Origin: Streptomyces phaeochromogenes
GTDB taxonomy: Bacteria; Actinomycetota; Actinomycetes; Streptomycetales; Streptomycetaceae
Assembly: GCF_001418655.1 (NCBI RefSeq)
Contig: NZ_LIQZ01000105.1
Coordinates: 1 to 64,000, forward strand
Direction: 5' to 3'
DNA length: 64,000 bases
Part shown: in pieces, positions 1 through 64,000 of the stretch
How positions within the stretch are numbered: position 1 is the stretch's first letter
Layout of the letters: the number at the start of each line of letters is the position of its first letter
Notes under the pieces: model-generated
Told to the model about the DNA's origin: nothing
Databases searched by the model: none
Seen by the model: only the letters and a program-made list of their open reading frames with translations
Made by a program: the position numbers and the translations under genes

Positions 1-36
1 GCCACCGCCACCGCCACCGCCGCCACCACCACCACC
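1..36. repeat. GCCACC/ACC low-complexity tract
   Basis: A run of GCC and ACC codons encodes an alternating Ala/Thr stretch in the frame of the methyltransferase gene. It is most likely a disordered N-terminal extension of that protein. Confidence 0.6.
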
Positions 37-1260
37 GTCGACGCCGCAGGCTGGCCCGACGTCTCCGCCGTACCAGCCGCCTCACGGCTCCGCACCGCAG
101 TGACAGCTGCCCTCGTCCGGCGGGCCCTCGACGGGCTGCCGCTGCGGGCCCGGTTCGCCGGTTTCGAAGACATCGGGCTGGGCGGGCCGCTGATCGATGT
201 CCGCGACCCGACCGCCTTCCACGCCCGCATCGGTACCCACGGCCTGGTCGGGTTCGGCGAGTCCTACATGGCCGGAGAGTGGGACGCTCCCGACCTGGTG
301 GCGGCCCTCACCGTGCTCGCCGGGCACGCCGCCGACCTGATCCCGGCCCCGCTGCAACGGCTGCGCGGCCTGTGGGCACCGCGCCATCCACACGACGAGC
401 GCAACACCCCCGACGGCTCCCGCGCCAACATCAGCCGCCACTACGACCTGTCCAACGACCTGTTCGCCCTCTTCCTCGACGACACCCTCACCTACTCGTC
501 CGCCGTCTTCCGGGGCTTCCCCGCGAGCCGGGACCGGCTCGCGGCGGCCCAGCACCGCAAGATCGACCGGCTGCTGGACCTCGCCGACGTGGGGGAGGGC
601 ACCCGGCTGTTGGAGATCGGCACCGGATGGGGCGAACTCTCACTGCGCGCCGCCGCGAGGGGCGCACGCGTCACCTCGCTCACCCTCTCCCGGGAACAGC
701 GGGACCTGGCACGCGAGCGGGTGCGCGAGGCAGGCCTGGATGAGCGGGTCTCCATCGAGCTCTGCGACTACCGCGAGGCCCGCGGGAGATACGACGCCGT
801 CGTCAGTGTGGAGATGATCGAGGCGGTCGGCGCGGAGTTCTGGCCGGTGTACTTCCGTGCCCTGGACGAGCGGCTGGACCCGGGCGGCCGGATGGCACTC
901 CAGGCCATCACCATGCCGCACGACCGGATGCTCGCCTCCCGCGACACCTTCACCTGGATCCACAAGTACGTGTTCCCCGGCGGCCTCATCCCGTCCACCG
1001 AGGCGATCGAGGAGACCGCCCGCGCCCACACCGGGCTGCGCCTGGCCCGCCGCGACGCCTTCGGCGCCCACTACGCCGAGACCCTGCGCCTGTGGCGCGA
1101 GCGGTTCACCGAACGGGCCGACGAGGTCGAGGCGCTCGGCTTCGACGACGTCTTCCGCAGGCTGTGGACCTTCTATCTCGCCTACTCCGAGGCCGGGTTC
1201 AGGGCCGGCTACCTCGACGTACAGCAGTACCTCTTCACCAAGGAGAATCCCGCCCGATGA
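1..1260 (+). CDS. Cyclopropane-fatty-acyl-phospholipid synthase-like SAM methyltransferase (5' end outside window)
   Basis: Class I SAM-dependent methyltransferase of the mycolic/cyclopropane fatty acid synthase family, expected to modify unsaturated acyl chains of membrane lipids. Counting from the in-frame GTG at 100, a YDLSND motif lies near residue 115 and the SAM-binding LLEIGTGWGE near 169-179. The frame is open to base 1 with a low-complexity Ala/Thr stretch followed by VDAAGWPD, which resembles the N-terminus of family members, and no ribosome binding site precedes GTG 100. I therefore infer that the true start lies upstream of the window. The stop codon overlaps an ATG, and the DUF1295 gene begins 26 bp later, so the two are probably cotranscribed. 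Family assignment is firm; substrate is inferred. Confidence 0.88.
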   Translation, partial: ATATATAATTTTVDAAGWPDVSAVPAASRLRTAVTAALVRRALDGLPLRARFAGFEDIGLGGPLIDVRDPTAFHARIGTHGLVGFGESYMAGEWDAPDLVAALTVLAGHAADLIPAPLQRLRGLWAPRHPHDERNTPDGSRANISRHYDLSNDLFALFLDDTLTYSSAVFRGFPASRDRLAAAQHRKIDRLLDLADVGEGTRLLEIGTGWGELSLRAAARGARVTSLTLSREQRDLARERVREAGLDERVSIELCDYREARGRYDAVVSVEMIEAVGAEFWPVYFRALDERLDPGGRMALQAITMPHDRMLASRDTFTWIHKYVFPGGLIPSTEAIEETARAHTGLRLARRDAFGAHYAETLRLWRERFTERADEVEALGFDDVFRRLWTFYLAYSEAGFRAGYLDVQQYLFTKENPAR

Positions 1261-1285
1261 ACACCACCGGCACCACCGCCCGACC

Positions 1286-2104
1286 ATGAACGGCTTCCCG
1301 TGGAGCGCGTTCGTGCCCAACCTCGTCTGGGCCGCCGCCGCGGCGTTCGCGGTCATGCTCGTCACGTTCGCCGTCGCGGTGCGCGCGGGCGTGCACCGGA
1401 TCGTGGACGTCGCCTGGGGGATCGCCTTCACGGCGGTGGCCGGCGTGACCTTCGCCCTCTCCACCGGTGAGGGCGATCTCGTACGACGGTTGCTGGTGAC
1501 CTCGCTGACGGCGGTCTGGGGTCTGCGGCTCGCCGTTCACATCGGCCGCCGGGGCCGGGGCCACGGCGAGGACCCGCGCTACGAGGCGATGCTGGCCAAG
1601 GCACCCGGCAGCCGCAACGCCTACGCGCTGCGCATGGTCTACCTCCTCCAGGGCGCGCTGGTCTGGCTGGTGTCCCTGCCCGTGCAGGCCGCGCAGTACG
1701 TGCCCGGCCTGCCGTCCGCCCTCGCCTGGGCCGGTACGGCGCTGTGGGCGGTCGGGATCGGCTTCGAGGCGGTCGGGGACGCCCAACTGGCCCGGTTCCG
1801 GGCCGATCCCGCCAACCGGGGCCGGATCATGGACCGGGGGCTGTGGGCCTGGACCCGGCACCCCAACTACTTCGGGGACTTCTGCGTGTGGTGGGGCCTG
1901 TTCCTGCTCGCCTGCGATTCCCCGGGCGCGGCCCTCGTGTCCGTCGTGTCCCCGGTGGTGATGAGCCTCTTGCTGACCCGGGGCAGCGGGAAGCGGCTGC
2001 TGGAACGGCACATGGCCGACCGGCCCGGGTACGCCGAGTACCGGGCCCGCACCAGCGGGTTCTTCCCCCGCCCGCCGCGACCGAGGGGGCCGGGGCAGGC
2101 GTGA
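1286..2104 (+). CDS. DUF1295 domain membrane protein (steroid 5-alpha-reductase-like)
   Basis: A 272-residue multi-pass membrane protein of the DUF1295 family, which shares the fold of steroid 5-alpha reductases and isoprenylcysteine methyltransferases. Six or seven hydrophobic segments are visible. The C-terminal half carries the family signature around LWAWTRHPNYFGD, followed by WWGLFLLA. ATG 1286 was chosen because upstream sequence in this frame reads antisense-like through the methyltransferase. It follows that gene by 25 bp, and the same pair lies beside sigK in mycobacteria. Role is probably lipid modification; the reaction is unknown. Confidence 0.87.
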   Translation: MNGFPWSAFVPNLVWAAAAAFAVMLVTFAVAVRAGVHRIVDVAWGIAFTAVAGVTFALSTGEGDLVRRLLVTSLTAVWGLRLAVHIGRRGRGHGEDPRYEAMLAKAPGSRNAYALRMVYLLQGALVWLVSLPVQAAQYVPGLPSALAWAGTALWAVGIGFEAVGDAQLARFRADPANRGRIMDRGLWAWTRHPNYFGDFCVWWGLFLLACDSPGAALVSVVSPVVMSLLLTRGSGKRLLERHMADRPGYAEYRARTSGFFPRPPRPRGPGQA

Positions 2105-2159
2105 CGGACCGGACCCGGGAGGATACGGCTGCCCGAGGACCACAGCACCATCCGCGCGG

Positions 2160-2888
2160 GTGTGTGCACGGAGACATGAGGAGCGCCTCATCGAGCCACA
2201 GGACCACACCGGACACGTTCCGTTGACGGTGCGACGGCAGCCGTCGCGCCCGAGGGCGGCCGTCCTGGTGCTGCACGGCGGCCAGGCGACGAGCGAGCGC
2301 CCCGCGCGGCCCTGGCAGCTCGCCGCGTTGCGCATGGACCCTGTCGTGCGCGCGGTGGTCACCGCACTGCCGCACCAGGACGTCCTGGTCGCCCAGGTCC
2401 GCTACCGCCTCCGAGGCTGGAACGGCGAACGAGCGGACCCGGCACGGGACACCCTGCGTGCGCTGGACGGCCTCGCCGAACTCGCCGGCCCCGTGCCGAC
2501 CGTACTGCTCGGCCACTCCATGGGAGGCCGGGCGGCCCTGCGCGCCGCCGGTCACCCGCTGGTGCACGGTGTGGTCGCCCTCGCGCCCTGGTGGCCGCCG
2601 GGTGAGCCGGTGGAGCAGACTGCGGACCGGCACGTCGTCGTCCTGCACGGCGAACGGGACCGCGTGACCTCGCCCACCGAGTCGGCCGACGGCGTGCGCC
2701 GGGCACGGGACAAGGCGGCGCGGGCCGGGATGGCGGTCATCGCCGACGGAGACCACGCGATGCTGCGCCGCCACCGCTTCTGGCATCACACCATCGGCGC
2801 CGTCGTCGCCCACCTGCTCGACCCGTCCGGTGCACTCGACCCGCTGCCCGAGGCGTGCTACGGGACAGAGACCTTCCCCGTGCTCTGA
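2160..2888 (+). CDS. Alpha/beta hydrolase
   Basis: A 242-residue alpha/beta hydrolase. AAVLVLHGG forms the first core strand and oxyanion region, GHSMGG is the nucleophile elbow with Ser, HGERDRVTS supplies the acid residue and GDHAM the catalytic His. The N-terminus is uncertain: GTG 2160 gives 20 extra residues of unclear homology, while TTG 2223 or GTG 2229 would start just before the first core strand. Its 3' end overlaps the convergent YihY gene by 31 bp. Substrate cannot be predicted. Confidence 0.82.
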   Translation: MCARRHEERLIEPQDHTGHVPLTVRRQPSRPRAAVLVLHGGQATSERPARPWQLAALRMDPVVRAVVTALPHQDVLVAQVRYRLRGWNGERADPARDTLRALDGLAELAGPVPTVLLGHSMGGRAALRAAGHPLVHGVVALAPWWPPGEPVEQTADRHVVVLHGERDRVTSPTESADGVRRARDKAARAGMAVIADGDHAMLRRHRFWHHTIGAVVAHLLDPSGALDPLPEACYGTETFPVL

Positions 2889-3811
2889 CCGGTCTCGCAG
2901 GCGCGGACATCCGCACCCTTGGCGAGTTCCGCGGCGAACTGCGCGCCGCTCAGCAGCGCGAGGTTCGACAGCCACAGCCAGATCAGGAAGACGACGATGC
3001 CGGAGAGCGAGCCGTACAGCCTGCTGTAGGCGCCGAGAGTCGAGGCGTACGACGAGAAGCCCGCGGAGACGGTCAGCCACAGCGCGGCGGCCAGTGCGCC
3101 GCCGGGCAGGCTGTGCCCGCGCCGACGTGCCCCGGCCGGACCGGTGTTGAAGACGACCACGACCAGCAGGGCGACCAGAAACAGCAGCACCGGCCAGCGC
3201 AGCAGGCTCCAGGCCCAGGCGGCGGTGGTGTCCACGCCGAGGGTCCGGCCGACGGCCTCCGCGAGCGGGCCGGTCAGCAGCAGGGTGAGCGAGCCGACGA
3301 GGAGCAGGCCGAGCAGCGCGAGCGCGGTCAGCGCGATGCGGGGCGCTTTGCGCCAGGGCGAACGGCGGTCCTCGACACGGTGCATGTGGTGCAGGGCGCG
3401 GCGGAAGACGGCGAGGTAACTGGAGGCCGACCACAGCGCGCTGGCCGCACCCGCCACCAACAGGGGCCAGACCGTCCCGTCCGTGCCCAGCGCGCGGGTC
3501 AGGACGGCGTGCAGCTCGGCACCGGACTGGGCCGGGGCGTACGCGGTGACGTGGGTAACGAACTCCTCGGCCGTGTCCGGGCTGATCATGCCGAACGCCA
3601 GCACGGTGGCCAGCATCGCGGGGAGCACGGCCAGGATCGCGTAGTACGTCAGCGCGGCCGCGTAGTCCGTGATGTCGTCGTTCCACAGGGACGCCGGCGT
3701 GCGCCGCAGTGCGGGCCACCAGGCCGTCGGCAGCCGTGGCCAGTGAGGCCGCCTGGGCCGACGTGCCGGGCGGACCCCGCCGGGCACGTCGGTGTACGGC
3801 TCAGCGGACAT
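2858..3811 (-). CDS. YihY/virulence factor BrkB family membrane protein
   Basis: A 317-residue integral membrane protein of the YihY/BrkB family, with about six hydrophobic segments, DITDYAAALTYYAILAVLP near the N-terminus and GSLSGIVVFLIWLWLSNLALL near the C-terminus, the usual landmarks. These proteins were once annotated as ribonuclease BN and their function is not established. Its start overlaps the upstream amaP-like gene by 11 bp, which implies translational coupling and makes it the last gene of the Asp23 operon. Its end overlaps the convergent hydrolase gene. Confidence 0.9.
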   Translation of the reverse strand: MSAEPYTDVPGGVRPARRPRRPHWPRLPTAWWPALRRTPASLWNDDITDYAAALTYYAILAVLPAMLATVLAFGMISPDTAEEFVTHVTAYAPAQSGAELHAVLTRALGTDGTVWPLLVAGAASALWSASSYLAVFRRALHHMHRVEDRRSPWRKAPRIALTALALLGLLLVGSLTLLLTGPLAEAVGRTLGVDTTAAWAWSLLRWPVLLFLVALLVVVVFNTGPAGARRRGHSLPGGALAAALWLTVSAGFSSYASTLGAYSRLYGSLSGIVVFLIWLWLSNLALLSGAQFAAELAKGADVRACETGQSTGKVSVP

Positions 3812-4388
3812 GGCGTGTTCGGTGTGGGGTGGTACTCAGGCGGACCCGTGTGTGGGCCGTGTACGGCGTCGCCGTCCGGTCGGCCTCTGCCGTCGCCGTA
3901 CGAAGGGCGGGCAGGACGGCGTCCGGAGGTGTGTCCGGTTCCAGCCAGACGCGCAGACGTACCTCCAGCCGCTGTCCGCGACGGGGGAGTACCCGGGCGC
4001 GGCTGCGGGCGATGCCGGGGAGGGCCGTCACGCGTGTGGCCAGTGCCTCGGCCAGGGCCTGAGGGCGCACTGTGCAGCCGGGGGAGGGCAGGGCGAGTGG
4101 CCGGGCCCGGCCCGAACGCGACTGCCCGAGGGACCAGATCGCGAGCAGCACGGCCAGGCCGATCGACGCGGCCATGACGGTGGGCGTCCACCAGCCTTCG
4201 CCGCGCAACTGCGCGAGCCGGTCCCGGTCCAGAAGGACGGTGCCCGTACCGGCGGCGGGCCACCACGTCGGCAGCCGGTCCGCGAAGGCGGGGTCCGTGG
4301 CGGTGAGCCATGAGCCCGCCAGGAAGAGAGAGAATCCCACGGCGCCGAGGACGGTCCGGTTGACGGCGGTACGGGTGCGGGCCATCAC
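3801..4388 (-). CDS. AmaP-like alkaline shock response membrane anchor
   Basis: A 195-residue protein with a hydrophobic segment near residues 12-30 and a second near 70-90, then a soluble C-terminal domain rich in Arg and Val. In Gram-positive bacteria AmaP tethers Asp23 to the membrane, and position within an Asp23 operon supports that role here. GTG 4388 and ATG 4385 are adjacent in-frame starts; the first overlaps the stop of the preceding DUF6286 gene as GTGA. Assignment rests on context and topology more than on strong sequence motifs. Confidence 0.72.
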   Translation of the reverse strand: MMARTRTAVNRTVLGAVGFSLFLAGSWLTATDPAFADRLPTWWPAAGTGTVLLDRDRLAQLRGEGWWTPTVMAASIGLAVLLAIWSLGQSRSGRARPLALPSPGCTVRPQALAEALATRVTALPGIARSRARVLPRRGQRLEVRLRVWLEPDTPPDAVLPALRTATAEADRTATPYTAHTRVRLSTTPHRTRHVR

Positions 4389-5392
4389 CGGTCACCTCCT
4401 GTGGCGGATGCGAGGGCGGAGGTGGGTGTGGATCGGCCGTCACGGTCTCCCGGTGTCGCCCCGGGCGCGTCAGCCGTCGCGTCAGCCGTCGGGGTGGGCG
4501 GCTGCCAGACCGGTTCCGGAGTGACGACCACCCGCAACCGGGGGCTGCGGCGCAGATGGCAGGCGGTCAGGGCGGCTCGGGCGGCGGCCGTGGCGGCGGC
4601 GTGGGCGCCTGCCCGGTCGCCGAAGGCGAGCCCGGCCCGCACGGTGACTCGTCGGCGTCGTACCCGAACCCGTACCGCTGCGATGCCCTCCACGTCTCCC
4701 ACCGCGTCGCGGATCAGGGCCTGAACCGCCGAGCGGTCCACCGCCGCGTCGACGTGATTGGCCGAGGTGCGAACGGTGGACTGGTGACGGCGGCCGGGGG
4801 AGAGGGCGAGGACGACCATCCAGATGCCGACCAGGGCCGTCAGCCCGCCCGCGACGACGACAGCCGGGTCGCCGGGTCCGTGCCCGGCCAGCCAGTACGC
4901 GGCGGACGTGCGCCAGGCCGCGGCCGGCAGGTGCGCGGCGTGCACCTGAAACATGTCGAGGGCGAGCGCACCGCAGCCCAGGGCGGCCACCGAGGTGAGG
5001 ACGGCGACCGGGACGCGGCGCTGGGACCACCAGCGCCAGGGAGCGCTTGTCGCGATGGCGTCCTCGGCCGGGGACACCAGGGGCTGGGCAGAGGTCGGCG
5101 TGGCAAGCGCGATGACGCTGATGCGTGCGGCCGGTACCTCCAGCCCCGTCAGCTCCCGGGTGCGCTCCACCACATGCCGCTGAACCTCCCGCACGGTGTC
5201 GGCCAGCGGAGCCGGATAAGGCAGCGTCACCCCGAGGGACACCTCCGCCCTCCTGCCGCGTACGGACGCCGCGGCCCGGGCCGTGCGGGCGCCGCCGGGT
5301 GCGGGCAGCGCCTCGGTGGTGGCCCGCTCGGCGATCCGGCGCACCGCCCGCTCCGAGACGGTGGTGGTGCCCCGCTGCGCGGCGGCGGTCAT
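4385..5392 (-). CDS. DUF6286-type protein with Asp23-like N-terminal region
   Basis: A 335-residue protein. Residues about 10-100 look like an Asp23/Gls24 domain (RRIAERATTEAL, then beta-rich AEVSLGVTLPYPAPLADTVR and LTGLEV). Two hydrophobic segments follow near 140-160 and 195-220, then a soluble domain ending in a Pro/Thr/Asp-rich tail. ATG 5392 was chosen over farther in-frame starts because it overlaps the TGA of the upstream small gene as ATGA and begins at the conserved region. It is the third gene of the Asp23 operon and probably a membrane-bound partner of Asp23. Confidence 0.8.
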   Translation of the reverse strand: MTAAAQRGTTTVSERAVRRIAERATTEALPAPGGARTARAAASVRGRRAEVSLGVTLPYPAPLADTVREVQRHVVERTRELTGLEVPAARISVIALATPTSAQPLVSPAEDAIATSAPWRWWSQRRVPVAVLTSVAALGCGALALDMFQVHAAHLPAAAWRTSAAYWLAGHGPGDPAVVVAGGLTALVGIWMVVLALSPGRRHQSTVRTSANHVDAAVDRSAVQALIRDAVGDVEGIAAVRVRVRRRRVTVRAGLAFGDRAGAHAAATAAARAALTACHLRRSPRLRVVVTPEPVWQPPTPTADATADAPGATPGDRDGRSTPTSALASATGGDR

Positions 5393-5580
5393 CGACGGCT
5401 CCGCTCGAACGCGTCCCGTACGTCCTGGACACTGCCGCCGCCGTCGGCCCACCGGCCCACCACCCAGCCCAGGCCGCCGAGAGCGGCCACGAGCAGGAAC
5501 GCGCCGAACCCGCCGAAGAACCCGGCGAACGCCAGGGCCATGCCCGCGACCATCCCCATGAACGGTGTACTCATGCCCAT
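5389..5580 (-). CDS. Small membrane protein of the Asp23 operon
   Basis: A 63-residue protein. Residues about 5-45 are almost entirely hydrophobic and Gly-rich (one or two membrane segments), followed by a charged tail ending DAFERSRR. It overlaps the next gene by 4 bp and sits 47 bp after the Asp23 gene. Small membrane proteins of this kind accompany Asp23 and AmaP in many Gram-positive operons. Function is inferred from context only. Confidence 0.78.
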   Translation of the reverse strand: MGMSTPFMGMVAGMALAFAGFFGGFGAFLLVAALGGLGWVVGRWADGGGSVQDVRDAFERSRR

Positions 5581-5627
5581 CCACCTCTCACCCGATCCAC
5601 TCCTGACGGTGCCCCTGACCGGGTGCT

Positions 5628-6137
5628 CTACTCCACGCGGGCTTCGGCCGTGGTCCCGGGCTCGTCCTCGTCGGGCAGGTGCACGTCGTTGACCGTGACG
5701 TTCACCTCGACGACCTCAAGCCCGGTGATGCGCTCCACGGCGGAGATGACGTTCTCCCGTACGTCCTGGGCGACGTCCATGACGGACACCCCGTACTCGA
5801 CGACCAGGTCGAGGTCGATGGCCGTCTGCCGCTCGCCCACCTCGACCTTCACTCCCCGCCCCACGTTGGGCCGGCCGCCGGGCACGCGGTCGCGTACGGC
5901 GCCGATGGTGCGCGAGAGGCCGCCGCCCATGTCGTACACGCCGGGGATCTCCCGGGCGGCGATGCCCGCCACCTTCACGACGACGACGTCGGCGATCGAC
6001 GTCCGGCCCCGGTTCGCGGCCGGCTGGTCGGCTCCCGCCGTACCGCCGGACACGGCAGTCGTGGCCTGGGCCTGTGGCGACCTGCCGGTCTGCTGGGTGG
6101 ACAGTTCCTTGGCGGCTGGTGCGGTCTGTGTGGTCAT
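5628..6137 (-). CDS. Asp23/Gls24 family envelope stress response protein
   Basis: A 169-residue protein with a disordered N-terminal third and a C-terminal Asp23 domain: TSIADVVVVKVAGIAAREI, then GVYDMGG, then the beta strands VKVEVGERQTAIDLDLVVEY and a terminal helix-strand with TGLEVVEVNVTVNDV. Asp23 proteins coat the inner face of the membrane and respond to cell wall stress. It is the first gene of the five-gene minus-strand operon that ends at 2858. A GAGAGGG ribosome binding site lies 8 bp before ATG. An 18-bp tandem duplication lies in the leader. Confidence 0.93.
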   Translation of the reverse strand: MTTQTAPAAKELSTQQTGRSPQAQATTAVSGGTAGADQPAANRGRTSIADVVVVKVAGIAAREIPGVYDMGGGLSRTIGAVRDRVPGGRPNVGRGVKVEVGERQTAIDLDLVVEYGVSVMDVAQDVRENVISAVERITGLEVVEVNVTVNDVHLPDEDEPGTTAEARVE

Positions 6138-6172
6138 GGCGTGGCCCTCTCTGTCTTGTCCTGCCTCGTTGC

Positions 6173-6208
6173 TGATGTGCTCTCACTCCTTGATGTGCTC
6201 TCACTCCT
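6173..6208. repeat. 18-bp exact tandem duplication in the Asp23 leader
   Basis: Two abutting copies of an 18-bp unit that reads TGATGTGCTCTCACTCCT on the plus strand. On the coding (minus) strand each unit carries AGGAGTGAGAG, so the leader of the Asp23 operon has two extra Shine-Dalgarno-like sequences well upstream of the real one. It could be a recent slippage duplication or a regulatory leader element. Confidence 0.7.
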
Positions 6209-6253
6209 TCAGACCCGGCCCGGCCGCGTCTGTGACGCGGGTACCCGGAAATA

Positions 6254-6285
6254 CCTCGGGGCGCCACCGAAGTGGCGCCCCGAGG
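6254..6285 (-). terminator. Strong hairpin terminator after the FAS1 gene
   Basis: CCTCGGGGCGCCAC, loop CGAA, then the exact complement: a 14-bp perfect GC-rich stem 12 bp beyond the stop of the FAS1 lipoprotein gene. A TATTT run follows on the minus strand. It separates that gene from the Asp23 operon. Confidence 0.82.
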
Positions 6286-6296
6286 CCGACGGTCCG

Positions 6297-6950
6297 TCAG
6301 CTGGTGGGCATCAGGACGGTGTCGATGATGTAGACGTTGGCGTTGGCGGTCTTGACGTTGCCGCAGACCACCCTGGCGGAGTCGTTGACGGTGTAGGACT
6401 CGCCGGAGCCGGCGGTGGTGAGCTTCGACTTCTCCAGCGTGTCGAAGGAGCCGTTCTCCAGGTCCTTCGGGGCCAGCTTCTGGCCCACCACGTGATAGGT
6501 GAGGATCTTCGTCAGCTGGGCCTTGTCGTTCAGGACCTTGTCCAGGGTCGCCTTGGGGATCTTCGCGAAGGCGTCGTTGGTCGGCGCGAACACGGTGATG
6601 TTCTGTGCGTTGTTGAGGGTGTCGACGAGCCCGGCCTTCTTCACCGCCGTGACCAGCGTGGACAGGGCGGGGTTGTTGGACGCGGCGGTGGCCACCGGGT
6701 CCTGGGCCATGCCGTCGAAGGAACCGGCGCCGTCCTTCGGAACCGCGGAACAGGCCGTACCGAAGGGCTGGTCGGCCGTGGAGGCATCGCCGGAGCTGCC
6801 CATGCCGTCGTCGGCCGCCGGGGCCGACGCCTTGGTGGAGGAGTCCGACTTGGCGGAGTCGCCGCTGTCGTCCGAGCAGGCGCTCAGGGTCAGCGGGAGC
6901 ACTGCGGCGGCGGCCACGGTCATGGCGACACGGCGGATACGGGTGTTCAT
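6297..6950 (-). CDS. FAS1 (fasciclin) domain lipoprotein
   Basis: A 217-residue secreted lipoprotein. A signal peptide with charged MNTRIRR start, hydrophobic core and lipobox LSAC ends near residue 24. A Ser/Asp-rich linker follows, then one FAS1 domain from about residue 75: the H1 motif ITVFAPTNDAF and the H2-like region ILTYHVVGQ are clear, and the domain ends with NVYIIDTVLMP. ATG 6950 has an AGGAGA ribosome binding site. The mycobacterial homologues MPT70/MPT83 are FAS1 proteins under SigK control, which makes the nearby SigK-type gene notable. Probably a cell-surface adhesion or envelope protein. Confidence 0.93.
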   Translation of the reverse strand: MNTRIRRVAMTVAAAAVLPLTLSACSDDSGDSAKSDSSTKASAPAADDGMGSSGDASTADQPFGTACSAVPKDGAGSFDGMAQDPVATAASNNPALSTLVTAVKKAGLVDTLNNAQNITVFAPTNDAFAKIPKATLDKVLNDKAQLTKILTYHVVGQKLAPKDLENGSFDTLEKSKLTTAGSGESYTVNDSARVVCGNVKTANANVYIIDTVLMPTS

Positions 6951-7020
6951 GGTGTTTCTCCTGTTGGTCGGCGCGGCTGTAGCCGCGCTCGTACGGGGGT
7001 GGGAAAGGTGGCTCGGGGTG

Positions 7021-8625
7021 TCACTCGGCGGTGACGACGACGGAGTGCCATCCACTGGCGCCGTCGGGGATGGTCCGCGCGCGCTTCTCGGTCTGCACCC
7101 GGCCGTCGCGGTCGGTGGCGCGAACGGTGAGGGTGTGACCGCCCTTGGCGGCCTGCCAGGCGAAGGACCACTGGCGCCAGGTGTCGCGCGAGTCCTCCGC
7201 CGCCAGCCGGGCCTCCTCCCAGGGGCCGTCGTCGACGCGGATCTCGACCTTGTCGATGCCGCGGTGCTGGGCCCAGGCGACCCCGGCGACCATGACCGTG
7301 CCTGCCTTGGGGCGGGCGAAGGGCTTGGGGGTGTCGATGCGGGACTGCGTCTTGATCGGTGCCTTGCGGGCCCAGTCGCGCTCGACCCAGTACGGGTCGT
7401 AGGCGTCGAACGTGGTGAGCTCGATGTCCTTGATCCACTTGCAGGCGGAGACGTAGCCGTAGAGGCCGGGCACGACCATGCGGACAGGGAAGCCGTGTTC
7501 GAAGGGCAGCGGTTCGCCGTTCATCCCGAGGGCGAGGAGGGCGTCGCGGCCGTCCATCACGTCCTCGACCGGGCTGCCGGTCGTCATGCCGTCCACCGAG
7601 CGGGCCACCAACTGGTCCGCCGGGCCTCCTTTCGAGGGCGCCTTCACCCCGCACTCGGCCAGCAGATCCGCCAGTCGTACGCCGATCCAGCGGGCGTTGC
7701 CGACGTACGGGCCGCCGACCTCGTTCGACACGCAGGTGAGCGTGATGTCGCGTTCGATCAGCTCGCGCCGCAGAAGGTCGTCGAAGGTGAGGGTGACCGG
7801 CCGGGTGACACCTTCGCCGTGGATGCGCAGCCGCCATTGCGTCGCGTCGACCTTGGGCACCACGAGGGCGGTGTCGACGCGGTAGAAGTCATCGTTGGGT
7901 GTGACGAAGGGGCTGACCCCGGGGAGCCGCAGCTGGGCACCCTTGGGTACGGCCCGGGCAGGGGAGCCGGGCGCGGGCAGCACCAGGTTCGTTCGGGAGG
8001 CGACCGCGTCCCGGCCGCTCGAACCGCTCAGGGAGCGGCCGAGCAGCCCGGCTCCGGCGGACGCGACCGCTGCGGCGCTCGCCGCGATCACGAAGCCGCG
8101 GCGGTCCCATCCCTCGTCGGACGCCGGTGCGCCGGGCGCGGGTTCCGGGGGCGTGAGGCAGCCCACCAGGACGTACAGCAGTACAGCTCCGACGGCGGCG
8201 CCGGCCACGGACGGCAGCGCGTCGGCGACACCGGTCGAGTCGGGCCTGCCGGTCGCGGCGACCGCGCCGACTGCTCCGAACAGCAGCACGCCGGCTGCCC
8301 CGGTGCGCCGGAACCGCAGCGCGGCAATTCCCAGCGCCGGCGCGAAAAGTGCCAGTACCGCGAGAATTCCCAGCTGCAGAACCAGTTTGTCGTCGCTGCC
8401 GAAATTGCGGATCGCCCAGTCCTTCACCGCGGCGGGCGTACGGTCGATCGCCGCGCCGCCGACCGCGACAACCGGACCGGCCTGCGGACGTCCTCCGCCT
8501 GCCACCAGTTCGGCGACCGCGAGCGCCGCGAAACCTGCCAACGCGCCGCTGAGCGCGCCCAGCAGCGGCCGGGTCGGGCTGCTGCGGCGGCATCCGCTCC
8601 GTGGTTCCTGCTCGTTCTCGGTCAC
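7021..8625 (-). CDS. Membrane-anchored molybdopterin-dependent oxidoreductase, sulfite oxidase family
   Basis: A 534-residue protein. The N-terminal third has about four hydrophobic segments, and a further hydrophobic Ala-rich segment follows near RRGFVIAASAAAVASAGAG. The C-terminal half is a sulfite-oxidase-type catalytic domain: ITLTCVSNEVGG holds the molybdenum-ligating Cys, VPGLYGYVSACKWIKDIELT is the family signature, and an Ig-like dimerisation domain ends the protein. GTG 8625 is the chosen start although its ribosome binding site is weak; GTG near 8673 is an alternative. It follows the FAS1 gene in the same direction. The natural substrate is unknown. Confidence 0.9.
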   Translation of the reverse strand: MTENEQEPRSGCRRSSPTRPLLGALSGALAGFAALAVAELVAGGGRPQAGPVVAVGGAAIDRTPAAVKDWAIRNFGSDDKLVLQLGILAVLALFAPALGIAALRFRRTGAAGVLLFGAVGAVAATGRPDSTGVADALPSVAGAAVGAVLLYVLVGCLTPPEPAPGAPASDEGWDRRGFVIAASAAAVASAGAGLLGRSLSGSSGRDAVASRTNLVLPAPGSPARAVPKGAQLRLPGVSPFVTPNDDFYRVDTALVVPKVDATQWRLRIHGEGVTRPVTLTFDDLLRRELIERDITLTCVSNEVGGPYVGNARWIGVRLADLLAECGVKAPSKGGPADQLVARSVDGMTTGSPVEDVMDGRDALLALGMNGEPLPFEHGFPVRMVVPGLYGYVSACKWIKDIELTTFDAYDPYWVERDWARKAPIKTQSRIDTPKPFARPKAGTVMVAGVAWAQHRGIDKVEIRVDDGPWEEARLAAEDSRDTWRQWSFAWQAAKGGHTLTVRATDRDGRVQTEKRARTIPDGASGWHSVVVTAE

Positions 8626-8650
8626 GGGGGGAATCCGGCTCCGAAAGCCG

Positions 8651-8704
8651 CGCGGATTGGTCGCTCCCACGATCGGATGAATTTCGTTTTCCGACCAATC
8701 CGCG
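8651..8704. promoter_or_regulatory. 13-bp perfect inverted repeat between divergent genes
   Basis: CGCGGATTGGTCG at 8651-8663 and its exact complement at 8692-8704 flank a 28-bp AT-richer spacer. The repeat lies just upstream of the molybdoenzyme start and before the divergent ECF sigma gene, in a locally AT-rich stretch. It could be a regulator binding site with two half-sites about five helical turns apart or part of a leader hairpin. Confidence 0.5.
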
Positions 8705-8929
8705 CCCGCTTCGGCTACGGATTGCGAATTAAAGAGGTACCCAAAGAGGTCCCTTGCCGTCCGGCCGTGGAGCGGAAACGCATGGTGCTGCCGCGCATCG
8801 GAGCCTTCCTGCCCCGTGCCGGCGCCGCCCGCCCCGCATCCGTACGGTCCTGGTTTCCCGAAGTTCTCCGTAACGGGGACGGCGCCGCGGTGTCCAACCT
8901 TCAGAAGACCGGACGAGAGGAGCCGCCCA

Positions 8930-9523
8930 GTGGTGGGGGCCCGCACACAGAGCGAACCACCGGACACCCGGGCCGACACGACGGCCCCGGACGACGCCCT
9001 GCTGGCGGTCCGTGCCGCGGAGGGGGACGAGGACGCCTTCGCCGTGCTCGTGCAACGCCACGCGGCGGCGCTGATCCGCCTCGCCACGAGTCTGCTCGGG
9101 ACCGGCGCCGAGGCGGAGGACGCCGTACAGGACGCCTTCCTCAGCGCCTGGCGGCGGCTGCCTGAGTTCCAGGGGCGTTCCTCCTTCGGCACCTGGATGT
9201 ACCGGATCGTCACCAACCGCTGCCTGAGCGTGCTGCGGGCCCGCAAGCCCGTGGCACCGCTGGAGGCGGCGGGTGACGTGCCAGCGGCCGAACACGCCAC
9301 CTCTCCGGCCCGGATCACCGAGGGCCGCGACGCGGTCCGCGAACTGCGGGAGGCCCTCGACCTGCTCTCGGCCGAACAACGGGCCTGCTGGGTACTGCGG
9401 GAACTGGACGGCCGGTCCTACGAGTTCGTCGCGGACGCGGTCGGCATCAGCCAGGAGGCCGTCCGTGCCCGTGTCTTCCGCGCACGCCGTCGTCTCACAC
9501 AAGCACTGGGGGCCTGGCGATGA
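8930..9523 (+). CDS. ECF-type RNA polymerase sigma factor
   Basis: A 197-residue sigma-70 family factor. Region 2 is clear (DEDAFAVLVQRHAAALIRLA, then AEDAVQDAFLSAWRRL and GTWMYRIVTNRCLS). Region 4 contains LLSAEQRACWVLRELDGRSY and the helix-turn-helix FVADAVGISQEAVRARVFRA. GTG 8930 was preferred over upstream in-frame starts because a GAGAGGAG ribosome binding site sits 7 bp before it. It overlaps the next gene by 4 bp (ATGA). That gene encodes a putative anti-sigma factor, so this factor is probably held in check by its neighbour. Confidence 0.93.
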   Translation: MVGARTQSEPPDTRADTTAPDDALLAVRAAEGDEDAFAVLVQRHAAALIRLATSLLGTGAEAEDAVQDAFLSAWRRLPEFQGRSSFGTWMYRIVTNRCLSVLRARKPVAPLEAAGDVPAAEHATSPARITEGRDAVRELREALDLLSAEQRACWVLRELDGRSYEFVADAVGISQEAVRARVFRARRRLTQALGAWR

Positions 9524-10155
9524 CCGACCGCACCGACCCGTCGAACAGCGCGTTCACCCACGCTGACGACGAACTCCTGCCGTGCGGACGGCTGGTGTCG
9601 CGGACCTGGGACGACTGGGAACAGCAGACCGACGACGCACACCTGCGGTCCTGCCCGCACTGCCGGGACGCCGTGCGGGGACTGGACGACCTGGAGTCCG
9701 TGGTGCGCGGCCTGCGAGCGGAGTCGGCGGACACCTCCGCCTACGACGCCGAGCCGCTGACCCGGCGGATCATGGACGTCGTACGCCTCGAACTACGCCC
9801 GGGCCGCCCCCTGCCCCTCGGCGAACCCGCCGAGGATCTGTGGATCATGGAGGCCGTCGCGGCCCGCGCACTGCGCGCGGCGGCCGAGACGGTCGCGGGC
9901 GTCCGGGCGGGTTCCTGCCGCCTCGTCGACGCCCGCGTTGACGGGACAGACGGCACATGCGATTCCGGCGGGGTCCGCCTCGACATCCACGCCCCGGTGG
10001 GTGTCTCCCTGCCGGAACTCACCGACCGGGTACGCGCCCGTGTGTGGGAGGCCGCGGACCGCGAACTGGGCGTGGTCCTGGCGTCCGTGGACATCCGTGT
10101 CACCGACCTCGTCGCCGGTACGGCCGACGACGGCCAGGAAGGTCGTACGCCATGA
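9520..10155 (+). CDS. Putative zinc-motif anti-sigma factor with Asp23-like C-terminal region
   Basis: A 211-residue soluble protein. The N-terminal part carries HLRSCPHC, an H-x3-C-x2-C pattern as in zinc-binding anti-sigma (ZAS) domains, preceded by another Cys near residue 22. No transmembrane segment is seen. From about residue 100 the sequence looks Asp23-like: EAVAARALRAAAETVAGV, strands GVRLDIHAPVGVSLPELTDR, and AADRELGVVLASVDIRVTDL. It is translationally coupled to the ECF sigma gene and to a further Asp23-like gene. I infer an anti-sigma factor that senses or joins the Asp23 network. The fusion interpretation needs profile searches. Confidence 0.72.
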   Translation: MTDRTDPSNSAFTHADDELLPCGRLVSRTWDDWEQQTDDAHLRSCPHCRDAVRGLDDLESVVRGLRAESADTSAYDAEPLTRRIMDVVRLELRPGRPLPLGEPAEDLWIMEAVAARALRAAAETVAGVRAGSCRLVDARVDGTDGTCDSGGVRLDIHAPVGVSLPELTDRVRARVWEAADRELGVVLASVDIRVTDLVAGTADDGQEGRTP

Positions 10156-10505
10156 CCGCGCACCACGAGATCACAGCGCACGCGAAGCTCGTCGAGGAAG
10201 TCGCCACGGCTGTCCAGGCTGTGCCGGGAGTGGCCTTCCTCAGGCCGGGTCTGGCCGACCGGCTGCGCTCCGCGCCGGCACGGCCCACGCCAGGTACCGG
10301 CGGGGCACCTCCGGCCGGAGTGCGCATGACCCGGCCGGACGGCGAGGGCCCGTGGCACGTCGAGATCCACGTCGTCGCGCTTCGGCGGGCCAGGACCCTG
10401 GACGTGGCCCGCCTCGTCCGGAGCGCCGTCGAGCACCGCCTGGACTCCCTGGTGCCCGCGCAGCAGACGCCGCGGGTCACCGTGACGGTCACGGGCCTCG
10501 TCTGA
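10152..10505 (+). CDS. Small Asp23-like protein
   Basis: A 117-residue protein with the general layout of Asp23-type proteins: a helix (AKLVEEVATAVQAVPGVAFLR), a central linker, strand VEIHVVALRRARTLDVARLV and the final strand PRVTVTVTGLV. ATG 10152 overlaps the previous stop as ATGA, so it belongs to the ECF sigma operon. No catalytic motif is visible. A strong hairpin terminator follows 39 bp after the stop. Confidence 0.7.
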   Translation: MTAHHEITAHAKLVEEVATAVQAVPGVAFLRPGLADRLRSAPARPTPGTGGAPPAGVRMTRPDGEGPWHVEIHVVALRRARTLDVARLVRSAVEHRLDSLVPAQQTPRVTVTVTGLV

Positions 10506-10543
10506 CGCCGGATCACCGGATCGGGCCCGGCCTCCTCCGGCAG

Positions 10544-10572
10544 CCGTCCCGGCACACGCTGTGCCGGGACGG
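10544..10572 (+). terminator. Hairpin terminator of the ECF sigma operon
   Basis: CCGTCCCGGCACA, loop CGC, then the exact complement: a 13-bp perfect stem 39 bp after the last gene. No T-tract follows, as is common in Streptomyces. It may serve the convergent rskA-type gene as well. Confidence 0.78.
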
Positions 10573-10745
10573 CCGTGCGGTGAGCGGTACGCACCGCCGC
10601 CGGCCGGGCACCGGTCCGTGGGCCGGCCGCAGCGGTCCCGGCGTGATCGGGTCCGGTCGGTGCGGTAGGGCCCGTCTCCCAGGGCAGGGCCGTGGACGGC
10701 CGGGCCTCGCCGTCGCCGGTCTGACCCGGTCGGCCGTTCAGTCGT

Positions 10746-11498
10746 TCAGCCAGGGAAGGTCATCAGGGCGAGCGGGGCGGATGTGGGCTGCTTGGAGCCG
10801 CCGCCGGGTTCGACGGTGATGCCCATGCCCGACGCCTTGTCGACGGTGCCCTGCATCAGGAGGGCCTGGTCACTGCGGTCGGGGTCCATCAGGCCGGCGG
10901 ACCGCATGGTCCCGCCGTCGTCGAACCAGAGCTGGTAGACCTTCCCGCCGGGAGGACGGGCCATCCCGGAGGCGACGAACACGGCCTTGTCCCGGCTGTG
11001 GGAGACGACGACAGTACCGGTGGCGCCGTCGGCCAGCTTGGCGGCCCGGGTCCTGGCGTCCGGCGCGGCCAGTACGGCGGCCACCTCGTCCGCCGCCTGC
11101 TCGGTGCGGCGCGCCTGGTCGCGGGCGTCCTCGGCTCGCTGGTGCTGCCACACGGCCGTCCCGCCGAGCGCCGTGGCCGCCGCCAGGCAGGCGGCGAGCG
11201 CCCACCTGGACAGTACCCGGGCCCGCAGACGGGCCCGGAGGGGGAGGGCCTGGGCCCGCTTGCCGGGCGTCTCCTGCCGGACCGCGGTGATCCGGCGCAG
11301 CACCTGTTCGCGCAGCACCGGACGGGGTGCCGTGGCGACGGCGAGTCCCAGGCGAGCCGCGGTCGCGCTCAGCTCGGCCGTCTCCTGCGCACACGCTTCG
11401 CAGCCCGGCAGGTGGCGCTCGAACGCGGCACTCTCCTCGTCGGACAGAGCGTGCAGTGCGTAGGCGCCCGTCAGCTGGTGCAGATCGATGGTCGTCAC
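10746..11498 (-). CDS. RskA-type anti-sigma factor
   Basis: A 250-residue single-pass membrane protein. The N-terminal cytoplasmic domain has LHQLTGAYALHALSDEE and then HLPGCEACAQE, the zinc-binding-type anti-sigma motif. One membrane helix lies near residues 95-115 (ALAACLAAATALGG), and an extracytoplasmic RskA C-terminal domain follows (VYQLWFDDGG, then SAPLALMTFPG). RskA restrains SigK in mycobacteria and is released by regulated proteolysis. The gene overlaps the upstream sigma gene by 4 bp, as expected for a cognate pair. Confidence 0.92.
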   Translation of the reverse strand: MTTIDLHQLTGAYALHALSDEESAAFERHLPGCEACAQETAELSATAARLGLAVATAPRPVLREQVLRRITAVRQETPGKRAQALPLRARLRARVLSRWALAACLAAATALGGTAVWQHQRAEDARDQARRTEQAADEVAAVLAAPDARTRAAKLADGATGTVVVSHSRDKAVFVASGMARPPGGKVYQLWFDDGGTMRSAGLMDPDRSDQALLMQGTVDKASGMGITVEPGGGSKQPTSAPLALMTFPG

Positions 11499-12079
11499 GC
11501 GGTCACCCCCAGGCAGTCGCGCAGCCGGATGAGCCCGTCACGCAGTCGGGTCTTGACGGTCCCCAGCGGAACCGCCAGCGCCTCCGCCACCTCGCGGTAG
11601 GTCAGCCCCCGGTAGTACGCCAGGGTGACGGCCTGATGCTGGAGCTCGGTCAGCGTGCGCAGACAGCGCCGTACCTGTTCCCGCTCCAGCCGTGCCTCGA
11701 CGTGCTCGGCCACCTCGTCGTACTCGGGCAGTTGGTCCAGCAGCGCGGCCTTGTGCTCCCGGGCGGCAGCGGCGTCCACCGAGCGCACCCGGTCCACCGC
11801 CCTGCGGTGCGCCAGGGTGAGGATCCAGTTGATGGCCGTACCGACGTCGGGCCGATAGCGGGGAGAGGTCCGCCACACCTCCACGAGAACCTCCTGCGCC
11901 ACTTCCTCCGACTGAGCCTGATCGCGCAGCACGGCGCGCACCACACCCGTCACCGGACTCACCACGGCGTCGTAGACACCGGCGAACGCGTCCTCGTCGC
12001 CCAGAGCCACACGGCTCACCAACTCCTGCAAGTCAGGCCCCGCCGAGGGATTTCTACTGATCTGCACTACTTCTTTCAC
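11495..12079 (-). CDS. sigK: SigK-type ECF sigma factor
   Basis: A 194-residue ECF factor. Region 2 reads DEDAFAGVYDAVVSPVTGVV, then SEEVAQEVLVEVWRTSPRYRP and AINWILTLAHRRAVDRVR, which is the SigK group signature. Region 4 has LTELQHQAVTLAYYRGLTY, then REVAEALAVPLGTVKTRL. GTG 12079 was chosen because GGAGG lies 6 bp upstream. It is coupled to the RskA-type gene. In mycobacteria SigK drives FAS1 proteins and its own locus, which includes a CFA-synthase-like gene and a DUF1295 gene; all of these have counterparts within 12 kb here. Confidence 0.88.
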   Translation of the reverse strand: MKEVVQISRNPSAGPDLQELVSRVALGDEDAFAGVYDAVVSPVTGVVRAVLRDQAQSEEVAQEVLVEVWRTSPRYRPDVGTAINWILTLAHRRAVDRVRSVDAAAAREHKAALLDQLPEYDEVAEHVEARLEREQVRRCLRTLTELQHQAVTLAYYRGLTYREVAEALAVPLGTVKTRLRDGLIRLRDCLGVTA

Positions 12080-12610
12080 CGAGGGCCTCCACGGTCGGGA
12101 CATGTCCGGGCGTAATCCGTTCCCGCCGAGAGCTTGGATTGGTTGCACTGACGAGGAAATCGCAGGTGACGTGGGAGAACCCGGACGGCACAGCAACGAT
12201 CACCGAGTCTCACCGGTGCGCCAGGAGCTCCGCCGCTCACGCTTCGGTCGGTGACTGCCATGCCTTCGACCCGCCCCGAGCGAGGCCGCACGAAGGCATG
12301 GCCGGATCGGAAGGCTTCGGGCCGCACTGTGCGGCACGGCCCGGAAGCGTTCTCCTGGGACTGTGCTGGTGAGGTGTGGCTGGACGAGTCCGTCCTGTCG
12401 ATCAAGGTTGGCGGTGCCAGGCCGTCATGAGGTACTCGTGACTGTCCCGTGAGTTCCGGTCGAGCTGCGATGCTTCCGGATGTTGCTGGTCGCAGGGGGC
12501 CGTACGGGTGACTGTCAGGCCCCTCGGACGGAGTAGTGCCAGGGCCCCGTGGCGGGTTCGCTCCTATCGTGGAACCGCTCACTGACGGTCGGCGCCGAGG
12601 CAGGCAGCAC
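12080..12610. other. Intergenic stretch with a 12-bp inverted repeat
   Basis: No convincing gene is seen; short open frames lack ribosome binding sites and recognisable sequence. GCCATGCCTTCG at 12257-12268 and its exact complement at 12291-12302 form a 12-bp inverted repeat with a 22-bp spacer. A second, imperfect hairpin lies at about 12315-12346. The stretch must hold the sigK promoter on the minus strand and the PP2C promoter on the plus strand. Confidence 0.5.
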
Positions 12611-13840
12611 ATGAGGGAACCGCAGATCGACTATGCGGCGGTTTTCCGGGCCCTGCCCGGCATGGTGGCGCTGCTCACCCCCGACCTGGACTACGTCGAC
12701 GCCAACGACGACTTCCAGCGGCTGTCCGGGCGCACCCGCGAGCAGCTGCTGGGCCGCTACATCTTCGATGTCTTCCCCGAGAACCCCAACGAGCCGGCCG
12801 CGGCCGGCATGCGGGAGACCGAGGCATCGATGCGCCGCGCGGCGACCACCGGTGAGCGCGACACGATGGCGCTGATCCGCTACGACATCGAGGACCCCAC
12901 GCGGCCCGGCCATTGGCAGGAGCACTACTGGAGCCCGGTCAACGCACCCGTCCTCGGCCCCGACGGGCAGGTGGCGCTGATCGTGCACCGGGTGGAGGAG
13001 GTCACCGAACTCATCCGCGCATTCGGACGCCCCGGCGGCGACAGCAGGGCCCGCGTGCTGGAGTCCGAGCTGTACACGAGGGCCAGAGAACTGCAGGAGG
13101 TCAACGAACGTCTGCGCAAGGCGCACGCCCGCGACCGTGAGGTCGCGCTGGCCCTGCAGGCGGCGATGCTGCCGCCACCCGGCCCGACCGGGCCGCACGT
13201 AACTGCCGTGCGCTATCGGCCCGCCGTCGGAGCATTGAACGTGTGCGGCGACTGGTACGACCTGGTCGACCTGCCCGGCGAGAGCCTCGCGGTAGCCGTG
13301 GGTGACGTCGTCGGCCACGGCCTGGGGGCTGCCTGCGTCATGGGACAGCTGCGCAGCGCCCTGAGCGCGGCCTGCCGAGTCGCCGAGGGCCCGGCCCAGG
13401 CGCTGGATGCCCTCGGCCTGTACGCCCGCTCCGTCGAGGGCGCCGAATCGACCACCGCGGCGACGACGTTCGTCGACTGGGGCGACCACTCCATCACCTA
13501 CAGCTGCGCCGGACACCCTCCGCCCGCGCTGCTCCGCCCCGACGGAACCGTGATCTTCCTCGACCGGGCCACCGACCCGCCGCTCGGCGCCCGGCCCGAA
13601 CACATCCCCCGCGCCCAGGCCCGCACGCCTTTCAGTGAGGGCGCCACCCTTGTCCTGTACACGGACGGCCTGATCGAGCGCCGCACCGAGGACATCGACA
13701 CGGGGCTGGCCCGACTCGCCGACGCCCTCACCCGCCACCGTCGGCTGGACCCCGAGGCCCTGGCCGACGCCCTCCTGGCCGACCTCCTCCCGTCAAACGG
13801 CAACGCGGACGACACCGCGCTGGTCGTCATCCCCCTGTGA
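12611..13840 (+). CDS. PAS-PP2C protein serine/threonine phosphatase (RsbU/SpoIIE-like)
   Basis: A 409-residue protein. Residues about 8-130 form a PAS domain (FRALPGMVALLTPDLDYVDA, then GRYIFDVFPENP). A short coiled segment follows (ELQEVNERLRKAHARDREVA), then a PP2C/SpoIIE phosphatase domain from about 180 with GDWYDLV, VGDVVGHG, YTDGLIERR and a terminal DDTALVVI; the metal-binding Asp residues are present. Such proteins dephosphorylate anti-anti-sigma factors. ATG 12611 has a GAGG-type ribosome binding site. The frame continues open after the TGA stop (see next entry). Confidence 0.92.
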   Translation: MREPQIDYAAVFRALPGMVALLTPDLDYVDANDDFQRLSGRTREQLLGRYIFDVFPENPNEPAAAGMRETEASMRRAATTGERDTMALIRYDIEDPTRPGHWQEHYWSPVNAPVLGPDGQVALIVHRVEEVTELIRAFGRPGGDSRARVLESELYTRARELQEVNERLRKAHARDREVALALQAAMLPPPGPTGPHVTAVRYRPAVGALNVCGDWYDLVDLPGESLAVAVGDVVGHGLGAACVMGQLRSALSAACRVAEGPAQALDALGLYARSVEGAESTTAATTFVDWGDHSITYSCAGHPPPALLRPDGTVIFLDRATDPPLGARPEHIPRAQARTPFSEGATLVLYTDGLIERRTEDIDTGLARLADALTRHRRLDPEALADALLADLLPSNGNADDTALVVIPL

Positions 13841-14020
13841 CTCCGATCGCAGGACCGTGACGCGCCGGCGGACACCCTGGACAAGGAACTCGAGCCGACG
13901 CAGGCGGAGCGCCGGCAACTGGTCACCGCCGCGATCGGCTGGGGTCGCAGTGACAGCGAGATCGCTGTCCGCGCCAGGCTGCCCCGGCGGGCGGTGCACA
14001 AGCTCCGCACCGCAGAGTAG
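13841..14020 (+). pseudogene. HTH-like remnant in frame after the PP2C stop
   Basis: After TGA 13838-13840 the same frame stays open for 59 codons to TAG 14018-14020. The translation contains ERRQLVTAAIGWGRSDSE followed by IAVRARLPRRAVHKLRT, which has helix-turn-helix spacing. No start codon or ribosome binding site serves it. It is either the end of a formerly longer protein cut by a nonsense change or the remains of a small regulator gene. Confidence 0.45.
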
Positions 14021-14059
14021 GTGTCCCGTCTCCGTCGATACGGTCTGCGTCTCAAACCC

Positions 14060-14156
14060 CTTGTGTCAGAAGCTGTCTTCCTTTGCGTCGCCTTGTATCG
14101 AGGGTTTGACACAAGATCCCGCACCAGGGCATCTTGTACTCACCACTTGATACAAG
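14060..14156. promoter_or_regulatory. Double TTGTATC-type operator overlapping a promoter
   Basis: Two palindromes share the geometry 9-6-9: CTTGTATCG at 14092 paired with TGACACAAG at 14107, and CTTGTACTC at 14133 paired with TGATACAAG at 14148. They start 41 bp apart, close to four helical turns. A fifth half-site, CTTGTGTCA, lies at 14060. TTGACA at 14106-14111 is a perfect -35 element, with CATCTT at about 14130 as a candidate -10. The sites precede the membrane protein and GntR operon, so autoregulation by that GntR protein is the simplest reading. Confidence 0.68.
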
Positions 14157-14177
14157 ATGATCTGGGGGGATCTCCAT

Positions 14178-14972
14178 ATGCTCGACACCGTCCCGCTCCA
14201 GTCCCGGTTCCTCGAACACGCCGACCACTACGCCCGCTGGTCCGGTCTGGGCGTCGGCGTCGTGGCCGCACAGCAGTTGGTCACCATGGAGAGCGACGAC
14301 ATCACGATGCCCCTCGTGTTCGCCATCACCGCTTTCGGCCTGTGTGCGGTGGGCGGTGTCCTGCTCGGTGACGCCCTGACCCTGCGTCCCCAGGAAGCCG
14401 TACGCACCGCGAGTCTCGCCCCGCGCCTGGTCCGAGCCCACGTGCCGCCCCGTATGACGCCCCTGCTTCTCCTGCAGGCGGTCTCCCTCACCATCCTGCT
14501 GGTGATCGGTGTGGTCACGGCATCCTCCGACCCGGGCCGGATAGGCGGAGCAGGGCGTGTCATGACCGTCACCTGCGAAGGGATACGCACTTCCCTCGGC
14601 CCCTGGCCGGGCCTGTACTACAGCGGCCCGATGTTCGCCGCCCTCGCGGTCGGAACCCCCGCCTGCGTCTGGGCCCTGCGCCGTATCGCCCACGGGCCGG
14701 GCAACGACCAGCAGCGCCGTGACCGCGCGTGGGCGATCACCGGAGCCTGGGGGCTGCTGGTGTCGAGCCAGGTACTGCTCGTCGTTCTGATGATCTTCGT
14801 CGCGCTGACGGAGAATGCCTGCGCCGGCCCGCTTGGCGCCGCCACCATCGTGGTGATCTGCCCCCTGGGCCTGCTGAGCATGTTCACCTTCGGATGGTCT
14901 CTGATCACCGTGGTGGCACCCCGGGCGGTCGACGACGAGGCAGCCGACAATGGGACTTTCGACGATGAGTGA
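14178..14972 (+). CDS. Hypothetical multi-pass membrane protein
   Basis: A 264-residue protein of unrecognised family with about five or six hydrophobic segments (VVAAQQLVTM region, LVFAITAFGLCAVGGVLLG, LLLLQAVSLTILLVIGVV, GPMFAALAVGTPACVWAL, LLVSSQVLLVVLMIFVAL and IVVICPLGLLSMFTFGW). ATG 14178 was preferred to ATG 14157 because a GGGGGGAT ribosome binding site lies 6-7 bp before it. It overlaps the downstream GntR gene, and both lie behind the double operator. It may be a transported-ligand or stress sensor regulated by that repressor; function is unknown. Confidence 0.75.
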   Translation: MLDTVPLQSRFLEHADHYARWSGLGVGVVAAQQLVTMESDDITMPLVFAITAFGLCAVGGVLLGDALTLRPQEAVRTASLAPRLVRAHVPPRMTPLLLLQAVSLTILLVIGVVTASSDPGRIGGAGRVMTVTCEGIRTSLGPWPGLYYSGPMFAALAVGTPACVWALRRIAHGPGNDQQRRDRAWAITGAWGLLVSSQVLLVVLMIFVALTENACAGPLGAATIVVICPLGLLSMFTFGWSLITVVAPRAVDDEAADNGTFDDE

Positions 14973-15450
14973 CCCCGCCGTCCGCGTCGACACCACCAGC
15001 CAGGTGCCGCCGTACGAGCAGATCCGCGCCCAGCTGGCCGCGCTTATCCGCACCGGCCGGCTGACCGAGGGCGAGCGCCTGCCGACCGTGCGCCAGCTCG
15101 CCGCCGACCTGGGCCTGGCGCCGGGCACCGTGGCCCGCGCCTACCGCGAGCTGGAGGCCGCCGAGCTGATCCGCACCCGCCGTGGCGCGGGTACCCGGGT
15201 AGCGGCACTCCCGTCCGAGCCGCACGCGCACGATGCCGACCAACTCGCCACTCTGGCCCGGCACTTCACCTCCGCCGCCCGAGCGCTCGGCGCCGACACC
15301 GAGGCCATCCTGACCGCCGTCCGCGACGCCCTGGACCCGGGGCCCGCCTCCTCTTCGGCCACCGCCGGCAGCGGAGCAGGTGGCCCCAAGACGGCCGAGG
15401 CGTCGGCGCAAGTCACAGGCGTGAGGAACAAGCTTGAGCAGCAGACGTAG
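14965..15450 (+). CDS. GntR family transcriptional regulator (YtrA-like)
   Basis: A 161-residue repressor. The winged helix-turn-helix occupies residues about 15-80: VPPYEQIRAQLAALIRTG, then LPTVRQLAADLGLAPGTVAR and the wing ELIRTRRGAGTRVA. The short helical C-terminal domain (about 60 residues) suits the YtrA subgroup rather than FadR or HutC types. ATG 14965 overlaps the end of the membrane protein gene; ATG 14950 is an alternative. Likely binds the palindromes at 14092-14156. Confidence 0.88.
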   Translation: MSDPAVRVDTTSQVPPYEQIRAQLAALIRTGRLTEGERLPTVRQLAADLGLAPGTVARAYRELEAAELIRTRRGAGTRVAALPSEPHAHDADQLATLARHFTSAARALGADTEAILTAVRDALDPGPASSSATAGSGAGGPKTAEASAQVTGVRNKLEQQT

Positions 15451-15500
15451 GTAACAGACGTAACAGGCACGGGTAACAGTGGGTGATGAGCCACTGTTAC
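15451..15500. repeat. Three GTAACAG repeats and a 10-bp hairpin after the GntR gene
   Basis: GTAACAG occurs at 15451, 15460 and 15473. The last copy is part of a perfect stem GTAACAGTGG, loop of 8, then its complement, ending at 15500. It starts directly after the GntR stop codon. It probably acts as a terminator, though the iterated half-sites would also suit a DNA-binding protein. Confidence 0.6.
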
Positions 15501-15917
15501 GCCACGGCGCGACCACTGAAACAGCAGGGCCGGACCAGCTCAATTGAGACGGCATCCGGCGTCCCCCGCCCAGGACCACATCACCCGAGACTCCCGGCGC
15601 CCCCATGCCCCAGCTGAACTGGTCGCCGCAGGTCAGGGGTCCGACTCGAAGTCAGATCATTTAAGACGGGACAGTAGGTAATCGGCCCATCTTCGCTGTC
15701 ACGAACAGATCAGTGGCTCACCTTTGCTGACACCAACTGTCGTCGATCCATCTTCAGCGGCAAGCGGCCCAAGAACGCTGTCGCAGGACAACCGTCCGGG
15801 ACCCGTTCACTTCACTCTGCAGACTCGGCGGGAAAGCGCAGGCAGAAAGGGAACGGGCAGGCGGGTTGGATCCTGCCTTCCGCCATCCGCTTGCTACCAC
15901 CCTGCTACCATGCTGGT
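15501..15917. other. Intergenic stretch with degenerate 23-bp repeats, possible IS end
   Basis: No gene is recognised. Related segments start at 15684 (GGCCCATCTTCGCTGTCAC) and 15715 (GGCTCACCTTTGCTGACAC), about 18 of 23 bases alike, with a weaker third copy near 15745. The 30-31 bp spacing resembles the multiple internal repeats at IS21-family ends. No transposase gene accompanies them. The antitoxin promoter must lie near 15860-15910. Confidence 0.4.
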
Positions 15918-16175
15918 GTGACTACCGGGAAGAAGCAGACGCAGGTCCGGCTTGAAGAGGAAGTGCTCGCGGCCGGCAAGGCTGCCGCGGCCGCCCGCCG
16001 ACTGGACTTCAACAAGTACGTGGAGCGGCTCATCATTGAGGACACCACCGGTGCCCGCGCCGCCGGTATGGCCGCGGCTCAGCGACTCATCGACGACCAC
16101 GGCATGTTCCTCGACGATCTGGAGCAGCAGCTCGACGCTCCGTACGCCGAGCCGCGGCCGGGCGCCGCCGCGTGA
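15918..16175 (+). CDS. Antitoxin of a Fic/Doc-like toxin-antitoxin pair
   Basis: An 85-residue protein. The N-terminal KKQTQVRLEEEVLAAGKAAA, then ARRLDFNKYVERLI, resembles a ribbon-helix-helix DNA-binding domain, and the acidic C-terminal half (IDDHGMFLDDLEQQLDAP) suits a toxin-neutralising tail. GTG 15918 is the only plausible start. Its TGA overlaps the toxin start as GTGA, the standard order antitoxin then toxin. Autoregulation is expected from the family but no operator was identified. Confidence 0.75.
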   Translation: MTTGKKQTQVRLEEEVLAAGKAAAAARRLDFNKYVERLIIEDTTGARAAGMAAAQRLIDDHGMFLDDLEQQLDAPYAEPRPGAAA

Positions 16176-16543
16176 TCCTGCACGTCGACGAATCCTGGAT
16201 CCTCGAAGTGGCGGAACGGGCCGGCCACCGCGACCCGGCCGCCGACGACTACGGCGTCCCCATCGCCGCCGTCGCCCGCCACCGCGGCGAACTCCTCGAC
16301 ACACCCGTCTACGACGGCGCCTACTCCCGCGCCGCCGCCCTGGTGCACACCCTGGGCCGATGCCGCTGGCTGGAGCGCTCCAACCTCACCGTCGCCTGTG
16401 CCGCCGCAGTCATGTATCTCGAGGCCAGCAACATCCCCGTCAATCCCACCCGCGAACAGCTCACCGCACTCGCCCACGAGCTGAACAACCCGCGCTGCAG
16501 CGCCGCCCGGATCACCTCCTTCCTGCGCACCTGGAAGCCCTGA
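16172..16543 (+). CDS. Fic/Doc-like toxin component
   Basis: A 123-residue protein resembling the short streptomycete Fic-family toxin components. It starts ILHVDESWILEVAERA, then AADDYGVPIAAVARHRGE, with the central helix AAALVHTLGRC and a region LERSNLTVACAAAVMYLEAS where Fic/Doc proteins normally carry H-x-F-x2-[DN]-[AG]-N. The canonical His-Phe motif is not visible, so activity may be altered. Starts at GTG 16172 coupled to the antitoxin. The gene pair borders a zone of decayed genes. Confidence 0.72.
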   Translation: MILHVDESWILEVAERAGHRDPAADDYGVPIAAVARHRGELLDTPVYDGAYSRAAALVHTLGRCRWLERSNLTVACAAAVMYLEASNIPVNPTREQLTALAHELNNPRCSAARITSFLRTWKP

Positions 16544-16699
16544 GCCCGAACCGGATGATGATCGCCTCAGGTCGCCCGCAGCTTCTGGAGCCGGTGGAGA
16601 GCGGTGGCCCACGGGTGCGCTGCGAGCCGCCGATCTGAGTTCGGTGGCCAAGGCGGCGCTAGTTGGGGTGTGGCAGCAATTGCGGGGAGCCGTCGCAGT

Positions 16700-17170
16700 G
16701 GGTACCGGAGCTGTTCGATTCCTCCGTGAGCGCCGGGGGTGCCTTCCCGGTTCGAGCCGTGCCCTCCCGCCGGCGCGGTTGTCCCTCGCGATCCCAGTAG
16801 TACTGGTGGATCCAGACCTGTCGCAGGATCTCCCTGTCGCAATATCCGCAGACGGGGTGGGGGCATCGGACGCCCGGGCCGAGGCGAGAAGTTTCTGCCC
16901 GTCCCCGCCGAACTCCTCGGCACGTTCGCGCAGCAACTTTCTCGATCTCGACTTTCCGGCCGTATCGTTTGGCCCAGTCGGGCTGGATCAGCGGCAGCAG
17001 TCGGTTGGGATCGGCCTTGGCGATCTCCTCCAGCGCAGCCCGCACACTCTCGCCCGCCACCTCCAGTCGGCTCAACCGCTGCCAGGACATGGATGGCATC
17101 TACGCTGTCGGCCCCGCCCCTTGAGCAGCCCGGCCGCCACCAGGCGGTCTGATGAGGGGTTTGGGTGTCC
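16700..17170 (-). pseudogene. IS1182-type transposase remnant with several frameshifts
   Basis: Pieces of one transposase lie in different minus-strand frames, in the correct order: DRLVAAGLLKGRGRQR, IHVLAAVE, RLSRLEVAGESVRAALEE, then DWAKRYGRKVEIEK, LRERAEEFGGDGQKLL, and ILRQVWIHQYYWDREGQ. The order and phrases match the middle of IS1182-family transposases (HVLAA, VRAALE, LRQVW...YYWD). No intact frame or terminal inverted repeats were found. It marks past insertion in this decayed zone. Confidence 0.68.
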
Positions 17171-17435
17171 GTCTGGAGGCGCCTGGGGGTGTACGTCCTC
17201 GGATCTTCTTTCAGCAGGTGCCCGAGGGCAAGACAGCCAACAACCGCCTGCGCCTGGACGTACGCGCTGCACCCGACGTGCACGGCGACGAGCGGATGGC
17301 CGCGCTCGAAGCGGAGTGCGAGCGCCTTGTCGGTCTCGGCGCCACCCGCTTGCGCCGCGACGAGCCGACGCCTCTGCCGGCGCAAGCTACATCGTGATGG
17401 CTGACCCGGAGGGAAACGAGTTCTGCTTGGACTGA
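17170..17435 (+). pseudogene. VOC (glyoxalase-like) protein C-terminal fragment, frameshifted
   Basis: RIFFQQVPEGKTANNRLRLD, then ALEAECERLVGLGATRLRRD is typical of the C-terminal half of actinobacterial VOC proteins. The ending GASYIVMADPEGNEFCLD appears in another frame after about 17380. The N-terminal half is missing. The tail overlaps the 3' end of the convergent SDR gene. Confidence 0.75.
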
Positions 17436-18334
17436 ACGAGGGGGAACTTCACCCCGGTGAGGTCTTCGGAGACGACCCACAGCCGCTGCTGGACGGCTGC
17501 CTCGTACGACTGTGGGCTGGAGGTGACCAGCCGGGGGTGGCCCTTGACCTCGTTGCGTCCGCCGGGACCGTAGTACTGGCCGCCGAGCGCGGCGGGGTCG
17601 GTGGCCGCGCGCAGGGTCGGCAGCGCGCCCATCGCCGGCGTCTGGGTGATCAGCGGCGCGAGCCAGGTGAGCGGAAGCCGGAGGGCCGCGGGGGTGTTGC
17701 GGGCGAGTTCGGTGCTGGACATGCCGGGGTGCGCGGCCAACGCGACGGTGGTGCCGTGCGTGGCGAGCCGGCGCTGCAGCTCGTACGTGAACATCAGGTT
17801 GGCCAGCTTGGACTGACCGTAGGCGCCGACCCGGCCGTACGACCGCTCCCACTGCAGGTCGTCGAAGTGGATCGCGGCCCGGATGCGGTGGCCGGTGCTG
17901 CTGACCGTCACCACGCGCGAGCCGGGCACCGGCAGCATCAGGTCCAGCAGCAGCCCGGTGAGCGCGAAGTGGCCGAGGTGGTTGGTGCCGAACTGCATCT
18001 CGAAGCCGTCCCGGGTGGTCTGCTTCGGGGTGTACATCACGCCGGCGTTGTTGATCAGCAGGTCGATTCGGTCGAGCCGGGACCGCAGCGCCGCCGCCGC
18101 GGTCCGGACGGAGTCGAGCGAGGTCAGGTCCAGCGCCTGCACGGTCACGTCGCCGGTCATGCGGGCCGCGGCCTGCTCGCCCCTCTCGACGTTGCGCACG
18201 GCGAGCACCACGGACGCCCCGCGCTCGGCGAGCGCCTTGGCGGTCTCGTACCCCAGTCCGGTGTTGGCCCCGGTCACCACGGCCACGCGCCCGCGCTGGT
18301 CCGGAATGTTCTCCGTCGTCCACTTCTCGCTCAT
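17387..18334 (-). CDS. SDR family oxidoreductase (retinol dehydrogenase-like)
   Basis: A 315-residue short-chain dehydrogenase. TGANTGLG is the NAD(P)-binding motif, NNAGVM follows, Ser is in VVTVSSTGH, and the catalytic Tyr-Lys pair in YGQSKLAN. NTPAALRLPL and GGQYYGPGG are typical of the retinol-dehydrogenase-like group. The last 17 or so residues are encoded antisense to the VOC fragment and are not expected in the family, so the original stop was apparently lost. It diverges from a TetR gene across palindromic operators. Substrate unknown. Confidence 0.9.
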   Translation of the reverse strand: MSEKWTTENIPDQRGRVAVVTGANTGLGYETAKALAERGASVVLAVRNVERGEQAAARMTGDVTVQALDLTSLDSVRTAAAALRSRLDRIDLLINNAGVMYTPKQTTRDGFEMQFGTNHLGHFALTGLLLDLMLPVPGSRVVTVSSTGHRIRAAIHFDDLQWERSYGRVGAYGQSKLANLMFTYELQRRLATHGTTVALAAHPGMSSTELARNTPAALRLPLTWLAPLITQTPAMGALPTLRAATDPAALGGQYYGPGGRNEVKGHPRLVTSSPQSYEAAVQQRLWVVSEDLTGVKFPLVQSKQNSFPSGSAITM

Positions 18335-18354
18335 GTCAGGCTCCCAATCAGGTA

Positions 18355-18424
18355 ACGTACCGTAGGTATCTTGTGTCGATGACGTTAAAGTACTTTCGGT
18401 ACGTTGTCAACGTACCGACGGTAC
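18355..18424. promoter_or_regulatory. Overlapping palindromic TetR operators
   Basis: GGTACGTTGTCAACGTACC (18398-18416) is a 19-bp palindrome with 9-bp arms around one base. GTACCGACGGTAC (18412-18424) overlaps it, and a third, imperfect GTACC-GTA-GGTAT copy lies near 18357. They fill the space between the SDR gene and the divergent TetR gene, so the TetR protein very likely represses both. Confidence 0.8.
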
Positions 18425-18437
18425 CTAAGTTAGGCTG

Positions 18438-19109
18438 GTGATCGTGACTTTCCAGCGGGCGCGAACCGAAGAGCAGCGGGAGATCCGCCGACGGGCGATC
18501 CTCGACATGGCGTCGGCGATGCTCGACGAGATGCCCGTGGCCGCGGTCACTCTGAACGAGCTCAGTCGCCGGGTAGGCCTGGCGAAGCCGAACGTGCTGC
18601 GCTACTTCGAGTCGCGCGAGGCGGTGCTGCTGGAACTGCTGGACCAGTTCCTGCAGGAGTGGCTGACGGAACTGGCAGACGAGTTGGCCGCCGGCATCGA
18701 CGAAGAGCTACCCATGGCCGAGCGGGCGGCAGCGGTGGCCGAGATCCTCAGCCGCTCACTCTCCGGCCGAGTGGTGCTGTGCGACCTCTTCGGCGCGCAG
18801 GGCAGCGTCCTGGAACACAACGTCTCCGTCGAGGTCGTGGCACGCTACAAGCGCGCCTCCCTGGACCGCCTGACAACCATGACCGCCCTGATCCAGAAGT
18901 ACCTGCCGGAGCTGGGCGAGAACGCGACACTGTTCAGCCTGCAAACCGTGGTCATGGCCGGCGCGCTGTCGGCGTACAGCACACCCCCACCCAGCCTGCA
19001 GGCGGCCTACCAGGCCGAGCCCGAGCTGGCCCGCTTCCACCTGGAGCTGAAGGACTCGTTGAAGCTGGCCCTGACCGCAGCCCTCCTGGGCGTGCTACCC
19101 CGCCGCTGA
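18438..19109 (+). CDS. TetR family transcriptional regulator
   Basis: A 223-residue regulator. The N-terminal helix-turn-helix is clear (RRAILDMASAMLDEMPVAAV, then LNELSRRVGLAKPNVLRYFE). The C-terminal ligand domain is all helical with Cys in VVLCDLFG. GTG 18438 or GTG 18444 may be the start. Divergent from the SDR gene and separated by strong palindromes, it is the probable local repressor of that enzyme. Confidence 0.9.
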   Translation: MIVTFQRARTEEQREIRRRAILDMASAMLDEMPVAAVTLNELSRRVGLAKPNVLRYFESREAVLLELLDQFLQEWLTELADELAAGIDEELPMAERAAAVAEILSRSLSGRVVLCDLFGAQGSVLEHNVSVEVVARYKRASLDRLTTMTALIQKYLPELGENATLFSLQTVVMAGALSAYSTPPPSLQAAYQAEPELARFHLELKDSLKLALTAALLGVLPRR

Positions 19110-19249
19110 CCTGCGTTGCACCGGACAGGCCAGAACCTCTGTACTTCTTGCGCTCGGACGCTGGAGGGGCCGGGGCGCCCAAGATCGAGCCGCCGGCTCT
19201 TCCTCGGGCCCGGCGGCTGAGCCGTCACGCCGACGGCGGCGGCAGCGCC

Positions 19250-19500
19250 CGGCGGACCTGGTCGACCGAGGTGTGCAGAGCCGCAGCGAGCGCGGCCGTT
19301 TCGGGCACGCTCACCCTGCTCGACGGCGGCGTAGAGACTGCGGCTGATGCCCAGCGCGGCAGTGACGTCGTCCTGGGGCAGCCTCAGTCGCGCGCGGCGT
19401 GACGAGCATGACCGGTGTTCCGGGTGCCGGCAACTGCAGCACGTCGACGCCGAGCATGGCCGCCAGCTCCTGCACCGCCTTCGCCTGCGGCTCGGTCCGG
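19250..19500 (-). pseudogene. XRE-type regulator remnant
   Basis: On the minus strand EPQAKAVQELAAMLGVDVLQ, then LPAPGTPVMLVT reads in one frame. The helix-turn-helix phrase LRLPQDDVTAALGISRSLYA, then AVEQGERARNG, follows in another, so the frame is broken near 19390. No full gene exists. It lies directly before the monooxygenase remnant and probably belonged to the same lost locus. Confidence 0.5.
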
Positions 19501-19504
19501 CGGG

Positions 19505-20422
19505 ACCGTGACCACGACTTCACCGGACGCCACGTCGCGGTGATCGGAACGGGCGCGAGCGTGGCTCAGTTCGTTCCCCACCTGGCCGAACAGGCCGAAA
19601 AGCTCTACGTGTTCCAGCTGACACCACACTGGGTGACGCCTCGCGGCGATGCGGAGATCCCTTCGCGTCGGCGTCGTCTCCGTCTCGGTCGGATGCCCCT
19701 CGTGCAGCGGCTGCGACGCTGGGCGACGTACTGGGAGTTCTGGACACTGGCCCGGGGGTTCCTCGGACACCCCGAGGTCGTCGAGTGCCACCGGCAGCGA
19801 GCGCTGGACTTCATCAAGGAGTCCGTATCCGATGAGACGATGAGGGCAGTGCCGACGCCCGACTACGCCCCCGGGTGCAAGCGCCGGTTCGTTTCGGACG
19901 ACTGGTTCCCCGCGCTTCAGCGCAGCAACGTCGAACTGGTCACGACCGGCCTGCGCGAGATCACGACGGACGCGGTCGTCGCGGCGGACGGCTCACCGGG
20001 CCCGGTCGACAGGATCGTCATGGGACGGCGCCGCCACGAAGCTCGGCATCGCGACCTCGGCGTTCTCGAACTTCTTCATGATGCTGGGCCCGAACACCGA
20101 ACTCGGGCACAACTCGATGGTGTTCATGATCGAGGCCCAGGCCCGCTACATCGTCGGCGCCATCAAGCACGCACATGTGAGGAGGACAGGGGCTCTCGAA
20201 CTGCGCCCGGAGGTTCAGGCGAGCGCCTACGGACAGACTCAGCGGTCGATGAGGAAGGCCGTCTGGGTATCCGGCGGTTGCCGCAGCTGGTACCGGTCGG
20301 CGGACGGCCGCATCGACACGCTGTGGCCGGGTACGACTGTCTCCTACTGGTGGCAGTCGAAGCGATTCAAGCCCGGTGACTATCGGGTTACGGAGGAGGA
20401 GACAGCGAGCGGGACGGTGTAG
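19505..20422 (+). pseudogene. Flavin monooxygenase (Baeyer-Villiger type) remnant
   Basis: The fragment starts at the NADPH-binding half: GRHVAVIGTGASVAQFVPHL, then VFQLTPHWVTPRGD, CKRRFVSDDWFPALQRSNVE and PVDRIVMG. The frame then shifts near 20025 and resumes as FSNFFMMLGPNTELGHNSMV, then FMIEAQARYIVGAI to a stop at 20422. The N-terminal FAD domain is missing and about 45 residues appear deleted at the shift. Such enzymes insert oxygen into ketones; this copy cannot be functional. Confidence 0.82.
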
Positions 20423-20530
20423 ACGCTCACAGGCCGGGCCTGTTGACTATGGACCCCGCCCCACTGGGCAGGAGCGACGCCGTTCCGGCACGTCATGGAT
20501 GCGGCTTGATCGGAAGGTATCCGTACGCAG

Positions 20531-21118
20531 ATGCGACTTGTGCTCATCGGCCCTCCTGGCGCAGGCAAGGGCACCCAGGCGGCGATCCTCCGCAAGGATT
20601 TCGGTATCCCTCACATCTCCACCGGCGATCTGTTCCGCGAACACGTCAGCCGTCGGACAGCACTGGGGCAGGACGCCCAGCGGTATCTCGACACGGGTGA
20701 ACTGGTCCCCGATCACATCACGGGCGAGGTGATCCGCCGACGGCTGGCGGAATCGGACGCGCAGCGGGGCTTCCTCCTCGACGGCTTCCCGCGAACCGTG
20801 CAACAAGCGGAGGAACTTGAGTCGATGCTCCCCGATGTGGAGGGCGGGATCGACGCCGTACTGGAGTTCACCGCCCCCGAAGACGTCGTGGTGAGCAGGC
20901 TGTTGAGCCGTGGCCGCGCGGACGACACCGAGCAGGTCATCCGGAACCGGCAACAGGTCTACCGCAACCAGACCGCCCCGCTCCTCGCCTACTACGCCAC
21001 CAGGCTGCTGACGATCCATGCCGTCGGCTCCGCCGAGCAGATCGGCGAGCGGGTGCTGACGGCCTTGGAGGAACGGGGCCTCGTAGCGAGTCAGGGCGAG
21101 AGTGGTGCGCGGCCTTGA
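20531..21118 (+). CDS. adk: Adenylate kinase
   Basis: A 195-residue adenylate kinase interconverting ATP, ADP and AMP. The P-loop GPPGAGKGTQ is at residues 7-16, AMP-binding STGDLFRE near 30, DGFPRT near 84, and a short lid near 125 with SRLLSRGRADD. The zinc-finger lid is absent, as in many actinobacterial enzymes. It does not lie in the ribosomal protein cluster where the housekeeping adk normally sits, so it is probably a second copy. A weak GGAAGG sequence precedes ATG. It follows a decayed monooxygenase gene. Confidence 0.92.
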   Translation: MRLVLIGPPGAGKGTQAAILRKDFGIPHISTGDLFREHVSRRTALGQDAQRYLDTGELVPDHITGEVIRRRLAESDAQRGFLLDGFPRTVQQAEELESMLPDVEGGIDAVLEFTAPEDVVVSRLLSRGRADDTEQVIRNRQQVYRNQTAPLLAYYATRLLTIHAVGSAEQIGERVLTALEERGLVASQGESGARP

Positions 21119-21132
21119 CACGGGTCCGCCCT

Positions 21133-21378
21133 TCACATGTCCCGGCAGAGATCGGCCTGCTCCCTGACCTGCGGCGCTGAGTTGGCAGGGGCTCGTGCAG
21201 GTCGGATCTCGTTGTTCCACATGCGAAACACGGTGCACTTGCCGCTCTTGTCGAGCGTCACCGCCCAGAGGTTGGCGAAGGCGCCCAGCTCTTCGTAGCG
21301 GCCGGTACCTTCGATCGCTGCTGTGTCACCGTTGACGGTGAGGATGGACCAGCGGTGGGGCTCGATGAGTGATGCCAT
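21133..21378 (-). CDS. Short NTF2-like (SnoaL) protein, probably a truncated gene
   Basis: An 81-residue frame. EPHRWSILTVNGDTAAIEGT, then YEELGAFANLWAVTLDKSGK and FRMWNNEI match the second half of NTF2/SnoaL-like proteins, which are usually 120-150 residues. The N-terminal helices are missing. A start codon exists, but the gene is probably a fragment. It is followed by the adenylate kinase gene in convergent orientation. Confidence 0.45.
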   Translation of the reverse strand: MASLIEPHRWSILTVNGDTAAIEGTGRYEELGAFANLWAVTLDKSGKCTVFRMWNNEIRPARAPANSAPQVREQADLCRDM

Positions 21379-21435
21379 CGAGCCCCACCGCCCGGCTCCC
21401 GGAGGGGTCTCAGGCAGGCCTTGTGGGGCGGTCGG

Positions 21436-22305
21436 TCACAGGGTGAGTTCCTTGGTGATGCGGTCGAGCATGAAGGCCGAGGACTCGTGGGCGCGTTCCT
21501 CCCAGGCGAAGACGCACGCGGTGGCCACGCCGTCGAAGTTGAGGTCGCGCAGGGTGCCGAAGAAGGTGTCCCAGTCGACCTCGCCCTGGTCGATGTCGAG
21601 GTGCTGGTGGATGCGGGCCGTGGTGCCGGGCGGGTTGAGGATGTAGCGCAGGCCGGAGGAGCCCTTGTGGTTGAAGGAGTCGGCGATGTGCACGTGCTGG
21701 AGCTTGTCCCCGGCGTAGCGCATCATCTTCGCGATGTCCGCCCCGACTTCGGAGGCTCCGGAGAGGTGGAAGGAGTGCGGGGCGCAGTAGAGGTAGTTCA
21801 CCCAGGGCTTGTTGATCGCCCGGACGAGGTCGACGGCGGGGGTGTTCTCCTCGCAGAAGTCGTCCGGGTGGGCCTCGAGGTTGAGGGCGATGCCCTCGCG
21901 CTCGAAGACGGGCAGCAGCTCGTCCATGGAGCGCCAGAAGGCGGCCTCGCTCGCGGCGGCCTGCTCGGGGCGGCCGTTGAACTCCGAGTTCATCAGGGGG
22001 CATCCGAGATCGGCGGTGATCTCGATCATGCGCTTCCAGTAGCGGACGGCGGCCTGTCGCTCGGTCTCGTCCGGCGAGGACCACTTGTACAGAGGGAGCA
22101 CGGAGGACAGCTTGATGCCGTGTGTGCGCAGGGAGTTCTTCAGCGCGGCTATGCGTTCGTCGTCGGCGCGCGGGTGCAGGAAGAAGGGCATGAAGTCGTC
22201 GCGGGGTGACAACTCGATGTGTTCGTAGCCGAGTTCGGCGACCGTACGCACCATGTCGTCGATGGGCAGGGCGCGGAACATGTACGGGTCGAGGGCGATC
22301 TTCAT
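21436..22305 (-). CDS. Sugar phosphate isomerase/epimerase (xylose isomerase-like TIM barrel)
   Basis: A 289-residue TIM-barrel protein of the AP endonuclease 2/IolE-IolI-IolH group. Landmarks are [34 protein letters not shown] and [14 protein letters not shown], where Glu, His and Asp residues bind a metal ion. ATG 22305 overlaps the TGA of the dehydrogenase gene as ATGA. It is the last gene of the four-gene minus-strand sugar operon, and is likely to isomerise or dehydrate a keto-sugar or keto-inositol. Confidence 0.88.
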
Positions 22306-23318
22306 GCGGTGCCTCCGTAGAGTGCGGGCCGGGGCTTGAGGTCGGTGGCGATGACGTGGCCCGACTCCAGGGCCTCGACGGTCGCGCTGGTGATGACGGT
22401 GGCCGCGTAGCCGTCCCATGCCGAGGGGCCGGTGGGTTCGTTGCCGGCGGCGATTCCCGCGATCCACTCGCGGAACTCGGTGTCGAAGGCGTCCGAGAAT
22501 CGGCCCACCCAGTCCGTGAGGACCTCCGTGCTGTGCTGTCCGGCGCTGCGCAGGCCGACCGAGGCCGGGTCGGGCAGGCGGACCAGGCCCTCCTCGCCGA
22601 CTGCCTCGCACTGGATGTCGTAGCCGTACTGGCAGTTGACGAAGACCTCCAGGTCGATGCGGACGCCCTTGGCGGTCTCGAAGAGCATGATCTGCGGGTC
22701 CTTCAGGTGGGTGAACCGCTTGCTCGTGGCGCGCGGGGTGATCACCTGGGTGGAGACGATCTCGTCGTCGAGCAGCCAGCGCAGTACGTCCACCTCGTGC
22801 ACGGCTGTGTCCAGGGCGGCCATGGCGGAGGTGTACGACTGCGGGACGGTCGGGTTGCGGTGGGCGCAGTGCACGATCAGCGGCTCACCGATGCGACCGG
22901 CGTCGATGATCTGCTTCATCTGCCGGTATCCGGCGTCGTAGCGGCGCATGAAGCCGACCTGGACCAGGCGGCGGCCGTGGGCCGTCTCCGCCTCGACGAT
23001 CTTCAGGCAGTCCTCGGCCGTCGTGGCCAGCGGCTTCTCGCAGAACACCGGTTTCCCGGCGGCTACCGCGTTCAGTACGTGTTCGGCGTGGGTCGGGCCC
23101 CACGACGTCACGAGGACCGCGTCGACGTCGTCCGCCGCGATCACGGCTGCGCCGTCGGCCAGCACCCGGGCACCGACCGGCGCCGCTGCCTCCTCGGCGC
23201 GGGCTGCGTCGATGTCGGTGACCGCGGTGACACGGGCGCCTGTGACGGTGTGGGTGAGGCGCCGGATGTGCTCCTTGCCGATCCCGCCGACGCCGATGAC
23301 GCCTACGCGCACAGTCAT
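22302..23318 (-). CDS. Gfo/Idh/MocA family dehydrogenase, inositol 2-dehydrogenase-like
   Basis: A 338-residue NAD(P)-dependent oxidoreductase. The Rossmann motif [12 protein letters not shown] is at the N-terminus, EKPLA contains the conserved Lys near residue 95, and [14 protein letters not shown] near 170 carries the catalytic His of the family. MRRYDAGY and the neighbouring isomerases suggest an inositol- or sugar-dehydrogenase role. ATG 23318 was chosen at the start of the Rossmann fold. It lies between the transporter and a TIM-barrel isomerase. Confidence 0.9.
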
Positions 23319-23350
23319 GGTTGGTGATCCTTTCTGCGGAACAGGGGAAA

Positions 23351-24778
23351 TCAGGAGAAGCGCGCCCGGAGTTCGGCTTCGAGGGTTTCGAGGGTGCGGC
23401 CCTTGGTCTCGGGGACGTAGAGCTTGACGAAGGCGAGCGAGAAGACGCCCGCCACCACGAAGAGGAAGAAGGTGTTGGAGATCCCGATGCCGGAGACCAG
23501 GGACGGGAAGACCAGGCCGATCGCGAAATTGGTGAGCCACAGCACCACCGCCGCGACACCCATCCCGAATCCGCGCATCCGCATCGGGAAGATCTCGGAG
23601 AGCATCAGCCAGGTCACCGGCGAGATCGCACCCTGCTGGAAGGCGAGGAAGGTGACCGTCATCGCGAGCACCGCGAACGCCCGGCCGTCGCCGGAAGGCA
23701 GCACCAGAGAGAAGACACCGATCAGCAACAGAGCTGCTGTCGTGCCGATCTGACCGGTCATCAGCATGGGGCGGCGGTTGACGCGGCCCAGCAGCCAGAT
23801 GCCGACGAAGGTGGCGAGCACCGAGATGACGCCGTTGGCGATGTTCGCGGTCAGGGCGCTGTCGGCGGTGAAGCCGGCGTCGGTGAGGATCTGGGTGCCG
23901 TAGTACATGATCGTGTTGACGCCGGTGATCTGCTGCACGATCGCGATGCCGAACCCGACGAACATCAGCCGGCGCAGCCACGGTGCGGACTTCATGTCCT
24001 GCCAGCCGCCGAGTCTCTGCTGATCCTCCTTGACGGCGAGCGCGGACACCTCCCGCAGCTCTGCCTCGGCCCGCTGCTGGGACCGGACCTGCTTCAGTAC
24101 CTCCAGGGCCTCGCTGAAGCGCGTCTTGGAGGCCAGCCAGCGCGGGCTCTCCGGCATGACCAGCATGCCGAACCAGAGCACGACGGCCGGGATCGTGGCG
24201 AGCACGAGCATGTAGCGCCACACGCCGCCGGACTCACCGCCCACCCGGGCGATGATCGCGTTGGAGGTGAACGCGAGCAGCTGACCGCTGACGATCATGA
24301 GTTCGTTGCGGGTGACCAGGGCGCCGCGCCGCTCGGCGGGCGAGATCTCGGCCAGATAGACCGGCACGGTCACCGAGGCGCCGCCGACCGCGAGGCCGAG
24401 CACGAAGCGGGCCACCACCATGACGGCGGTGTTCGGCGCGAGCGTGCAGCCGAGTGCGCCGACGAAGAACACCACCGCGAGAACGAGGATCGTACGGCGG
24501 CGCCCGCGCGCGTCCGACAGCCGGCCGCCGGTGACCGCGCCCAGCGCGGCGCCGAGCAGCAGCGAGCTGGTGACCATGCCCTCGGTGAAGGGGGTCAGGC
24601 CCAGGTCGTCGGTCATGTAGGGCAGGGCGCCGTTGATGACGCCGGTGTCGTAGCCGAAGAGCAGTCCGCCGAACGTGGCGATGACGGTGATGAGTCGCAG
24701 CCGCCGCGACACCGCCGGAGGGGCGTCGTCCGCGGCCACGGTGGTCGGGGCTTTGGGCATGTCGTTCCTGACGTCCAT
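23351..24778 (-). CDS. Sugar porter MFS transporter
   Basis: A 475-residue proton-sugar symporter with 12 predicted membrane segments. All sugar porter signatures are present: [10 protein letters not shown] in segment 1, [11 protein letters not shown] in loop 2-3, PESPRWL after segment 6, [13 protein letters not shown] in segment 7 and PETKGRTLE at the C-terminus. QQITGVN and the flanking enzymes suggest an IolT-like inositol or hexose transporter. The gene lies 9 bp after the IolE-like gene and 32 bp before the dehydrogenase, within one operon. Confidence 0.94.
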
Positions 24779-24787
24779 GGCCGCCTC

Positions 24788-25738
24788 CTACCGGTCGAGG
24801 CGCGGGCGGCGGGTTCCGGTCAGGCCGCAGATGGCCAGGTGCTCGCGGGTGCTGACCGCGATGGGCAGCGGTACCTCGGGCGTGCACGGGTACAGGTCCT
24901 GCTCGACGATGACGAACAACTCGGCGTCGAGCAGCGCGAGTTCGGCCACCACGTCGGCCGGATTCGGCACGCCTGCGGGAGGTGACACGCACACGCCGCG
25001 CTTGACCGCCTCCCCGAACGACAGGTCCTCGACGGCGACTTGGGCCAGCACCTCGGGATCCATCTGCTTGATGTGGACGTAGCCCACGCGCTCGCCGAAG
25101 CGGCGGATCAGATCGAGGTTGTCGCCGCCGCCATAGGCCACGTGCCCGGTGTCCAGACAGAGGTTGGTGTAGCGCGAGTCCGACTCGTTGAGCAGCCGCT
25201 CGATCTCCGGCTGAGTCTGGATGTGGCTGTCGGCGTGCGGATGGATGACGAGCCGTACGCCGTACTCGTCGAGCAGCAGTCTGCCGAGGCGGTCGGCGGA
25301 TCGGCCGAAGCCCGCCCACTGTTCGGCGGTCAGCTCGGGCGACTCGGTGAACGCGCCGGTCTTCTCGTCCCGGTACATGGGCGGGATGAGGACGAGGTGG
25401 TGCGCGCCGGCGGCCTCGGTCAGTGCGGCGACCTGCCGGACATGGGCGAGCATCTCGTCCCACGCCTCCGGCCGGTGCAGCGCACCGAACGCGGTGCCGC
25501 CGGAGACCTGCAGACCACGGGCGTCCAGCTCCTCCTTCAGACGCTGCGGGTCGGTGGGCAGATAGCCGTACGGGCCGAGCTCCAGCCACTGGTAGCCGGC
25601 CGTGGCCAGCTCGTCGAGAAAGCGGGTGTACGGCACCTGGTGCTCGTCCTCGGGGAACCAGATGCCCCAGGAGTCAGGAGCGGAGCCCAGACAGAGGTTG
25701 CCGGCGATGGTGCGGAGCGGGCCTGGCGCCGTTGCCAT
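24788..25738 (-). CDS. IolE-like TIM-barrel protein (inosose dehydratase-like)
   Basis: A 316-residue xylose-isomerase-like TIM barrel. GSAPDSWGIWFP near the N-terminus is typical of IolE, the 2-keto-myo-inositol dehydratase; RLVIHPHADSHIQ, LCLDTGHVAYGGGD and VGYVHIKQMD supply metal ligands. ATG 25738 was chosen because AAGGGA lies about 7 bp upstream; GTG 25753 is an alternative. First gene of the sugar operon and divergent from the LacI-type regulator. The exact substrate could also be another keto-sugar. Confidence 0.87.
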   Translation of the reverse strand: MATAPGPLRTIAGNLCLGSAPDSWGIWFPEDEHQVPYTRFLDELATAGYQWLELGPYGYLPTDPQRLKEELDARGLQVSGGTAFGALHRPEAWDEMLAHVRQVAALTEAAGAHHLVLIPPMYRDEKTGAFTESPELTAEQWAGFGRSADRLGRLLLDEYGVRLVIHPHADSHIQTQPEIERLLNESDSRYTNLCLDTGHVAYGGGDNLDLIRRFGERVGYVHIKQMDPEVLAQVAVEDLSFGEAVKRGVCVSPPAGVPNPADVVAELALLDAELFVIVEQDLYPCTPEVPLPIAVSTREHLAICGLTGTRRPRLDR

Positions 25739-25785
25739 GACATGTCCCTTCACCCCGAGATCGGGAGTTTCACGGTGCTTGCTGT

Positions 25786-25848
25786 CGCGCTCTACTAGCG
25801 CGCTCTAGTACGAGTACGATGACCCTGGTCCAAATGTCATGTCAATAG
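25786..25848. promoter_or_regulatory. Promoter and operator region of the sugar operon
   Basis: CGCGCTCTA occurs at 25786-25794 and again at 25799-25807, 13 bp apart, within a run of CTAG-containing sequence. On the minus strand TTGACA at 25848-25843 is a perfect -35 box upstream of the IolE-like gene, and the repeats lie downstream of it. The divergent LacI-type protein is the obvious candidate ligand-controlled repressor. Confidence 0.6.
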
Positions 25849-25913
25849 TCTGTTGCCGGGAGATTTCGAGTCCACCGGTCAAGGTGGACGGTGTCGGAAG
25901 GGCGGGTTCACAG

Positions 25914-26945
25914 GTGGATGCATCGGGCAAGCAGCGGCCCACGATGGCGGACGTCGCCGAGAAGGCCGGTGTCTCCAGGGCGCTCGTCTCCATCATCTTC
26001 CGCAACCAGCCGGGGGCCAGCGAGGAGACCCGACAGCGAGTGCTGCGGGTCGCCGACGAGATCGGCTACCGCCCCGACAGCGCGGCCCGGCTGCTGGCCC
26101 GCGGCCGCAGCCGCACGCTCGGCGTGATGTTCACCGTCCATCAGACCTTCCACACCGACCTCATCGAGGGCATCTACGCCGAGGTCGAGCGCCTTGGTTA
26201 CGAAGTGCTGCTGTCGGGTGCCACCCAGGGCCGCAGCGAGCAGAAGGCCGTGGAAGCACTGCTCAGTCACCGCTGCGAGGCAGTGATCCTGCTCGGCTCG
26301 TTCGCGGAGCCCTCCTTCCTCGACGAACTCGGGCGCCGTACGGTCGCCGTCTCCGTCAGCCGCCGGGTTCCGCACGCCCACGTCGACTTCGTGCACACCG
26401 CCGAGGGCAAGGGCGTACGGCAGGCCATGGACCACCTCGTCGAGTTGGGGCACCGCAGGATCGTGCACATCGACGGTGGCACCGGCCCCGGCTCGGCCGA
26501 GCGGCGCCGCGCCTACCGGGCGGCGATGCGACGCCACGGGCTGGAGTCCGAGGCTCGTGTCATCCCCGGTGACCACACGGAGCGGTCGGGCATCGAGACC
26601 GGCCGTCTGTTCCTGGCGGAACGGGACCAGGGGCAGCCCCTGCCGACCGCGGTCCTCGCGGGCAACGACCGCAGCGCGATGGGCCTGTTGATGACCCTGA
26701 CCAGGGCCGGCGTCGAGGTGCCGCGCGATCTGTCCGTCGTCGGCTATGACGACAGCCACCTCTCCCACCTGATGCCGATCGGCCTGACCACCGTCCGTCA
26801 GGACGCGGGGCTCATGGCGGAGTACGCGGTGCGCTTCGCGGTGGAGCGGTTGGAGAAGCCGGAACTGGAGCCGCGGGAAGCTGTGTTGGACCCGAAGCTG
26901 GTGGTCCGGGGGAGCAGCGGGCCGATCCCGGAACCGTCGGCCTGA
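25914..26945 (+). CDS. LacI family transcriptional regulator
   Basis: A 343-residue repressor. The N-terminal DNA-binding domain reads TMADVAEKAGVSRALVSIIF, then DEIGYRPDSAARLLA, with the hinge ARGRSRTLGV. The periplasmic-binding-protein-like sugar domain follows, with VEALLSHRCEAVILLGS, LGHRRIVHIDGG, AVLAGNDRSAMG and SVVGYDDSHLSHL. GTG 25914 was chosen just before the DNA-binding domain; GTG 25884 is possible. It diverges from the sugar operon and probably represses it until the substrate is present. Confidence 0.92.
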   Translation: MDASGKQRPTMADVAEKAGVSRALVSIIFRNQPGASEETRQRVLRVADEIGYRPDSAARLLARGRSRTLGVMFTVHQTFHTDLIEGIYAEVERLGYEVLLSGATQGRSEQKAVEALLSHRCEAVILLGSFAEPSFLDELGRRTVAVSVSRRVPHAHVDFVHTAEGKGVRQAMDHLVELGHRRIVHIDGGTGPGSAERRRAYRAAMRRHGLESEARVIPGDHTERSGIETGRLFLAERDQGQPLPTAVLAGNDRSAMGLLMTLTRAGVEVPRDLSVVGYDDSHLSHLMPIGLTTVRQDAGLMAEYAVRFAVERLEKPELEPREAVLDPKLVVRGSSGPIPEPSA

Positions 26946-26981
26946 GAGACGGACGTACGGTTCCGGGGCTGGGTGAACCGG

Positions 26982-27120
26982 TTACCGCGTTCCCTTTGCG
27001 GCGAACCCGGCGAACCCGGCGAACCCGGGGACGGCGGCCACGTTGTCCTTGGCGATGAAGGCCGGACCCGTCAGCACCGGCGCGGTGCCGCCTCCGCTGA
27101 GGTTGCCGTTGGCCTTGGAA
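26982..27120 (-). pseudogene. Possible C-terminal remnant of a sugar-binding protein
   Basis: The minus-strand frame ends NGNLSGGGTAPVLTGPAFIA, then KDNVAAVPGF and a triplicated GFA. TGPAFIAKDNV resembles the last residues of sugar-type ABC substrate-binding proteins. Nothing upstream in the frame supports a full gene. Identification is tentative. Confidence 0.33.
27001..27027. repeat. GCGAACCCG in three tandem copies
   Basis: A 9-bp unit is repeated three times without a gap. In the minus-strand frame it encodes GFA three times, which points to slippage inside a former coding region rather than a regulatory iteron. Confidence 0.6.
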
Positions 27121-27313
27121 CCCATCTTCAAACCGGTGAGAGGCCTGACAGAGATACGGGTCAAAGGGGCAACTGAATGGATAGCTGCCGTGGGGACGAG
27201 GTTTGTGACGGTTCTTGTGAGCCCTCGCCGTGTTTCAGGGGAATGTCCGCGCAGCTCTGCCTGCGGCAGAACAGCGGCCGGACCGGGCTCGACGATCACT
27301 ACAGTCCAGTCTC
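27028..27313. other. Leader region of the DLH-like gene, no gene seen
   Basis: Apart from the possible binding-protein remnant at its left edge, nothing recognisable is present. It must hold the promoter of the hydrolase gene at 27314; no consensus stands out. Confidence 0.35.
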
Positions 27314-28051
27314 ATGACGACGATTACGACGCGTACGGTCGAGTACCCGGCCGACGGTCTGACGATGATCGGGCACCTCGCGCTCCCGGCCGGTGTCGAC
27401 CGCCGGCCCGCAGTGCTGCTCGGACCAGAGGGCACGGGGCTCAGCGACGTCGAGCGCCGCCGGGCCGATGCTCTCGCCGAGCTGGGATACATAGCGCTGG
27501 CCTTCGACCTTCACGGCGGGCGTTATTTGAGCGACCCCGAGGAGATGCTGGCCCGTTGCATGCCACTGCTCGCTGATCCCGACCGCATGCGGAGCATCGG
27601 CCATGCAGCGCTCGACGTGTTGCGCGCCGAACCGCGGACCGACCCCGACCGGATCGCCGCCGTCGGCTACGGCACCGGGGGCGCTGTCGGGCTGGAGCTC
27701 GGGCGCGACGGCGTCAACCTGCGCGCGATCGGCACAGTCAACGCACTTACCACGGGCCGACCGGGCGAGGCGGCGCGAATTCGCTGCCCGGTGTGGGCCG
27801 GGGTCGGGTCGGAAGACCCGATCATGCTGCCCGCGCAACGGAACGCGTTCACCGCCGAGATGCAGGCCGCGGGCGTCGACTGGCGCCTCGCGGTCTACGG
27901 CGGCGCCTTGCACGCCTTCCACCATCCGCCGGTCGACCACCCCACGGTCCCCGGCGTCGGCTACCACCCGCAGCACGCGCAGCGAGCCTGGCGCGACGTC
28001 GTCGACCTGCTCGCCGAGTGCCTGCCCATGACGGAGGATCTGAGGGCATGA
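27314..28051 (+). CDS. Dienelactone hydrolase-fold protein lacking the nucleophile Cys
   Basis: A 245-residue alpha/beta hydrolase of the DLH family. RADALAELGYIALAFDLHGG, GSEDPIMLPAQRNAF (acid) and GGALHAFHH (His) are in place. The nucleophile elbow, normally GYCFGG, reads GYGTGG, so the Cys is replaced by Gly. The first-strand motif HEGPG is also changed to GPEGTG. The fold is probably kept but dienelactone hydrolysis should be lost. ATG 27314 fits the conserved N-terminus. It stands alone between gene fragments. Confidence 0.83.
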   Translation: MTTITTRTVEYPADGLTMIGHLALPAGVDRRPAVLLGPEGTGLSDVERRRADALAELGYIALAFDLHGGRYLSDPEEMLARCMPLLADPDRMRSIGHAALDVLRAEPRTDPDRIAAVGYGTGGAVGLELGRDGVNLRAIGTVNALTTGRPGEAARIRCPVWAGVGSEDPIMLPAQRNAFTAEMQAAGVDWRLAVYGGALHAFHHPPVDHPTVPGVGYHPQHAQRAWRDVVDLLAECLPMTEDLRA

Positions 28052-28097
28052 CCCGGGCGAACATGCTGACCGCCTGGGTCGCCCCTGCACCCGTACA

Positions 28098-28230
28098 GTG
28101 CGCACCGGCCGCATCGAGCAGGAGGTCGTGCTCGCCGCGCAGGGCGCGGAGCTGCTCATCGTCGCCCGTGACGGCGACCGCAGCCGCCTGGGCCCCAAGA
28201 GCCTGGCCCCGGCCGATCTTCCCGTCAGAT
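28098..28230 (+). pseudogene. Universal stress protein C-terminal fragment
   Basis: RIEQEVVLAAQGAELLIVAR, then DGDRSRLGPKSLAPA matches the C-terminal region of streptomycete universal stress proteins. Sequence before and after does not continue the domain. A non-functional fragment between the DLH-like and OsmC genes. Confidence 0.62.
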
Positions 28231-28354
28231 GGTGTCAAAGGGACGCAACCGGAATCTGCCTGCCACTGCATCCGTCGCCCGGCCATAGGCGCTCGGTATA
28301 TGGGCAGGCGCGGCATGAGGACGGTCCGCGGGGTGTGACAGTACTGTCGTCGCC

Positions 28355-28795
28355 ATGACTGACAATTCGCTGCGTTCTGTCACCATCGAGCGGGCCGGCC
28401 CGGGCCGGTTCACCGTGACCAATGCCCGCGGGGGCACGCTGAGCTTCGGCACCGGCGGGGGTGCCGACTTCACGCCCGTCGAGTTGTTCCTCGCGGCCAT
28501 CGGCGGCTGTACCGCGGCCGACGTAGAGGTTGCCACGAGTCGTCACGAGGAACCGACCACGTTCTCCGTCGCCGTGACCGGCAACAAGGTCGAGGACGAG
28601 AGCGGCAACCGGATGTCGAACCTCGAAGTCACCTTCTCTGTCGCGTTCCCGGACGGGCCGTCGGGGGAACGCGCCCGCACCATCCTGCCCCGAGCCGTGA
28701 AGACTTCGCACGACCGGCTCTGCACGGTCAGCCGCACCGTCGAGGCGGGCACACCGGTCAGCACGACCGTGTCCGACAGGACTGACGGCGCCTGA
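28355..28795 (+). CDS. OsmC family protein
   Basis: A 146-residue protein of the OsmC/Ohr superfamily, which reduces organic hydroperoxides. The peroxidatic Cys is in AAIGGCTAADVE near residue 53 and the second Cys is in HDRLCTVSRTVE near 125; GGADFTPVELFL precedes the first. These are the usual positions. ATG 28355 begins the only full-length frame. It is a stand-alone gene between a universal stress protein fragment and a histidine kinase fragment. Confidence 0.9.
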   Translation: MTDNSLRSVTIERAGPGRFTVTNARGGTLSFGTGGGADFTPVELFLAAIGGCTAADVEVATSRHEEPTTFSVAVTGNKVEDESGNRMSNLEVTFSVAFPDGPSGERARTILPRAVKTSHDRLCTVSRTVEAGTPVSTTVSDRTDGA

Positions 28796-29229
28796 CGCCC
28801 GAAGGCGACGCCGGAGCAAGCTGATCGGCGAGCTCCGGCGCCGCATGCTTGGTCAGCCGAAGCCGATCGTCACAGACGTCTCACCTGGGCCGGGCGAGCA
28901 CATCCAGGACGTCGATTCCAAGGAATGCAGCCGCCCCTGGGTGAGCGTGAAGCGCGGCAGTACGAGGCCGTGACGCTCGGCGAAGGCGTCGACAACGCGG
29001 GCTGCGGCGGTTGTCCGGGCGAGCCCCCCCGGGTGGGGAAACCAAGGGAGGAGGGGCCAGTTTGGCGGGGAGGGCGCCGGTGGATTCCTCCTGCTCTCCG
29101 GTGCATCGGTCCGGAACGCGAGGACGGGGCCGCGGGGCCGTTCGTGACCGGGTCGGCCGATCGGTCGATCCCGTGGTCTCGGCCGCTCCGTACGCTCGGC
29201 GAGGTGAACATCAAGCCTCCGGTCGACGA
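28796..29229. other. Intergenic stretch, no gene recognised
   Basis: High-GC sequence without a recognisable product on either strand. It separates the OsmC gene from the histidine kinase fragment and may contain further decayed coding sequence. Confidence 0.35.
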
Positions 29230-29470
29230 CAGCCGTAACGCGGCCGATGCCACCGCGGCCACCGTTGTCCTGATCTACGAGGACGGGATGCTGCGGGTGC
29301 TGGTGCGCGACGACGGTCGCGTCGGCACGCAGATGCCGCAGCCGCCAGTGGCGGCTGCGGCATCGTCTGCCTCACCGAACGCGTCACCGTCCTCGGCGGC
29401 GAACTGCACACAGCCCGCGCCCGGACACCGGTTGGGAGGCTATGGCCCTGCTCCCCACTATGGGGACGGG
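29230..29470 (+). pseudogene. Sensor histidine kinase C-terminal fragment, frameshifted
   Basis: NAADATAATVVLIYEDGMLR, then VLVRDDG is the end of the ATPase domain of a NarX-type kinase. The matching last part, CGIVCLTERVTVLGGELHTA, lies in another frame at about 29356-29418. The first three quarters of the kinase and its partner regulator are absent. Confidence 0.65.
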
Positions 29471-29543
29471 CGCGAGGTGACTCGCCCTCTGAGGCAGCCC
29501 GCGCTCAAGGTCTGAAGCAGCCCCCTCAAGGACGCCGGACTGG

Positions 29544-30695
29544 TCAGGCGTGGGCGCGGGTACCGAGGGCTCGGTAGATGGCGGTGGTGTAGGCCGCGGC
29601 CCGCTGTGAGCCGAGGATGTCGGCCCCCATGTTGTTCATGGCGTAGCTGATGGTCATGCGCCGGTCGAGGTCCATGATCGCCATTGAGCCGCCCCAGCCG
29701 CCCCAGAACGCGATGCGGCCGTCAGGGATCCAGGGCAGGGTGCGCCGGTCGGGCAGTGCGTATCCGATGCCCCATCTCAGATGCAGTCCGTTGACGAGGT
29801 CCGTGCCGCTGGACTGCTCGTCGAAGATGAGTCCGATGGTGTCGGGCTTGAGGAGCTGACCGCGGGCGGAGGCTCCTGCGCGGGCGATCGGGGCGAGGAT
29901 CTCGGCCACCGACTGGGCGTTGCCGTGCCCGTTGGCCGCACCCAGGTCGGCAGCGCGCCAGGCCGGGGTGTTGGCTGCGGTCGCGCTGAACGAGGGACCG
30001 GTGAAGGTCTTGTACGCGACGGTGTCGTGCTCGAGTGTCGAGGGATCGAAGTCGAGCGGCGGTGAGATCACGTCGGCGACCCGTTCGACGTCGACGTCAC
30101 GCAGCCCGATCCGGAAGTCGGCGCCGAGCGGCTGGACGAGGTGCTGGTGCACGAAGTCGCGCAGCGGCAGACCGGTCAGGCGGTGCACCAACTCGCCTAT
30201 CAAATGGCCGTAGTTCAGGACGTGGTAGCCGGAAGCCGTACCGGGCTCCCACCACGGCTTTTGAGAAGCCATTCGGGAGGCCGCCGCGCGCACGTCGTAC
30301 AGGTCGTCGAGCCGCGCGGGGTGATCCAGGCCGGACACTCCCGAGGTGTGTGACAGCAGATGACGCACCTCCACGTTCTGCTTGCCGTTCGCGGCGAACT
30401 CGGGCCAGTAGCGGGCGACCGGCGCGTAGAGGTCCAGTTCGCCGGCATCGACGAGCAGCAGGGCGGCAAGGCTGGTCACGGTCTTCGTGATCGACCACAC
30501 GTTGGTGATCGTGTCGCGCTGCCAGGGGTGGGTGCGTGCCGCGTCGCGGTGGCCGCCCCACAGGTTCACCACCTGTTGGCCGTCGACATCGACGACCAAC
30601 GACAGGCCCACCTCGGCGCCGCTGCGCAGTTGGTGCTCCACGGCGTCGCGGACGGGTTCGAATATTGGGCTGACGGTTCCGTTGAGTTCGGTCAT
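29544..30695 (-). CDS. Serine hydrolase (beta-lactamase class C/EstB-like)
   Basis: A 383-residue penicillin-binding-protein-like hydrolase. WSITKTVTS holds the Ser-x-x-Lys pair near residue 70, YHVLNYGH the Tyr-x-Asn element near 160, and WGGWGGS replaces the KTG box near the C-terminus, as in esterase members. ATG 30695 was chosen, with the MerR operator 15 bp upstream. It diverges from a small MerR regulator, which probably controls it. The hydrolysed ester or amide is unknown. Confidence 0.9.
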   Translation of the reverse strand: MTELNGTVSPIFEPVRDAVEHQLRSGAEVGLSLVVDVDGQQVVNLWGGHRDAARTHPWQRDTITNVWSITKTVTSLAALLLVDAGELDLYAPVARYWPEFAANGKQNVEVRHLLSHTSGVSGLDHPARLDDLYDVRAAASRMASQKPWWEPGTASGYHVLNYGHLIGELVHRLTGLPLRDFVHQHLVQPLGADFRIGLRDVDVERVADVISPPLDFDPSTLEHDTVAYKTFTGPSFSATAANTPAWRAADLGAANGHGNAQSVAEILAPIARAGASARGQLLKPDTIGLIFDEQSSGTDLVNGLHLRWGIGYALPDRRTLPWIPDGRIAFWGGWGGSMAIMDLDRRMTISYAMNNMGADILGSQRAAAYTTAIYRALGTRAHA

Positions 30696-30709
30696 GCCGA
30701 CAGCGTCAA

Positions 30710-30731
30710 ACCTTGACGCTGGTGTCAAGGT
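30710..30731. promoter_or_regulatory. MerR-type palindrome ACCTTGAC-6-GTCAAGGT
   Basis: Two perfect 8-bp arms flank GCTGGT. The layout is typical of operators of MerR family proteins, which bind between the -35 and -10 elements. It lies 20 bp before the MerR start and 15 bp from the divergent serine hydrolase start. Confidence 0.82.
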
Positions 30732-30750
30732 CAAGCGGTAGTGTGCCGAT

Positions 30751-31119
30751 GTGCGTATTGGTGAGCTGGCCGCGCGAGCGGGTGTGTCTCCGCGGCAGGT
30801 GCGGTTCTACGAGGCGAGGGGCTTGATCACCTCGACCCGTGGGGCCAACAACTACCGCGACTACGGTGAAACGGCCCTGGGTCGCGTCCAGCAGATCCGC
30901 GAGCTGCTGGACGCCGGACTGTCGACGCAAGTGATCCGCGCGATCCTGCCCTGCCTGGAATCACCGCGCGATCCGATCGTCTTCGACGGCGTCACATCCG
31001 AGACCGTGGCAGTGCTCGAACGCGAGCGTGACAGGCTGACCGAGCGCGTCGACGTCCTGGCCCGCAACCGGGACGCGATCGGCGACTACCTCGCCGAACT
31101 CCAAAGGCGCGCGGGCTGA
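30751..31119 (+). CDS. MerR family transcriptional regulator
   Basis: A 122-residue regulator. The N-terminal winged helix reads MRIGELAARAGVSPRQVRFY, then YEARGLITSTRGANNYRDY; the dimerisation helix ends ERVDVLARNRDAIGDYLAEL. No metal-binding Cys cluster is present, so it is not a metal sensor of the classical kind. GTG start. The palindrome just upstream suggests control of itself and the divergent serine hydrolase. Confidence 0.92.
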   Translation: MRIGELAARAGVSPRQVRFYEARGLITSTRGANNYRDYGETALGRVQQIRELLDAGLSTQVIRAILPCLESPRDPIVFDGVTSETVAVLERERDRLTERVDVLARNRDAIGDYLAELQRRAG

Positions 31120-31241
31120 GCCGCAGCGAGTTGATGACTGCGTCAACCGGTGCTCGTGTCGTGCCGCTCGACCGTCAGCTTCGCCGACGAGTTGCCAAGT
31201 CCCCGGACGGTTGCAGGCCGTTCTCCACGACAGCGGCGGTG

Positions 31242-32192
31242 CTACGCGGTTACCGCGACTACGTGCTTGCCCACTGCGCCGCCGCGCTCGAACGCCTCGT
31301 GCGCAGCCGCGATGTCCGTGAGCGAGTACACGCTGTCGATGACCGGGCGCAGTGCACCTGACGTGACGTGGTCCGCGAGGTCGCGCAGTACGGCGGTGTC
31401 GGGGTTGGCGCTGAAGGTGCGGACGCGGCGGGAACCGTACACGCTCGACGCGGCGATCGCCGCCAGGGCGGATGCGGAGAGTCCTACGGTGACCATCCGG
31501 CCGCCGGCCGCCAACCGGCTCCGGTAGCAGTTCAGTTCCGTACCGACCGTGTCGACGATGACGTCGAAGGGGCCGATCGCGTCCGAGGTGGTCGAGCCGT
31601 AGTCGAGGACCTCGTCGGCGCCGAGGCCGGTGAGGACCGGCGCGTGGCGGTCGCGGGCGAGTGCCGTCACGTGGCAGCCGAGTGCGTGGGCCAGTTGGAC
31701 GGCGGCCGTGCCGACCCCGCCTGCCGCGCCCCGGACGAGGACCCGTTCCCCCTTCACCGCGTGCACGGAGTCCCGCAGCGCGAGAAGCGCCGTCGCGCCC
31801 GTGACGACCAGGGAGGCCGCGTCGACCGACGAGAGCCCGGCCGGGGCGGGCGAGATGCGTTCCGCGCGGACTACGACGTACTCGGCCGCTCCGGCGGTTA
31901 CGTGCCGCTTGCGGGGATGCACCATGCCCCACACCCGGTCCCCGGCCCGGTAACCCTCGACCTCCGCGCCGGTCTCGACGACGACGCCCGCGAAGTCCAG
32001 GCCCGCCCCGATCGGGAAGCGGCGCCCTGAGACCATCTTCAACTCCCCGGCGCGGACGATCACATCGTGCCCGTTCACGCTGGACGCCTCGACCGACACC
32101 AGGACTTCGCCCGGACCGGGAGCGGGGCGGGCGACCTCGTTGACCCGCAGGACATCCGCGGCACCGTAACTCGTGATCTGGGCGGCCTTCAT
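31242..32192 (-). CDS. NADP-dependent quinone oxidoreductase-like protein (MDR)
   Basis: A 316-residue zinc-free medium-chain dehydrogenase. The N-terminal GroES-like half begins MKAAQITSYGAADVLRVNEV; VLVRGAAGGVGTAAVQLAHA is the nucleotide-binding motif near residue 145. Cys ligands of zinc enzymes are missing. ATG 32192 was chosen over far upstream starts. It diverges from the first of the XRE/MmyB-like regulators, an arrangement repeated elsewhere in the window, and probably reduces quinones or enones. Confidence 0.9.
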   Translation of the reverse strand: MKAAQITSYGAADVLRVNEVARPAPGPGEVLVSVEASSVNGHDVIVRAGELKMVSGRRFPIGAGLDFAGVVVETGAEVEGYRAGDRVWGMVHPRKRHVTAGAAEYVVVRAERISPAPAGLSSVDAASLVVTGATALLALRDSVHAVKGERVLVRGAAGGVGTAAVQLAHALGCHVTALARDRHAPVLTGLGADEVLDYGSTTSDAIGPFDVIVDTVGTELNCYRSRLAAGGRMVTVGLSASALAAIAASSVYGSRRVRTFSANPDTAVLRDLADHVTSGALRPVIDSVYSLTDIAAAHEAFERGGAVGKHVVAVTA

Positions 32193-32323
32193 GTCGGTGG
32201 TCCTTCCGTGGTGGGCTGGTGTGCATCCGATCCTTCCGCCGGTTGCCCGCATCATGGTCGTTCGCCTTTTCCTGGGACTGGCAGACCCACCATCCCCGGC
32301 CGCGTCCGCGCCATACTTGCCCC

Positions 32324-33196
32324 GTGACCGACGACTCCCTCGATGCCCTGGCCGTGACCGACGATCCCCGGCGTGAACTCGCCGAGTTCCTGCGGACCCG
32401 CCGAACTCGCGTACGTCCACAGGACGTTGGCCTGGAACCGGGCCCCAGGCGGCGCGTTGCCGGGCTGCGGCGGGAGGAGCTGGCCCTGCTCGCAGGGGTC
32501 AGCTCGGACTACTACCAGCGCATGGAACAGGGACGCGACGTACGCCCCTCCGAGCAGGTCCTGGACGCCCTGGCGCGCGCCCTGAACTTCACCGCCGAGG
32601 AGTCCCGGCACCTGCACGGCCTCGCCGCCGCCGCGCGCACGCCGGCCCGCCGCCCGCGCGGACATGCGCCGGAGGAGGTGCCGCCGACCACGCTGCGGCT
32701 GCTGCACACCATGCCCTCGCCCGCGCTGGTCGTCGGCCGCTTCCTGGACGTGCTGGCCTGGAGCCCGTTGGCCGGGGCCCTGCTGGGCGAGTTCACCCAG
32801 AGGCCGCGGGCGCAACGCAACCTGCTGGCACTGCTGCTGCACCCGGAGGCAGACCAGACCTGCCCGGAGCGGGCAGCCACCGTCGCCGAGCTGACCGCGA
32901 TGCTCCGCGCGCAGGTCGCCGCCCATCCGGGCCATCCGCGCGCCGCGGAACTGGTAGGTGAACTCGCAGTCCACAGCGGTGAGTTCGCCACCCTGTGGGC
33001 CCGCCACGATGTGGAGGAGACGACCCGCGGCCGGATGCGCGTCAACCACCCGCTGGTCGGAGAGCTGAACCTGGACTGGGACGCCTACCCGCTGCCCGGT
33101 GATCCCGGTCCGATGCTGATCGTCTACACCGCCGAAGACGGCGGCCCCGACGCCGAACGACTCCAACTGCTCGCCGGCCTGCTGGACACCCGCTGA
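32324..33196 (+). CDS. MmyB-like XRE regulator, paralog 1
   Basis: A 290-residue helix-turn-helix regulator. RRVAGLRREELALLAGVSSD, then YYQRMEQGRDVRPSEQVLDA forms the XRE domain near residues 40-90. The C-terminal MmyB-like ligand domain has LLHTMPSPALVVGRFLDVLA, then WSPLAGALL, HDVEETTRGRMRVNHP and GELNLDWDAYPL. GTG 32324 follows CATACT by about 6 bp, suggesting a leaderless transcript; GTG 32354 is an alternative. Divergent from the quinone oxidoreductase gene. It is the most diverged of five paralogs here. Confidence 0.9.
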   Translation: MTDDSLDALAVTDDPRRELAEFLRTRRTRVRPQDVGLEPGPRRRVAGLRREELALLAGVSSDYYQRMEQGRDVRPSEQVLDALARALNFTAEESRHLHGLAAAARTPARRPRGHAPEEVPPTTLRLLHTMPSPALVVGRFLDVLAWSPLAGALLGEFTQRPRAQRNLLALLLHPEADQTCPERAATVAELTAMLRAQVAAHPGHPRAAELVGELAVHSGEFATLWARHDVEETTRGRMRVNHPLVGELNLDWDAYPLPGDPGPMLIVYTAEDGGPDAERLQLLAGLLDTR

Positions 33197-33322
33197 AACG
33201 AGAACCCCGGGCCCTGCGTCCGTTGCCACAGCCCAGGCGGCCTCCACCGTCCGATCGCCCGATGGAGGAGGTTGGTGCACTGCCCACCGGCAGCACCTTC
33301 ACCTCCGTGGCGCATTGTCCAC

Positions 33323-33359
33323 GGCGGGGCCGGGACAGCACGACTGTTCCGGCCCCGCC
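33323..33359 (+). terminator. Long GC hairpin after XRE paralog 1
   Basis: GGCGGGGCCGG pairs perfectly with CCGGCCCCGCC over 11 bp, and an inner ACAG/CTGT extends the stem around a CACGA loop. It lies 126 bp after the XRE stop, is not followed by a T-run, and most likely ends that transcript. Confidence 0.65.
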
Positions 33360-34117
33360 GCTATGGCCTGCGCAAGCCTCTGCCCCAGGCGGAGCACGGC
33401 ACTTGCTGTTGCCGTCGGGGTGCGGCTGGGGGGGCGGACACGGCGTTGTGGTGGGGCGGCCGGTGGTGGCGCGCGAGGGGATGGTCGATCGGCCGAGGTG
33501 CGCGGCTGTGGTGAGCGTGAGGGATGGCCGATCGGCTGAGGCGGACAGGTGGTGCGCGCGGTGAGAGGTGGCGTGGCGGTCGGGATCGATCCGACCGTGA
33601 CACTTGCTCGGGTCCGCGGATTCCGGGCTCTCCGCTCGACAGATCTCCCAGCGGGCCTGATTCCACGGAGAGGGATCACGCGCCGCTCGCCGCTCCGACT
33701 CGGCAGTTGCCCTGAACGTCGAAGTGGTCGCTCAGCCCTCGCCTCGACATCATCCCGCCGCTCAACCGTTTCTTCGACCCCATTCTTCTGCCGACCGACC
33801 GGCAGCCCTCCGCGGAAACGTCCGGCTGAACGTGCCGACGGCCATGAGCCGATGTCTGGACGGGAAAGCGGACGGCCGCGGGGGATCGAGTCGGTCTGGG
33901 ACGAGCCGACCGTGGCCAGTCAGCGGCCGGCGCGTTCGCGACTGAGCCGGGGGTGCCCGGTGCAGCGAGGTGTAGAACGTACCTGCACCATATGGGTGCC
34001 GCACAGTCCGTCAACGCCGTACAGCGGAAGAGGATGTGCGGCCGAGCCCGCCCGCGGAAGTGATGCCCCGTCTGCCACCAGGCGAGCAGCCCAGCCCGGG
34101 ATCAACTGACTGAGCGG
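33360..34117. other. Long intergenic stretch, no gene recognised
   Basis: About 750 bp without a convincing gene. Several open frames exist on both strands, but their translations are Arg/Pro-rich and show no domain, and none has a good ribosome binding site. It may be decayed coding sequence upstream of the Imm26 gene's 3' end. Confidence 0.45.
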
Positions 34118-34609
34118 TCATTTCTTGGGAATTGCACCGTACACGGGGCGTCCCGCTATCGCCTCGTCCACCTCGTGCTGGAAGTGCTCGAAGTTGGTGA
34201 GAGCAAACCAGCCGCAGGGCTCGACCCGACGGGGAAGCACGTCGTCGTTCTCGTCCACATAGCCGTCGATGCTGGCGTCGTAGAAGCAGTGCCGCTTCAG
34301 CAGGTGCGTGGGGTCCGGGTCCTCGTGGGCCACGGTCCGGAAATACCCCTTGTCCCATGCCCAGTTCATGGTGAAGAAGGGAGGCATGAGCAACCGGTCC
34401 GGAGTCAGCACTGCCGGATCCGGCTCCGGAGCTTCGGCGGGAACGTCGTAGAGGTAGGCGAGGATGCCGCCGGGGAACCTGCCTCGTGGACCACTCTCAC
34501 CGATCTTGACGATTCTGCCGAACCGGTACGCGGAGTCCTCCAGCCGGAGCGCGAACACGTCGCCCACGTGGTGCGAGCGACGCTGCCCCTTCATCTTCTT
34601 CAACGGCAT
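34118..34609 (-). CDS. Imm26-like immunity protein
   Basis: A 163-residue soluble protein. The opening VGDVFALRLEDSAYRFGRIV, then ILAYLYDVPAE, resembles the Imm26 family found beside polymorphic or contact-dependent toxins. WAWDKGYFRTVAHEDP lies in the middle and the C-terminus is VDEAIAGRPVYGAIPKK. ATG 34609 has GAGGAAG 10 bp upstream; ATG 34645 is an alternative. No toxin gene is adjacent, so it would be an orphan immunity gene. Confidence 0.68.
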   Translation of the reverse strand: MPLKKMKGQRRSHHVGDVFALRLEDSAYRFGRIVKIGESGPRGRFPGGILAYLYDVPAEAPEPDPAVLTPDRLLMPPFFTMNWAWDKGYFRTVAHEDPDPTHLLKRHCFYDASIDGYVDENDDVLPRRVEPCGWFALTNFEHFQHEVDEAIAGRPVYGAIPKK

Positions 34610-34853
34610 GACGAAGCGTCTTCCTCTGAGGAATGCGCGCCCCATGGCCCCGGGAGTGGCCAGCGGGCGCGACCGAGATCATGGCAACGACGTCCGGTCA
34701 CGCGGCGCCGGCGGCTACGCTCCAGAGCCGACCTCGGGGCGATGTCCCCCGTCGATAGGTCCGCGCGTTCGGGGGCACGGTCAGCGCGGCCAACGCGACC
34801 CCGAGCCGTCGCTCCGTCGCGAGGGAGCGGCCAACGTGCCAGGATGAATCACG
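34610..34853. other. Intergenic gap before the Imm26 gene
   Basis: No gene or clear regulatory motif seen; it must carry the promoter of the Imm26 gene on the minus strand. Confidence 0.35.
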
Positions 34854-35423
34854 TCAAGCTGTAACTCGCGTGGGCCGGTATCGCTGGGCGACCGCCCCCG
34901 ACCGGAACTCATGGCGGTCCACGGGCTCGAGCTGGATGCGCTCGCGCAGACCGGCGAGCAACGTCGGCCCGTGTCCGGCAAGGACCGGCTGAACAAGGAA
35001 CTCGTACTCGTCGATCAGACCCAGATCTGCCAACGCCAGGGGGAGCGTCACACCACCCACCCACAGGCCCTCGCCCGACTCCTGCTTGAGCCGCTGAACC
35101 GCTTGCCCCAAGTCGCCTCGCACCAGCTCGGCATTCCAATCGACCTCGCTCAGCGTGCTCGACACGACGTACTTCTTCGCCCGGTCGATGGCCTCGGCGA
35201 ACGGGATCTGCCACTCATCCATCCAGTCGGGCCACGTGTCCGTGGCCGGCTTCCGCCACGCCGACTCCATCATCTCGTAGGTCACCCGGCCGAATAGCAG
35301 GGCATCGGCTCGCTCCATCTCAGCGGTCCAGTAGCGCATCGACTCCTCGTCCGGGGGGAGCCCTGCCTCGTGATGGCAGCAGCCGTCGAGCGTGACGTTG
35401 ATCGAGTATCGAAGTGGTCTCAT
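34854..35423 (-). CDS. Dihydrofolate reductase/RibD C-terminal family protein
   Basis: A 189-residue protein of the RibD C-terminal (DHFR-like) family. RYSINVTLDG starts the fold, ADALLFGRVTYEMM is the family signature near residue 40, then KKYVVSSTL, and GGVTLPLALADLGLIDEYEF near 125 binds NADPH. Many such proteins occur as stand-alone reductases with unknown substrates. The start at 35423 matches the family N-terminus. Confidence 0.9.
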   Translation of the reverse strand: MRPLRYSINVTLDGCCHHEAGLPPDEESMRYWTAEMERADALLFGRVTYEMMESAWRKPATDTWPDWMDEWQIPFAEAIDRAKKYVVSSTLSEVDWNAELVRGDLGQAVQRLKQESGEGLWVGGVTLPLALADLGLIDEYEFLVQPVLAGHGPTLLAGLRERIQLEPVDRHEFRSGAVAQRYRPTRVTA

Positions 35424-35757
35424 CTCGTTGCTCTCCCTGATGCGCGCAGCGCGTTTTCACCGGACCGTACTTAGACGACTGTCGGCGCCATTTCTCATCG
35501 GCGCCCGACCCCACCTACTCAACACCGTCGTGATGCGAACGTTAACGCCGTCGTGATGCGAACCAGACCGCAGACCGAACGCGCGACCGGTTCGGCGCTC
35601 GGGGCGTTCAGATTCGCAACGGAACGGCGCCCATAACGCTCGACTTCGATGCACGGTGCCACGTCACTTACCGTCGGCTCAGGGTCAACGACGAACGTCG
35701 CAAACGTTGCCTGCCGCAGGACACTAGTTATCGAGATCTCCGGCTACCGGGATTCAT
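35424..35757. other. Intergenic stretch with a 16-bp direct repeat
   Basis: CCGTCGTGATGCGAAC occurs at 35525-35540 and 35548-35563, with GTTAACG between the copies. No gene is recognised. Before the TnpB element arrived this stretch lay directly downstream of the aldo/keto reductase gene. Confidence 0.5.
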
Positions 35758-37089
35758 TCGCAGTGCACCGGGGTTCACCCTGGTGGTGAAGCGAATCTCG
35801 TGCCTGCGGCGCGGAGTGTCGCGGTGTCGTTTCGGCGGAGCCGGACTGTGCTGTGGTGGGGGTGAGGGTTCGCTTTTGTGTTCCTGGTGATGATGCTTGT
35901 TCGACCGGCCTAGTGTGGTCGGCATGCAGCTCCGGTACGTGTTTCGCGTGTACCCGGATGCCGGTCAGCGCACCGCGTTGGCGAGGGCGTTCGGGTGCGC
36001 CCGTGTCGTGTTCAACGACGCGGTACGGGCCCGTGAGGACGCCCGCAGGGCGGGTAGGCCCTTCCCGAAGGCCGGTGAGCTGTCCACCCGGCTGATTACC
36101 GAGGCGAAACAGACGATCGAGCGGTCCTGGCTGGGCGAGGTGTCCGCGGTCGTCCTGCAGCAGTCCCTGCGGGACGCCGAGAGCGCGTACCGCAACTTCT
36201 TCGCTTCCCTCAAGGGCGATCGCAAGGGGCCCAGGATGGGTGCTCCCCATTTCAAGTCCCGCAAGGACAAACGGCAGTCGATCCGGTTCACCGCCAACGC
36301 CCGCTGGTCCATCACCGACAAAGGGCGCCTGAATCTGCCGAAGATCGGGGCGGTGAAGGTGAAGTGGTCCCGCACCCTGCCCACCACTCCTTCCTCGGTC
36401 ACCGTGGTCAAGGACGCGGCAGGACGGTACTTCGCCTCCTTCGTCATCGACACCGACCCCGCCGCCGACGCGACACGGATGCCTGAAACCGACCGCACCA
36501 TCGGCATCGACCTCGGCCTGACCCACTTCGCCGTTCTGTCCGACGGCACGAAAATCGGCTCCCCGCGGTTTCTGCGCCGCGCGGAGAAGAAGCTGAAGAA
36601 GACCCAGCGGGAACTGTCCCGCAAGCAGAAGGGATCGAAGAACCGGGAGAAGGCCCGTCTCACGGTCGCCCGCGCCCACGCGAAGGTCACCGATGCCCGC
36701 CGTGAGTTCCACCACCAGCTCTCCACCCGGCTGATCTACGAGAACCAAGGGATCGCCGTGGAGGACCTGTCGGTGGCGGGACTGGCGCGCACCAGGCTGG
36801 CCAAGTCCGTGCACGACGCCGGCTGGTCCTCGTTCGTGAACATGCTGGAGTACAAGGCGGTCCGGTACGGCCGGATCCTGGTCAAGGTCGGCCGGTTCAC
36901 ACCGACGAGTCAGGTCTGCTCGACCTGCGGCGTCAAGGACGGGCCCAAACCTCTCAGCGTCCGGGAGTGGACCTGTACCGCCTGCCACACCGTCCACGAC
37001 CGGGACCACAACGCCGCACTCAACGTCCAACAGGCCGCCGGACTGGCGGTATCAGCCTGCGGAGCGCCGGTAAGACCAGAACCCGTTCT

Positions 37090-38212
<1,123 letters not shown>

Positions 38213-38325
38213 TCATGGTGCTCGATATGGGGTCGAGCCTGCAGCCGACCCTCGACCTTCGTCGCCAGGGACGGCACTGGGTGGCTGCGGGGTGTGGCCC
38301 GAGCCGCAGACCGCGGCCGTTGCGA

Positions 38326-38349
38326 CGATCACCACTACGGCGGTGATCG
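38326..38349. promoter_or_regulatory. Palindrome CGATCACC-8-GGTGATCG
   Basis: Perfect 8-bp arms flank ACTACGGC between the aldo/keto reductase gene and XRE paralog 2. It is a candidate operator for that divergent pair. It does not match the GTGAGGGG boxes of the other paralogs. Confidence 0.55.
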
Positions 38350-38427
38350 ACAGCAACCTCCAGGCGATGACGTCAGCAACCGCTTGGTTTGATGTTCGGG
38401 ATCACGGCAACGTGCGAAGCTGTGAAT

Positions 38428-39297
38428 GTGCAACGCGAGCCGAGGTTGGACGAACTGGGAGCCTTCCTCAAGGCGCGCCGTGCACAGCTGAGCCCCGGTG
38501 GGGTCGGGCTGCCCGACACCGGTGAGCAGCGGCGTGTTCCCGGTCTGCGTCGTGAGGAAGTCGCTCGGCTGGCCACGATCAGCACCGATTACTACGTCCG
38601 GCTCGAACAGGGTCGCGTTCAGGCGTCCGCGGCCGTCCTCGACGCTCTCGCGCAGGTGCTCCGCCTCGACGGCGATCAGCGCGAGTACATCCTGACCCTC
38701 GCGGGAAAGACCGCCTTGCCCCCGGCGAACAAGAGCGCTCGGCAAGAAGTCGGCCCGCAGTTGCGGTACCTGCTGGACGATTTCACCCTGACAGCGGGGT
38801 TCGTCATCGGGCGCAACACGGATCTTCTGGCGTGGAACGCCATGGCTGCCGCTCTGGTGACGGACTTCGGGCGTATCCCCGAGGAACAGCGCAACTACGT
38901 GCGCCTGCTGTTCACCGAACCCGTCATCCGGGTGTTGTACAGAGACTGGGAGCACATGGCGCGACTGGCCGTGTCCCACCTGCGCATGGACAGCAGGCGG
39001 AACCCTCACGATCCTCGACTGACCGTGCTTGTCGAAGAACTTTCCGCGCTTGATCCGCAGTTCCGGCTGTGGTGGACCTCGCACGATGTCGCCGTGCGGG
39101 CCGGCGGCACCAGGCTGCTCCGGCATCCCGCGGTCGGCGACCTGACATTTCAACGGTCCACCTTCATTTGCGCGGAGGATCCCGAACAGCAGCTCGTGGT
39201 GTGGACCGCCGAACCCGGCAGCCAGACTTACAGGGCCCTGTGTTCCCTGGCTGCCGCCATCGAGAGGGCGCCGGAGAGGCTGCACGGCGCCACTTGA
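38428..39297 (+). CDS. MmyB-like XRE regulator, paralog 2
   Basis: A 289-residue regulator. Residues about 1-70 are an XRE domain (LDELGAFLKARRAQLSPGGV, then [29 protein letters not shown]). The MmyB-like C-terminal domain has RYLLDDFTLTAGFVIGRNTD, then LLAWNAMAAALVTDFGRIPE and RLLRHPAVGDLTFQRST. GTG 38428 gives the same length as its paralogs; ATG 38392 would add 12 residues. It diverges from the aldo/keto reductase gene and is likely to control it. Confidence 0.9.
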   Translation: MQREPRLDELGAFLKARRAQLSPGGVGLPDTGEQRRVPGLRREEVARLATISTDYYVRLEQGRVQASAAVLDALAQVLRLDGDQREYILTLAGKTALPPANKSARQEVGPQLRYLLDDFTLTAGFVIGRNTDLLAWNAMAAALVTDFGRIPEEQRNYVRLLFTEPVIRVLYRDWEHMARLAVSHLRMDSRRNPHDPRLTVLVEELSALDPQFRLWWTSHDVAVRAGGTRLLRHPAVGDLTFQRSTFICAEDPEQQLVVWTAEPGSQTYRALCSLAAAIERAPERLHGAT

Positions 39298-39302
39298 GGC
39301 TT

Positions 39303-40262
39303 TCACCGACTTGTCCCCGGGAACAGGCGTTTCGCGTTGGCCGTTGTCAGGGAACGCCACGTGGATCCCTCAACCGGTGACTCGGCCGCGTCGATCGCCG
39401 CGATGTGGGCATCGGCCAGCGGGGGAGGCGTCCAGCAGTAGTCGCTGCCGAACAGCACGCGGTCCGGACCGACGAGTTCGAGCAGTGCGGGGACCTGGCG
39501 TGGAAAGGCTGTGCCCGCCATGTCGTAGTACAGGCCCTGCAGTTGCTGGACGGCATCGAGGGAGGGTGACTTCTCCGAAGGCAGGAACAGCCTCATGAAC
39601 TCGTTGATGCGGTCGGCCAGGACGGGAACCGCGCCACCGCCGTGCGGAACGATCACCTGCATGTTCGGATGGCGCGTCAGGACGCCCGCCATCACCAGGT
39701 CCGTGACGGTACGGGCCGTGTCGAAGATGTACTCGACCATCGGCCGCGGTCTGCCGAGTGCGGACTGTTCCCAGCACACCGGTGAGGTCGGGTGCAGGAA
39801 AACCACAGCCCGGCGGCGGTCGAGTTCCGCGAAGACCGGGTCGAGGCGCTGGTCGCCCAGGTACACACCGTGCGTGTGCGTCAGCAAGGCCACGCCGTCG
39901 GCGTCGAGTTCGTCGAAGGCGAATGCGATCTCCTCCAACGAGCCTTCCACGTCGGGTAGGGGAAGCGACACGAAGTTGCCGAAGCGGCCGGGGTGGTCGC
40001 GGTTCAGCTCGGCGGTGCACTCGTTGACACGTCGGGCGAGGAGGCGAGCCGCATTGTCGTCGCCGAAGTGCACGCCGGGGGATGACATGGAGAGCATCGC
40101 GGTGTCGATGCCGTTGCGGTCCATCAGGTCCAGGTGCGTTCGCACGGACCACGTGGGCCAGCCGCCCATGCCGTCGGGGTGGGCGTGGCCCGCCGCCGTC
40201 GCCTGCTGGACGTAGAAGTCGGGCAGCAGGTGGGCGTGGACGTCGATGAGGCCGGAGGACAT
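39303..40262 (-). CDS. Amidohydrolase family protein (ACMSD-like)
   Basis: A 319-residue amidohydrolase related to 2-amino-3-carboxymuconate-semialdehyde decarboxylase. Metal ligands are visible: HAH in LIDVHAHLLPDFY near residue 9, His in VVFLHPTSPV near 155, His in VIVPHGGGAV near 208, and Asp in VLFGSDYCWTPP near 271. These enzymes decarboxylate or hydrolyse ring-cleavage products. The gene ends 5 bp from the convergent XRE paralog 2 and is the most distal member of a minus-strand series of redox genes. Confidence 0.9.
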   Translation of the reverse strand: MSSGLIDVHAHLLPDFYVQQATAAGHAHPDGMGGWPTWSVRTHLDLMDRNGIDTAMLSMSSPGVHFGDDNAARLLARRVNECTAELNRDHPGRFGNFVSLPLPDVEGSLEEIAFAFDELDADGVALLTHTHGVYLGDQRLDPVFAELDRRRAVVFLHPTSPVCWEQSALGRPRPMVEYIFDTARTVTDLVMAGVLTRHPNMQVIVPHGGGAVPVLADRINEFMRLFLPSEKSPSLDAVQQLQGLYYDMAGTAFPRQVPALLELVGPDRVLFGSDYCWTPPPLADAHIAAIDAAESPVEGSTWRSLTTANAKRLFPGTSR

Positions 40263-40325
40263 GACGAGGGGGTCCCTTCTTGTAGGCTCGCGAGGCTTGG
40301 ATCCAGGCCGGGTGTCAGGCTTGGC

Positions 40326-41912
40326 TCACTCCGCCTGCTCGCGTCCGGCCAGTCGCACCTCTTCGTTGTCCAGGGCGGCCTGGAGTCGGCGCAGCACGGT
40401 GTCGTCGATGTGCCGTTCGTCGCGCAGGCGGACGACGGTTGCGCGTTTGTGGGCGATGAGGGCCAGGCGCAGCTCGGTGTAGTGGCGGTTGTGGAGCAGG
40501 GCGGGATCGCCGTCGGAGCCCGCGCCCCTGGCCCGTACGGTTGCCAGGTGGGCCTCGTACTCCTGGCGCAGCCACTCCGTGACTCTCGGGGTGGTGCCCA
40601 GCTCCTCGGCGAGTCGCGGTAGTGCCCAGATTGCTTCCTCGGTGGCCGTGGTGTCGGCGAGGATCTCTTCCTCGTCCACAGACGTGTCGCGCGGCAGCCG
40701 GGCCCAGCGCACCACGCCCGGCAGCAGCAGTCCCTGCACCACGAGAGTCACCACGATGACGCCGGAGGTGACGAAGACGATGAAGGCACGGTCGGGGAAG
40801 GGGGCGCCGGAGTCGAGGGTCTCCGGCACCGAGAGCGCCACGGCGAGCGACACCGCGCCACGGAAGCCCGCAAGGCCGCTGACGACACGTGCCCGGTGAC
40901 TGATTCTCAGTTCCCGCTGCTGGGGACGCCGGTCGATGGCGCGGATCAGGTAGGCGGAGGAGAACAGGAACGCGAACCGGACCACGACCAGCACCACGCT
41001 GACCACTCCGATCGCGATCAGGGCGTCCTGGAGGTCGGACCCGTTCAAGTGGCGGAGCGCGTATTGGAGTTCCACTCCGACCAGGACGAAAAGTGTGCCG
41101 TTGATGATGAAGGTGAGCAGTGGCCAGAACGCCAGAGCCTGGCGGCGGTGCTCGGCGCGGATGAGGCTGGGAGCCACCTGGGCCATGATCAGCCCGCTCA
41201 CGACGACCGCGAGGACGCCTGAGGCGTGGATCAGCTCGGCGAGCAGGTATGCCGTGAACGGCGCAAGGATCATGACGAGATTGCCGAGCAGGGGATCGTC
41301 CAGGCGTCGCCGCAGGTTCATGTTGATCCAGGCGACCGCCACGCCGACCGCGGCCCCTCCGCCGTAGGCCAGGAGGAACAGGGCGCCGACGTGCGGAAGG
41401 GTGAGGTGTTCCTCGCCGACGGTGAGACCGACCGCCAGGCCGAAGATGACCAGTGCGGTGCCGTCGTTGACGAGGCTTTCGGCACGCAGCACGGTGACCT
41501 GACGGCGCGGCAGAGAGCGGGCCAGGACGCCCACCGCTGTGGCGTCGGTCGGAGCCACGGCCGCGCCCAGCGCCCACGCCGGTCCCCACGGCAGTCCGAG
41601 CGCATGCCCGGCGACCGCGACGGCCCACGCGGTGAGGATCACCAGCACCGTGCTGAGCAGGGCGATGCCGCGCAGGTTCGTACGGATCTCCCGCATGGAC
41701 GTCGTGAGGCTCTCCCAGTACAGCAGCACCGGCAGGAAGAGCAGCAGCACCACTTCCGGTGGAAGCTGTGTCTGGCGCACGGCCGGGACCAGCCCGACAA
41801 GGGCACCCACGACAAGCAGCACTACAGGTGGTGCCACGCCCAGCCGCTGCGCGACGAACTGGCCGACCAGCACGGCCACACCCAGGAGCACGACGAGTTC
41901 GAGACCGATCAC
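40326..41912 (-). CDS. Na+/H+ antiporter (CPA1 family)
   Basis: A 528-residue membrane protein with 12 or so hydrophobic segments and a cytoplasmic C-terminal region of about 110 charged residues. AAVAPTDATAVGVLARSL and RAESLVNDGTALVIF contain the ion-binding Asp residues (the Asn-Asp pair of CPA1), and GFRGAVSLAVALSVPE is the later conserved segment. GTG 41912 was chosen because AGGAG lies 8 bp upstream. It sits between the amidohydrolase and the DUF2255 gene, possibly to export protons from acid metabolites. Confidence 0.93.
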   Translation of the reverse strand: MIGLELVVLLGVAVLVGQFVAQRLGVAPPVVLLVVGALVGLVPAVRQTQLPPEVVLLLFLPVLLYWESLTTSMREIRTNLRGIALLSTVLVILTAWAVAVAGHALGLPWGPAWALGAAVAPTDATAVGVLARSLPRRQVTVLRAESLVNDGTALVIFGLAVGLTVGEEHLTLPHVGALFLLAYGGGAAVGVAVAWINMNLRRRLDDPLLGNLVMILAPFTAYLLAELIHASGVLAVVVSGLIMAQVAPSLIRAEHRRQALAFWPLLTFIINGTLFVLVGVELQYALRHLNGSDLQDALIAIGVVSVVLVVVRFAFLFSSAYLIRAIDRRPQQRELRISHRARVVSGLAGFRGAVSLAVALSVPETLDSGAPFPDRAFIVFVTSGVIVVTLVVQGLLLPGVVRWARLPRDTSVDEEEILADTTATEEAIWALPRLAEELGTTPRVTEWLRQEYEAHLATVRARGAGSDGDPALLHNRHYTELRLALIAHKRATVVRLRDERHIDDTVLRRLQAALDNEEVRLAGREQAE

Positions 41913-41979
41913 GGGGCTTGCTCCTGGGTCGGGCGGGCTGCCGGCGGGAGTCCAGCGGCACCCACCGGGCACGTCTGGC

Positions 41980-42351
41980 TCATCTGGGCACCAGCTCCAG
42001 CGTCGTCGGGCGTGCCGCCACCATGGGATTGACGTACGCGCCGCCGAAGCGGCCGTACTTGGTGCGGTACGCGGTGTCGATGCGGTCGTTGATCTCGGAG
42101 TCCGTCACCTCGACGAACGTGACGTCCTTGTCGACGCCGCCGGATCGGACGCGCCCCTGATGGTTCGCGCGTGCCGTGCGCCACCAACCGCCGTCCCTAC
42201 CTCGGAAGGAGCGGACGTAGAGATGGTCGCCGTCGCGGACGACCCAGATCGGCACCGGCCCCCGCAGGGTGCCGTCACGCCGGAGCGGCGACATCTCCAG
42301 CTCGTCGGCCCCGCCGATGCGGTTGAGCTCGTCGCTCGTCCATGTCGTCAT
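41980..42351 (-). CDS. DUF2255 family protein
   Basis: A 123-residue protein. WTSDELNRIGGADELEMSPL, then RDGTLRGPVPIWVVRDGDHL and YVRSFRGRDGGWWRTARAN are typical of the DUF2255 family, a split-barrel fold related to flavin-binding oxidoreductases. ATG 42351 has GGAG 8 bp upstream. It belongs to the minus-strand series from 44922 down to 39303. Function is not established. Confidence 0.87.
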   Translation of the reverse strand: MTTWTSDELNRIGGADELEMSPLRRDGTLRGPVPIWVVRDGDHLYVRSFRGRDGGWWRTARANHQGRVRSGGVDKDVTFVEVTDSEINDRIDTAYRTKYGRFGGAYVNPMVAARPTTLELVPR

Positions 42352-42499
42352 CGGTGTTTCTCCAAACTCCATCATCCGGTGAGGGCAAGGAAGCTCGTCA
42401 CGGTCGTCGGGGCGGCCTCAGGACGAGATTCACCGCGGCGTCGGCGAAGGCGTAGGAATGGGCGCGTCACTGTGGTCGGGGGTGCCGGAAGACCTGCGT

Positions 42500-42925
42500 T
42501 CAGGCGGGAGTGGTGGTGAGAGGCTCGCCGAGGCAGGTACGTGTGATGCCGAGCGAGTCCTCGAAGACGCGATAGTCGGTTATCAGGCCGTCGGCGACGG
42601 TGAAACGCAGGATCATCTCGCTGTCGAGCACCTGTCCCGAGGGACGGAACCGGGAGGCGTACCGGCCTGGTGCCAGGACCTGTCCGTCAGCCTCCACCAT
42701 GGTCTGCAGCTCGAACGCGAGCGGCTCGACGGCTGCGAAGAACGCGGTGAGGGACTGCCGGATCTCCTCCGGTCCGGTGCGGCGTCCGGCCCAGGGAGTC
42801 AGTGCCGGGTCACCCGGGATCGTCCACGTCGCGTCGGCTGCGAAGTGGGAGAGGATCCGTTCCATTTCGCGTGTGCCGAGGGCGTCGAAGTACGCCTCTA
42901 CGGTGAGGATCGCCTCGCTGGTCAT
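42500..42925 (-). CDS. NTF2-like (SnoaL) protein
   Basis: A 141-residue NTF2-fold protein: EAILTVEAYFDALGTREMER, then ILSHFAADATWTIPGDPALT, ending with IDYRVFEDS-like strands. Members are isomerases, hydratases or ligand-binding proteins. ATG 42925 matches the family N-terminus. It follows the alcohol dehydrogenase gene by 110 bp in the same direction. Confidence 0.85.
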   Translation of the reverse strand: MTSEAILTVEAYFDALGTREMERILSHFAADATWTIPGDPALTPWAGRRTGPEEIRQSLTAFFAAVEPLAFELQTMVEADGQVLAPGRYASRFRPSGQVLDSEMILRFTVADGLITDYRVFEDSLGITRTCLGEPLTTTPA

Positions 42926-43034
42926 GGCGGTCGGTCCGTTCTGCTGGGCTGTGGTGGGCGGGCGCGGATACCGCCGGTCGGGGCCGGCGGTGGTGGGCGC
43001 GGCTGGGGCTGCCCACCACCGCCGGGGCTTCAAG

Positions 43035-44051
43035 TCACGGACGCAGCAGCGCCTTGACGGCGCGGCGCTCGTCCATGGCTTTGTAGCCTTCGGCGACCTC
43101 GTCCAGGGACAGGGTGAGGTCGAAGACCTTGCCCGGGTTGATACGGCCGCTGAAGACGCGCTCTATGAGGTCGGGAAGGTAGGCCCGCACGGGGGCGGGG
43201 CCGCCACGCAGGCCGACGTGGGAGAAGAAGAGCTGCTGGCCGTCGATCTGTACGTCGTGGGGCATGCCGACGAAGCCGACGCTGCCGCCCGGCCGCGTGG
43301 ACTGCAGGGCCTGCTGCATCGACTGCTGTGTGCCGACGCACTCGAGGACGGAGTCGGCGCCGACGCCGTTCGTCAGTTCCTTGACGCGGGCGATGCCTTC
43401 CTCGCCGCGTTCGGTGACGATGTCGGTGGCGCCGAACTCCAGGGCCAGCTTCTGCCGGGACTCGTGGCGGCTCATGGCGATGATGCGTTCGGCGCCCAGT
43501 TCCTTCGCGGCGATGACGCCGGACAGGCCCACCGCGCCGTCACCGACGACCACGGCCGTCGAACCCGGCTGGACCGCGGCCGCCTTGGCGGCGTACCAAC
43601 CGGTGCCCATGACGTCGGACAGGGCCAGCAGGCTCGGAATCAGCTCCTTGCCCGGCTGCTCCGGAATGGCGACCAGGGTGCCGTCGGCGAGGGGGATGCG
43701 GATGTACTCGGCCTGGCAGCCGTTGGGAAAGTCGCGGTGCAGGCAGTTGGTCTGGTAGCCGGCCCGGCAGTTCGGGCAGGTGTTGTCGGAGGCGATGAAG
43801 GAGCCGATGACGAACTGTCCGGGCCTGACGGTCGATACGTCGTTGCCGACCTCCTCGACGATGCCGACGTACTCGTGGCCGATCGGCTGCGGCTCGGTGA
43901 TCGGGGTGATACCCCGGTAGCTCCACAGGTCGGAGCCGCACACGCAGGTGGCGACGGTACGGATGACCGCGTCCGTGGCCGCCGTGATCTTCGGCTCGGG
44001 GGCGTTCTCCACCCGGATGTCGCCGGGGCCGTGAATGATGGTTGCTCGCAT
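43035..44051 (-). CDS. Zinc-dependent alcohol dehydrogenase
   Basis: A 338-residue medium-chain dehydrogenase. Catalytic zinc ligands are Cys in VATCVCGSDLW, His-Glu in PIGHEYVGIV, and a structural zinc-type Cys cluster follows with CPNCRAGYQTNC. GDGAVGLSGVIAAKELGAER is the NAD(P)-binding motif near residue 170. It lies between the cupin and NTF2-like genes in the series regulated from 44923-45307. Probably oxidises alcohols or reduces aldehydes. Confidence 0.93.
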   Translation of the reverse strand: MRATIIHGPGDIRVENAPEPKITAATDAVIRTVATCVCGSDLWSYRGITPITEPQPIGHEYVGIVEEVGNDVSTVRPGQFVIGSFIASDNTCPNCRAGYQTNCLHRDFPNGCQAEYIRIPLADGTLVAIPEQPGKELIPSLLALSDVMGTGWYAAKAAAVQPGSTAVVVGDGAVGLSGVIAAKELGAERIIAMSRHESRQKLALEFGATDIVTERGEEGIARVKELTNGVGADSVLECVGTQQSMQQALQSTRPGGSVGFVGMPHDVQIDGQQLFFSHVGLRGGPAPVRAYLPDLIERVFSGRINPGKVFDLTLSLDEVAEGYKAMDERRAVKALLRP

Positions 44052-44087
44052 GATGCTTTCCCAGGTCTTGGCAGGTACGTGGTGGCG

Positions 44088-44495
44088 TCAGGGGCGGGTG
44101 CGGGTGCTGACGCGCGGGCCGTGGTACTCGACGTCCGAGACGTGCTCGAGCCAGGTGGCGTCGTCGGTCTCCCACAGCGCGAGATGGATCATGAACTGGT
44201 CGGGCGCGGCCCCGTGCCAGTGCTCCTCACCCGGGGGCGTGTGGATGACGTCGCCGGGATGGGCCTCGATGATGTCGCCGCCACGCGACTGCACCAAGGC
44301 GATGCCCTCGACGATGTAGAGGGTCTGTCCCAGGGAGTGGGAGTGCCAGGCGGTGCGGGCGCCGGGCGTGAACCGGACCATGTTGGCCCGCATTCGGGAG
44401 GGGGCCTCGCCGCGGTAGATCACATCGGCGTAGGCGTCGCCGGTGAACCACTCGGCGGGAAGCCTCATGGTCGGGGGCTGCTTCAGCAGTTCCAT
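44088..44495 (-). CDS. Cupin domain protein
   Basis: A 135-residue single-domain cupin. Motif 1 reads GARTAWHSHSLGQTLYIVEG and motif 2 GDVIHTPPGEEHWHGAAPD, with the metal-binding His residues in place. The family often partners with carboxymuconolactone decarboxylase-like proteins, as here where the CMD gene is 94 bp upstream. Likely a small metal-dependent isomerase or sensor of redox stress. Confidence 0.92.
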   Translation of the reverse strand: MELLKQPPTMRLPAEWFTGDAYADVIYRGEAPSRMRANMVRFTPGARTAWHSHSLGQTLYIVEGIALVQSRGGDIIEAHPGDVIHTPPGEEHWHGAAPDQFMIHLALWETDDATWLEHVSDVEYHGPRVSTRTRP

Positions 44496-44589
44496 GTGTG
44501 TTTCCCTCGGCGGTGCTGTCGCCGGACAGCGCGCCGGCGGTATGGGGGCGCGAGCCCGCTCTGTCGGGTGTGGGCCGTCCGGGAGAGGC

Positions 44590-44922
44590 TCAGCCGGACT
44601 GGTCGGCCTTGTCCACGATCTCCTTGAGCTGGTTCATGGCGGTCATGGCGTTGGGCCATCCGGCGTAGAAGGCCAGATGGGTGATGGCCTCGATCAACTC
44701 GTCCTTGGTCACGCCGTTCTCCAGCGCCTTGCCAAGGTGGAAGGCGAGCTGGTCGTTGCGGTACAGGGCGGCGAGCGCGGTGACGGTGACCAGGCTCCGG
44801 TCGCGCGGGGACAGACCCGGGCGCTCCCAGATGTCGCCGAACAGGACTGTGTCGGTCACCTCCGCGAGCTTGGGGGCGAACTCCTGGATCGCCGGCGGCG
44901 CGAACTTCTTCCGGTCGGTCAT
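44590..44922 (-). CDS. Carboxymuconolactone decarboxylase family protein
   Basis: A 110-residue CMD-fold protein: PGLSPRDRSLVTVTALAALY, then NDQLAFHLGKALENGVTKDE and ITHLAFYAGWPNAMTAM are the family core. The CxxC pair of AhpD-type peroxidases is absent, so it is closer to the gamma-carboxymuconolactone decarboxylase type. ATG 44922 was chosen. First gene of the minus-strand redox series, divergent from XRE paralog 3. Confidence 0.92.
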   Translation of the reverse strand: MTDRKKFAPPAIQEFAPKLAEVTDTVLFGDIWERPGLSPRDRSLVTVTALAALYRNDQLAFHLGKALENGVTKDELIEAITHLAFYAGWPNAMTAMNQLKEIVDKADQSG

Positions 44923-45220
44923 GGGGGGTGTTCCTAACGTGTGTTCAGGGAGGGAGAGGCGAAGTCGTGCGAGGCCAGTCGTCGGGCGTGGAGACCGGCG
45001 CCAAGTGTCAGGCCATTGCTGGGAGACCCGACTTCTTTCAGTACTTTCTCTTCCCGCCTCCTCCGCCTGCCGCATGGATATACCGAATATCGGTGACGTC
45101 CGGAAAGCAATTGCGGCCCCGAGGTTGGCGACCCCGCCTCTTCGGGTGAATGCTCTCCGTAGGTCGGTCCTGATCGTGGGCCGCTCCCTCGACCCTGCCA
45201 CCATCGTGCGAACCCGCAAA

Positions 45221-45272
45221 GGGGAGAATTCCATCCTGGGAATGACTTATCCAGGGGAAGAATCCTTACCCC
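45221..45272. promoter_or_regulatory. Two GGGGA-type boxes between CMD operon and XRE paralog 3
   Basis: GGGGAGAATTCC starts at 45221. GGGGAAGAATCCTTACCCC at 45254-45272 resembles the complement of the boxes at 53261 and 53339 (GGGAAGAATCGCTTACC). Both lie in the divergent control region and are the best candidates for XRE-type operators. Confidence 0.6.
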
Positions 45273-45307
45273 CCTCGCGAAGACCGAGCGGTGCGAGACT
45301 GGCACTC

Positions 45308-46180
45308 ATGACCGGCGACGCGCATCTGAACGAGCTGGGTGAATTCCTCAAGGCGCGAAGGGCCGTATTGAGCCCGCGCACCGTCGGCCTGCCGGACACC
45401 GGTGGTCCCCGGCGTGTGCCCGGCCTGCGCCGCGAGGAGGTCGCCCTGCTCGCAGCCATCAGCACTGATTACTACACGCGGCTGGAGCAGGGCCGCATCC
45501 AGCCGTCCGCGCCGGTGCTGGCAGCTCTGGCCCAGGTCCTGCATCTGGGCAACGACCAGCGCGACCACCTGTTCGAGCTGGTCGGCCGGCAGACGGCGCG
45601 CCCCCGCCGCCAGGTCGCGCAGAGGGTGCAGCCACAGTTGCGCCGCCTGCTCGACGACCTCAATGCGACCCCCGGCGTCGTGATCGGCCGTCGTATGGAC
45701 ATCCTGGCGTGGAATCCGCTCGCAGCCGCCTTGCTCACCGATTTCGCGCAGGTGCCGGAAAGGAACCGGAACTACGTCCGGATCCTCTTCACCGACCCGT
45801 CCATGAGGACGTTGTACGCGGACTGGCGGACCGTCACCCGCGCATGCGTGTCCCATCTGCGCACGCTGGCCGCCAAGTACCCGGACGACCCGCGGCTGAC
45901 CAGTCTGGTTGGCGAACTCTCCGTGCAGGACAAGGACTTCGGGCAGTGGTGGGGAAGCCGCCACGCGGTGTCCCGCACCATAGGCACGAAGCGCTTCTAC
46001 CATCCCGTCGTCGGCGAACTGGCCCTCGACTGGGACACCCTCACCTGCAGCACGAATCCGGATCAGGAACTCGTCGTCTGGACGGCGGAGTCCGGCAGTC
46101 CGTCGTACGACGGACTGCGCACGCTGGCCTCGTGGGCCGCCAGTCACCTCGGCGAGTCCGCAGCCGGTCGGGTGACCTGA
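45308..46180 (+). CDS. MmyB-like XRE regulator, paralog 3
   Basis: A 290-residue regulator with XRE domain ([20 protein letters not shown], then [29 protein letters not shown]) and MmyB-like C-terminal domain (RRLLDDLNATPGVVIGRRMD, then ILAWNPLAAALLTDFAQVPE, KRFYHPVVGELALDWDTLT). ATG 45308 is the natural start. It diverges from the CMD, cupin and dehydrogenase series and is likely its regulator. Closest in sequence to paralog 4, which lies directly downstream. Confidence 0.92.
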   Translation: MTGDAHLNELGEFLKARRAVLSPRTVGLPDTGGPRRVPGLRREEVALLAAISTDYYTRLEQGRIQPSAPVLAALAQVLHLGNDQRDHLFELVGRQTARPRRQVAQRVQPQLRRLLDDLNATPGVVIGRRMDILAWNPLAAALLTDFAQVPERNRNYVRILFTDPSMRTLYADWRTVTRACVSHLRTLAAKYPDDPRLTSLVGELSVQDKDFGQWWGSRHAVSRTIGTKRFYHPVVGELALDWDTLTCSTNPDQELVVWTAESGSPSYDGLRTLASWAASHLGESAAGRVT

Positions 46181-46251
46181 CCTGACCGCAAATGACCACC
46201 GGGGATCTGTAGCACCACGCCTCGGGAAAACAAGAGGCGACTGCCCAGAGC

Positions 46252-46275
46252 CTGGGAGAAAACTCTCCCCCTCAC
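46252..46275. promoter_or_regulatory. GTGAGGGGGAGAGTT box before XRE paralog 4
   Basis: Read on the minus strand the site is GTGAGGGGGAGAGTT followed by TTCTCCCAG. The first 15 bases are identical to the box upstream of XRE paralog 5 at 51251. It lies 32 bp before the paralog 4 start. Confidence 0.62.
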
Positions 46276-46306
46276 TTTTCAGTCGAGCGCTGTGACACTA
46301 GCTGCT

Positions 46307-47176
46307 ATGTGCAGTAAAGCGCATTTGGCCGAACTGGGAGAATTTCTCAAGGTGTGCCGGGCGCAGCTCAGTCCGCGCACGGTGGGTCTGCCCGAGTCCG
46401 GGGCGCCCCGGCGAGTGCCGGGGCTGCGCCGGGAGGAGGTCGCCCAGCTCGCGGGGATCAGCGCCGACCGCTACGCGCGGTTGGAACAGGGGCGTGCCCC
46501 AGTGTCGACAGCAGTGCTCGCAACGCTCGTCCGTGTCCTGCGTCTCGACGATGACCAGCGTGACCACCTGTTCGCGCTCGCGGCGAGAGGTGAGTGTGCG
46601 CCGCGCCGCCGACCGGCACAGAAGGTCCAGGGGCAACTCAGACGTCTCCTGGACGAACTGACCGCGACCCCTGCGCTCGTCCTGGGGCGTCACATGGACA
46701 TCCTGGCCTGGAACGCTCTGGCAGCCGCTCTGCTCACCGACTTCGAGCGGGTTCCGGAGAAGAGGCGCAACTACGCCCGGCTGGTCTTCACCGACCCGGG
46801 CTTTCGGGAGCTCTACCTCGACTGGAGGTCGGTCGCCCGGAGCTGCGTCGCCCAACTGCGCGTGGAGGCTGCCAGATGCCCCGGCGACCCCGCGTTGACC
46901 GGACTTGTCGGCGAGCTGTCGGTGGCCGACGCCGACTTCCGGCGGTGGTGGGCCGGTCGCCAGGTGCCCGGTCTGTGGGTCGGCACGAAGAGGCTGCGTC
47001 ACCCGGTCGCCGGTGACCTCACTCTCGACTGGGACAGCCTGACCCGTACAGCTGACCCAGCACAGCAACTGGTGGTCATGACGGCCGAGTCCGGGACCCC
47101 GTCTCATGACGGACTGCGTTTCCTTGCGTCGTGGACTGCCTCCCCGTACCAGCGGGCGCGGGATGGGACAGCCTGA
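46307..47176 (+). CDS. MmyB-like XRE regulator, paralog 4
   Basis: A 289-residue regulator. XRE domain: LAELGEFLKVCRAQLSPRTV, then [29 protein letters not shown]. MmyB-like domain: RRLLDELTATPALVLGRHMD, then ILAWNALAAALLTDFERVPE, KRLRHPVAGDLTLDWDSLT. ATG 46307 matches the paralog length; GTG 46292 is an alternative. It is in tandem with paralog 3, not divergent from an enzyme, and its 3' end overlaps the truncated dioxygenase on the other strand. Confidence 0.9.
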   Translation: MCSKAHLAELGEFLKVCRAQLSPRTVGLPESGAPRRVPGLRREEVAQLAGISADRYARLEQGRAPVSTAVLATLVRVLRLDDDQRDHLFALAARGECAPRRRPAQKVQGQLRRLLDELTATPALVLGRHMDILAWNALAAALLTDFERVPEKRRNYARLVFTDPGFRELYLDWRSVARSCVAQLRVEAARCPGDPALTGLVGELSVADADFRRWWAGRQVPGLWVGTKRLRHPVAGDLTLDWDSLTRTADPAQQLVVMTAESGTPSHDGLRFLASWTASPYQRARDGTA

Positions 47177-47403
47177 CAAAACGAGGCGCGAGGCTCGCCC
47201 GTCGGGGGGCTGTGTGCGCCGGCGCCGTGGCCAGCTGATGCGAGGGCCTGTATCAGCTCCTTGAGCCGCGGATCCTGGGTGTCCTGGAATGACGCTAGGA
47301 CGGCTTGGACCAGTTCCTCCTCGACCTGACGCTGCCGGTCCGGTGCCGCGGGAGTGGTGGTGGCCCTGGTGGCATTCCTCCTGTCGTCGGCGTTGTTGGT
47401 CAC
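47104..47403 (-). pseudogene. Truncated intradiol dioxygenase N-terminus
   Basis: A 99-residue frame coupled (GTGA) to the monooxygenase gene. RQRQVEEELVQAVLASFQDT, then QDPRLKELIQALAS matches the N-terminal linker region of catechol/hydroxyquinol 1,2-dioxygenases. Beyond residue 60 the sequence departs from the family, and its last 25 residues are antisense to XRE paralog 4. The iron-binding catalytic domain is missing. Confidence 0.6.
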
Positions 47404-48593
47404 GAGGTCGGTGCCTCCTCGGCGTCGTAGCCGTAGATCCAGCCGTTGCGCACCAGCGGATCGGATTCGGCCAGTGCGGCGTCGCGAGCCTGCTGCTCGG
47501 GCCCGTCGGGCAGATGGTTGATCTCCCTGCGACCATGACTGATCTCCTGCAGGCGTGTGGTGCGTTCGATCCGCGCCGCCTCGTACCGCTTCAGAGCCCG
47601 CTCGGGGTCGTTCGCATACGCGGCCAGGCAGCGAGCCAGGGCCGCGGCGTCCTCGATGGACTGGGCCGCGCCCTGGGCGAAGAAGGGAAACATGGGATGC
47701 GCGGCGTCCCCGAGCAAGGTGATCCTGCCCCGGCTCCAACGCCGGAGTGGTGCCCGGTCCAGCAGCGCCCAGCGCCCGGGTACACCGCCGGCGGTGATCA
47801 GGTCCGTCACCCGCGGGTCCCAGTCGGCGAACTCGGCACGGAACTCCTCGATCGTGGCCGTCGTACTCCAGGACTCGTCGGTGTGATCCCCGGCCGGAGC
47901 GAACGCGACGACATTGACGGCCCGCCCACCGGCGACCGGGTAGTGCACGAAGTGTCGTCCGGGCCCGAGCCAGAGGGTCTGGGCGCGGCGCAGCGCGAAG
48001 TCGGGCGCGGCTCGGGCGGGCACGATCGTGCGGAAGGCGCAGATGCCGGAGTACGTCGGTGGTGAGGGCTCGGTCACGGCGCTGCGGACGACGGAGTGCA
48101 CGCCGTCGGCGCCGATGACGATGTCCGCCTCGGCATGGCTGCCATCGGCGAAGCGCAGCAGCACGACGTCCTCGCCTGCGTCGACCGCCGTGCAGCGTGC
48201 GCCCAGGCGGACCCACTCGCTGGGCACGGCCGCCCTGAGTGAGTCGAGCAGGTCGGCGCGGTGCACGCCATAGGTGCGCTCGCCGTAGAGCCGCTCACAG
48301 ACACCGTTCAGCTTCTCGACCGAGAGCACTGTCCCGTCCGTCCAGCGGCGGAACTCCCAACCCCAGTCCAGCGGTACGGCCCGGCGGAGGAACTGGTCCA
48401 TGGTGCCGAGGCGCCGCAGCAGCCGCACGGCATTGGGAGCCATCACGAGCCCGGCGCCGACCTCGGTGAGTGCGGTCGCCTGTTCGTAGACGGTGGTCGT
48501 CAACCCTGAGCGGCGCAGGAAGGCACCGGCGGCCAGACCACCGATGCCACCCCCGACGATGGCAATGCGCGGACCAGGCACGGTGGCAGGCAC
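47400..48593 (-). CDS. FAD-dependent monooxygenase (salicylate hydroxylase-like)
   Basis: A 397-residue flavoprotein hydroxylase. RIAIVGGGIGGLAAGAFLRR binds FAD at the N-terminus, DIVIGADGVHSVVR is the DG motif near 165, and ITLLGDAAHPMFPFFAQGAA is the GD motif near 295. Relatives include salicylate and 3-hydroxybenzoate hydroxylases, which feed ring cleavage. GTG 48593 follows AGAGGAG by 7 bp. It diverges from an IclR gene and is coupled to a truncated ring-cleavage dioxygenase, so the pathway looks broken. Confidence 0.91.
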   Translation of the reverse strand: MPATVPGPRIAIVGGGIGGLAAGAFLRRSGLTTTVYEQATALTEVGAGLVMAPNAVRLLRRLGTMDQFLRRAVPLDWGWEFRRWTDGTVLSVEKLNGVCERLYGERTYGVHRADLLDSLRAAVPSEWVRLGARCTAVDAGEDVVLLRFADGSHAEADIVIGADGVHSVVRSAVTEPSPPTYSGICAFRTIVPARAAPDFALRRAQTLWLGPGRHFVHYPVAGGRAVNVVAFAPAGDHTDESWSTTATIEEFRAEFADWDPRVTDLITAGGVPGRWALLDRAPLRRWSRGRITLLGDAAHPMFPFFAQGAAQSIEDAAALARCLAAYANDPERALKRYEAARIERTTRLQEISHGRREINHLPDGPEQQARDAALAESDPLVRNGWIYGYDAEEAPTS

Positions 48594-48674
48594 TGATGGA
48601 CTCCTCTGACTCGTCCAGGGCAAATCAACTGGCCCCAGATCCTGTCTGGCGTCCGGCGCCGCCGGGAACGGCTG

Positions 48675-48691
48675 TGTTCATTGAATGGACA
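48675..48691. promoter_or_regulatory. IclR-type operator copy 1
   Basis: TGTTCATTGAATGGACA, a near-palindrome centred on one base, lies between the monooxygenase and the divergent IclR gene. A 15-of-17 match recurs at 49559. Confidence 0.65.
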
Positions 48692-48763
48692 CCGCTTTCC
48701 ATGGCGTCGCTATCCTGAGTCGGGCAAGACGAGCGGTACCGCACAGCGAGGAGGCAGTGCCGT

Positions 48764-49546
48764 ATGCCCCGGACCGGCGAGCCCGGCAGGACGGTGGGCT
48801 CCCGCCTGCTGGAAGTACTGTTCGTGTTCCAGCCCGGGCACACTGCGCTCAGCCTCGCCGACCTGGTGCGTAAGACGGGCATGCCTCACGCCACTGTGCG
48901 GAGACTGGCCATGGAACTCGCCGACTTCGGCGCGCTGGATCGTCGGCCGGACGGCAGATTCACGGTGGGACTGCGTCTGTGGCAACTCGGGACCCTGGCC
49001 CCGCTCACCGAATCACTGCGCACGCTGGCCCAGCCGTTCCTCGAGGATCTCTACACCGCACTCCACCAGCACGTGCAACTGGCGGTCCTGGAGGGCCGGC
49101 AAGCGGTGATCATCGAGAGGCTGTCCGCGCCGGAGGCACCCGAGCTCGTCTCCCAGGTCGGTGGGCGGCTTCCCCTGCACTGCACGGGCGTTGGCAAGGT
49201 GCTGCTCAGCCACGGAGGCACGGAGCTGATCGAGGCCGTGCTGTCGGGCGAACTCCGGGAATACGCGCCGCGAAGCATCGTGGCGTCGGAGGTGCTGCGC
49301 AAGGAGCTCGCCGACTGTCGTCGCACCGGGACGGCCACGGTGCGAGAAGAGCTGACTCCCGGTCTGGATTCGGTGGCCATGCGCATCGTGAATGGCGAAG
49401 GTCGTGTCGTAGCGGCGCTGTCCGTGGTCGTGCGCACTGACTCGGTGAAGCACCAGGAGGTGCTTCCGTCCGTGATCGCGAGCGGTCTCGGCATCTCCCG
49501 CCTCCTCGGCTGGCGCCCTGGCGTCAAGGTCCGCAACAACAGCTGA
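48764..49546 (+). CDS. IclR family transcriptional regulator
   Basis: A 260-residue regulator. The N-terminal winged helix reads VGSRLLEVLFVFQPGHTALS, then LADLVRKTGMPHATVRRLAM. The C-terminal effector domain has LPLHCTGVGKVLLSHGG, then RGT-like TGTATVREELTPGLDSVAMR. ATG 48764 has GAGGAGG 9 bp upstream. IclR proteins often control aromatic catabolism, which fits the divergent hydroxylase and dioxygenase fragments. Confidence 0.93.
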   Translation: MPRTGEPGRTVGSRLLEVLFVFQPGHTALSLADLVRKTGMPHATVRRLAMELADFGALDRRPDGRFTVGLRLWQLGTLAPLTESLRTLAQPFLEDLYTALHQHVQLAVLEGRQAVIIERLSAPEAPELVSQVGGRLPLHCTGVGKVLLSHGGTELIEAVLSGELREYAPRSIVASEVLRKELADCRRTGTATVREELTPGLDSVAMRIVNGEGRVVAALSVVVRTDSVKHQEVLPSVIASGLGISRLLGWRPGVKVRNNS

Positions 49547-49558
49547 TCCCTTACTCGT

Positions 49559-49575
49559 TGTTCATTGGTTGGACA
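49559..49575. promoter_or_regulatory. IclR-type operator copy 2
   Basis: TGTTCATTGGTTGGACA matches copy 1 at 15 of 17 positions. It lies just upstream of a broken intradiol dioxygenase fragment, as if that gene once belonged to the same regulon. Confidence 0.6.
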
Positions 49576-49664
49576 GCGTCGTTGCGCGGGCCAGACGGCC
49601 TTCGGGCACTCCCTGGCAGTGCTTGCTACGGGCGGGTAGCCGGCTGCTACGAGGAGACGCGGAC

Positions 49665-49841
49665 GTGGTCATCCACGACGAACACCACCTCACCGCTGTG
49701 GTACTTGCCGAGACGGAGCGAGACGGCGCCCCGCGCGCCAAGGAGATCATCCAGGCGCTGGTGCGCCACTTGCACGATTTCGCCCGCGAAGTACGGCTGG
49801 CCGATGAGGAGTGCGACACCGCCTTCGGCATCGTGACCAGG
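49665..49841 (+). pseudogene. Intradiol dioxygenase N-terminal fragment
   Basis: LTAVVLAETERDGAPRAKEI, then [20 protein letters not shown] and [11 protein letters not shown] is the dimerisation region of hydroxyquinol/catechol 1,2-dioxygenases. The catalytic domain does not follow; sequence changes to an MFS fragment on the other strand. Confidence 0.65.
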
Positions 49842-49941
49842 CTGATGGCGGGTTCGCTGAGCCTGTCAACGCTGGTTGCCCTGATGAACAACGGCACCGA
49901 TGGCAAGCCGGGAGGAAGGAACGTTCAACCTTCCGCGAGGG

Positions 49942-50187
49942 TGCCGGCGCGCACAAGAGCAGCGCTACTGCAGAGCACAGCAACATCACGGGGATGAGCC
50001 TTCGCCGGTCACGTACGTCACCGAGCGGCACGTGGAGAAGGATCCCCGCGGCGTAGCCGACCTGATCGGCCGGGACGAGCCCGCGGTGGCGGTCGGTGCG
50101 TGCAGGTCCTTTGCATTGAAGTCGAGCATCGGCTGCCCGGTAGAGGTTCCCGACGGCTGCGTCGCCCGCCATCGCGAACAGGAGAGT
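49942..50187 (-). pseudogene. MFS transporter fragment
   Basis: [20 protein letters not shown], then [20 protein letters not shown] and [20 protein letters not shown] covers the first three membrane segments and the loop 2-3 motif of a DHA1-type transporter. Neither the start nor the remaining nine segments are present. Confidence 0.62.
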
Positions 50188-50348
50188 CAGTCCGCGGCCA
50201 TGAACGTCCGGCGCGTGGCGGGCGGTGTCAGGGCTTGGGATTCGGTCGCAGTCGGCGATGGCGCCGACTTGTCCGGCGTGGCCGTGGTCCCCAAGGTCTT
50301 TCTCGCACTCCGCAGTTGATTTCTGACCGCAGTGATCCTGGGGGAGGT

Positions 50349-51218
50349 TTACGTGACGGTGTCGGACGCCGTCCGCCTCTGGTCCGCGGCCCAGGAAGCC
50401 AGGAGGCGTAGCCCGTCGTGAGAGGGGGAACCCGGTTCGGCGTTCCACACGATGATGTGCTGGTCGGGGTCGGTGCCGCACGTGAGCGTGTTCCAGTCGA
50501 GGGTCAGCTCGCCCACCGCCGGGTGGCGAAGCTTCTTGACGCCCTTGCCCCGCATCGCGACGTCATGGGCGGTCCACCACTCCCGGAACTGTGCGTCACG
50601 GGCGGAGAGTTCCTCGACCAGAGCGGTGAGGCGCTGGTCGCCGGGGTAGCGCGCGCTCTCCATGCGCAGCTGGGCGATGGCCAGCCGGGTGACCTCCTCC
50701 CAGTCGGCATACAGCTCGCGCATCCAGGGTTCGGTGAAAAGGAGCCGGACGAACACGCGCTCCTGCTCCGGATAGCGCCCGAAGTCGGTCCACAGGGCGG
50801 CGGCGAGCTGGTTCCAGCCCAGGATGTCGGTGCGCCGGCCGATGACGAAGGCCGGGGAGGCGGTGAGATCGTCCAGCATGCGCTGCAGCTGCGTGTCCAC
50901 CTGCTGGCGGTCTCCGGACGTCGGCGGACGCAGCCTCTCTTTCGCCGCGAGATCGAAGAGGTAGGTCCGCTGATCGTCGTTCAGGCGGAGCACCTGGGCA
51001 ATTTCCTCGAGGAGGGGGGCCGATGCTTGGAGACGGCCCTGCTCGATCCGTGTGTAGTACTCGGTGCTGATCGCGGCGAGAAGAGCCACTTCCTCACGGC
51101 GCAGACCGCTCACACGCCGCCGCTGCCCTCCGCGGAGTCCGACCTCGGAAGGGCTGACTTCGGCACGGCGGGCCTTGAGGAACTCACCCAGCTCGTTCAG
51201 ATGGGGATTGCGATTCAT
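50349..51218 (-). CDS. MmyB-like XRE regulator, paralog 5
   Basis: A 289-residue regulator. XRE domain: [20 protein letters not shown], then [29 protein letters not shown]. MmyB-like domain: [20 protein letters not shown], then [42 protein letters not shown] 51218 matches the paralogs. It lies 173 bp downstream of a DJ-1, NTF2 and flavodoxin operon on the same strand and has its own GTGAGGGG box. Confidence 0.91.
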
Positions 51219-51250
51219 GATTTGCAGCTTCGCACAAAAGCTCGGCAGCT

Positions 51251-51274
51251 GTGAGGGGGAGAGTTCCTGCCCAT
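51251..51274. promoter_or_regulatory. GTGAGGGGGAGAGTT box before XRE paralog 5
   Basis: GTGAGGGGGAGAGTT followed by CCTGCCCAT, 33 bp from the paralog 5 start, shares 15 identical bases with the box before paralog 4 at an almost identical distance. Confidence 0.62.
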
Positions 51275-51391
51275 GTCGGCCTGGCTGATGTGCGAAAAAT
51301 GCTTCGGTTCCGACCCCTATGGCAGCAGGTGAACGTGGACTCGGCGGTCCGGAGCGCGTACGGGCCGCCGAGAGATCACACAGCTGCGGCG

Positions 51392-52090
51392 TCAGTCCAG
51401 TGCCTTGACGAGTTCCTGGGCGAGCGGGACCGCCGAGCCCGGGTTCTGGCCGGTGTACAGGTTGCGGTCGAACTCGACGTGCACCGTGAACGGATCGGCC
51501 TCGCGGTAGTCCGCCCCGAGTTCGTTGACGAGGCGGTCCTGCAACAGCCATTTCGCACGGTCCGCGAGCCCGTTCAGCTTCTCCTCGGCGTTGGAGAGGC
51601 CGGTCAGACGGTAGCCGGCGAACGGGGACGTGCCGTCGGGGCCGATGGTGGCAAGCAGCGCCGCGGGACCGTGGCAGACGAGCGAAACCGGCTTCCCCGA
51701 AGCGAGCCATTCGGTGAGGAGGTTGCCGGAGGCGGTGTTGTCGGGCAGGTCCTCCATCGGACCCCAGCCGCCGGGGTAGAACACGGCCACGTAGTCGTCG
51801 ATGTTGACGTCCTCGATGCGCATCGGGTGCGCCAGCTCGGTCGCCTCACGCAGGGCGGTGCGCATGCGCTGTGCGCCTTCCTCTCCGCCGTTGAACTCCG
51901 CGGTGAGGCTGAGCGCATCCGCCGTGGGCGGCACACCGCCGGGTGTCGCCGCCGCGATCTCGAATCCGGCCTCCTTGAAGACCTGGTGAGGGCCGATTGC
52001 TTCCTCGGCCCAGAAGCCGGCCGGCTGCCGCGTTCCGTCGGCCAGTGTCCAGTGGTCGGACGCGGTGATCACGAAGAGGATCTTCGCCAT
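51392..52090 (-). CDS. DJ-1/PfpI family protein (Hsp31-like type 1 glutamine amidotransferase fold)
   Basis: A 232-residue protein. AVFYPGGWGPMEDL and VSLVCHGPAALL supply the nucleophile elbow with its Cys near residue 140, and a Glu lies in FWAEEAIGPHQVF. Relatives are glyoxalase III or protein-repair enzymes against methylglyoxal. It is the last gene of a three-gene operon with an NTF2-like protein and a flavodoxin, 24 bp after the former. Confidence 0.92.
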   Translation of the reverse strand: MAKILFVITASDHWTLADGTRQPAGFWAEEAIGPHQVFKEAGFEIAAATPGGVPPTADALSLTAEFNGGEEGAQRMRTALREATELAHPMRIEDVNIDDYVAVFYPGGWGPMEDLPDNTASGNLLTEWLASGKPVSLVCHGPAALLATIGPDGTSPFAGYRLTGLSNAEEKLNGLADRAKWLLQDRLVNELGADYREADPFTVHVEFDRNLYTGQNPGSAVPLAQELVKALD

Positions 52091-52114
52091 GGGTAGGTCT
52101 CCTTGGGGGTGGTC

Positions 52115-52507
52115 TCAGCCCTTGAGGGCTTCCTGGAGGATGTGGCTGTCGGCGGCCTGCCGCATGCTGACGGCCTTGCCGTCGCGGACGGTCCACAGGT
52201 GGATGAACCGGACGTCGGCCTTGTCGCCGGTCTTGGTCTCGGCGTGGTAGTGCCCGAACACGAAGACGTGGCCTGCGTCGTCGGCGTAGAACTCCTCGGG
52301 CACAGCGCCGAAGGACACGATGTTCGGCATCGGTGTGCCGAAGAAGTCCTTCGCCACGCTGTCCCAGCCGTGGTACACGCCGCTGTTCGGAAACCCCGGG
52401 GTGATGTCCCAGACGAAGTCAGGGGCCATGACCTCCTTGGTGACCTCGGGCGCCATGCGGGATTCGTAGACCCGGCGGATGAGGGCGAGGTCGGGGGAGT
52501 CGGACAT
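52115..52507 (-). CDS. NTF2-like (SnoaL) protein
   Basis: A 130-residue NTF2-fold protein: LALIRRVYESRMAPEVTKEV, then MAPDFVWDITPGFPNSGVYH, and a terminal HLWTVRDGKAVSMRQAADSH. Its location between flavodoxin-like and DJ-1-like genes, with short gaps, argues for a shared stress-response operon. The ligand or substrate is unknown. ATG 52507 begins the conserved domain. Confidence 0.88.
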   Translation of the reverse strand: MSDSPDLALIRRVYESRMAPEVTKEVMAPDFVWDITPGFPNSGVYHGWDSVAKDFFGTPMPNIVSFGAVPEEFYADDAGHVFVFGHYHAETKTGDKADVRFIHLWTVRDGKAVSMRQAADSHILQEALKG

Positions 52508-52556
52508 GGTGCGCTCCTTGCGGGGGGATTCGGATACGGGAAAGAGGGCCTTGTGA

Positions 52557-53156
52557 TCAGGCAGGGAGGGCGGCCCGCCCGGCCCGGAAGATCGCGGCCT
52601 GGTGTGCGACGCGCGCACCCAGGTGCTCTGCGGTGGCGATGTCCGACTTGTGGACCGCTTCCGGTCCGGCATCGGTCGGGCTCTGGGCGCCGGCGCCCAT
52701 GAAGAAGCCCAGGCGGTTGATGTCGTCCTCGGTGCCCGTGGTGGAGGCCCAGCCCGGCTGCAGACCCAGGCTGATCCAGTGCATGCCGTGCTGGGCGGCC
52801 ATGGTGGCGAAGTAGCCCAGCGTGGATGACTTGTCGCCGTTCTTGGCGCCGGAGTTGGTGAAGCCCGCGGCGAGCTTGTCCACCCAGGCATGGGAGAACC
52901 AGCGTCTGCTGCTGGCCTCGGCGAACGCGTGGAAGGCCGCGGACGCGGTCCCCATGTACGTGGGGGCTCCGAAGATGATCGCGTCCGCGGCGTCGAGCTG
53001 TGCCCACTGCTCGTCGGTGATGGTGCCGACGGCGATCGAGACCACCTCGGCGTCGGCTTCCGCTGCGCCACGCGCCACGGCTTCGGCGATGACGGCTGTG
53101 TGGCCGTAGCCCGAGTGAAAGGCAATGGCGATCGTGGGGCGGCCGGAACGGGACAT
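52557..53156 (-). CDS. Flavodoxin family/WrbA-like NAD(P)H-quinone reductase
   Basis: A 199-residue flavoprotein. TIAIAFHSGYGHTAVIAEAV binds the FMN phosphate, and IIFGAPTYMGTASAAFHAFA and KLAAGFTNSGAKNGD form the flavin loops, as in WrbA-type enzymes that reduce quinones by two electrons. It heads a minus-strand operon with NTF2-like and DJ-1-like genes. Three GGGG-type boxes lie 66-200 bp upstream and link it to the XRE regulators. Confidence 0.92.
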   Translation of the reverse strand: MSRSGRPTIAIAFHSGYGHTAVIAEAVARGAAEADAEVVSIAVGTITDEQWAQLDAADAIIFGAPTYMGTASAAFHAFAEASSRRWFSHAWVDKLAAGFTNSGAKNGDKSSTLGYFATMAAQHGMHWISLGLQPGWASTTGTEDDINRLGFFMGAGAQSPTDAGPEAVHKSDIATAEHLGARVAHQAAIFRAGRAALPA

Positions 53157-53221
53157 GGTGATCGGGCTCCTCGAGGTTTCTGCTCAGTTCGTGACCAAGC
53201 TTTGCATCGGAAGAGCGCGCT

Positions 53222-53356
53222 GTGAGGGGTAAGAAAATTTCCCCTGCCTACCGTTCTCCAGGTAAGCGATTCTTCCCTTCGGGGTCTGCGGAAAGGCGCG
53301 ACCGCGGGAATTGACCTGCGTGCCGGTTGCTATTCGCGGGTAAGCGATTCTCCCCT
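53222..53356. promoter_or_regulatory. Three XRE-type boxes before the flavodoxin operon
   Basis: GTGAGGGGTAAGAAAATTT followed by CCCC starts at 53222. GGTAAGCGATTCTTCCCT is at 53261-53278 and GGTAAGCGATTCTCCCCT at 53339-53356, the last two 17 of 18 identical. They resemble the boxes at 45254, 46252 and 51251. The upstream sequence between 53157 and 53495 holds no gene. Confidence 0.62.
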
Positions 53357-53495
53357 GAAAGGGAGGCGCGGGCCTCCCGTGGAGAATCGCCGAGGGGCCT
53401 CAATCATGGGCCACCGGGCCTGGCGGAAGATCAGCCACGGCCTCGGCCGTGCGGCGCCTCGCCCGGCTGGTGCCCGTGCCGCGGACAGCGCGAGG

Positions 53496-53930
53496 CTACC
53501 GTTCGCCGGATTGGTGTGAGGTCGCGGTCCGCCAGGCGTCTGAGGGGGTTTCGTCGCCCACCGGCTGGTTCTCGGGCAGGTGCGGTGGGCAAACATCGGA
53601 GTGCCATGGGCCGGCCTGTCGGTCCGGCATCGGCTCACGTGGTGCGTTCACCGTGAGCTGCAGCGCGAGGTCGTGACCGGCGTCGGGAATCACCTTCACG
53701 TCGCCTCGAGGGCTGGCCGGGTAGGCGGCCGGCTCCGCGGCGACGGTCCTGTCGCGGTCGGCGGGGTTGATGAAGAAGGTGTCGTGGTCGCCCACGACCG
53801 ACAGCACGGGTACGTCGACGCCCTTGGCGCAGCGGCCCGAGTCCCGTGCGGTCAGGAAGTCGCCGACTTCGCCCGCGGCGGCGGTCTGCTTCACCGAGTC
53901 GTCGGCCTCGACGGTCGCCAGGGCGGTGTT
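53496..53930 (-). pseudogene. Alpha/beta hydrolase C-terminal fragment
   Basis: The frame holds SFNTALATVEADDSVKQTAA, then DVPVLSVVGDHDTFFINPAD and VKVIPDAGHDLALQL: the acid and His segments of an alpha/beta hydrolase. The nucleophile half is missing, and the 3' end runs into unrelated sequence. GTG 53894 could start a 132-residue product but it would not be an enzyme. Confidence 0.62.
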
Positions 53931-53936
53931 GAAAGA

Positions 53937-54160
53937 CGGAACTGGCGGACGCAGGCGTGGTGGAGCGGGAAGTCGCAGCAGGCTCTCCCGTGTCCGTCAC
54001 CTATCGCCTCACCGGAGGTGCTCAATGGCTCGGCCCGGGCATGGACGCCCTGAGAGTGTGGGCCGGTGCCCCCGTGAACGAGGGGGGTCAGTTGCTGCCG
54101 CGCACCGAGGCGGACGAGCCCGGCCGCGGCGTGAGCATGGACCGCGACGCGTCCGCCTGA
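53937..54160 (+). pseudogene. HxlR-type regulator C-terminal fragment
   Basis: ELADAGVVEREVAAGSPVSV, then TYRLTGGAQWLGPGMDALRV resembles the wing and last helix of HxlR family regulators. The recognition helix and N-terminus are missing at the junction with the hydrolase fragment, suggesting that both were cut by one rearrangement. Confidence 0.58.
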
Positions 54161-54164
54161 CACT

Positions 54165-54698
54165 TCACCCGCGCCTTCTCCCCGTGTGGTGTCGGTTCCT
54201 GCGGGCTTGGACGTGAACCGGTGGCCGAACTTGGCCGCGGTCGAGGAAGAGGCGGGCGAGGACGGGCCTGTAGAGCAGGGTGAACTCGTCTTCGCTGATC
54301 TGGATGCCCGAAGGCTCCAGCAGTTGGTTGAAGCCGGTGTGGCGGTCTTCGCTGATGCGGACGAGTGCCCGGGCGCTGTCGGGGTCGTGGTCGGCCTGAG
54401 CGGTGACGGCCAGTGCCGCGGTGCGTACGGCCGGGACGCTGACGCCGGCGCGCAGGCTTTTGAGCCAGGCGGTGGCCACGTCACGTACGTCGTTGCCTGG
54501 TTGGGGGTAGGTGCCGAGGTCGGGGCCTTCGAGGACGAGGTCGAAGAGGAGTGCGGCCCGGGTGGGCCAGTGCCGGTAGAGGGTCTGGCGGGTGACGTCG
54601 GCCCGCTCGGCGAGCAGGGCGTAGGTCAGCCCGGCCGGGCCGACCTGGGGCAGCAGTTCTCGTGCGACGGCCAGCACGCGGTTGCGGGTGCGCTGCAC
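54165..54698 (-). CDS. TetR family transcriptional regulator
   Basis: A 177-residue regulator. The helix-turn-helix is RTRNRVLAVARELLPQVGPA, then YALLAERADVTRQTLYRHWP. The C-terminal domain contains ISEDEFTLLYRPVLARLFLD and ends in an Arg-rich tail that looks shortened or shifted. GTG 54698 is the chosen start. It diverges from a broken SDR gene across the palindrome at 54860. Confidence 0.82.
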   Translation of the reverse strand: MQRTRNRVLAVARELLPQVGPAGLTYALLAERADVTRQTLYRHWPTRAALLFDLVLEGPDLGTYPQPGNDVRDVATAWLKSLRAGVSVPAVRTAALAVTAQADHDPDSARALVRISEDRHTGFNQLLEPSGIQISEDEFTLLYRPVLARLFLDRGQVRPPVHVQARRNRHHTGRRRG

Positions 54699-54859
54699 GC
54701 GCGGGTTGCCCGGGGTCGGCTGACGGCGATGGAGAGGCGTGACCGCGCACCTGGTGAGCGGTCACGCAGCAAACAGCGGCGCAGCCCCTCGGTCCCCCCC
54801 GGTCGCCCGCCGCGGCTCATCCGCCCCTCCGGTTCGCCGCTTCAGGCACTGGGAAAAGC

Positions 54860-54871
54860 TAAGGTGCCTTA
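54860..54871. promoter_or_regulatory. TAAGG-TG-CCTTA palindrome
   Basis: A short palindrome between the TetR gene and the divergent SDR fragment; likely the TetR operator of the former pair. Confidence 0.5.
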
Positions 54872-54922
54872 ATGAGTATCAAGCATTTGTCCGTGGGCAA
54901 GCTGCTGAATTACCATGTCGTC

Positions 54923-55135
54923 ATGACTAGGCCCCTTGCTCTGATAACAGGTGCTTCCTCTGGTATCGGTGCCGCGTATGCCCGCCTCCGCGCAGACGAC
55001 ATGGACTTCGTCCTGGTGGCCCGCCGCGCGGACCGCCTGGAGGACCAGCCCGCGGCACTCGACGCGCTGCTCGCCGCCGAAAGCGCCGTACTGTCCGGCG
55101 GCCGCCGTTCGGACCTCGCCTCCCGCTACCAGTAG
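54923..55135 (+). pseudogene. Truncated SDR gene
   Basis: [20 protein letters not shown], then [13 protein letters not shown] is the Rossmann start of a short-chain dehydrogenase. After about 45 residues the sequence becomes [20 protein letters not shown] and stops, without the NNAG, Ser or Tyr-Lys motifs. It has lost about 200 residues by internal deletion. Confidence 0.72.
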
Positions 55136-55198
55136 CCGCTGCCGCGGTGAGCCGACGTTCCGTGGACGTCGGAGCCAACAAATGAAGCGGAGATCGTC

Positions 55199-55591
55199 AT
55201 GGGCAGGTTCAACGCGCAGGAAGTCGCTTACCTGAGCGAACACATACTTGGGCGGCTCGCCACGACGGGTACGTCCGGCAAACCGCACGTGGTGCCCATC
55301 CGGTACCACTTCGATCCGGAGCGCGAGGTCATCAAGATCGGGGGGCGCGTCCTGGAAGGGCGCGGACAGGAGCGGCTCTACATCCGTCACCTCACGGTCA
55401 ACCCGCAGGCGGCGTTGGTGGTCGACGACGTGGCGGACGGGCAGACCTGGCAGCCGCGCGGGATCCTCATCAAGGGAGCAGCGGTCCTGCACACGGAGGG
55501 TGGCGAGGTACTGGGGCCGGGTTTCGGTCCGAACTGGGTCGAGGTGGTACCCAACTGGGCCACGTCTTGGAGCATCGACACCCCTGCATGA
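55199..55591 (+). CDS. PPOX-class (pyridoxamine phosphate oxidase-like) F420/flavin oxidoreductase
   Basis: A 130-residue split-barrel protein. FNAQEVAYLSEHILGRLATT, then GKPHVVPIRYHFDPEREVIK and LTVNPQAALVVDDV are typical of small actinobacterial PPOX proteins that bind F420 or FMN. ATG 55199 fits the domain start. It is followed 102 bp later by a quinone oxidoreductase gene in the same direction; the two could act in the same stress response. Confidence 0.88.
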   Translation: MGRFNAQEVAYLSEHILGRLATTGTSGKPHVVPIRYHFDPEREVIKIGGRVLEGRGQERLYIRHLTVNPQAALVVDDVADGQTWQPRGILIKGAAVLHTEGGEVLGPGFGPNWVEVVPNWATSWSIDTPA

Positions 55592-55693
55592 CAACCCACT
55601 GTTCGCGGTGGGCACGGCTGCTCAGCACCGTGCCGGACGACGCAAGCGACTGCGACTGTGCGGGAACGAGTCCCTCGGAACTGAGTTGGTGAC

Positions 55694-56641
55694 ATGAGTG
55701 AAGTAGTAGTGGCGAGTGCGTACGGAAATCCCGAGGTGCTGTCGGTGATCGATGTCGCCGTCCCGGACCCCGGGCCGGGCCAGGTGCGCATCACGGTCCG
55801 CGCCGCCGGGGTGAACCCCTTCGACCACAAGACGTACGACGGCACCTTCGGGACCGATCCGGCGAAGCTGCCGATGAGGCTCGGCGCCGAGGCGGCGGGT
55901 GTGGTGACCGCGGTGGGCGCCCACGCGAACGGCCCCGCAGGTCCGGTCGAGGTCGGCGACGAGGTGATCGCCTATCGTGCGCCCGGCGCGTACGCCGCCG
56001 AACTCGTCGTCCCGGCCTCGTCGGTGGTGCCGAAGCCCGCCGCGCTGTCCTGGGAGCAGGCCGCCGGCCTGATGGTCGTCGGCGTCACCGCCGCACACGT
56101 TCTCGATGCGATCGGTCTGGGCAAGGACGAGTCGGTGCTGATCCATGGTGCCGCCGGAGGAGTCGGCCTGATGGCCGTGCAGCTGGCGGTGGCGGGCGGC
56201 GCCACCGTCGTGGGAACGGCAAGCCCCGGCAAGCACGACATGCTGCGCGACCTGGGGGCGATTCCGATCGCGTACGGGCCCGGTCTGGCCGACCGGGTAC
56301 GCGCGGCAGCGCCGGACGGTGTCCACGCGGCGGCCGACCTGGTGGGCACCGACGAGGCGGTGGACGTCTCCGTGGAACTCGTGGCGGACCGTTCCCGCAT
56401 CGCCACCATCGCGGGGTTCGCGCGCGGGGCCCAGGCCGGCATCAAGCTGCTCGGTGGCGGGCCCGGCGCGGATCCGGGCACGGAGGTCCGGGCTGCCGCC
56501 CGACTGCGGCTCACCGAGGCCGCGGAGGCGGGGCGGCTGAACGTCCTGATCGCCGGCAGCTACCCGCTTCACGAAGCCGCTGCCGCCCATCGCCAGGTCA
56601 TGACCGGTCGCACCAGCGGGAAAATCGTCCTGGTGCCCTGA
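55694..56641 (+). CDS. NADP-dependent quinone oxidoreductase-like protein (MDR)
   Basis: A 315-residue zinc-free medium-chain dehydrogenase. The GroES-like half has VRAAGVNPFDHKTYDG, and VLIHGAAGGVGLMAVQLAVA is the NADPH motif near 150. The end, HRQVMTGRTSGKIVLV, is typical. ATG 55694 is the start. A very strong hairpin follows at 56709. Confidence 0.92.
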   Translation: MSEVVVASAYGNPEVLSVIDVAVPDPGPGQVRITVRAAGVNPFDHKTYDGTFGTDPAKLPMRLGAEAAGVVTAVGAHANGPAGPVEVGDEVIAYRAPGAYAAELVVPASSVVPKPAALSWEQAAGLMVVGVTAAHVLDAIGLGKDESVLIHGAAGGVGLMAVQLAVAGGATVVGTASPGKHDMLRDLGAIPIAYGPGLADRVRAAAPDGVHAAADLVGTDEAVDVSVELVADRSRIATIAGFARGAQAGIKLLGGGPGADPGTEVRAAARLRLTEAAEAGRLNVLIAGSYPLHEAAAAHRQVMTGRTSGKIVLVP

Positions 56642-56708
56642 CTCGACGGGACCGTGCTTTCGGCCGACGACCTCACGGACGCCGAAGTACCGGTCGGCAG
56701 ACCGAGAC

Positions 56709-56745
56709 GACTGTGTCCCCCCGCCACAGGTGGGGGGACACAGTC
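56709..56745. terminator. 14-bp perfect hairpin terminator
   Basis: GACTGTGTCCCCCC, a 9-base loop, then the exact complement. It lies 68 bp after the quinone oxidoreductase gene and separates it from the TetR gene. Confidence 0.85.
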
Positions 56746-56843
56746 ATGTCTACGCCATACAGCCATCTCGCAGGCTTCCGGGATGCCCGGCACCGTCGTG
56801 CCGCCGCTCTTTCGGCAAGAACGCTTCATTGCCGTCAGGCCGG

Positions 56844-56881
56844 TTCAGTTCGCTGACTACACTCAGTTGAGACGAGCTGAA
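56844..56881. promoter_or_regulatory. TTCAGTTCG/CGAGCTGAA inverted repeat
   Basis: Nine-base arms with one mismatch and a 20-base spacer precede the TetR start by about 20 bp. It is a candidate autoregulatory site. Confidence 0.42.
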
Positions 56882-56900
56882 CACATCAGAGGAGCCCGGA

Positions 56901-57479
56901 ATGCCGCGGAACCGCCAACAGATCCCCCGTGAAGAGCGGGCAGGTGATCTGCTGGCCGCGGCCACCGAGCTTTTCCTCGCCAAGGGGTACGACAAGACCA
57001 CGATGGCGGACATCAGTGCCGCCGCCGGGGTGGCCAGGGGCAACGTGTACTGGTACTTCGACTCGAAGGACGACATCTTCGCCGCGGTGATGGACCGGAT
57101 GCTCAGCCGCGAGATCCGTACCCTCAGTGCGGAGCAGGCGGGCGCCGACCCACTGAGCCGGCTGGTGCGGGGGCTGTCCGACATGCGCTATTCCCGGCCG
57201 CTGCACCAGGCCATGCACGACCGGCTTCCGCATTCGGAGGCGGTTCGGGCCGCCCACAACACCTTCCTGGGCTGGATCGTCGGACTGGTCGACGAGGTCA
57301 TGGCTGAACACGGCCTCGACGGCGACCCCGACATCGATGCCACGCTCCTCCGCGACACCGTGGTCACCGTGTTCGAAGGCGCGCACGTGCCCAATGACCG
57401 GAACCGACCGGCACACGAGATGCTCCGCTTCCTGTTGGAGTCCGTCCTGGCCGGGCGTTCACCGGTCAAGAGGGCGTGA
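56901..57479 (+). CDS. TetR family transcriptional regulator
   Basis: A 192-residue regulator. The helix-turn-helix is LLAAATELFLAKGYDKTTMA, then DISAAAGVARGNVYWYFDSK. The C-terminal ligand domain follows, with HQAMHDRLPHSEAVRAAHNT. ATG 56901 has AGAGGAG upstream. It ends 56 bp from the convergent aromatic hydroxylase gene and may control that cluster. Confidence 0.92.
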   Translation: MPRNRQQIPREERAGDLLAAATELFLAKGYDKTTMADISAAAGVARGNVYWYFDSKDDIFAAVMDRMLSREIRTLSAEQAGADPLSRLVRGLSDMRYSRPLHQAMHDRLPHSEAVRAAHNTFLGWIVGLVDEVMAEHGLDGDPDIDATLLRDTVVTVFEGAHVPNDRNRPAHEMLRFLLESVLAGRSPVKRA

Positions 57480-57535
57480 CCGCTGACCGTTGATCGCGGC
57501 GGGCTGGAGTCGCGACGGCCGGAGTTGGCGAGTGG

Positions 57536-59236
57536 TCAGAGTTGGCCGGTGGCGACTCCCGCCGACACCGCCCGCGTCTCCATGACCGAATCCGTGGCCG
57601 GATTCCCGGCCTCCGCCCCGCGCAGCCGGTCGAGTACAGCCCCGGGGTCGGCCGGGGCCTGCTCGCCCCGCCACCCGACATGCCCGTCGGGGCGGACCAG
57701 CACCAGCGGCCTCTCGTAGAGCCTCGCCGCGGCCGGATCGGTGAGGCGCAGCACCGTCAGCGGCACGCCACGATGGTGTGCGGCCTCCACCAGCGCGGAC
57801 GGGTCCGCCGGCCCCGAGACCACGAGCACGAACCCGCGGCCGAAGTGGTCGAGCACCGAGCCGCCGTCGGGCAGCCATACGTGCGGTGCGCGGCAACCGG
57901 GCCAGGTCGACGGGACGTAGTCGTCCGGCTCGTCGGGCGGCTCCGGAGTACCGTCCGGCACGCAGATCGGGGAGCCGCTGTAGCGGTATCCGAGCTGGAT
58001 GCCCGTGCAGCGGAACTCCTTGCCCCTCGACCGGCGGATCATCTCGCCCATCTCACCGCGGACCCGGTCGCCCTCCGCGTCCGCGCGCCCGAGTGCGGCG
58101 TCGGGTGCGAGCTCGGAGTCGGACCGCCAGTTGCTCGAAGCCTCCGTGACATTGCGGACGGCGATCGGCCGCCGCTCCGACTCGTAGCTGTCGAGCAGTG
58201 CGGGGGCCGCCCAGCCCTGAAGGACCGCGGCGAGCTTCCAGCCGAGGTCGACGGCGTCGCCGATCCCGGTGTTGGCACCGAAGCCTCCCTTGGGCCACAG
58301 CAGATGCGCCGAGTCACCCGCGAGGAACACCCGCCCCGCGCGGTAGCTGCGGGCCACGACGCAGTGCCCGCTCCAGGGCTGGGCGGCGAGTATCTCCACG
58401 TCGATGGGCGCACCTACGGCTTCCTGCACCCAGGCGACCGCGTCCCCGGGCTCCGGCTCTTGCTCCAGGTAGACCGAGAGCCGCCACTCGTCCACGCCGT
58501 TGACCACGGTGATGTACGGCCTGCGCGCCGACGACAGTGTGTGGATCTGCACCGCCGGGCCGCCCAACCGCTCCCGGAGCAGGGCCGCCAGTTGCGGCGC
58601 ACGGAAGTGCACCGCGAAGTTCTGGCCCTGCGCGAACATGCCCTCGAACTCGACGCCCAGCGTCCGCCGTACGCTGCTGCGGCCCCCGTCACAGGCCACG
58701 AGGTACGCGCCGGCCAGTGTCTCGGAGGCGCCGCTCTCCAGGTCACGCACCACGGCGAGGACACCGTCGGAGTCCTGCTCGAACGTCTCCAGGCGCGTGG
58801 CGAACCTGATCTCCACCGAGGGCAGACCTCGCGCCGTCCGTTCGAGCAACGGCAGGAACGAGAACTTGGACAGGAACGCGGGACCCTCCGGCGTCAGCGG
58901 GCCGTACACGCCGGGAGACCGGTTCGTGACACCGTAATCGAATTCGGCGAGTACGTGTCCCGTCACTGACGTGGCGAACACCGTGCGGTGCGGATAGTCC
59001 GTGGGGGGTGCCGACTCCGCGCGCGCCTCCTCCGCACAGCCCCAGCGCCGAAGGTGTTCCATGGTGCGGGAGAAGATCGCCTCGCCCGCCGGGAAGGGCA
59101 CGCGGCCGTCGCCTTGGTCGATCACCGTCACCGGCACACCGCGCCACCCCAGCTCGATCGCGAGCGAGAGGCCCACGGGGCCCGCCCCGACGACCAGGAC
59201 ACGCCGGGATTCGGCTCTTTCGTTGCGGTCAGACAC
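57536..59236 (-). CDS. FAD-dependent aromatic hydroxylase (MhpA/PgaE-like)
   Basis: A 566-residue flavoprotein hydroxylase. RVLVVGAGPVGLSLAIELGW binds FAD, YLVACDGGRSSVRR is the DG motif near 185, and VFLAGDSAHLLWPKGGFGAN is the GD motif near 310; a thioredoxin-like C-terminal domain ends the protein. This size class hydroxylates phenols or polyketide aromatics with NAD(P)H. It diverges from the NTF2, VOC and FAH operon across a pair of repeats. Confidence 0.92.
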   Translation of the reverse strand: MSDRNERAESRRVLVVGAGPVGLSLAIELGWRGVPVTVIDQGDGRVPFPAGEAIFSRTMEHLRRWGCAEEARAESAPPTDYPHRTVFATSVTGHVLAEFDYGVTNRSPGVYGPLTPEGPAFLSKFSFLPLLERTARGLPSVEIRFATRLETFEQDSDGVLAVVRDLESGASETLAGAYLVACDGGRSSVRRTLGVEFEGMFAQGQNFAVHFRAPQLAALLRERLGGPAVQIHTLSSARRPYITVVNGVDEWRLSVYLEQEPEPGDAVAWVQEAVGAPIDVEILAAQPWSGHCVVARSYRAGRVFLAGDSAHLLWPKGGFGANTGIGDAVDLGWKLAAVLQGWAAPALLDSYESERRPIAVRNVTEASSNWRSDSELAPDAALGRADAEGDRVRGEMGEMIRRSRGKEFRCTGIQLGYRYSGSPICVPDGTPEPPDEPDDYVPSTWPGCRAPHVWLPDGGSVLDHFGRGFVLVVSGPADPSALVEAAHHRGVPLTVLRLTDPAAARLYERPLVLVRPDGHVGWRGEQAPADPGAVLDRLRGAEAGNPATDSVMETRAVSAGVATGQL

Positions 59237-59283
59237 AGGGGACCTGCCTTCCTGAACACGGGTTGGATCAATCGCGACCCAAA

Positions 59284-59396
59284 CTCTTGAACCTGAGTCA
59301 GACTCGCATGTCCAGGCCGTTCTTTGGAAGAGCGATATGTATCAGGCATCTTTCGGCAAGGTGGGTGCGGTGTTACGCTTGACCCCAGTTCAAGAG
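59284..59396. promoter_or_regulatory. CTCTTGAAC inverted pair in the aromatic cluster control region
   Basis: CTCTTGAAC at 59284-59292 and its exact complement at 59388-59396 frame the divergent promoters. Extending inward, the two 16-base sites agree at 13 positions. CTTGA-7-TCAAG at 59378-59394 is a palindrome of its own. They look like two sites for one regulator controlling both directions. Confidence 0.58.
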
Positions 59397-59409
59397 ATAG
59401 GGGAACGTC

Positions 59410-59847
59410 GTGGTGTCTCCGGCGGATCGAAGCGATGCTGTGGGCCACTGTCGGGCCCTGGTCGTCAGCTACCACCGCGACATCGACAGCGGCCGGGCCA
59501 CCGCCGGGATCGGCGCGTTCGCCGACGACGCCGAGTTCGAGGCACACGGCCGGGTCTTCCGCGGACGGGACGAGATACTCGGCTTCCTCAAGGCGCGAGA
59601 GGCCGACACCGGACGGCAGACCGTCCATGTGCTCGCCAACGAGGTCGTCACCGGTCATGACGACGAGGACGACGGAAGTGGCCGCAAGCGGGTCGAGCTG
59701 CAGGCCATGGTCCTGCTGCACGTCCGGCAACCCGACGGCGCCTATGTCCTGGACCGCGTCCTCAACACCGTTCACCGGTTCCGCCACTCCGGCGGAGAGT
59801 GGCGGATCACGCGCCGCACTTCGAGGCCGCTGCACCCCACCGTCTGA
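59410..59847 (+). CDS. NTF2-like protein
   Basis: A 145-residue NTF2-fold protein: CRALVVSYHRDIDSGRATAG, then IGAFADDAEFEAHGRVFRGR and DEILGFLKAREADTGRQTVH, ending with WRITRRTSRPL. Such proteins occur in aromatic degradation and polyketide pathways as cyclases, isomerases or small hydroxylase subunits. GTG 59410 follows a weak ribosome binding site. First gene of the plus-strand aromatic operon. Confidence 0.87.
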   Translation: MVSPADRSDAVGHCRALVVSYHRDIDSGRATAGIGAFADDAEFEAHGRVFRGRDEILGFLKAREADTGRQTVHVLANEVVTGHDDEDDGSGRKRVELQAMVLLHVRQPDGAYVLDRVLNTVHRFRHSGGEWRITRRTSRPLHPTV

Positions 59848-59867
59848 CGGACAAGGAGTCCCTCACG

Positions 59868-60515
59868 ATGACGACCACCCCCCAGAGCACGGCCGCCCCC
59901 GCGGCCACCGAGACACAGGCCGTCGCGCTGCAGATTGCCGAACTCGTACTCAAGACCGGCCGCTACGACGACATGGCCGCCTTCTACACATACGTACTGG
60001 GACACGGCCCGTTCTACGAGCGGACCCCGGACCCCGACGCCCCGCCGCGTCCCGCGGGGATGCCCGAACGGGCGGTCGATGTCCGACTGGGCTTCTTCCG
60101 TGTGCATGACGCCCCGCACGGCAGCCAGGTCCTCGCGCTGTTCGGCATCGACAGCCTGATCGGGACCGACGCGTCAGGGCCGGGCCTGCATCACTTCCAG
60201 TTCGGCGTCGGCTCGCTCGGTGAACTGGTCACCCAGTACGAGCACATGGCGTCCCTGGGTGCGCGCCCGCACCGTGCCGCCAACCACGGCCAGGCCACCA
60301 GCTTCTACTACCGCGACCCGGACGGGAACATCGTCGAGTTCTCCTGCGCCAACTTCGCCACCACGGAGGAGGAGGTGGCCTTCATGTCCGGCCCCGTCTT
60401 CGCGGCGAACCCCTCCGGCCTGGAGCTCAACGCCGAGCGCTTTGTCGCCCGCTACCGCGCCGGTGACCCCAAGGACGAGTTGCTGCGCCTCGACAACCAG
60501 GCGGTGGCCCTGTGA
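59868..60515 (+). CDS. VOC family protein (extradiol dioxygenase-like)
   Basis: A 215-residue vicinal-oxygen-chelate protein. ALQIAELVLKTGRYDDMAAF begins the first beta-alpha module; GLHHFQFGVG contains a likely metal His; TSFYYRDPDGNIVEFSCANF contains the Glu ligand. The size suits type I extradiol dioxygenase relatives or isomerases. ATG 59868 has AAGGAG 9 bp upstream. It overlaps the next gene as GTGA. Confidence 0.9.
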   Translation: MTTTPQSTAAPAATETQAVALQIAELVLKTGRYDDMAAFYTYVLGHGPFYERTPDPDAPPRPAGMPERAVDVRLGFFRVHDAPHGSQVLALFGIDSLIGTDASGPGLHHFQFGVGSLGELVTQYEHMASLGARPHRAANHGQATSFYYRDPDGNIVEFSCANFATTEEEVAFMSGPVFAANPSGLELNAERFVARYRAGDPKDELLRLDNQAVAL

Positions 60516-61351
60516 CCAGGCTCGTCAGCACGGCCAAGGGGATCGGCAGGCTGGAGGACGACGGTGAGACCGTCGCCCTCCTCGACCTCGACGCGACCGA
60601 CCTCGGTGCGGCCCTGCAGTCCGGACTCGACATCGCGTCCATCGCCACGGCCACGGTCCGCGACCGGATACCCATGGCCCAGGCCCAGCTCGCCGCGCCC
60701 GTCCCCAGGCCCTCCAAGATCTGGGCGGTGGGTTACGCGTACGCCGGTCACCGCACGGAAGTGGGGTACGCCGGCACGGCGGAGGACCCGGTCATCTTCC
60801 TGAAGGCCCCGTCCTCGGTGATCGGCACCGGAGAGCGGATCCGCTTCCCGAAGGCCGCCCCGGACGAGGTCGACTACGAAGGCGAACTCGCGGTCGTCAT
60901 CGGCAGGCGCGCCACCGACGTGCCGGAAGCGGACGCGTACTCGTTCGTCGCCGGCTTCACGATCTGCAACGACGTCAGCGCGCGCGATGTCCAGAAGGGA
61001 CGCGTTCCCGGCCGGGCTGCCAACGTCACCGCGGCCAAGAGCTTCGACACCTTCACCCCCATGGGCCCCGCCCTGGCCACGCTCGACGAGTTCGCCGATC
61101 CTGGTGACCTGCACCTGCGTACCTGGGTCGCGGGCGAGCTCCGCCAGGACGCGCGTACCTCCCAGCTCATTCACCCGGTTCCCGCGCTGGTCTCCTACCT
61201 GTCGCGGCAGACGACCCTCGAACCCGGCGACGTGATCGCCACCGGAACCCCGGCCGGAGTGGGGCACAAACGAGGCCTGTTCCTGCGGTCCGGGGACGAG
61301 GTCCGGATCGAGATCGAGGGCATCGGCACCCTCGCGAACACCTGCGCCTGA
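60512..61351 (+). CDS. Fumarylacetoacetate hydrolase family protein
   Basis: A 279-residue FAH-fold enzyme. PSKIWAVGYAYAGHRTEVGY starts the domain, DEVDYEGELAVVIGRRATDV has the metal-binding Glu residues, GFTICNDVSARDVQ carries Asp, and IATGTPAGVGHKRG is the late signature. Relatives hydrolyse or hydrate 2-hydroxymuconate-type ring-cleavage products. It is coupled to the VOC gene, so the two may act on successive intermediates. Confidence 0.93.
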   Translation: MTRLVSTAKGIGRLEDDGETVALLDLDATDLGAALQSGLDIASIATATVRDRIPMAQAQLAAPVPRPSKIWAVGYAYAGHRTEVGYAGTAEDPVIFLKAPSSVIGTGERIRFPKAAPDEVDYEGELAVVIGRRATDVPEADAYSFVAGFTICNDVSARDVQKGRVPGRAANVTAAKSFDTFTPMGPALATLDEFADPGDLHLRTWVAGELRQDARTSQLIHPVPALVSYLSRQTTLEPGDVIATGTPAGVGHKRGLFLRSGDEVRIEIEGIGTLANTCA

Positions 61352-61461
61352 CGCGGGGAGGCCACCCTGAGGATGCCGGAGCCGTGGCGTCCTGGAAGTC
61401 GGCAATAGTCAATTCTGGCGGCCATCGCAGGTGCGAGGGCCCAGTCGTAGGAGGCAATCAG

Positions 61462-62205
61462 GTGACCAGCGATCCCAAGAGCAGTTTCGGCGGCGGAAAC
61501 CCGTGGGACCACATTCAGCCGTGGGACGAGGAAATCTTCGGGAAGGAAGTCCACGACGGCACCCTGCAGAACAAGTGGGGGACCGCCGTGTCGATCGCCG
61601 GCGGGCTGCCCTACATCTGGAGGGAGCTGGCCCGGCCGATCTCCGAAATCGTCTATGGCCTCCTCGAACTCCGCGCCGGAGACAAGGTCCTGCTCATCGG
61701 CGAGGGCATCGCCCCCGCGGGGTGGGTGGAAGACATGCGGGAGATCGTCGGACCGGACGGCGTCGTGGATGAGGTGGAGATCATCCACGAGGGGCGCAAG
61801 GCGGTCCTGGGCAAGCTCCCCGGGCGGAACGGCCAGACCGGCTGCTGGCGCTGGGACTACGCCGACTCGAAGGCCGACGAGCAGTACGACTGCGTCGCGG
61901 TGCTCCAGGCGACCCAGCACTGCGACGACTGGGAAGAGGCGGCCAGGGACCTGCTGCGCGTGATGAAACCGGGCCGCCGCATCGTGCTGGCCGAGTCGGT
62001 CCTGAAGGGGCCGACGTTCACCGCACGCATCAACTCCGACGTCCATCTCCGGCAATGGTTCGACAAGCTGTTTCAGCAGGTCTCCGTGGAAGACATTCCC
62101 TACTGGTCCGGCGAAGAGGTCCGCGAAGCATTCGGGGACACCGTCGACAGTCCGCAGCTGCTGGAATGGCGCGGAATCGAGATGTTCTGGGGACGAAAGA
62201 AATAA
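61462..62205 (+). CDS. SAM-dependent methyltransferase
   Basis: A 247-residue class I methyltransferase. LRAGDKVLLIGEGIAPAGWV is motif I near residue 75, DCVAVLQATQHCDDWEEAAR is motif II, and LLRVMKPGRRIVLAESVLKG is motif III. The N-terminal WDHIQPWDEEIFGKEV and the C-terminal QVSVEDIPYWSGEEV resemble methyltransferases of secondary metabolism. GTG 61462 has GGAGG 8 bp upstream. Its presence suggests that the cluster also tailors a product and is not purely catabolic. Confidence 0.86.
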   Translation: MTSDPKSSFGGGNPWDHIQPWDEEIFGKEVHDGTLQNKWGTAVSIAGGLPYIWRELARPISEIVYGLLELRAGDKVLLIGEGIAPAGWVEDMREIVGPDGVVDEVEIIHEGRKAVLGKLPGRNGQTGCWRWDYADSKADEQYDCVAVLQATQHCDDWEEAARDLLRVMKPGRRIVLAESVLKGPTFTARINSDVHLRQWFDKLFQQVSVEDIPYWSGEEVREAFGDTVDSPQLLEWRGIEMFWGRKK

Positions 62206-62324
62206 CAGCGTCGCCAGCACCGAAATCGTTCCGAAGAGACCCCGATCCTGCCGAGTTCCCGCAGCGGGATCGGCTGACAACCTGAGCCGCATCAAGCGAC
62301 GCCACCCCGAACGAGGAGGTAGCC

Positions 62325-63317
62325 GTGAGTGTCAACGAGGACCTCATGGTCATGGCATCGGACCAGCCGCTGCAGAGCGTCGTCCGCGACGAGCACCTGC
62401 TGCTGGCCCCACCGCATCCGTCCAAGGTGCCCATGAAACTGTGGGACGAGCAGCCGCCACTGACGATGGTGCATTACCCGCAGGAGTACCAGGCAGAGGC
62501 GTTCGCCCCTCCGCGCGGTGTGTACGAGAACGACGAGCTCCGCGTCGAGTGGCAGAAGATGGACGGCCGGCAGCCCTTCTATCACCGCAACTGCGACGTG
62601 GACGAGCTCTCCTACCAGATCGCCGGCGAGCGCACCCTGATGACCGAACTCGGCGTGGTCGAGCACCGGCCCGGCGAGTTCTCCCGCATCCCCCGGGGCG
62701 TGGCCCACGACAACTACGGCCGCGCCGCAAGCCACCTGCTGTTCTACATCCCGGCGCCGGTCGCCGAGCTGGTGCCGGCCCAGCGTGAGTCCCAGGCGGT
62801 GTTCCCTCCCTTTCCCGGCTGGCAGCCCGCCCCGGCCAACGAGGCCGTCAGCTGGAACCTGGGCACACCCGGTCGCGACATCACCATCTTCGGGGTCGAC
62901 GAACAGCAGCTGCTCGAACATGTTCACAATGACGACCGTCGGCTACAGGTACTGCGCCCCGACCGTTCCCAGGACACCACCTGGCTGTACGGCACCGACC
63001 GCGTCCGCATCGGCCTCGTCAACACCGTGCCCGGTGGTGAACGCCGCTATCGCCGCACCCTCGACGCCGACGAGATCCAGTACCAGGCCAACGGCCACCG
63101 CACCCTGATCACCCAGCACGGTCTGGTCGACCTCGAGCCCGGCGACTTCGTGCGCATCCCGCTCGGGATCTCGTACGCCAGTGTCGCGACCGAGGCGGGC
63201 GACTATGTCAGCCTGCTCTCGCGCAGCGAGGTGCCGCAGGTCGCCAAGACCTCCCGTACCGCCGACCGGTACTCGCCCGAACGGCTCGCGGCCCTCACCA
63301 CGGAGGTCCACTCATGA
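62325..63317 (+). CDS. Homogentisate 1,2-dioxygenase-like bicupin
   Basis: A 330-residue protein with two cupin-like halves. The first has FYHRNCDVDELSYQIAGERT, then LGVVEHRPGEFSRIPRGVAH; the second repeats the design with ADEIQYQANGHRTLITQHGL and VDLEPGDFVRIPLGISYASV. This is the fold of homogentisate dioxygenase. The enzyme could cleave a hydroquinone-type ring. ATG 62325 was chosen. It overlaps the dehydrogenase start by 4 bp. Confidence 0.82.
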   Translation: MSVNEDLMVMASDQPLQSVVRDEHLLLAPPHPSKVPMKLWDEQPPLTMVHYPQEYQAEAFAPPRGVYENDELRVEWQKMDGRQPFYHRNCDVDELSYQIAGERTLMTELGVVEHRPGEFSRIPRGVAHDNYGRAASHLLFYIPAPVAELVPAQRESQAVFPPFPGWQPAPANEAVSWNLGTPGRDITIFGVDEQQLLEHVHNDDRRLQVLRPDRSQDTTWLYGTDRVRIGLVNTVPGGERRYRRTLDADEIQYQANGHRTLITQHGLVDLEPGDFVRIPLGISYASVATEAGDYVSLLSRSEVPQVAKTSRTADRYSPERLAALTTEVHS

Positions 63318-64000
63318 CCACGATGCTTGCCCTGCGCGCCCATCGCGACGCCAGCACCCTGGTCCTGGAGGACATCCCCGTTCCCGAGCCCGGTCCGATG
63401 GACGTCGTCGTGCGGGTCGCCTCCGCCGGCCTGGCGCCGGGGATCATGCGCCTGCTCAAAATGGGCGCGTTCAAGCATCTGCCGACCACCCTCGGCTTCG
63501 AGGCCGCCGGCACCATCGCCGCCGTCGGCAGCGACGCCACCGGCGTCCGTATCGGTGACCGGGTCAGGGCGCACACCCTCCTGAACTGCCGTACCTGCAT
63601 CTACTGCCGTACCGACCGCGACATGATGTGCTCGCAGCAGTCCATGATGGGCTACGCCGCCTTCAACGACTCCTCGATGCCCCTCTACGACGAGTACCAC
63701 AACGGCGTGCTCGCCGAATACGTACGCATCCCGTACTGGCTGGTCGACCCGCTGCCGGAATCCGTCGGCTTCGACATCGCCGCCAAGGTCCTCACCATGG
63801 GCAACGCGGTACGCGCACTCAAGTGGGCCGAGCTGCCGATGGGATCCACGATCGTCGTCACCGCCGCGACCGGTGCCATGGGCAGCGCGACGGTCAAGCT
63901 CGCGAAGCACTTCGGTGTCGCCGACCTCATCCTCGTCGGCCGCCACAGAGACCGGCTCAAGGCCGTCGCCGGGCTGTCCGGTGGCATCCCGACCAGCGTC
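63314..64000 (+). CDS. Alcohol dehydrogenase-like MDR protein (3' end outside window)
   Basis: The first 229 residues of a medium-chain dehydrogenase. LGFEAAGTIAAVGSDATGVR is the substrate-side signature, CRTCIYCRTDRDMMC resembles a structural zinc cluster, and TIVVTAATGAMGSATVKLAK is the nucleotide-binding motif near 182. The usual catalytic Cys and His positions appear changed. ATG 63314 overlaps the bicupin stop as ATGA. No stop codon occurs before the window end. Confidence 0.9.
   Translation, partial: MTTMLALRAHRDASTLVLEDIPVPEPGPMDVVVRVASAGLAPGIMRLLKMGAFKHLPTTLGFEAAGTIAAVGSDATGVRIGDRVRAHTLLNCRTCIYCRTDRDMMCSQQSMMGYAAFNDSSMPLYDEYHNGVLAEYVRIPYWLVDPLPESVGFDIAAKVLTMGNAVRALKWAELPMGSTIVVTAATGAMGSATVKLAKHFGVADLILVGRHRDRLKAVAGLSGGIPTSV

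Follow-up and report, generated by a model that had tools for sequence, protein, structure and literature searches.

The window analyzed here, a stretch of 64,000 nt from the soil bacterium Streptomyces phaeochromogenes, most likely carries an autoregulated sigma/anti-sigma pair that controls an envelope-coat operon by means of an inhibitor resembling the product of that operon. As judged from the sequence, the core of the arrangement consists of an ECF sigma factor, its predicted anti-sigma factor, and a divergent Asp23 operon as the putative target (Table 1). We assign this core reading a probability of about 0.82.

The initial annotation had proposed an anti-sigma factor that joins an Asp23 scaffold and thereby links membrane-coat status to transcription. 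The parts of this design that now have support are a ZAS-type N terminus whose profile leads to ECF loci, an Asp23-like C terminus, and a tie to an Asp23 operon through synteny and a shared motif. The step from coat status to transcription stays tentative.

Table 1. Features of the predicted sigma operon and of the divergent Asp23 operon, in window positions
Feature	Position	Strand	Evidence or remark
ECF sigma factor, 197 aa, GTG start	8930..9523	+	Pfam regions 2 and 4; ECF gene in related loci
Soluble predicted anti-sigma factor, 211 aa, ZAS N terminus and Asp23-like C terminus (residues ~103-198)	9520..10155	+	
Asp23-like protein, 117 aa, third gene of the operon	10152..10505	+	
Asp23 family protein, 169 aa, predicted sigma target	5628..6137	-	PF03780, 1.2e-29
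Small membrane protein, 63 aa, DUF2273-like	5389..5580	-	PF10031, E 0.012, 16.1 vs 25.4 bits (below cut-off)
DUF6286/AmaP-like membrane protein	4385..5395	-	PF19803, 1.1e-22; start at 5395 predicted here
Predicted ECF-type promoter of the sigma operon, CGTAAC ... TGTC	8869..8897	+	16 nt between GTAAC and TGTC
Predicted ECF-type promoter of the Asp23 operon, CGTCAC ... GGTC	6209..6237	-	

Layout of the sigma operon

The three plus-strand genes at 8930-10505 are coupled as had first been described, with ATGA overlaps at 9520-9523 (sigma factor stop, 211-aa protein start) and at 10152-10155 (211-aa protein stop, 117-aa protein start). The product of the first gene matches both Sigma70_r2 (6.8e-20; PF04542, 71.1 bits, cut-off 24) and Sigma70_r4_2 (3.3e-11; PF08281, 43.1 bits, cut-off 25.7) above the Pfam cut-offs. 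Sigma-70 regions 2 and 4 are the only ones that this protein contains, which identifies it as an ECF sigma factor.

This layout recurs in related loci. A same-strand ECF gene is present in 80 of the 81 loci examined, and at the one exception (L150) the DNA begins only 156 bases before the match. In 74 of 80 loci, the sigma stop and the anti-sigma start overlap at offset 0, and the anti-sigma stop and the third-gene start do so in 64 of 74. The third gene, which encodes the 117-aa family, is found in 76 of 81 loci. A scan of positions 10100-10760 yielded no sigma-70 promoters or terminators.

In the window, sulfite-oxidase-like and fasciclin genes interrupt the module, and a SigK/RskA-like pair flanks it at 12196-10746 (minus strand). 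All of these genes belong to a minus-strand set in the 6297-12196 region, which resembles the mycobacterial SigK set.

The predicted anti-sigma factor and the Asp23-like third protein

The 211-aa protein carries the H-x3-C-x2-C motif (H41-x3-C45-x2-C48) that had been recognized initially, and an upstream residue omitted at that time, Cys22, is the likely fourth ligand. Cys22, His41, Cys45, and Cys48 are invariant in all 73 aligned relatives of alignment A4 (72 of the 80 named loci plus the window), whose rows were picked by likeness to the window protein. In a first set of sequences, which overlaps A4, Cys plus H-x3-C-x2-C occurs in 44 of 45 members, with L076 lacking the His. A simple ligand pattern was matched in 80 of 81 loci; the miss (L137) has a long, repeat-rich spacer, yet is among the 73 rows of A4. 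The absence of a membrane helix, also part of the initial description, is borne out by a peak 19-residue hydropathy of 1.37, compared with 2.4 for the AmaP-like protein encoded nearby.

The strongest evidence that this region is probably an anti-sigma domain is the proximity of its relatives to ECF genes. When 21 genomes were searched with a profile restricted to residues 1-88, 33 matches were obtained at E <= 0.1. The window gene and its orthologue from genome G011 account for two of these, and three came without a locus, leaving 28 loci. An ECF gene lies within ~3 kb at 23 of the 28 and is not seen at the other five, whereas none of 22 control loci picked by an unrelated DNA pattern has one. 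Among the 31 matches outside the orthologue pair, 13 are also matched by the RsrA model, all below its cut-off. L244, one of the 28 loci, itself belongs to the system.

Searches with the single sequence are not decisive, because both halves of the fused protein fall below the cut-offs in Pfam and NCBIfam. The window protein scores 12 bits against zf-HC2 (Pfam cut-off 22.2). The NCBIfam model antisigmaE matches 13 of the 73 relatives (best E 0.0083) and gives 0.14 for the window protein, and the RsrA model (TIGR03988) matches 2 of the 73 at E <= 0.1 (best 0.079) and does not match the window protein. Likewise, hhalign detects only weak likeness of the N-terminal domain to RsrA (0.22) and RskA (0.015), compared with 5.9e-5 for RsrA against RskA; nine unrelated control pairs gave values of 0.31-0.99. 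The zf-HC2 and Asp23 searches recommended in the initial annotation thus stayed below the Pfam cut-offs for the window protein, and it was profile-profile comparison that brought out the Asp23 likeness. A PDB sequence search with profile A4 returned nothing significant. Its best match (0.047) is unrelated by name, and the second, 3hug_B at 0.072, is aligned over the zinc motif. We take 3hug_B to be the anti-sigma domain of M. tuberculosis RslA.

In the predicted model, the N-terminal region forms four helices (residues 26-34, 40-44, 46-70, and 77-91). Class I anti-sigma domains are defined in one report (PMC7406223) as four helices, the fourth following a linker; the first three bind sigma region 4, and the last binds region 2. 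The four modeled helices are in line with this definition. Structure searches made with the model of the fused protein were dominated by its other, C-terminal domain. Overall, the assignment of the N terminus as a putative ZAS-type anti-sigma domain, homologous to known anti-sigma factors, is supported.

The C-terminal half had been said to look like Asp23, and a second Asp23-like gene had been said to follow. The first statement holds as a remote likeness (hhalign P 4.8e-7, probability 87%), and the second holds with weaker support (P 1.6e-4, probability 24%). Scores against PF03780 are 14.3 bits for the 211-aa protein and 14.4 bits for the 117-aa protein; these lie below the gathering cut-off of 28, and both proteins are therefore named Asp23-like here rather than Asp23. 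A distant relative of the fused protein (L237) reaches 35.7 bits. At E <= 1, the same model matches 24 of 31 relatives of the fused protein (best 7.8e-7) and 24 of 32 relatives of the 117-aa protein (best 1e-8). Profile A1, built from 31 of 45 sequences, has matches in 145 of the 396 genomes searched in the phylum; many of these matches are confined to positions ~100-206, and the five that were checked are Pfam Asp23 proteins (3.7e-23 to 1.3e-27). A further alignment, A5, holds 65 of 74 members together with that of the window. The likeness points to a real but remote homologue of Asp23 in the C-terminal domain and, with weaker support, to an Asp23-like 117-aa protein. Within this domain of the fused protein, Cys133 is also invariant in 73 of 73 rows of A4.

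Residues 103-198 were modeled as alpha-beta-beta-alpha-beta, and the model of the 117-aa protein has a helix and strands in the matching order. The model of the fused protein has a pTM of 0.52 and therefore does not fix the domain arrangement. Foldseek returned a single match at E < 0.001 for the fused protein, to EscJ (4.7e-4). VIA-align matched the fused protein to MamM (Z 10.4; 1.8 A over 78 residues) and PrgK (10.1), and the third protein to MamM (11.7) and EscJ/PrgK (9.2). The top classes, common to both proteins, are CDF-transporter C-terminal domains and type III secretion ring domains; we read these matches as a shared alpha-beta arrangement instead of as kinship. The VIA-align matches include no Asp23 structure, which proves nothing about an Asp23 fold, and the PDB sequence search found no solved relative of canonical Asp23 better than E 0.089.

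The divergent Asp23 operon and a shared promoter-like motif

Outside the region covered by the initial annotation, a minus-strand operon spanning 6137 to 4385 encodes an Asp23 family protein, a small membrane protein, and an AmaP-like protein, the last of which scores 54.4 bits against anchor_AmaP (cut-off 55). Of the 74 loci whose DNA extends 3.5 kb or more ahead of the sigma gene, 73 have a divergent Asp23 gene. In 19 of 77 loci, including the window, sulfite-oxidase-like and fasciclin genes lie between the two operons, with the gene starts 2.6 to 4.1 kb apart. At another locus, L034, a short sulfite-oxidase-like stretch (9379-9705; 53% identity) lies between the operons and both inserted genes are missing; this stretch is perhaps a remnant from loss after insertion.

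The Asp23 protein of S. aureus forms filaments and is held at the membrane by AmaP, and, according to the same passage, its molecular function is still unclear (PMC6954212). In Curtobacterium, genes of the Asp23/Gls24 family are stated to have risen on drying (PMC12029717).

A promoter-like motif is shared by the two operons. The strict form, CGTMACR-N15/16-KGTC, occurs before the sigma gene in 70 of 80 loci and before Asp23 in 64 of 77 (the window counted in both), counts that, like those for neighboring genes, are not independent because the loci are related and were selected for their similarity to the window protein (best 80 of 94). Two of the loci, L067 and L078, appear to be one place, and L061, L063, and L064 are nearly identical. 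In 100 dinucleotide shuffles, the mean was 0.19 and the maxima were 2 and 1. The strict motif is found before the sulfite-oxidase-like gene in 1 of 21 cases, before the fasciclin gene in 0 of 21, before the SigK-like gene in 0 of 21, and before the AmaP-like gene in 0 of 71. Where the two intervening genes are present, a loose form stands at both operons in 18 of 19 loci, L136 being without the motif at the sigma gene. The reverse-strand control for this loose form is not clean (48 and 38 matches), because short intergenic regions contain the motif of the neighbor.

Variants of the motif exist beyond this set. A second family (L234 and L235) has GTGAC-N16-TGTC before both genes, and the remaining 19 of 21 loci, mostly from other families and including L238 from the genus of the window, lack such a motif. 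On the Asp23 strand of a third family (f91), CGTGAG-N16-GTGTC is present at 6 of 6 loci, an observation made post hoc and with no control.

Across the 10.9-Mb genome of the window's own strain, the 16-spacer form gives 7 matches, compared with 3 in a reversed control, and 2 of the 7 are the promoters listed in Table 1. Another of the seven, L209 (G000:C80:640-668), lies 61 nt before a 238-aa regulator-like frame, a possible extra target of the sigma factor. A related form, CGCGTMAC-N16/17-KGTC, gives 18 matches in the same genome, compared with 6 in the reversed control; 15 of the 18 overlap a frame that is GC-rich at third positions, and a wide regulon is not claimed on this basis. Synteny and the shared motif together support the view that the module is probably tied to a real Asp23 operon.

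Proposed regulation, related systems, and distribution

In the mechanism that we propose, the ECF sigma factor would transcribe its own operon and the Asp23 operon from the CGTMACR-N15/16-KGTC promoters. By analogy with established anti-sigma biology, the second protein would hold the sigma factor through its N-terminal ZAS domain. The Asp23-like domain would serve as the input by pairing with Asp23, with the third, Asp23-like protein, or with both. Under this scheme, sigma would be held or free depending on the supply of Asp23 coat or on its state of assembly, a step to which we give somewhat less than even odds. A more specific and slightly more tentative version has the anti-sigma factor assembling together with the Asp23 coat or with free subunits, such that the occupancy or integrity of the coat is read directly into transcription of the coat operon. 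The sign that we favor is that of a homeostat: Asp23-like subunits outside the membrane coat would keep the anti-sigma factor inhibitory, and recruitment of Asp23 to a stressed membrane would relieve the inhibition. Because Asp23 of S. aureus forms filaments that AmaP anchors, coat assembly would be a natural signal.

Two other views of the input keep the same core. The zinc site might itself be the sensor, with oxidation of its Cys and His residues freeing sigma as in RsrA/SigR and the Asp23-like domain serving to scaffold or localize the complex. The invariance of the four likely ligands and of Cys133 in A4 favors this possibility, as does the statement that soluble anti-sigma domains are enriched in zinc motifs, at ~72% (PMC7406223). 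However, the same source describes the zinc site of RsiW as an example that such sites can be structural. Moreover, members of family f8 have Asp (L288 and L292) or Arg (L294) in place of the His or have lost most zinc ligands (L236 and L237), and all five variants keep the ECF gene and the Asp23-like domain. Such zinc-poor members speak against the zinc site as a universal sensor. Redox control in Streptomyces itself keeps some probability, but overall we regard zinc sensing as rather unlikely. Less probable still is plain product feedback, a circuit without membrane input in which binding of Asp23 and the 117-aa protein to the Asp23-like domain would set sigma activity according to how much Asp23 is present. 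The predicted targets, which are the Asp23 operon and the sigma operon itself, would suit such a circuit. So would a paralogue in the same genome (C210; L073 6331-7083), a single protein that joins both Asp23-like halves, lacks the zinc domain, matches the profile of the 117-aa family over residues 191-237, and is encoded divergently from a second Asp23 operon. However, Asp23 is linked to the membrane elsewhere, which makes it hard to tell an effect of its amount from one of the membrane state.

A very different view gives up the anti-sigma role and treats the 211-aa protein as an Asp23 variant with a structural or zinc-storing function that simply happens to be encoded in the sigma operon. 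The lack of any Pfam zinc-finger score above cut-off and the weak profile likeness to RsrA and RskA are compatible with such a protein. Set against these points are the overlap with the ECF gene in nearly all loci, the ECF genes reached by the N-terminal profile and absent from the control loci, and the retention of the sigma/anti-sigma pair in several families, and we consider this explanation very improbable. The preferred reading is a sigma factor restrained by an Asp23-like inhibitor, with coat supply or assembly as its candidate input.

The initial annotation knew of no described system of this design, a statement contradicted by the ECF286 and ECF292 groups. The genes for these sigma factors adjoin genes for soluble proteins of the Asp23 family, which are the predicted anti-sigma factors, and experimental data are described as lacking (PMC8999054, citing Casas-Pastor 2021). 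The window likewise has an ECF gene adjoining a soluble protein of this kind, though one that is Asp23-like, and the system very probably belongs to the ECF286/ECF292 kind, a comparison made by description. The passage on ECF286/ECF292 in PMC8999054 mentions no zinc domain, third Asp23-like gene, or Asp23-operon target. Searches of openly licensed literature turned up no experimental work on the module, and neither a promoter link nor a zinc-domain fusion was found there; the classification of Casas-Pastor 2021, which lies outside that scope, may say more and could describe such experiments or the promoter link. As far as openly licensed papers go, what the window adds to the known kind is a fused zinc domain, a third gene, and a promoter link between the module and the Asp23 operon.

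Two further comparisons are instructive. RsrA, RshA, and ChrR share with the 211-aa protein a soluble Cys ... His-x3-Cys-x2-Cys domain and an operon with an ECF factor, but the window protein differs in its fused Asp23-like domain and in an N-terminal profile only weakly like RsrA. The predicted target resembles the Asp23/AmaP operon of S. aureus and other Gram-positive bacteria in combining Asp23, a small membrane protein, and an AmaP-like protein. The S. aureus operon is under the control of SigB, whereas that of the window has a predicted dedicated ECF factor with an Asp23-like anti-sigma factor.

The wider question behind the module is what the Asp23 coat does and how cells gauge its amount. 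With its dedicated sigma factor, an inhibitor similar to the coat protein, and the coat and sigma operons as predicted targets, the module offers a compact genetic system in which the signal could be sought. Now that promoters, ligands, and partner genes are specified, a bare prediction of the ECF286/ECF292 type also becomes testable. If the proposal is true, cells would have a transcriptional homeostat that adjusts how much coat they make to the condition of the envelope.

Nearly all of the best 80 of 94 relatives are from Streptomyces, and S. coelicoflavus (L162) is one carrier of the system. A search of 150 genomes of the genus matched 128, of which 45 have a best E <= 5.2e-23, followed by a gap to 3e-14; beyond the gap, the matches listed mostly cover residues 83 onward and represent the paralogue without the zinc domain. 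A search of 394 genomes of the class at 1e-13 matched 63 (34 in the genus and 29 outside), spanning 15 of 137 genera and seven families. Of the 29 genomes outside the genus, 15 were examined as loci, plus four (G198, G377, and the f8 members G398 and G457). The 15 loci have an ECF gene in 15 cases, a recognized fused protein in 14, and a canonical Asp23 within ~3.5 kb in 12; at L281, the C-terminal part of the fused protein alone was matched. Apparent split genes in another family were discounted, since in the matches examined the counted stops lay at the gene end.

Five Streptomyces plasmids (H1-H5) carry the module, which is therefore accessory in part and may move between strains. On all five, the gene for the fused protein adjoins one for a sigma factor, Asp23 genes run divergently, and the fused protein is annotated as a member of the Asp23/Gls24 family on four and as hypothetical on one.
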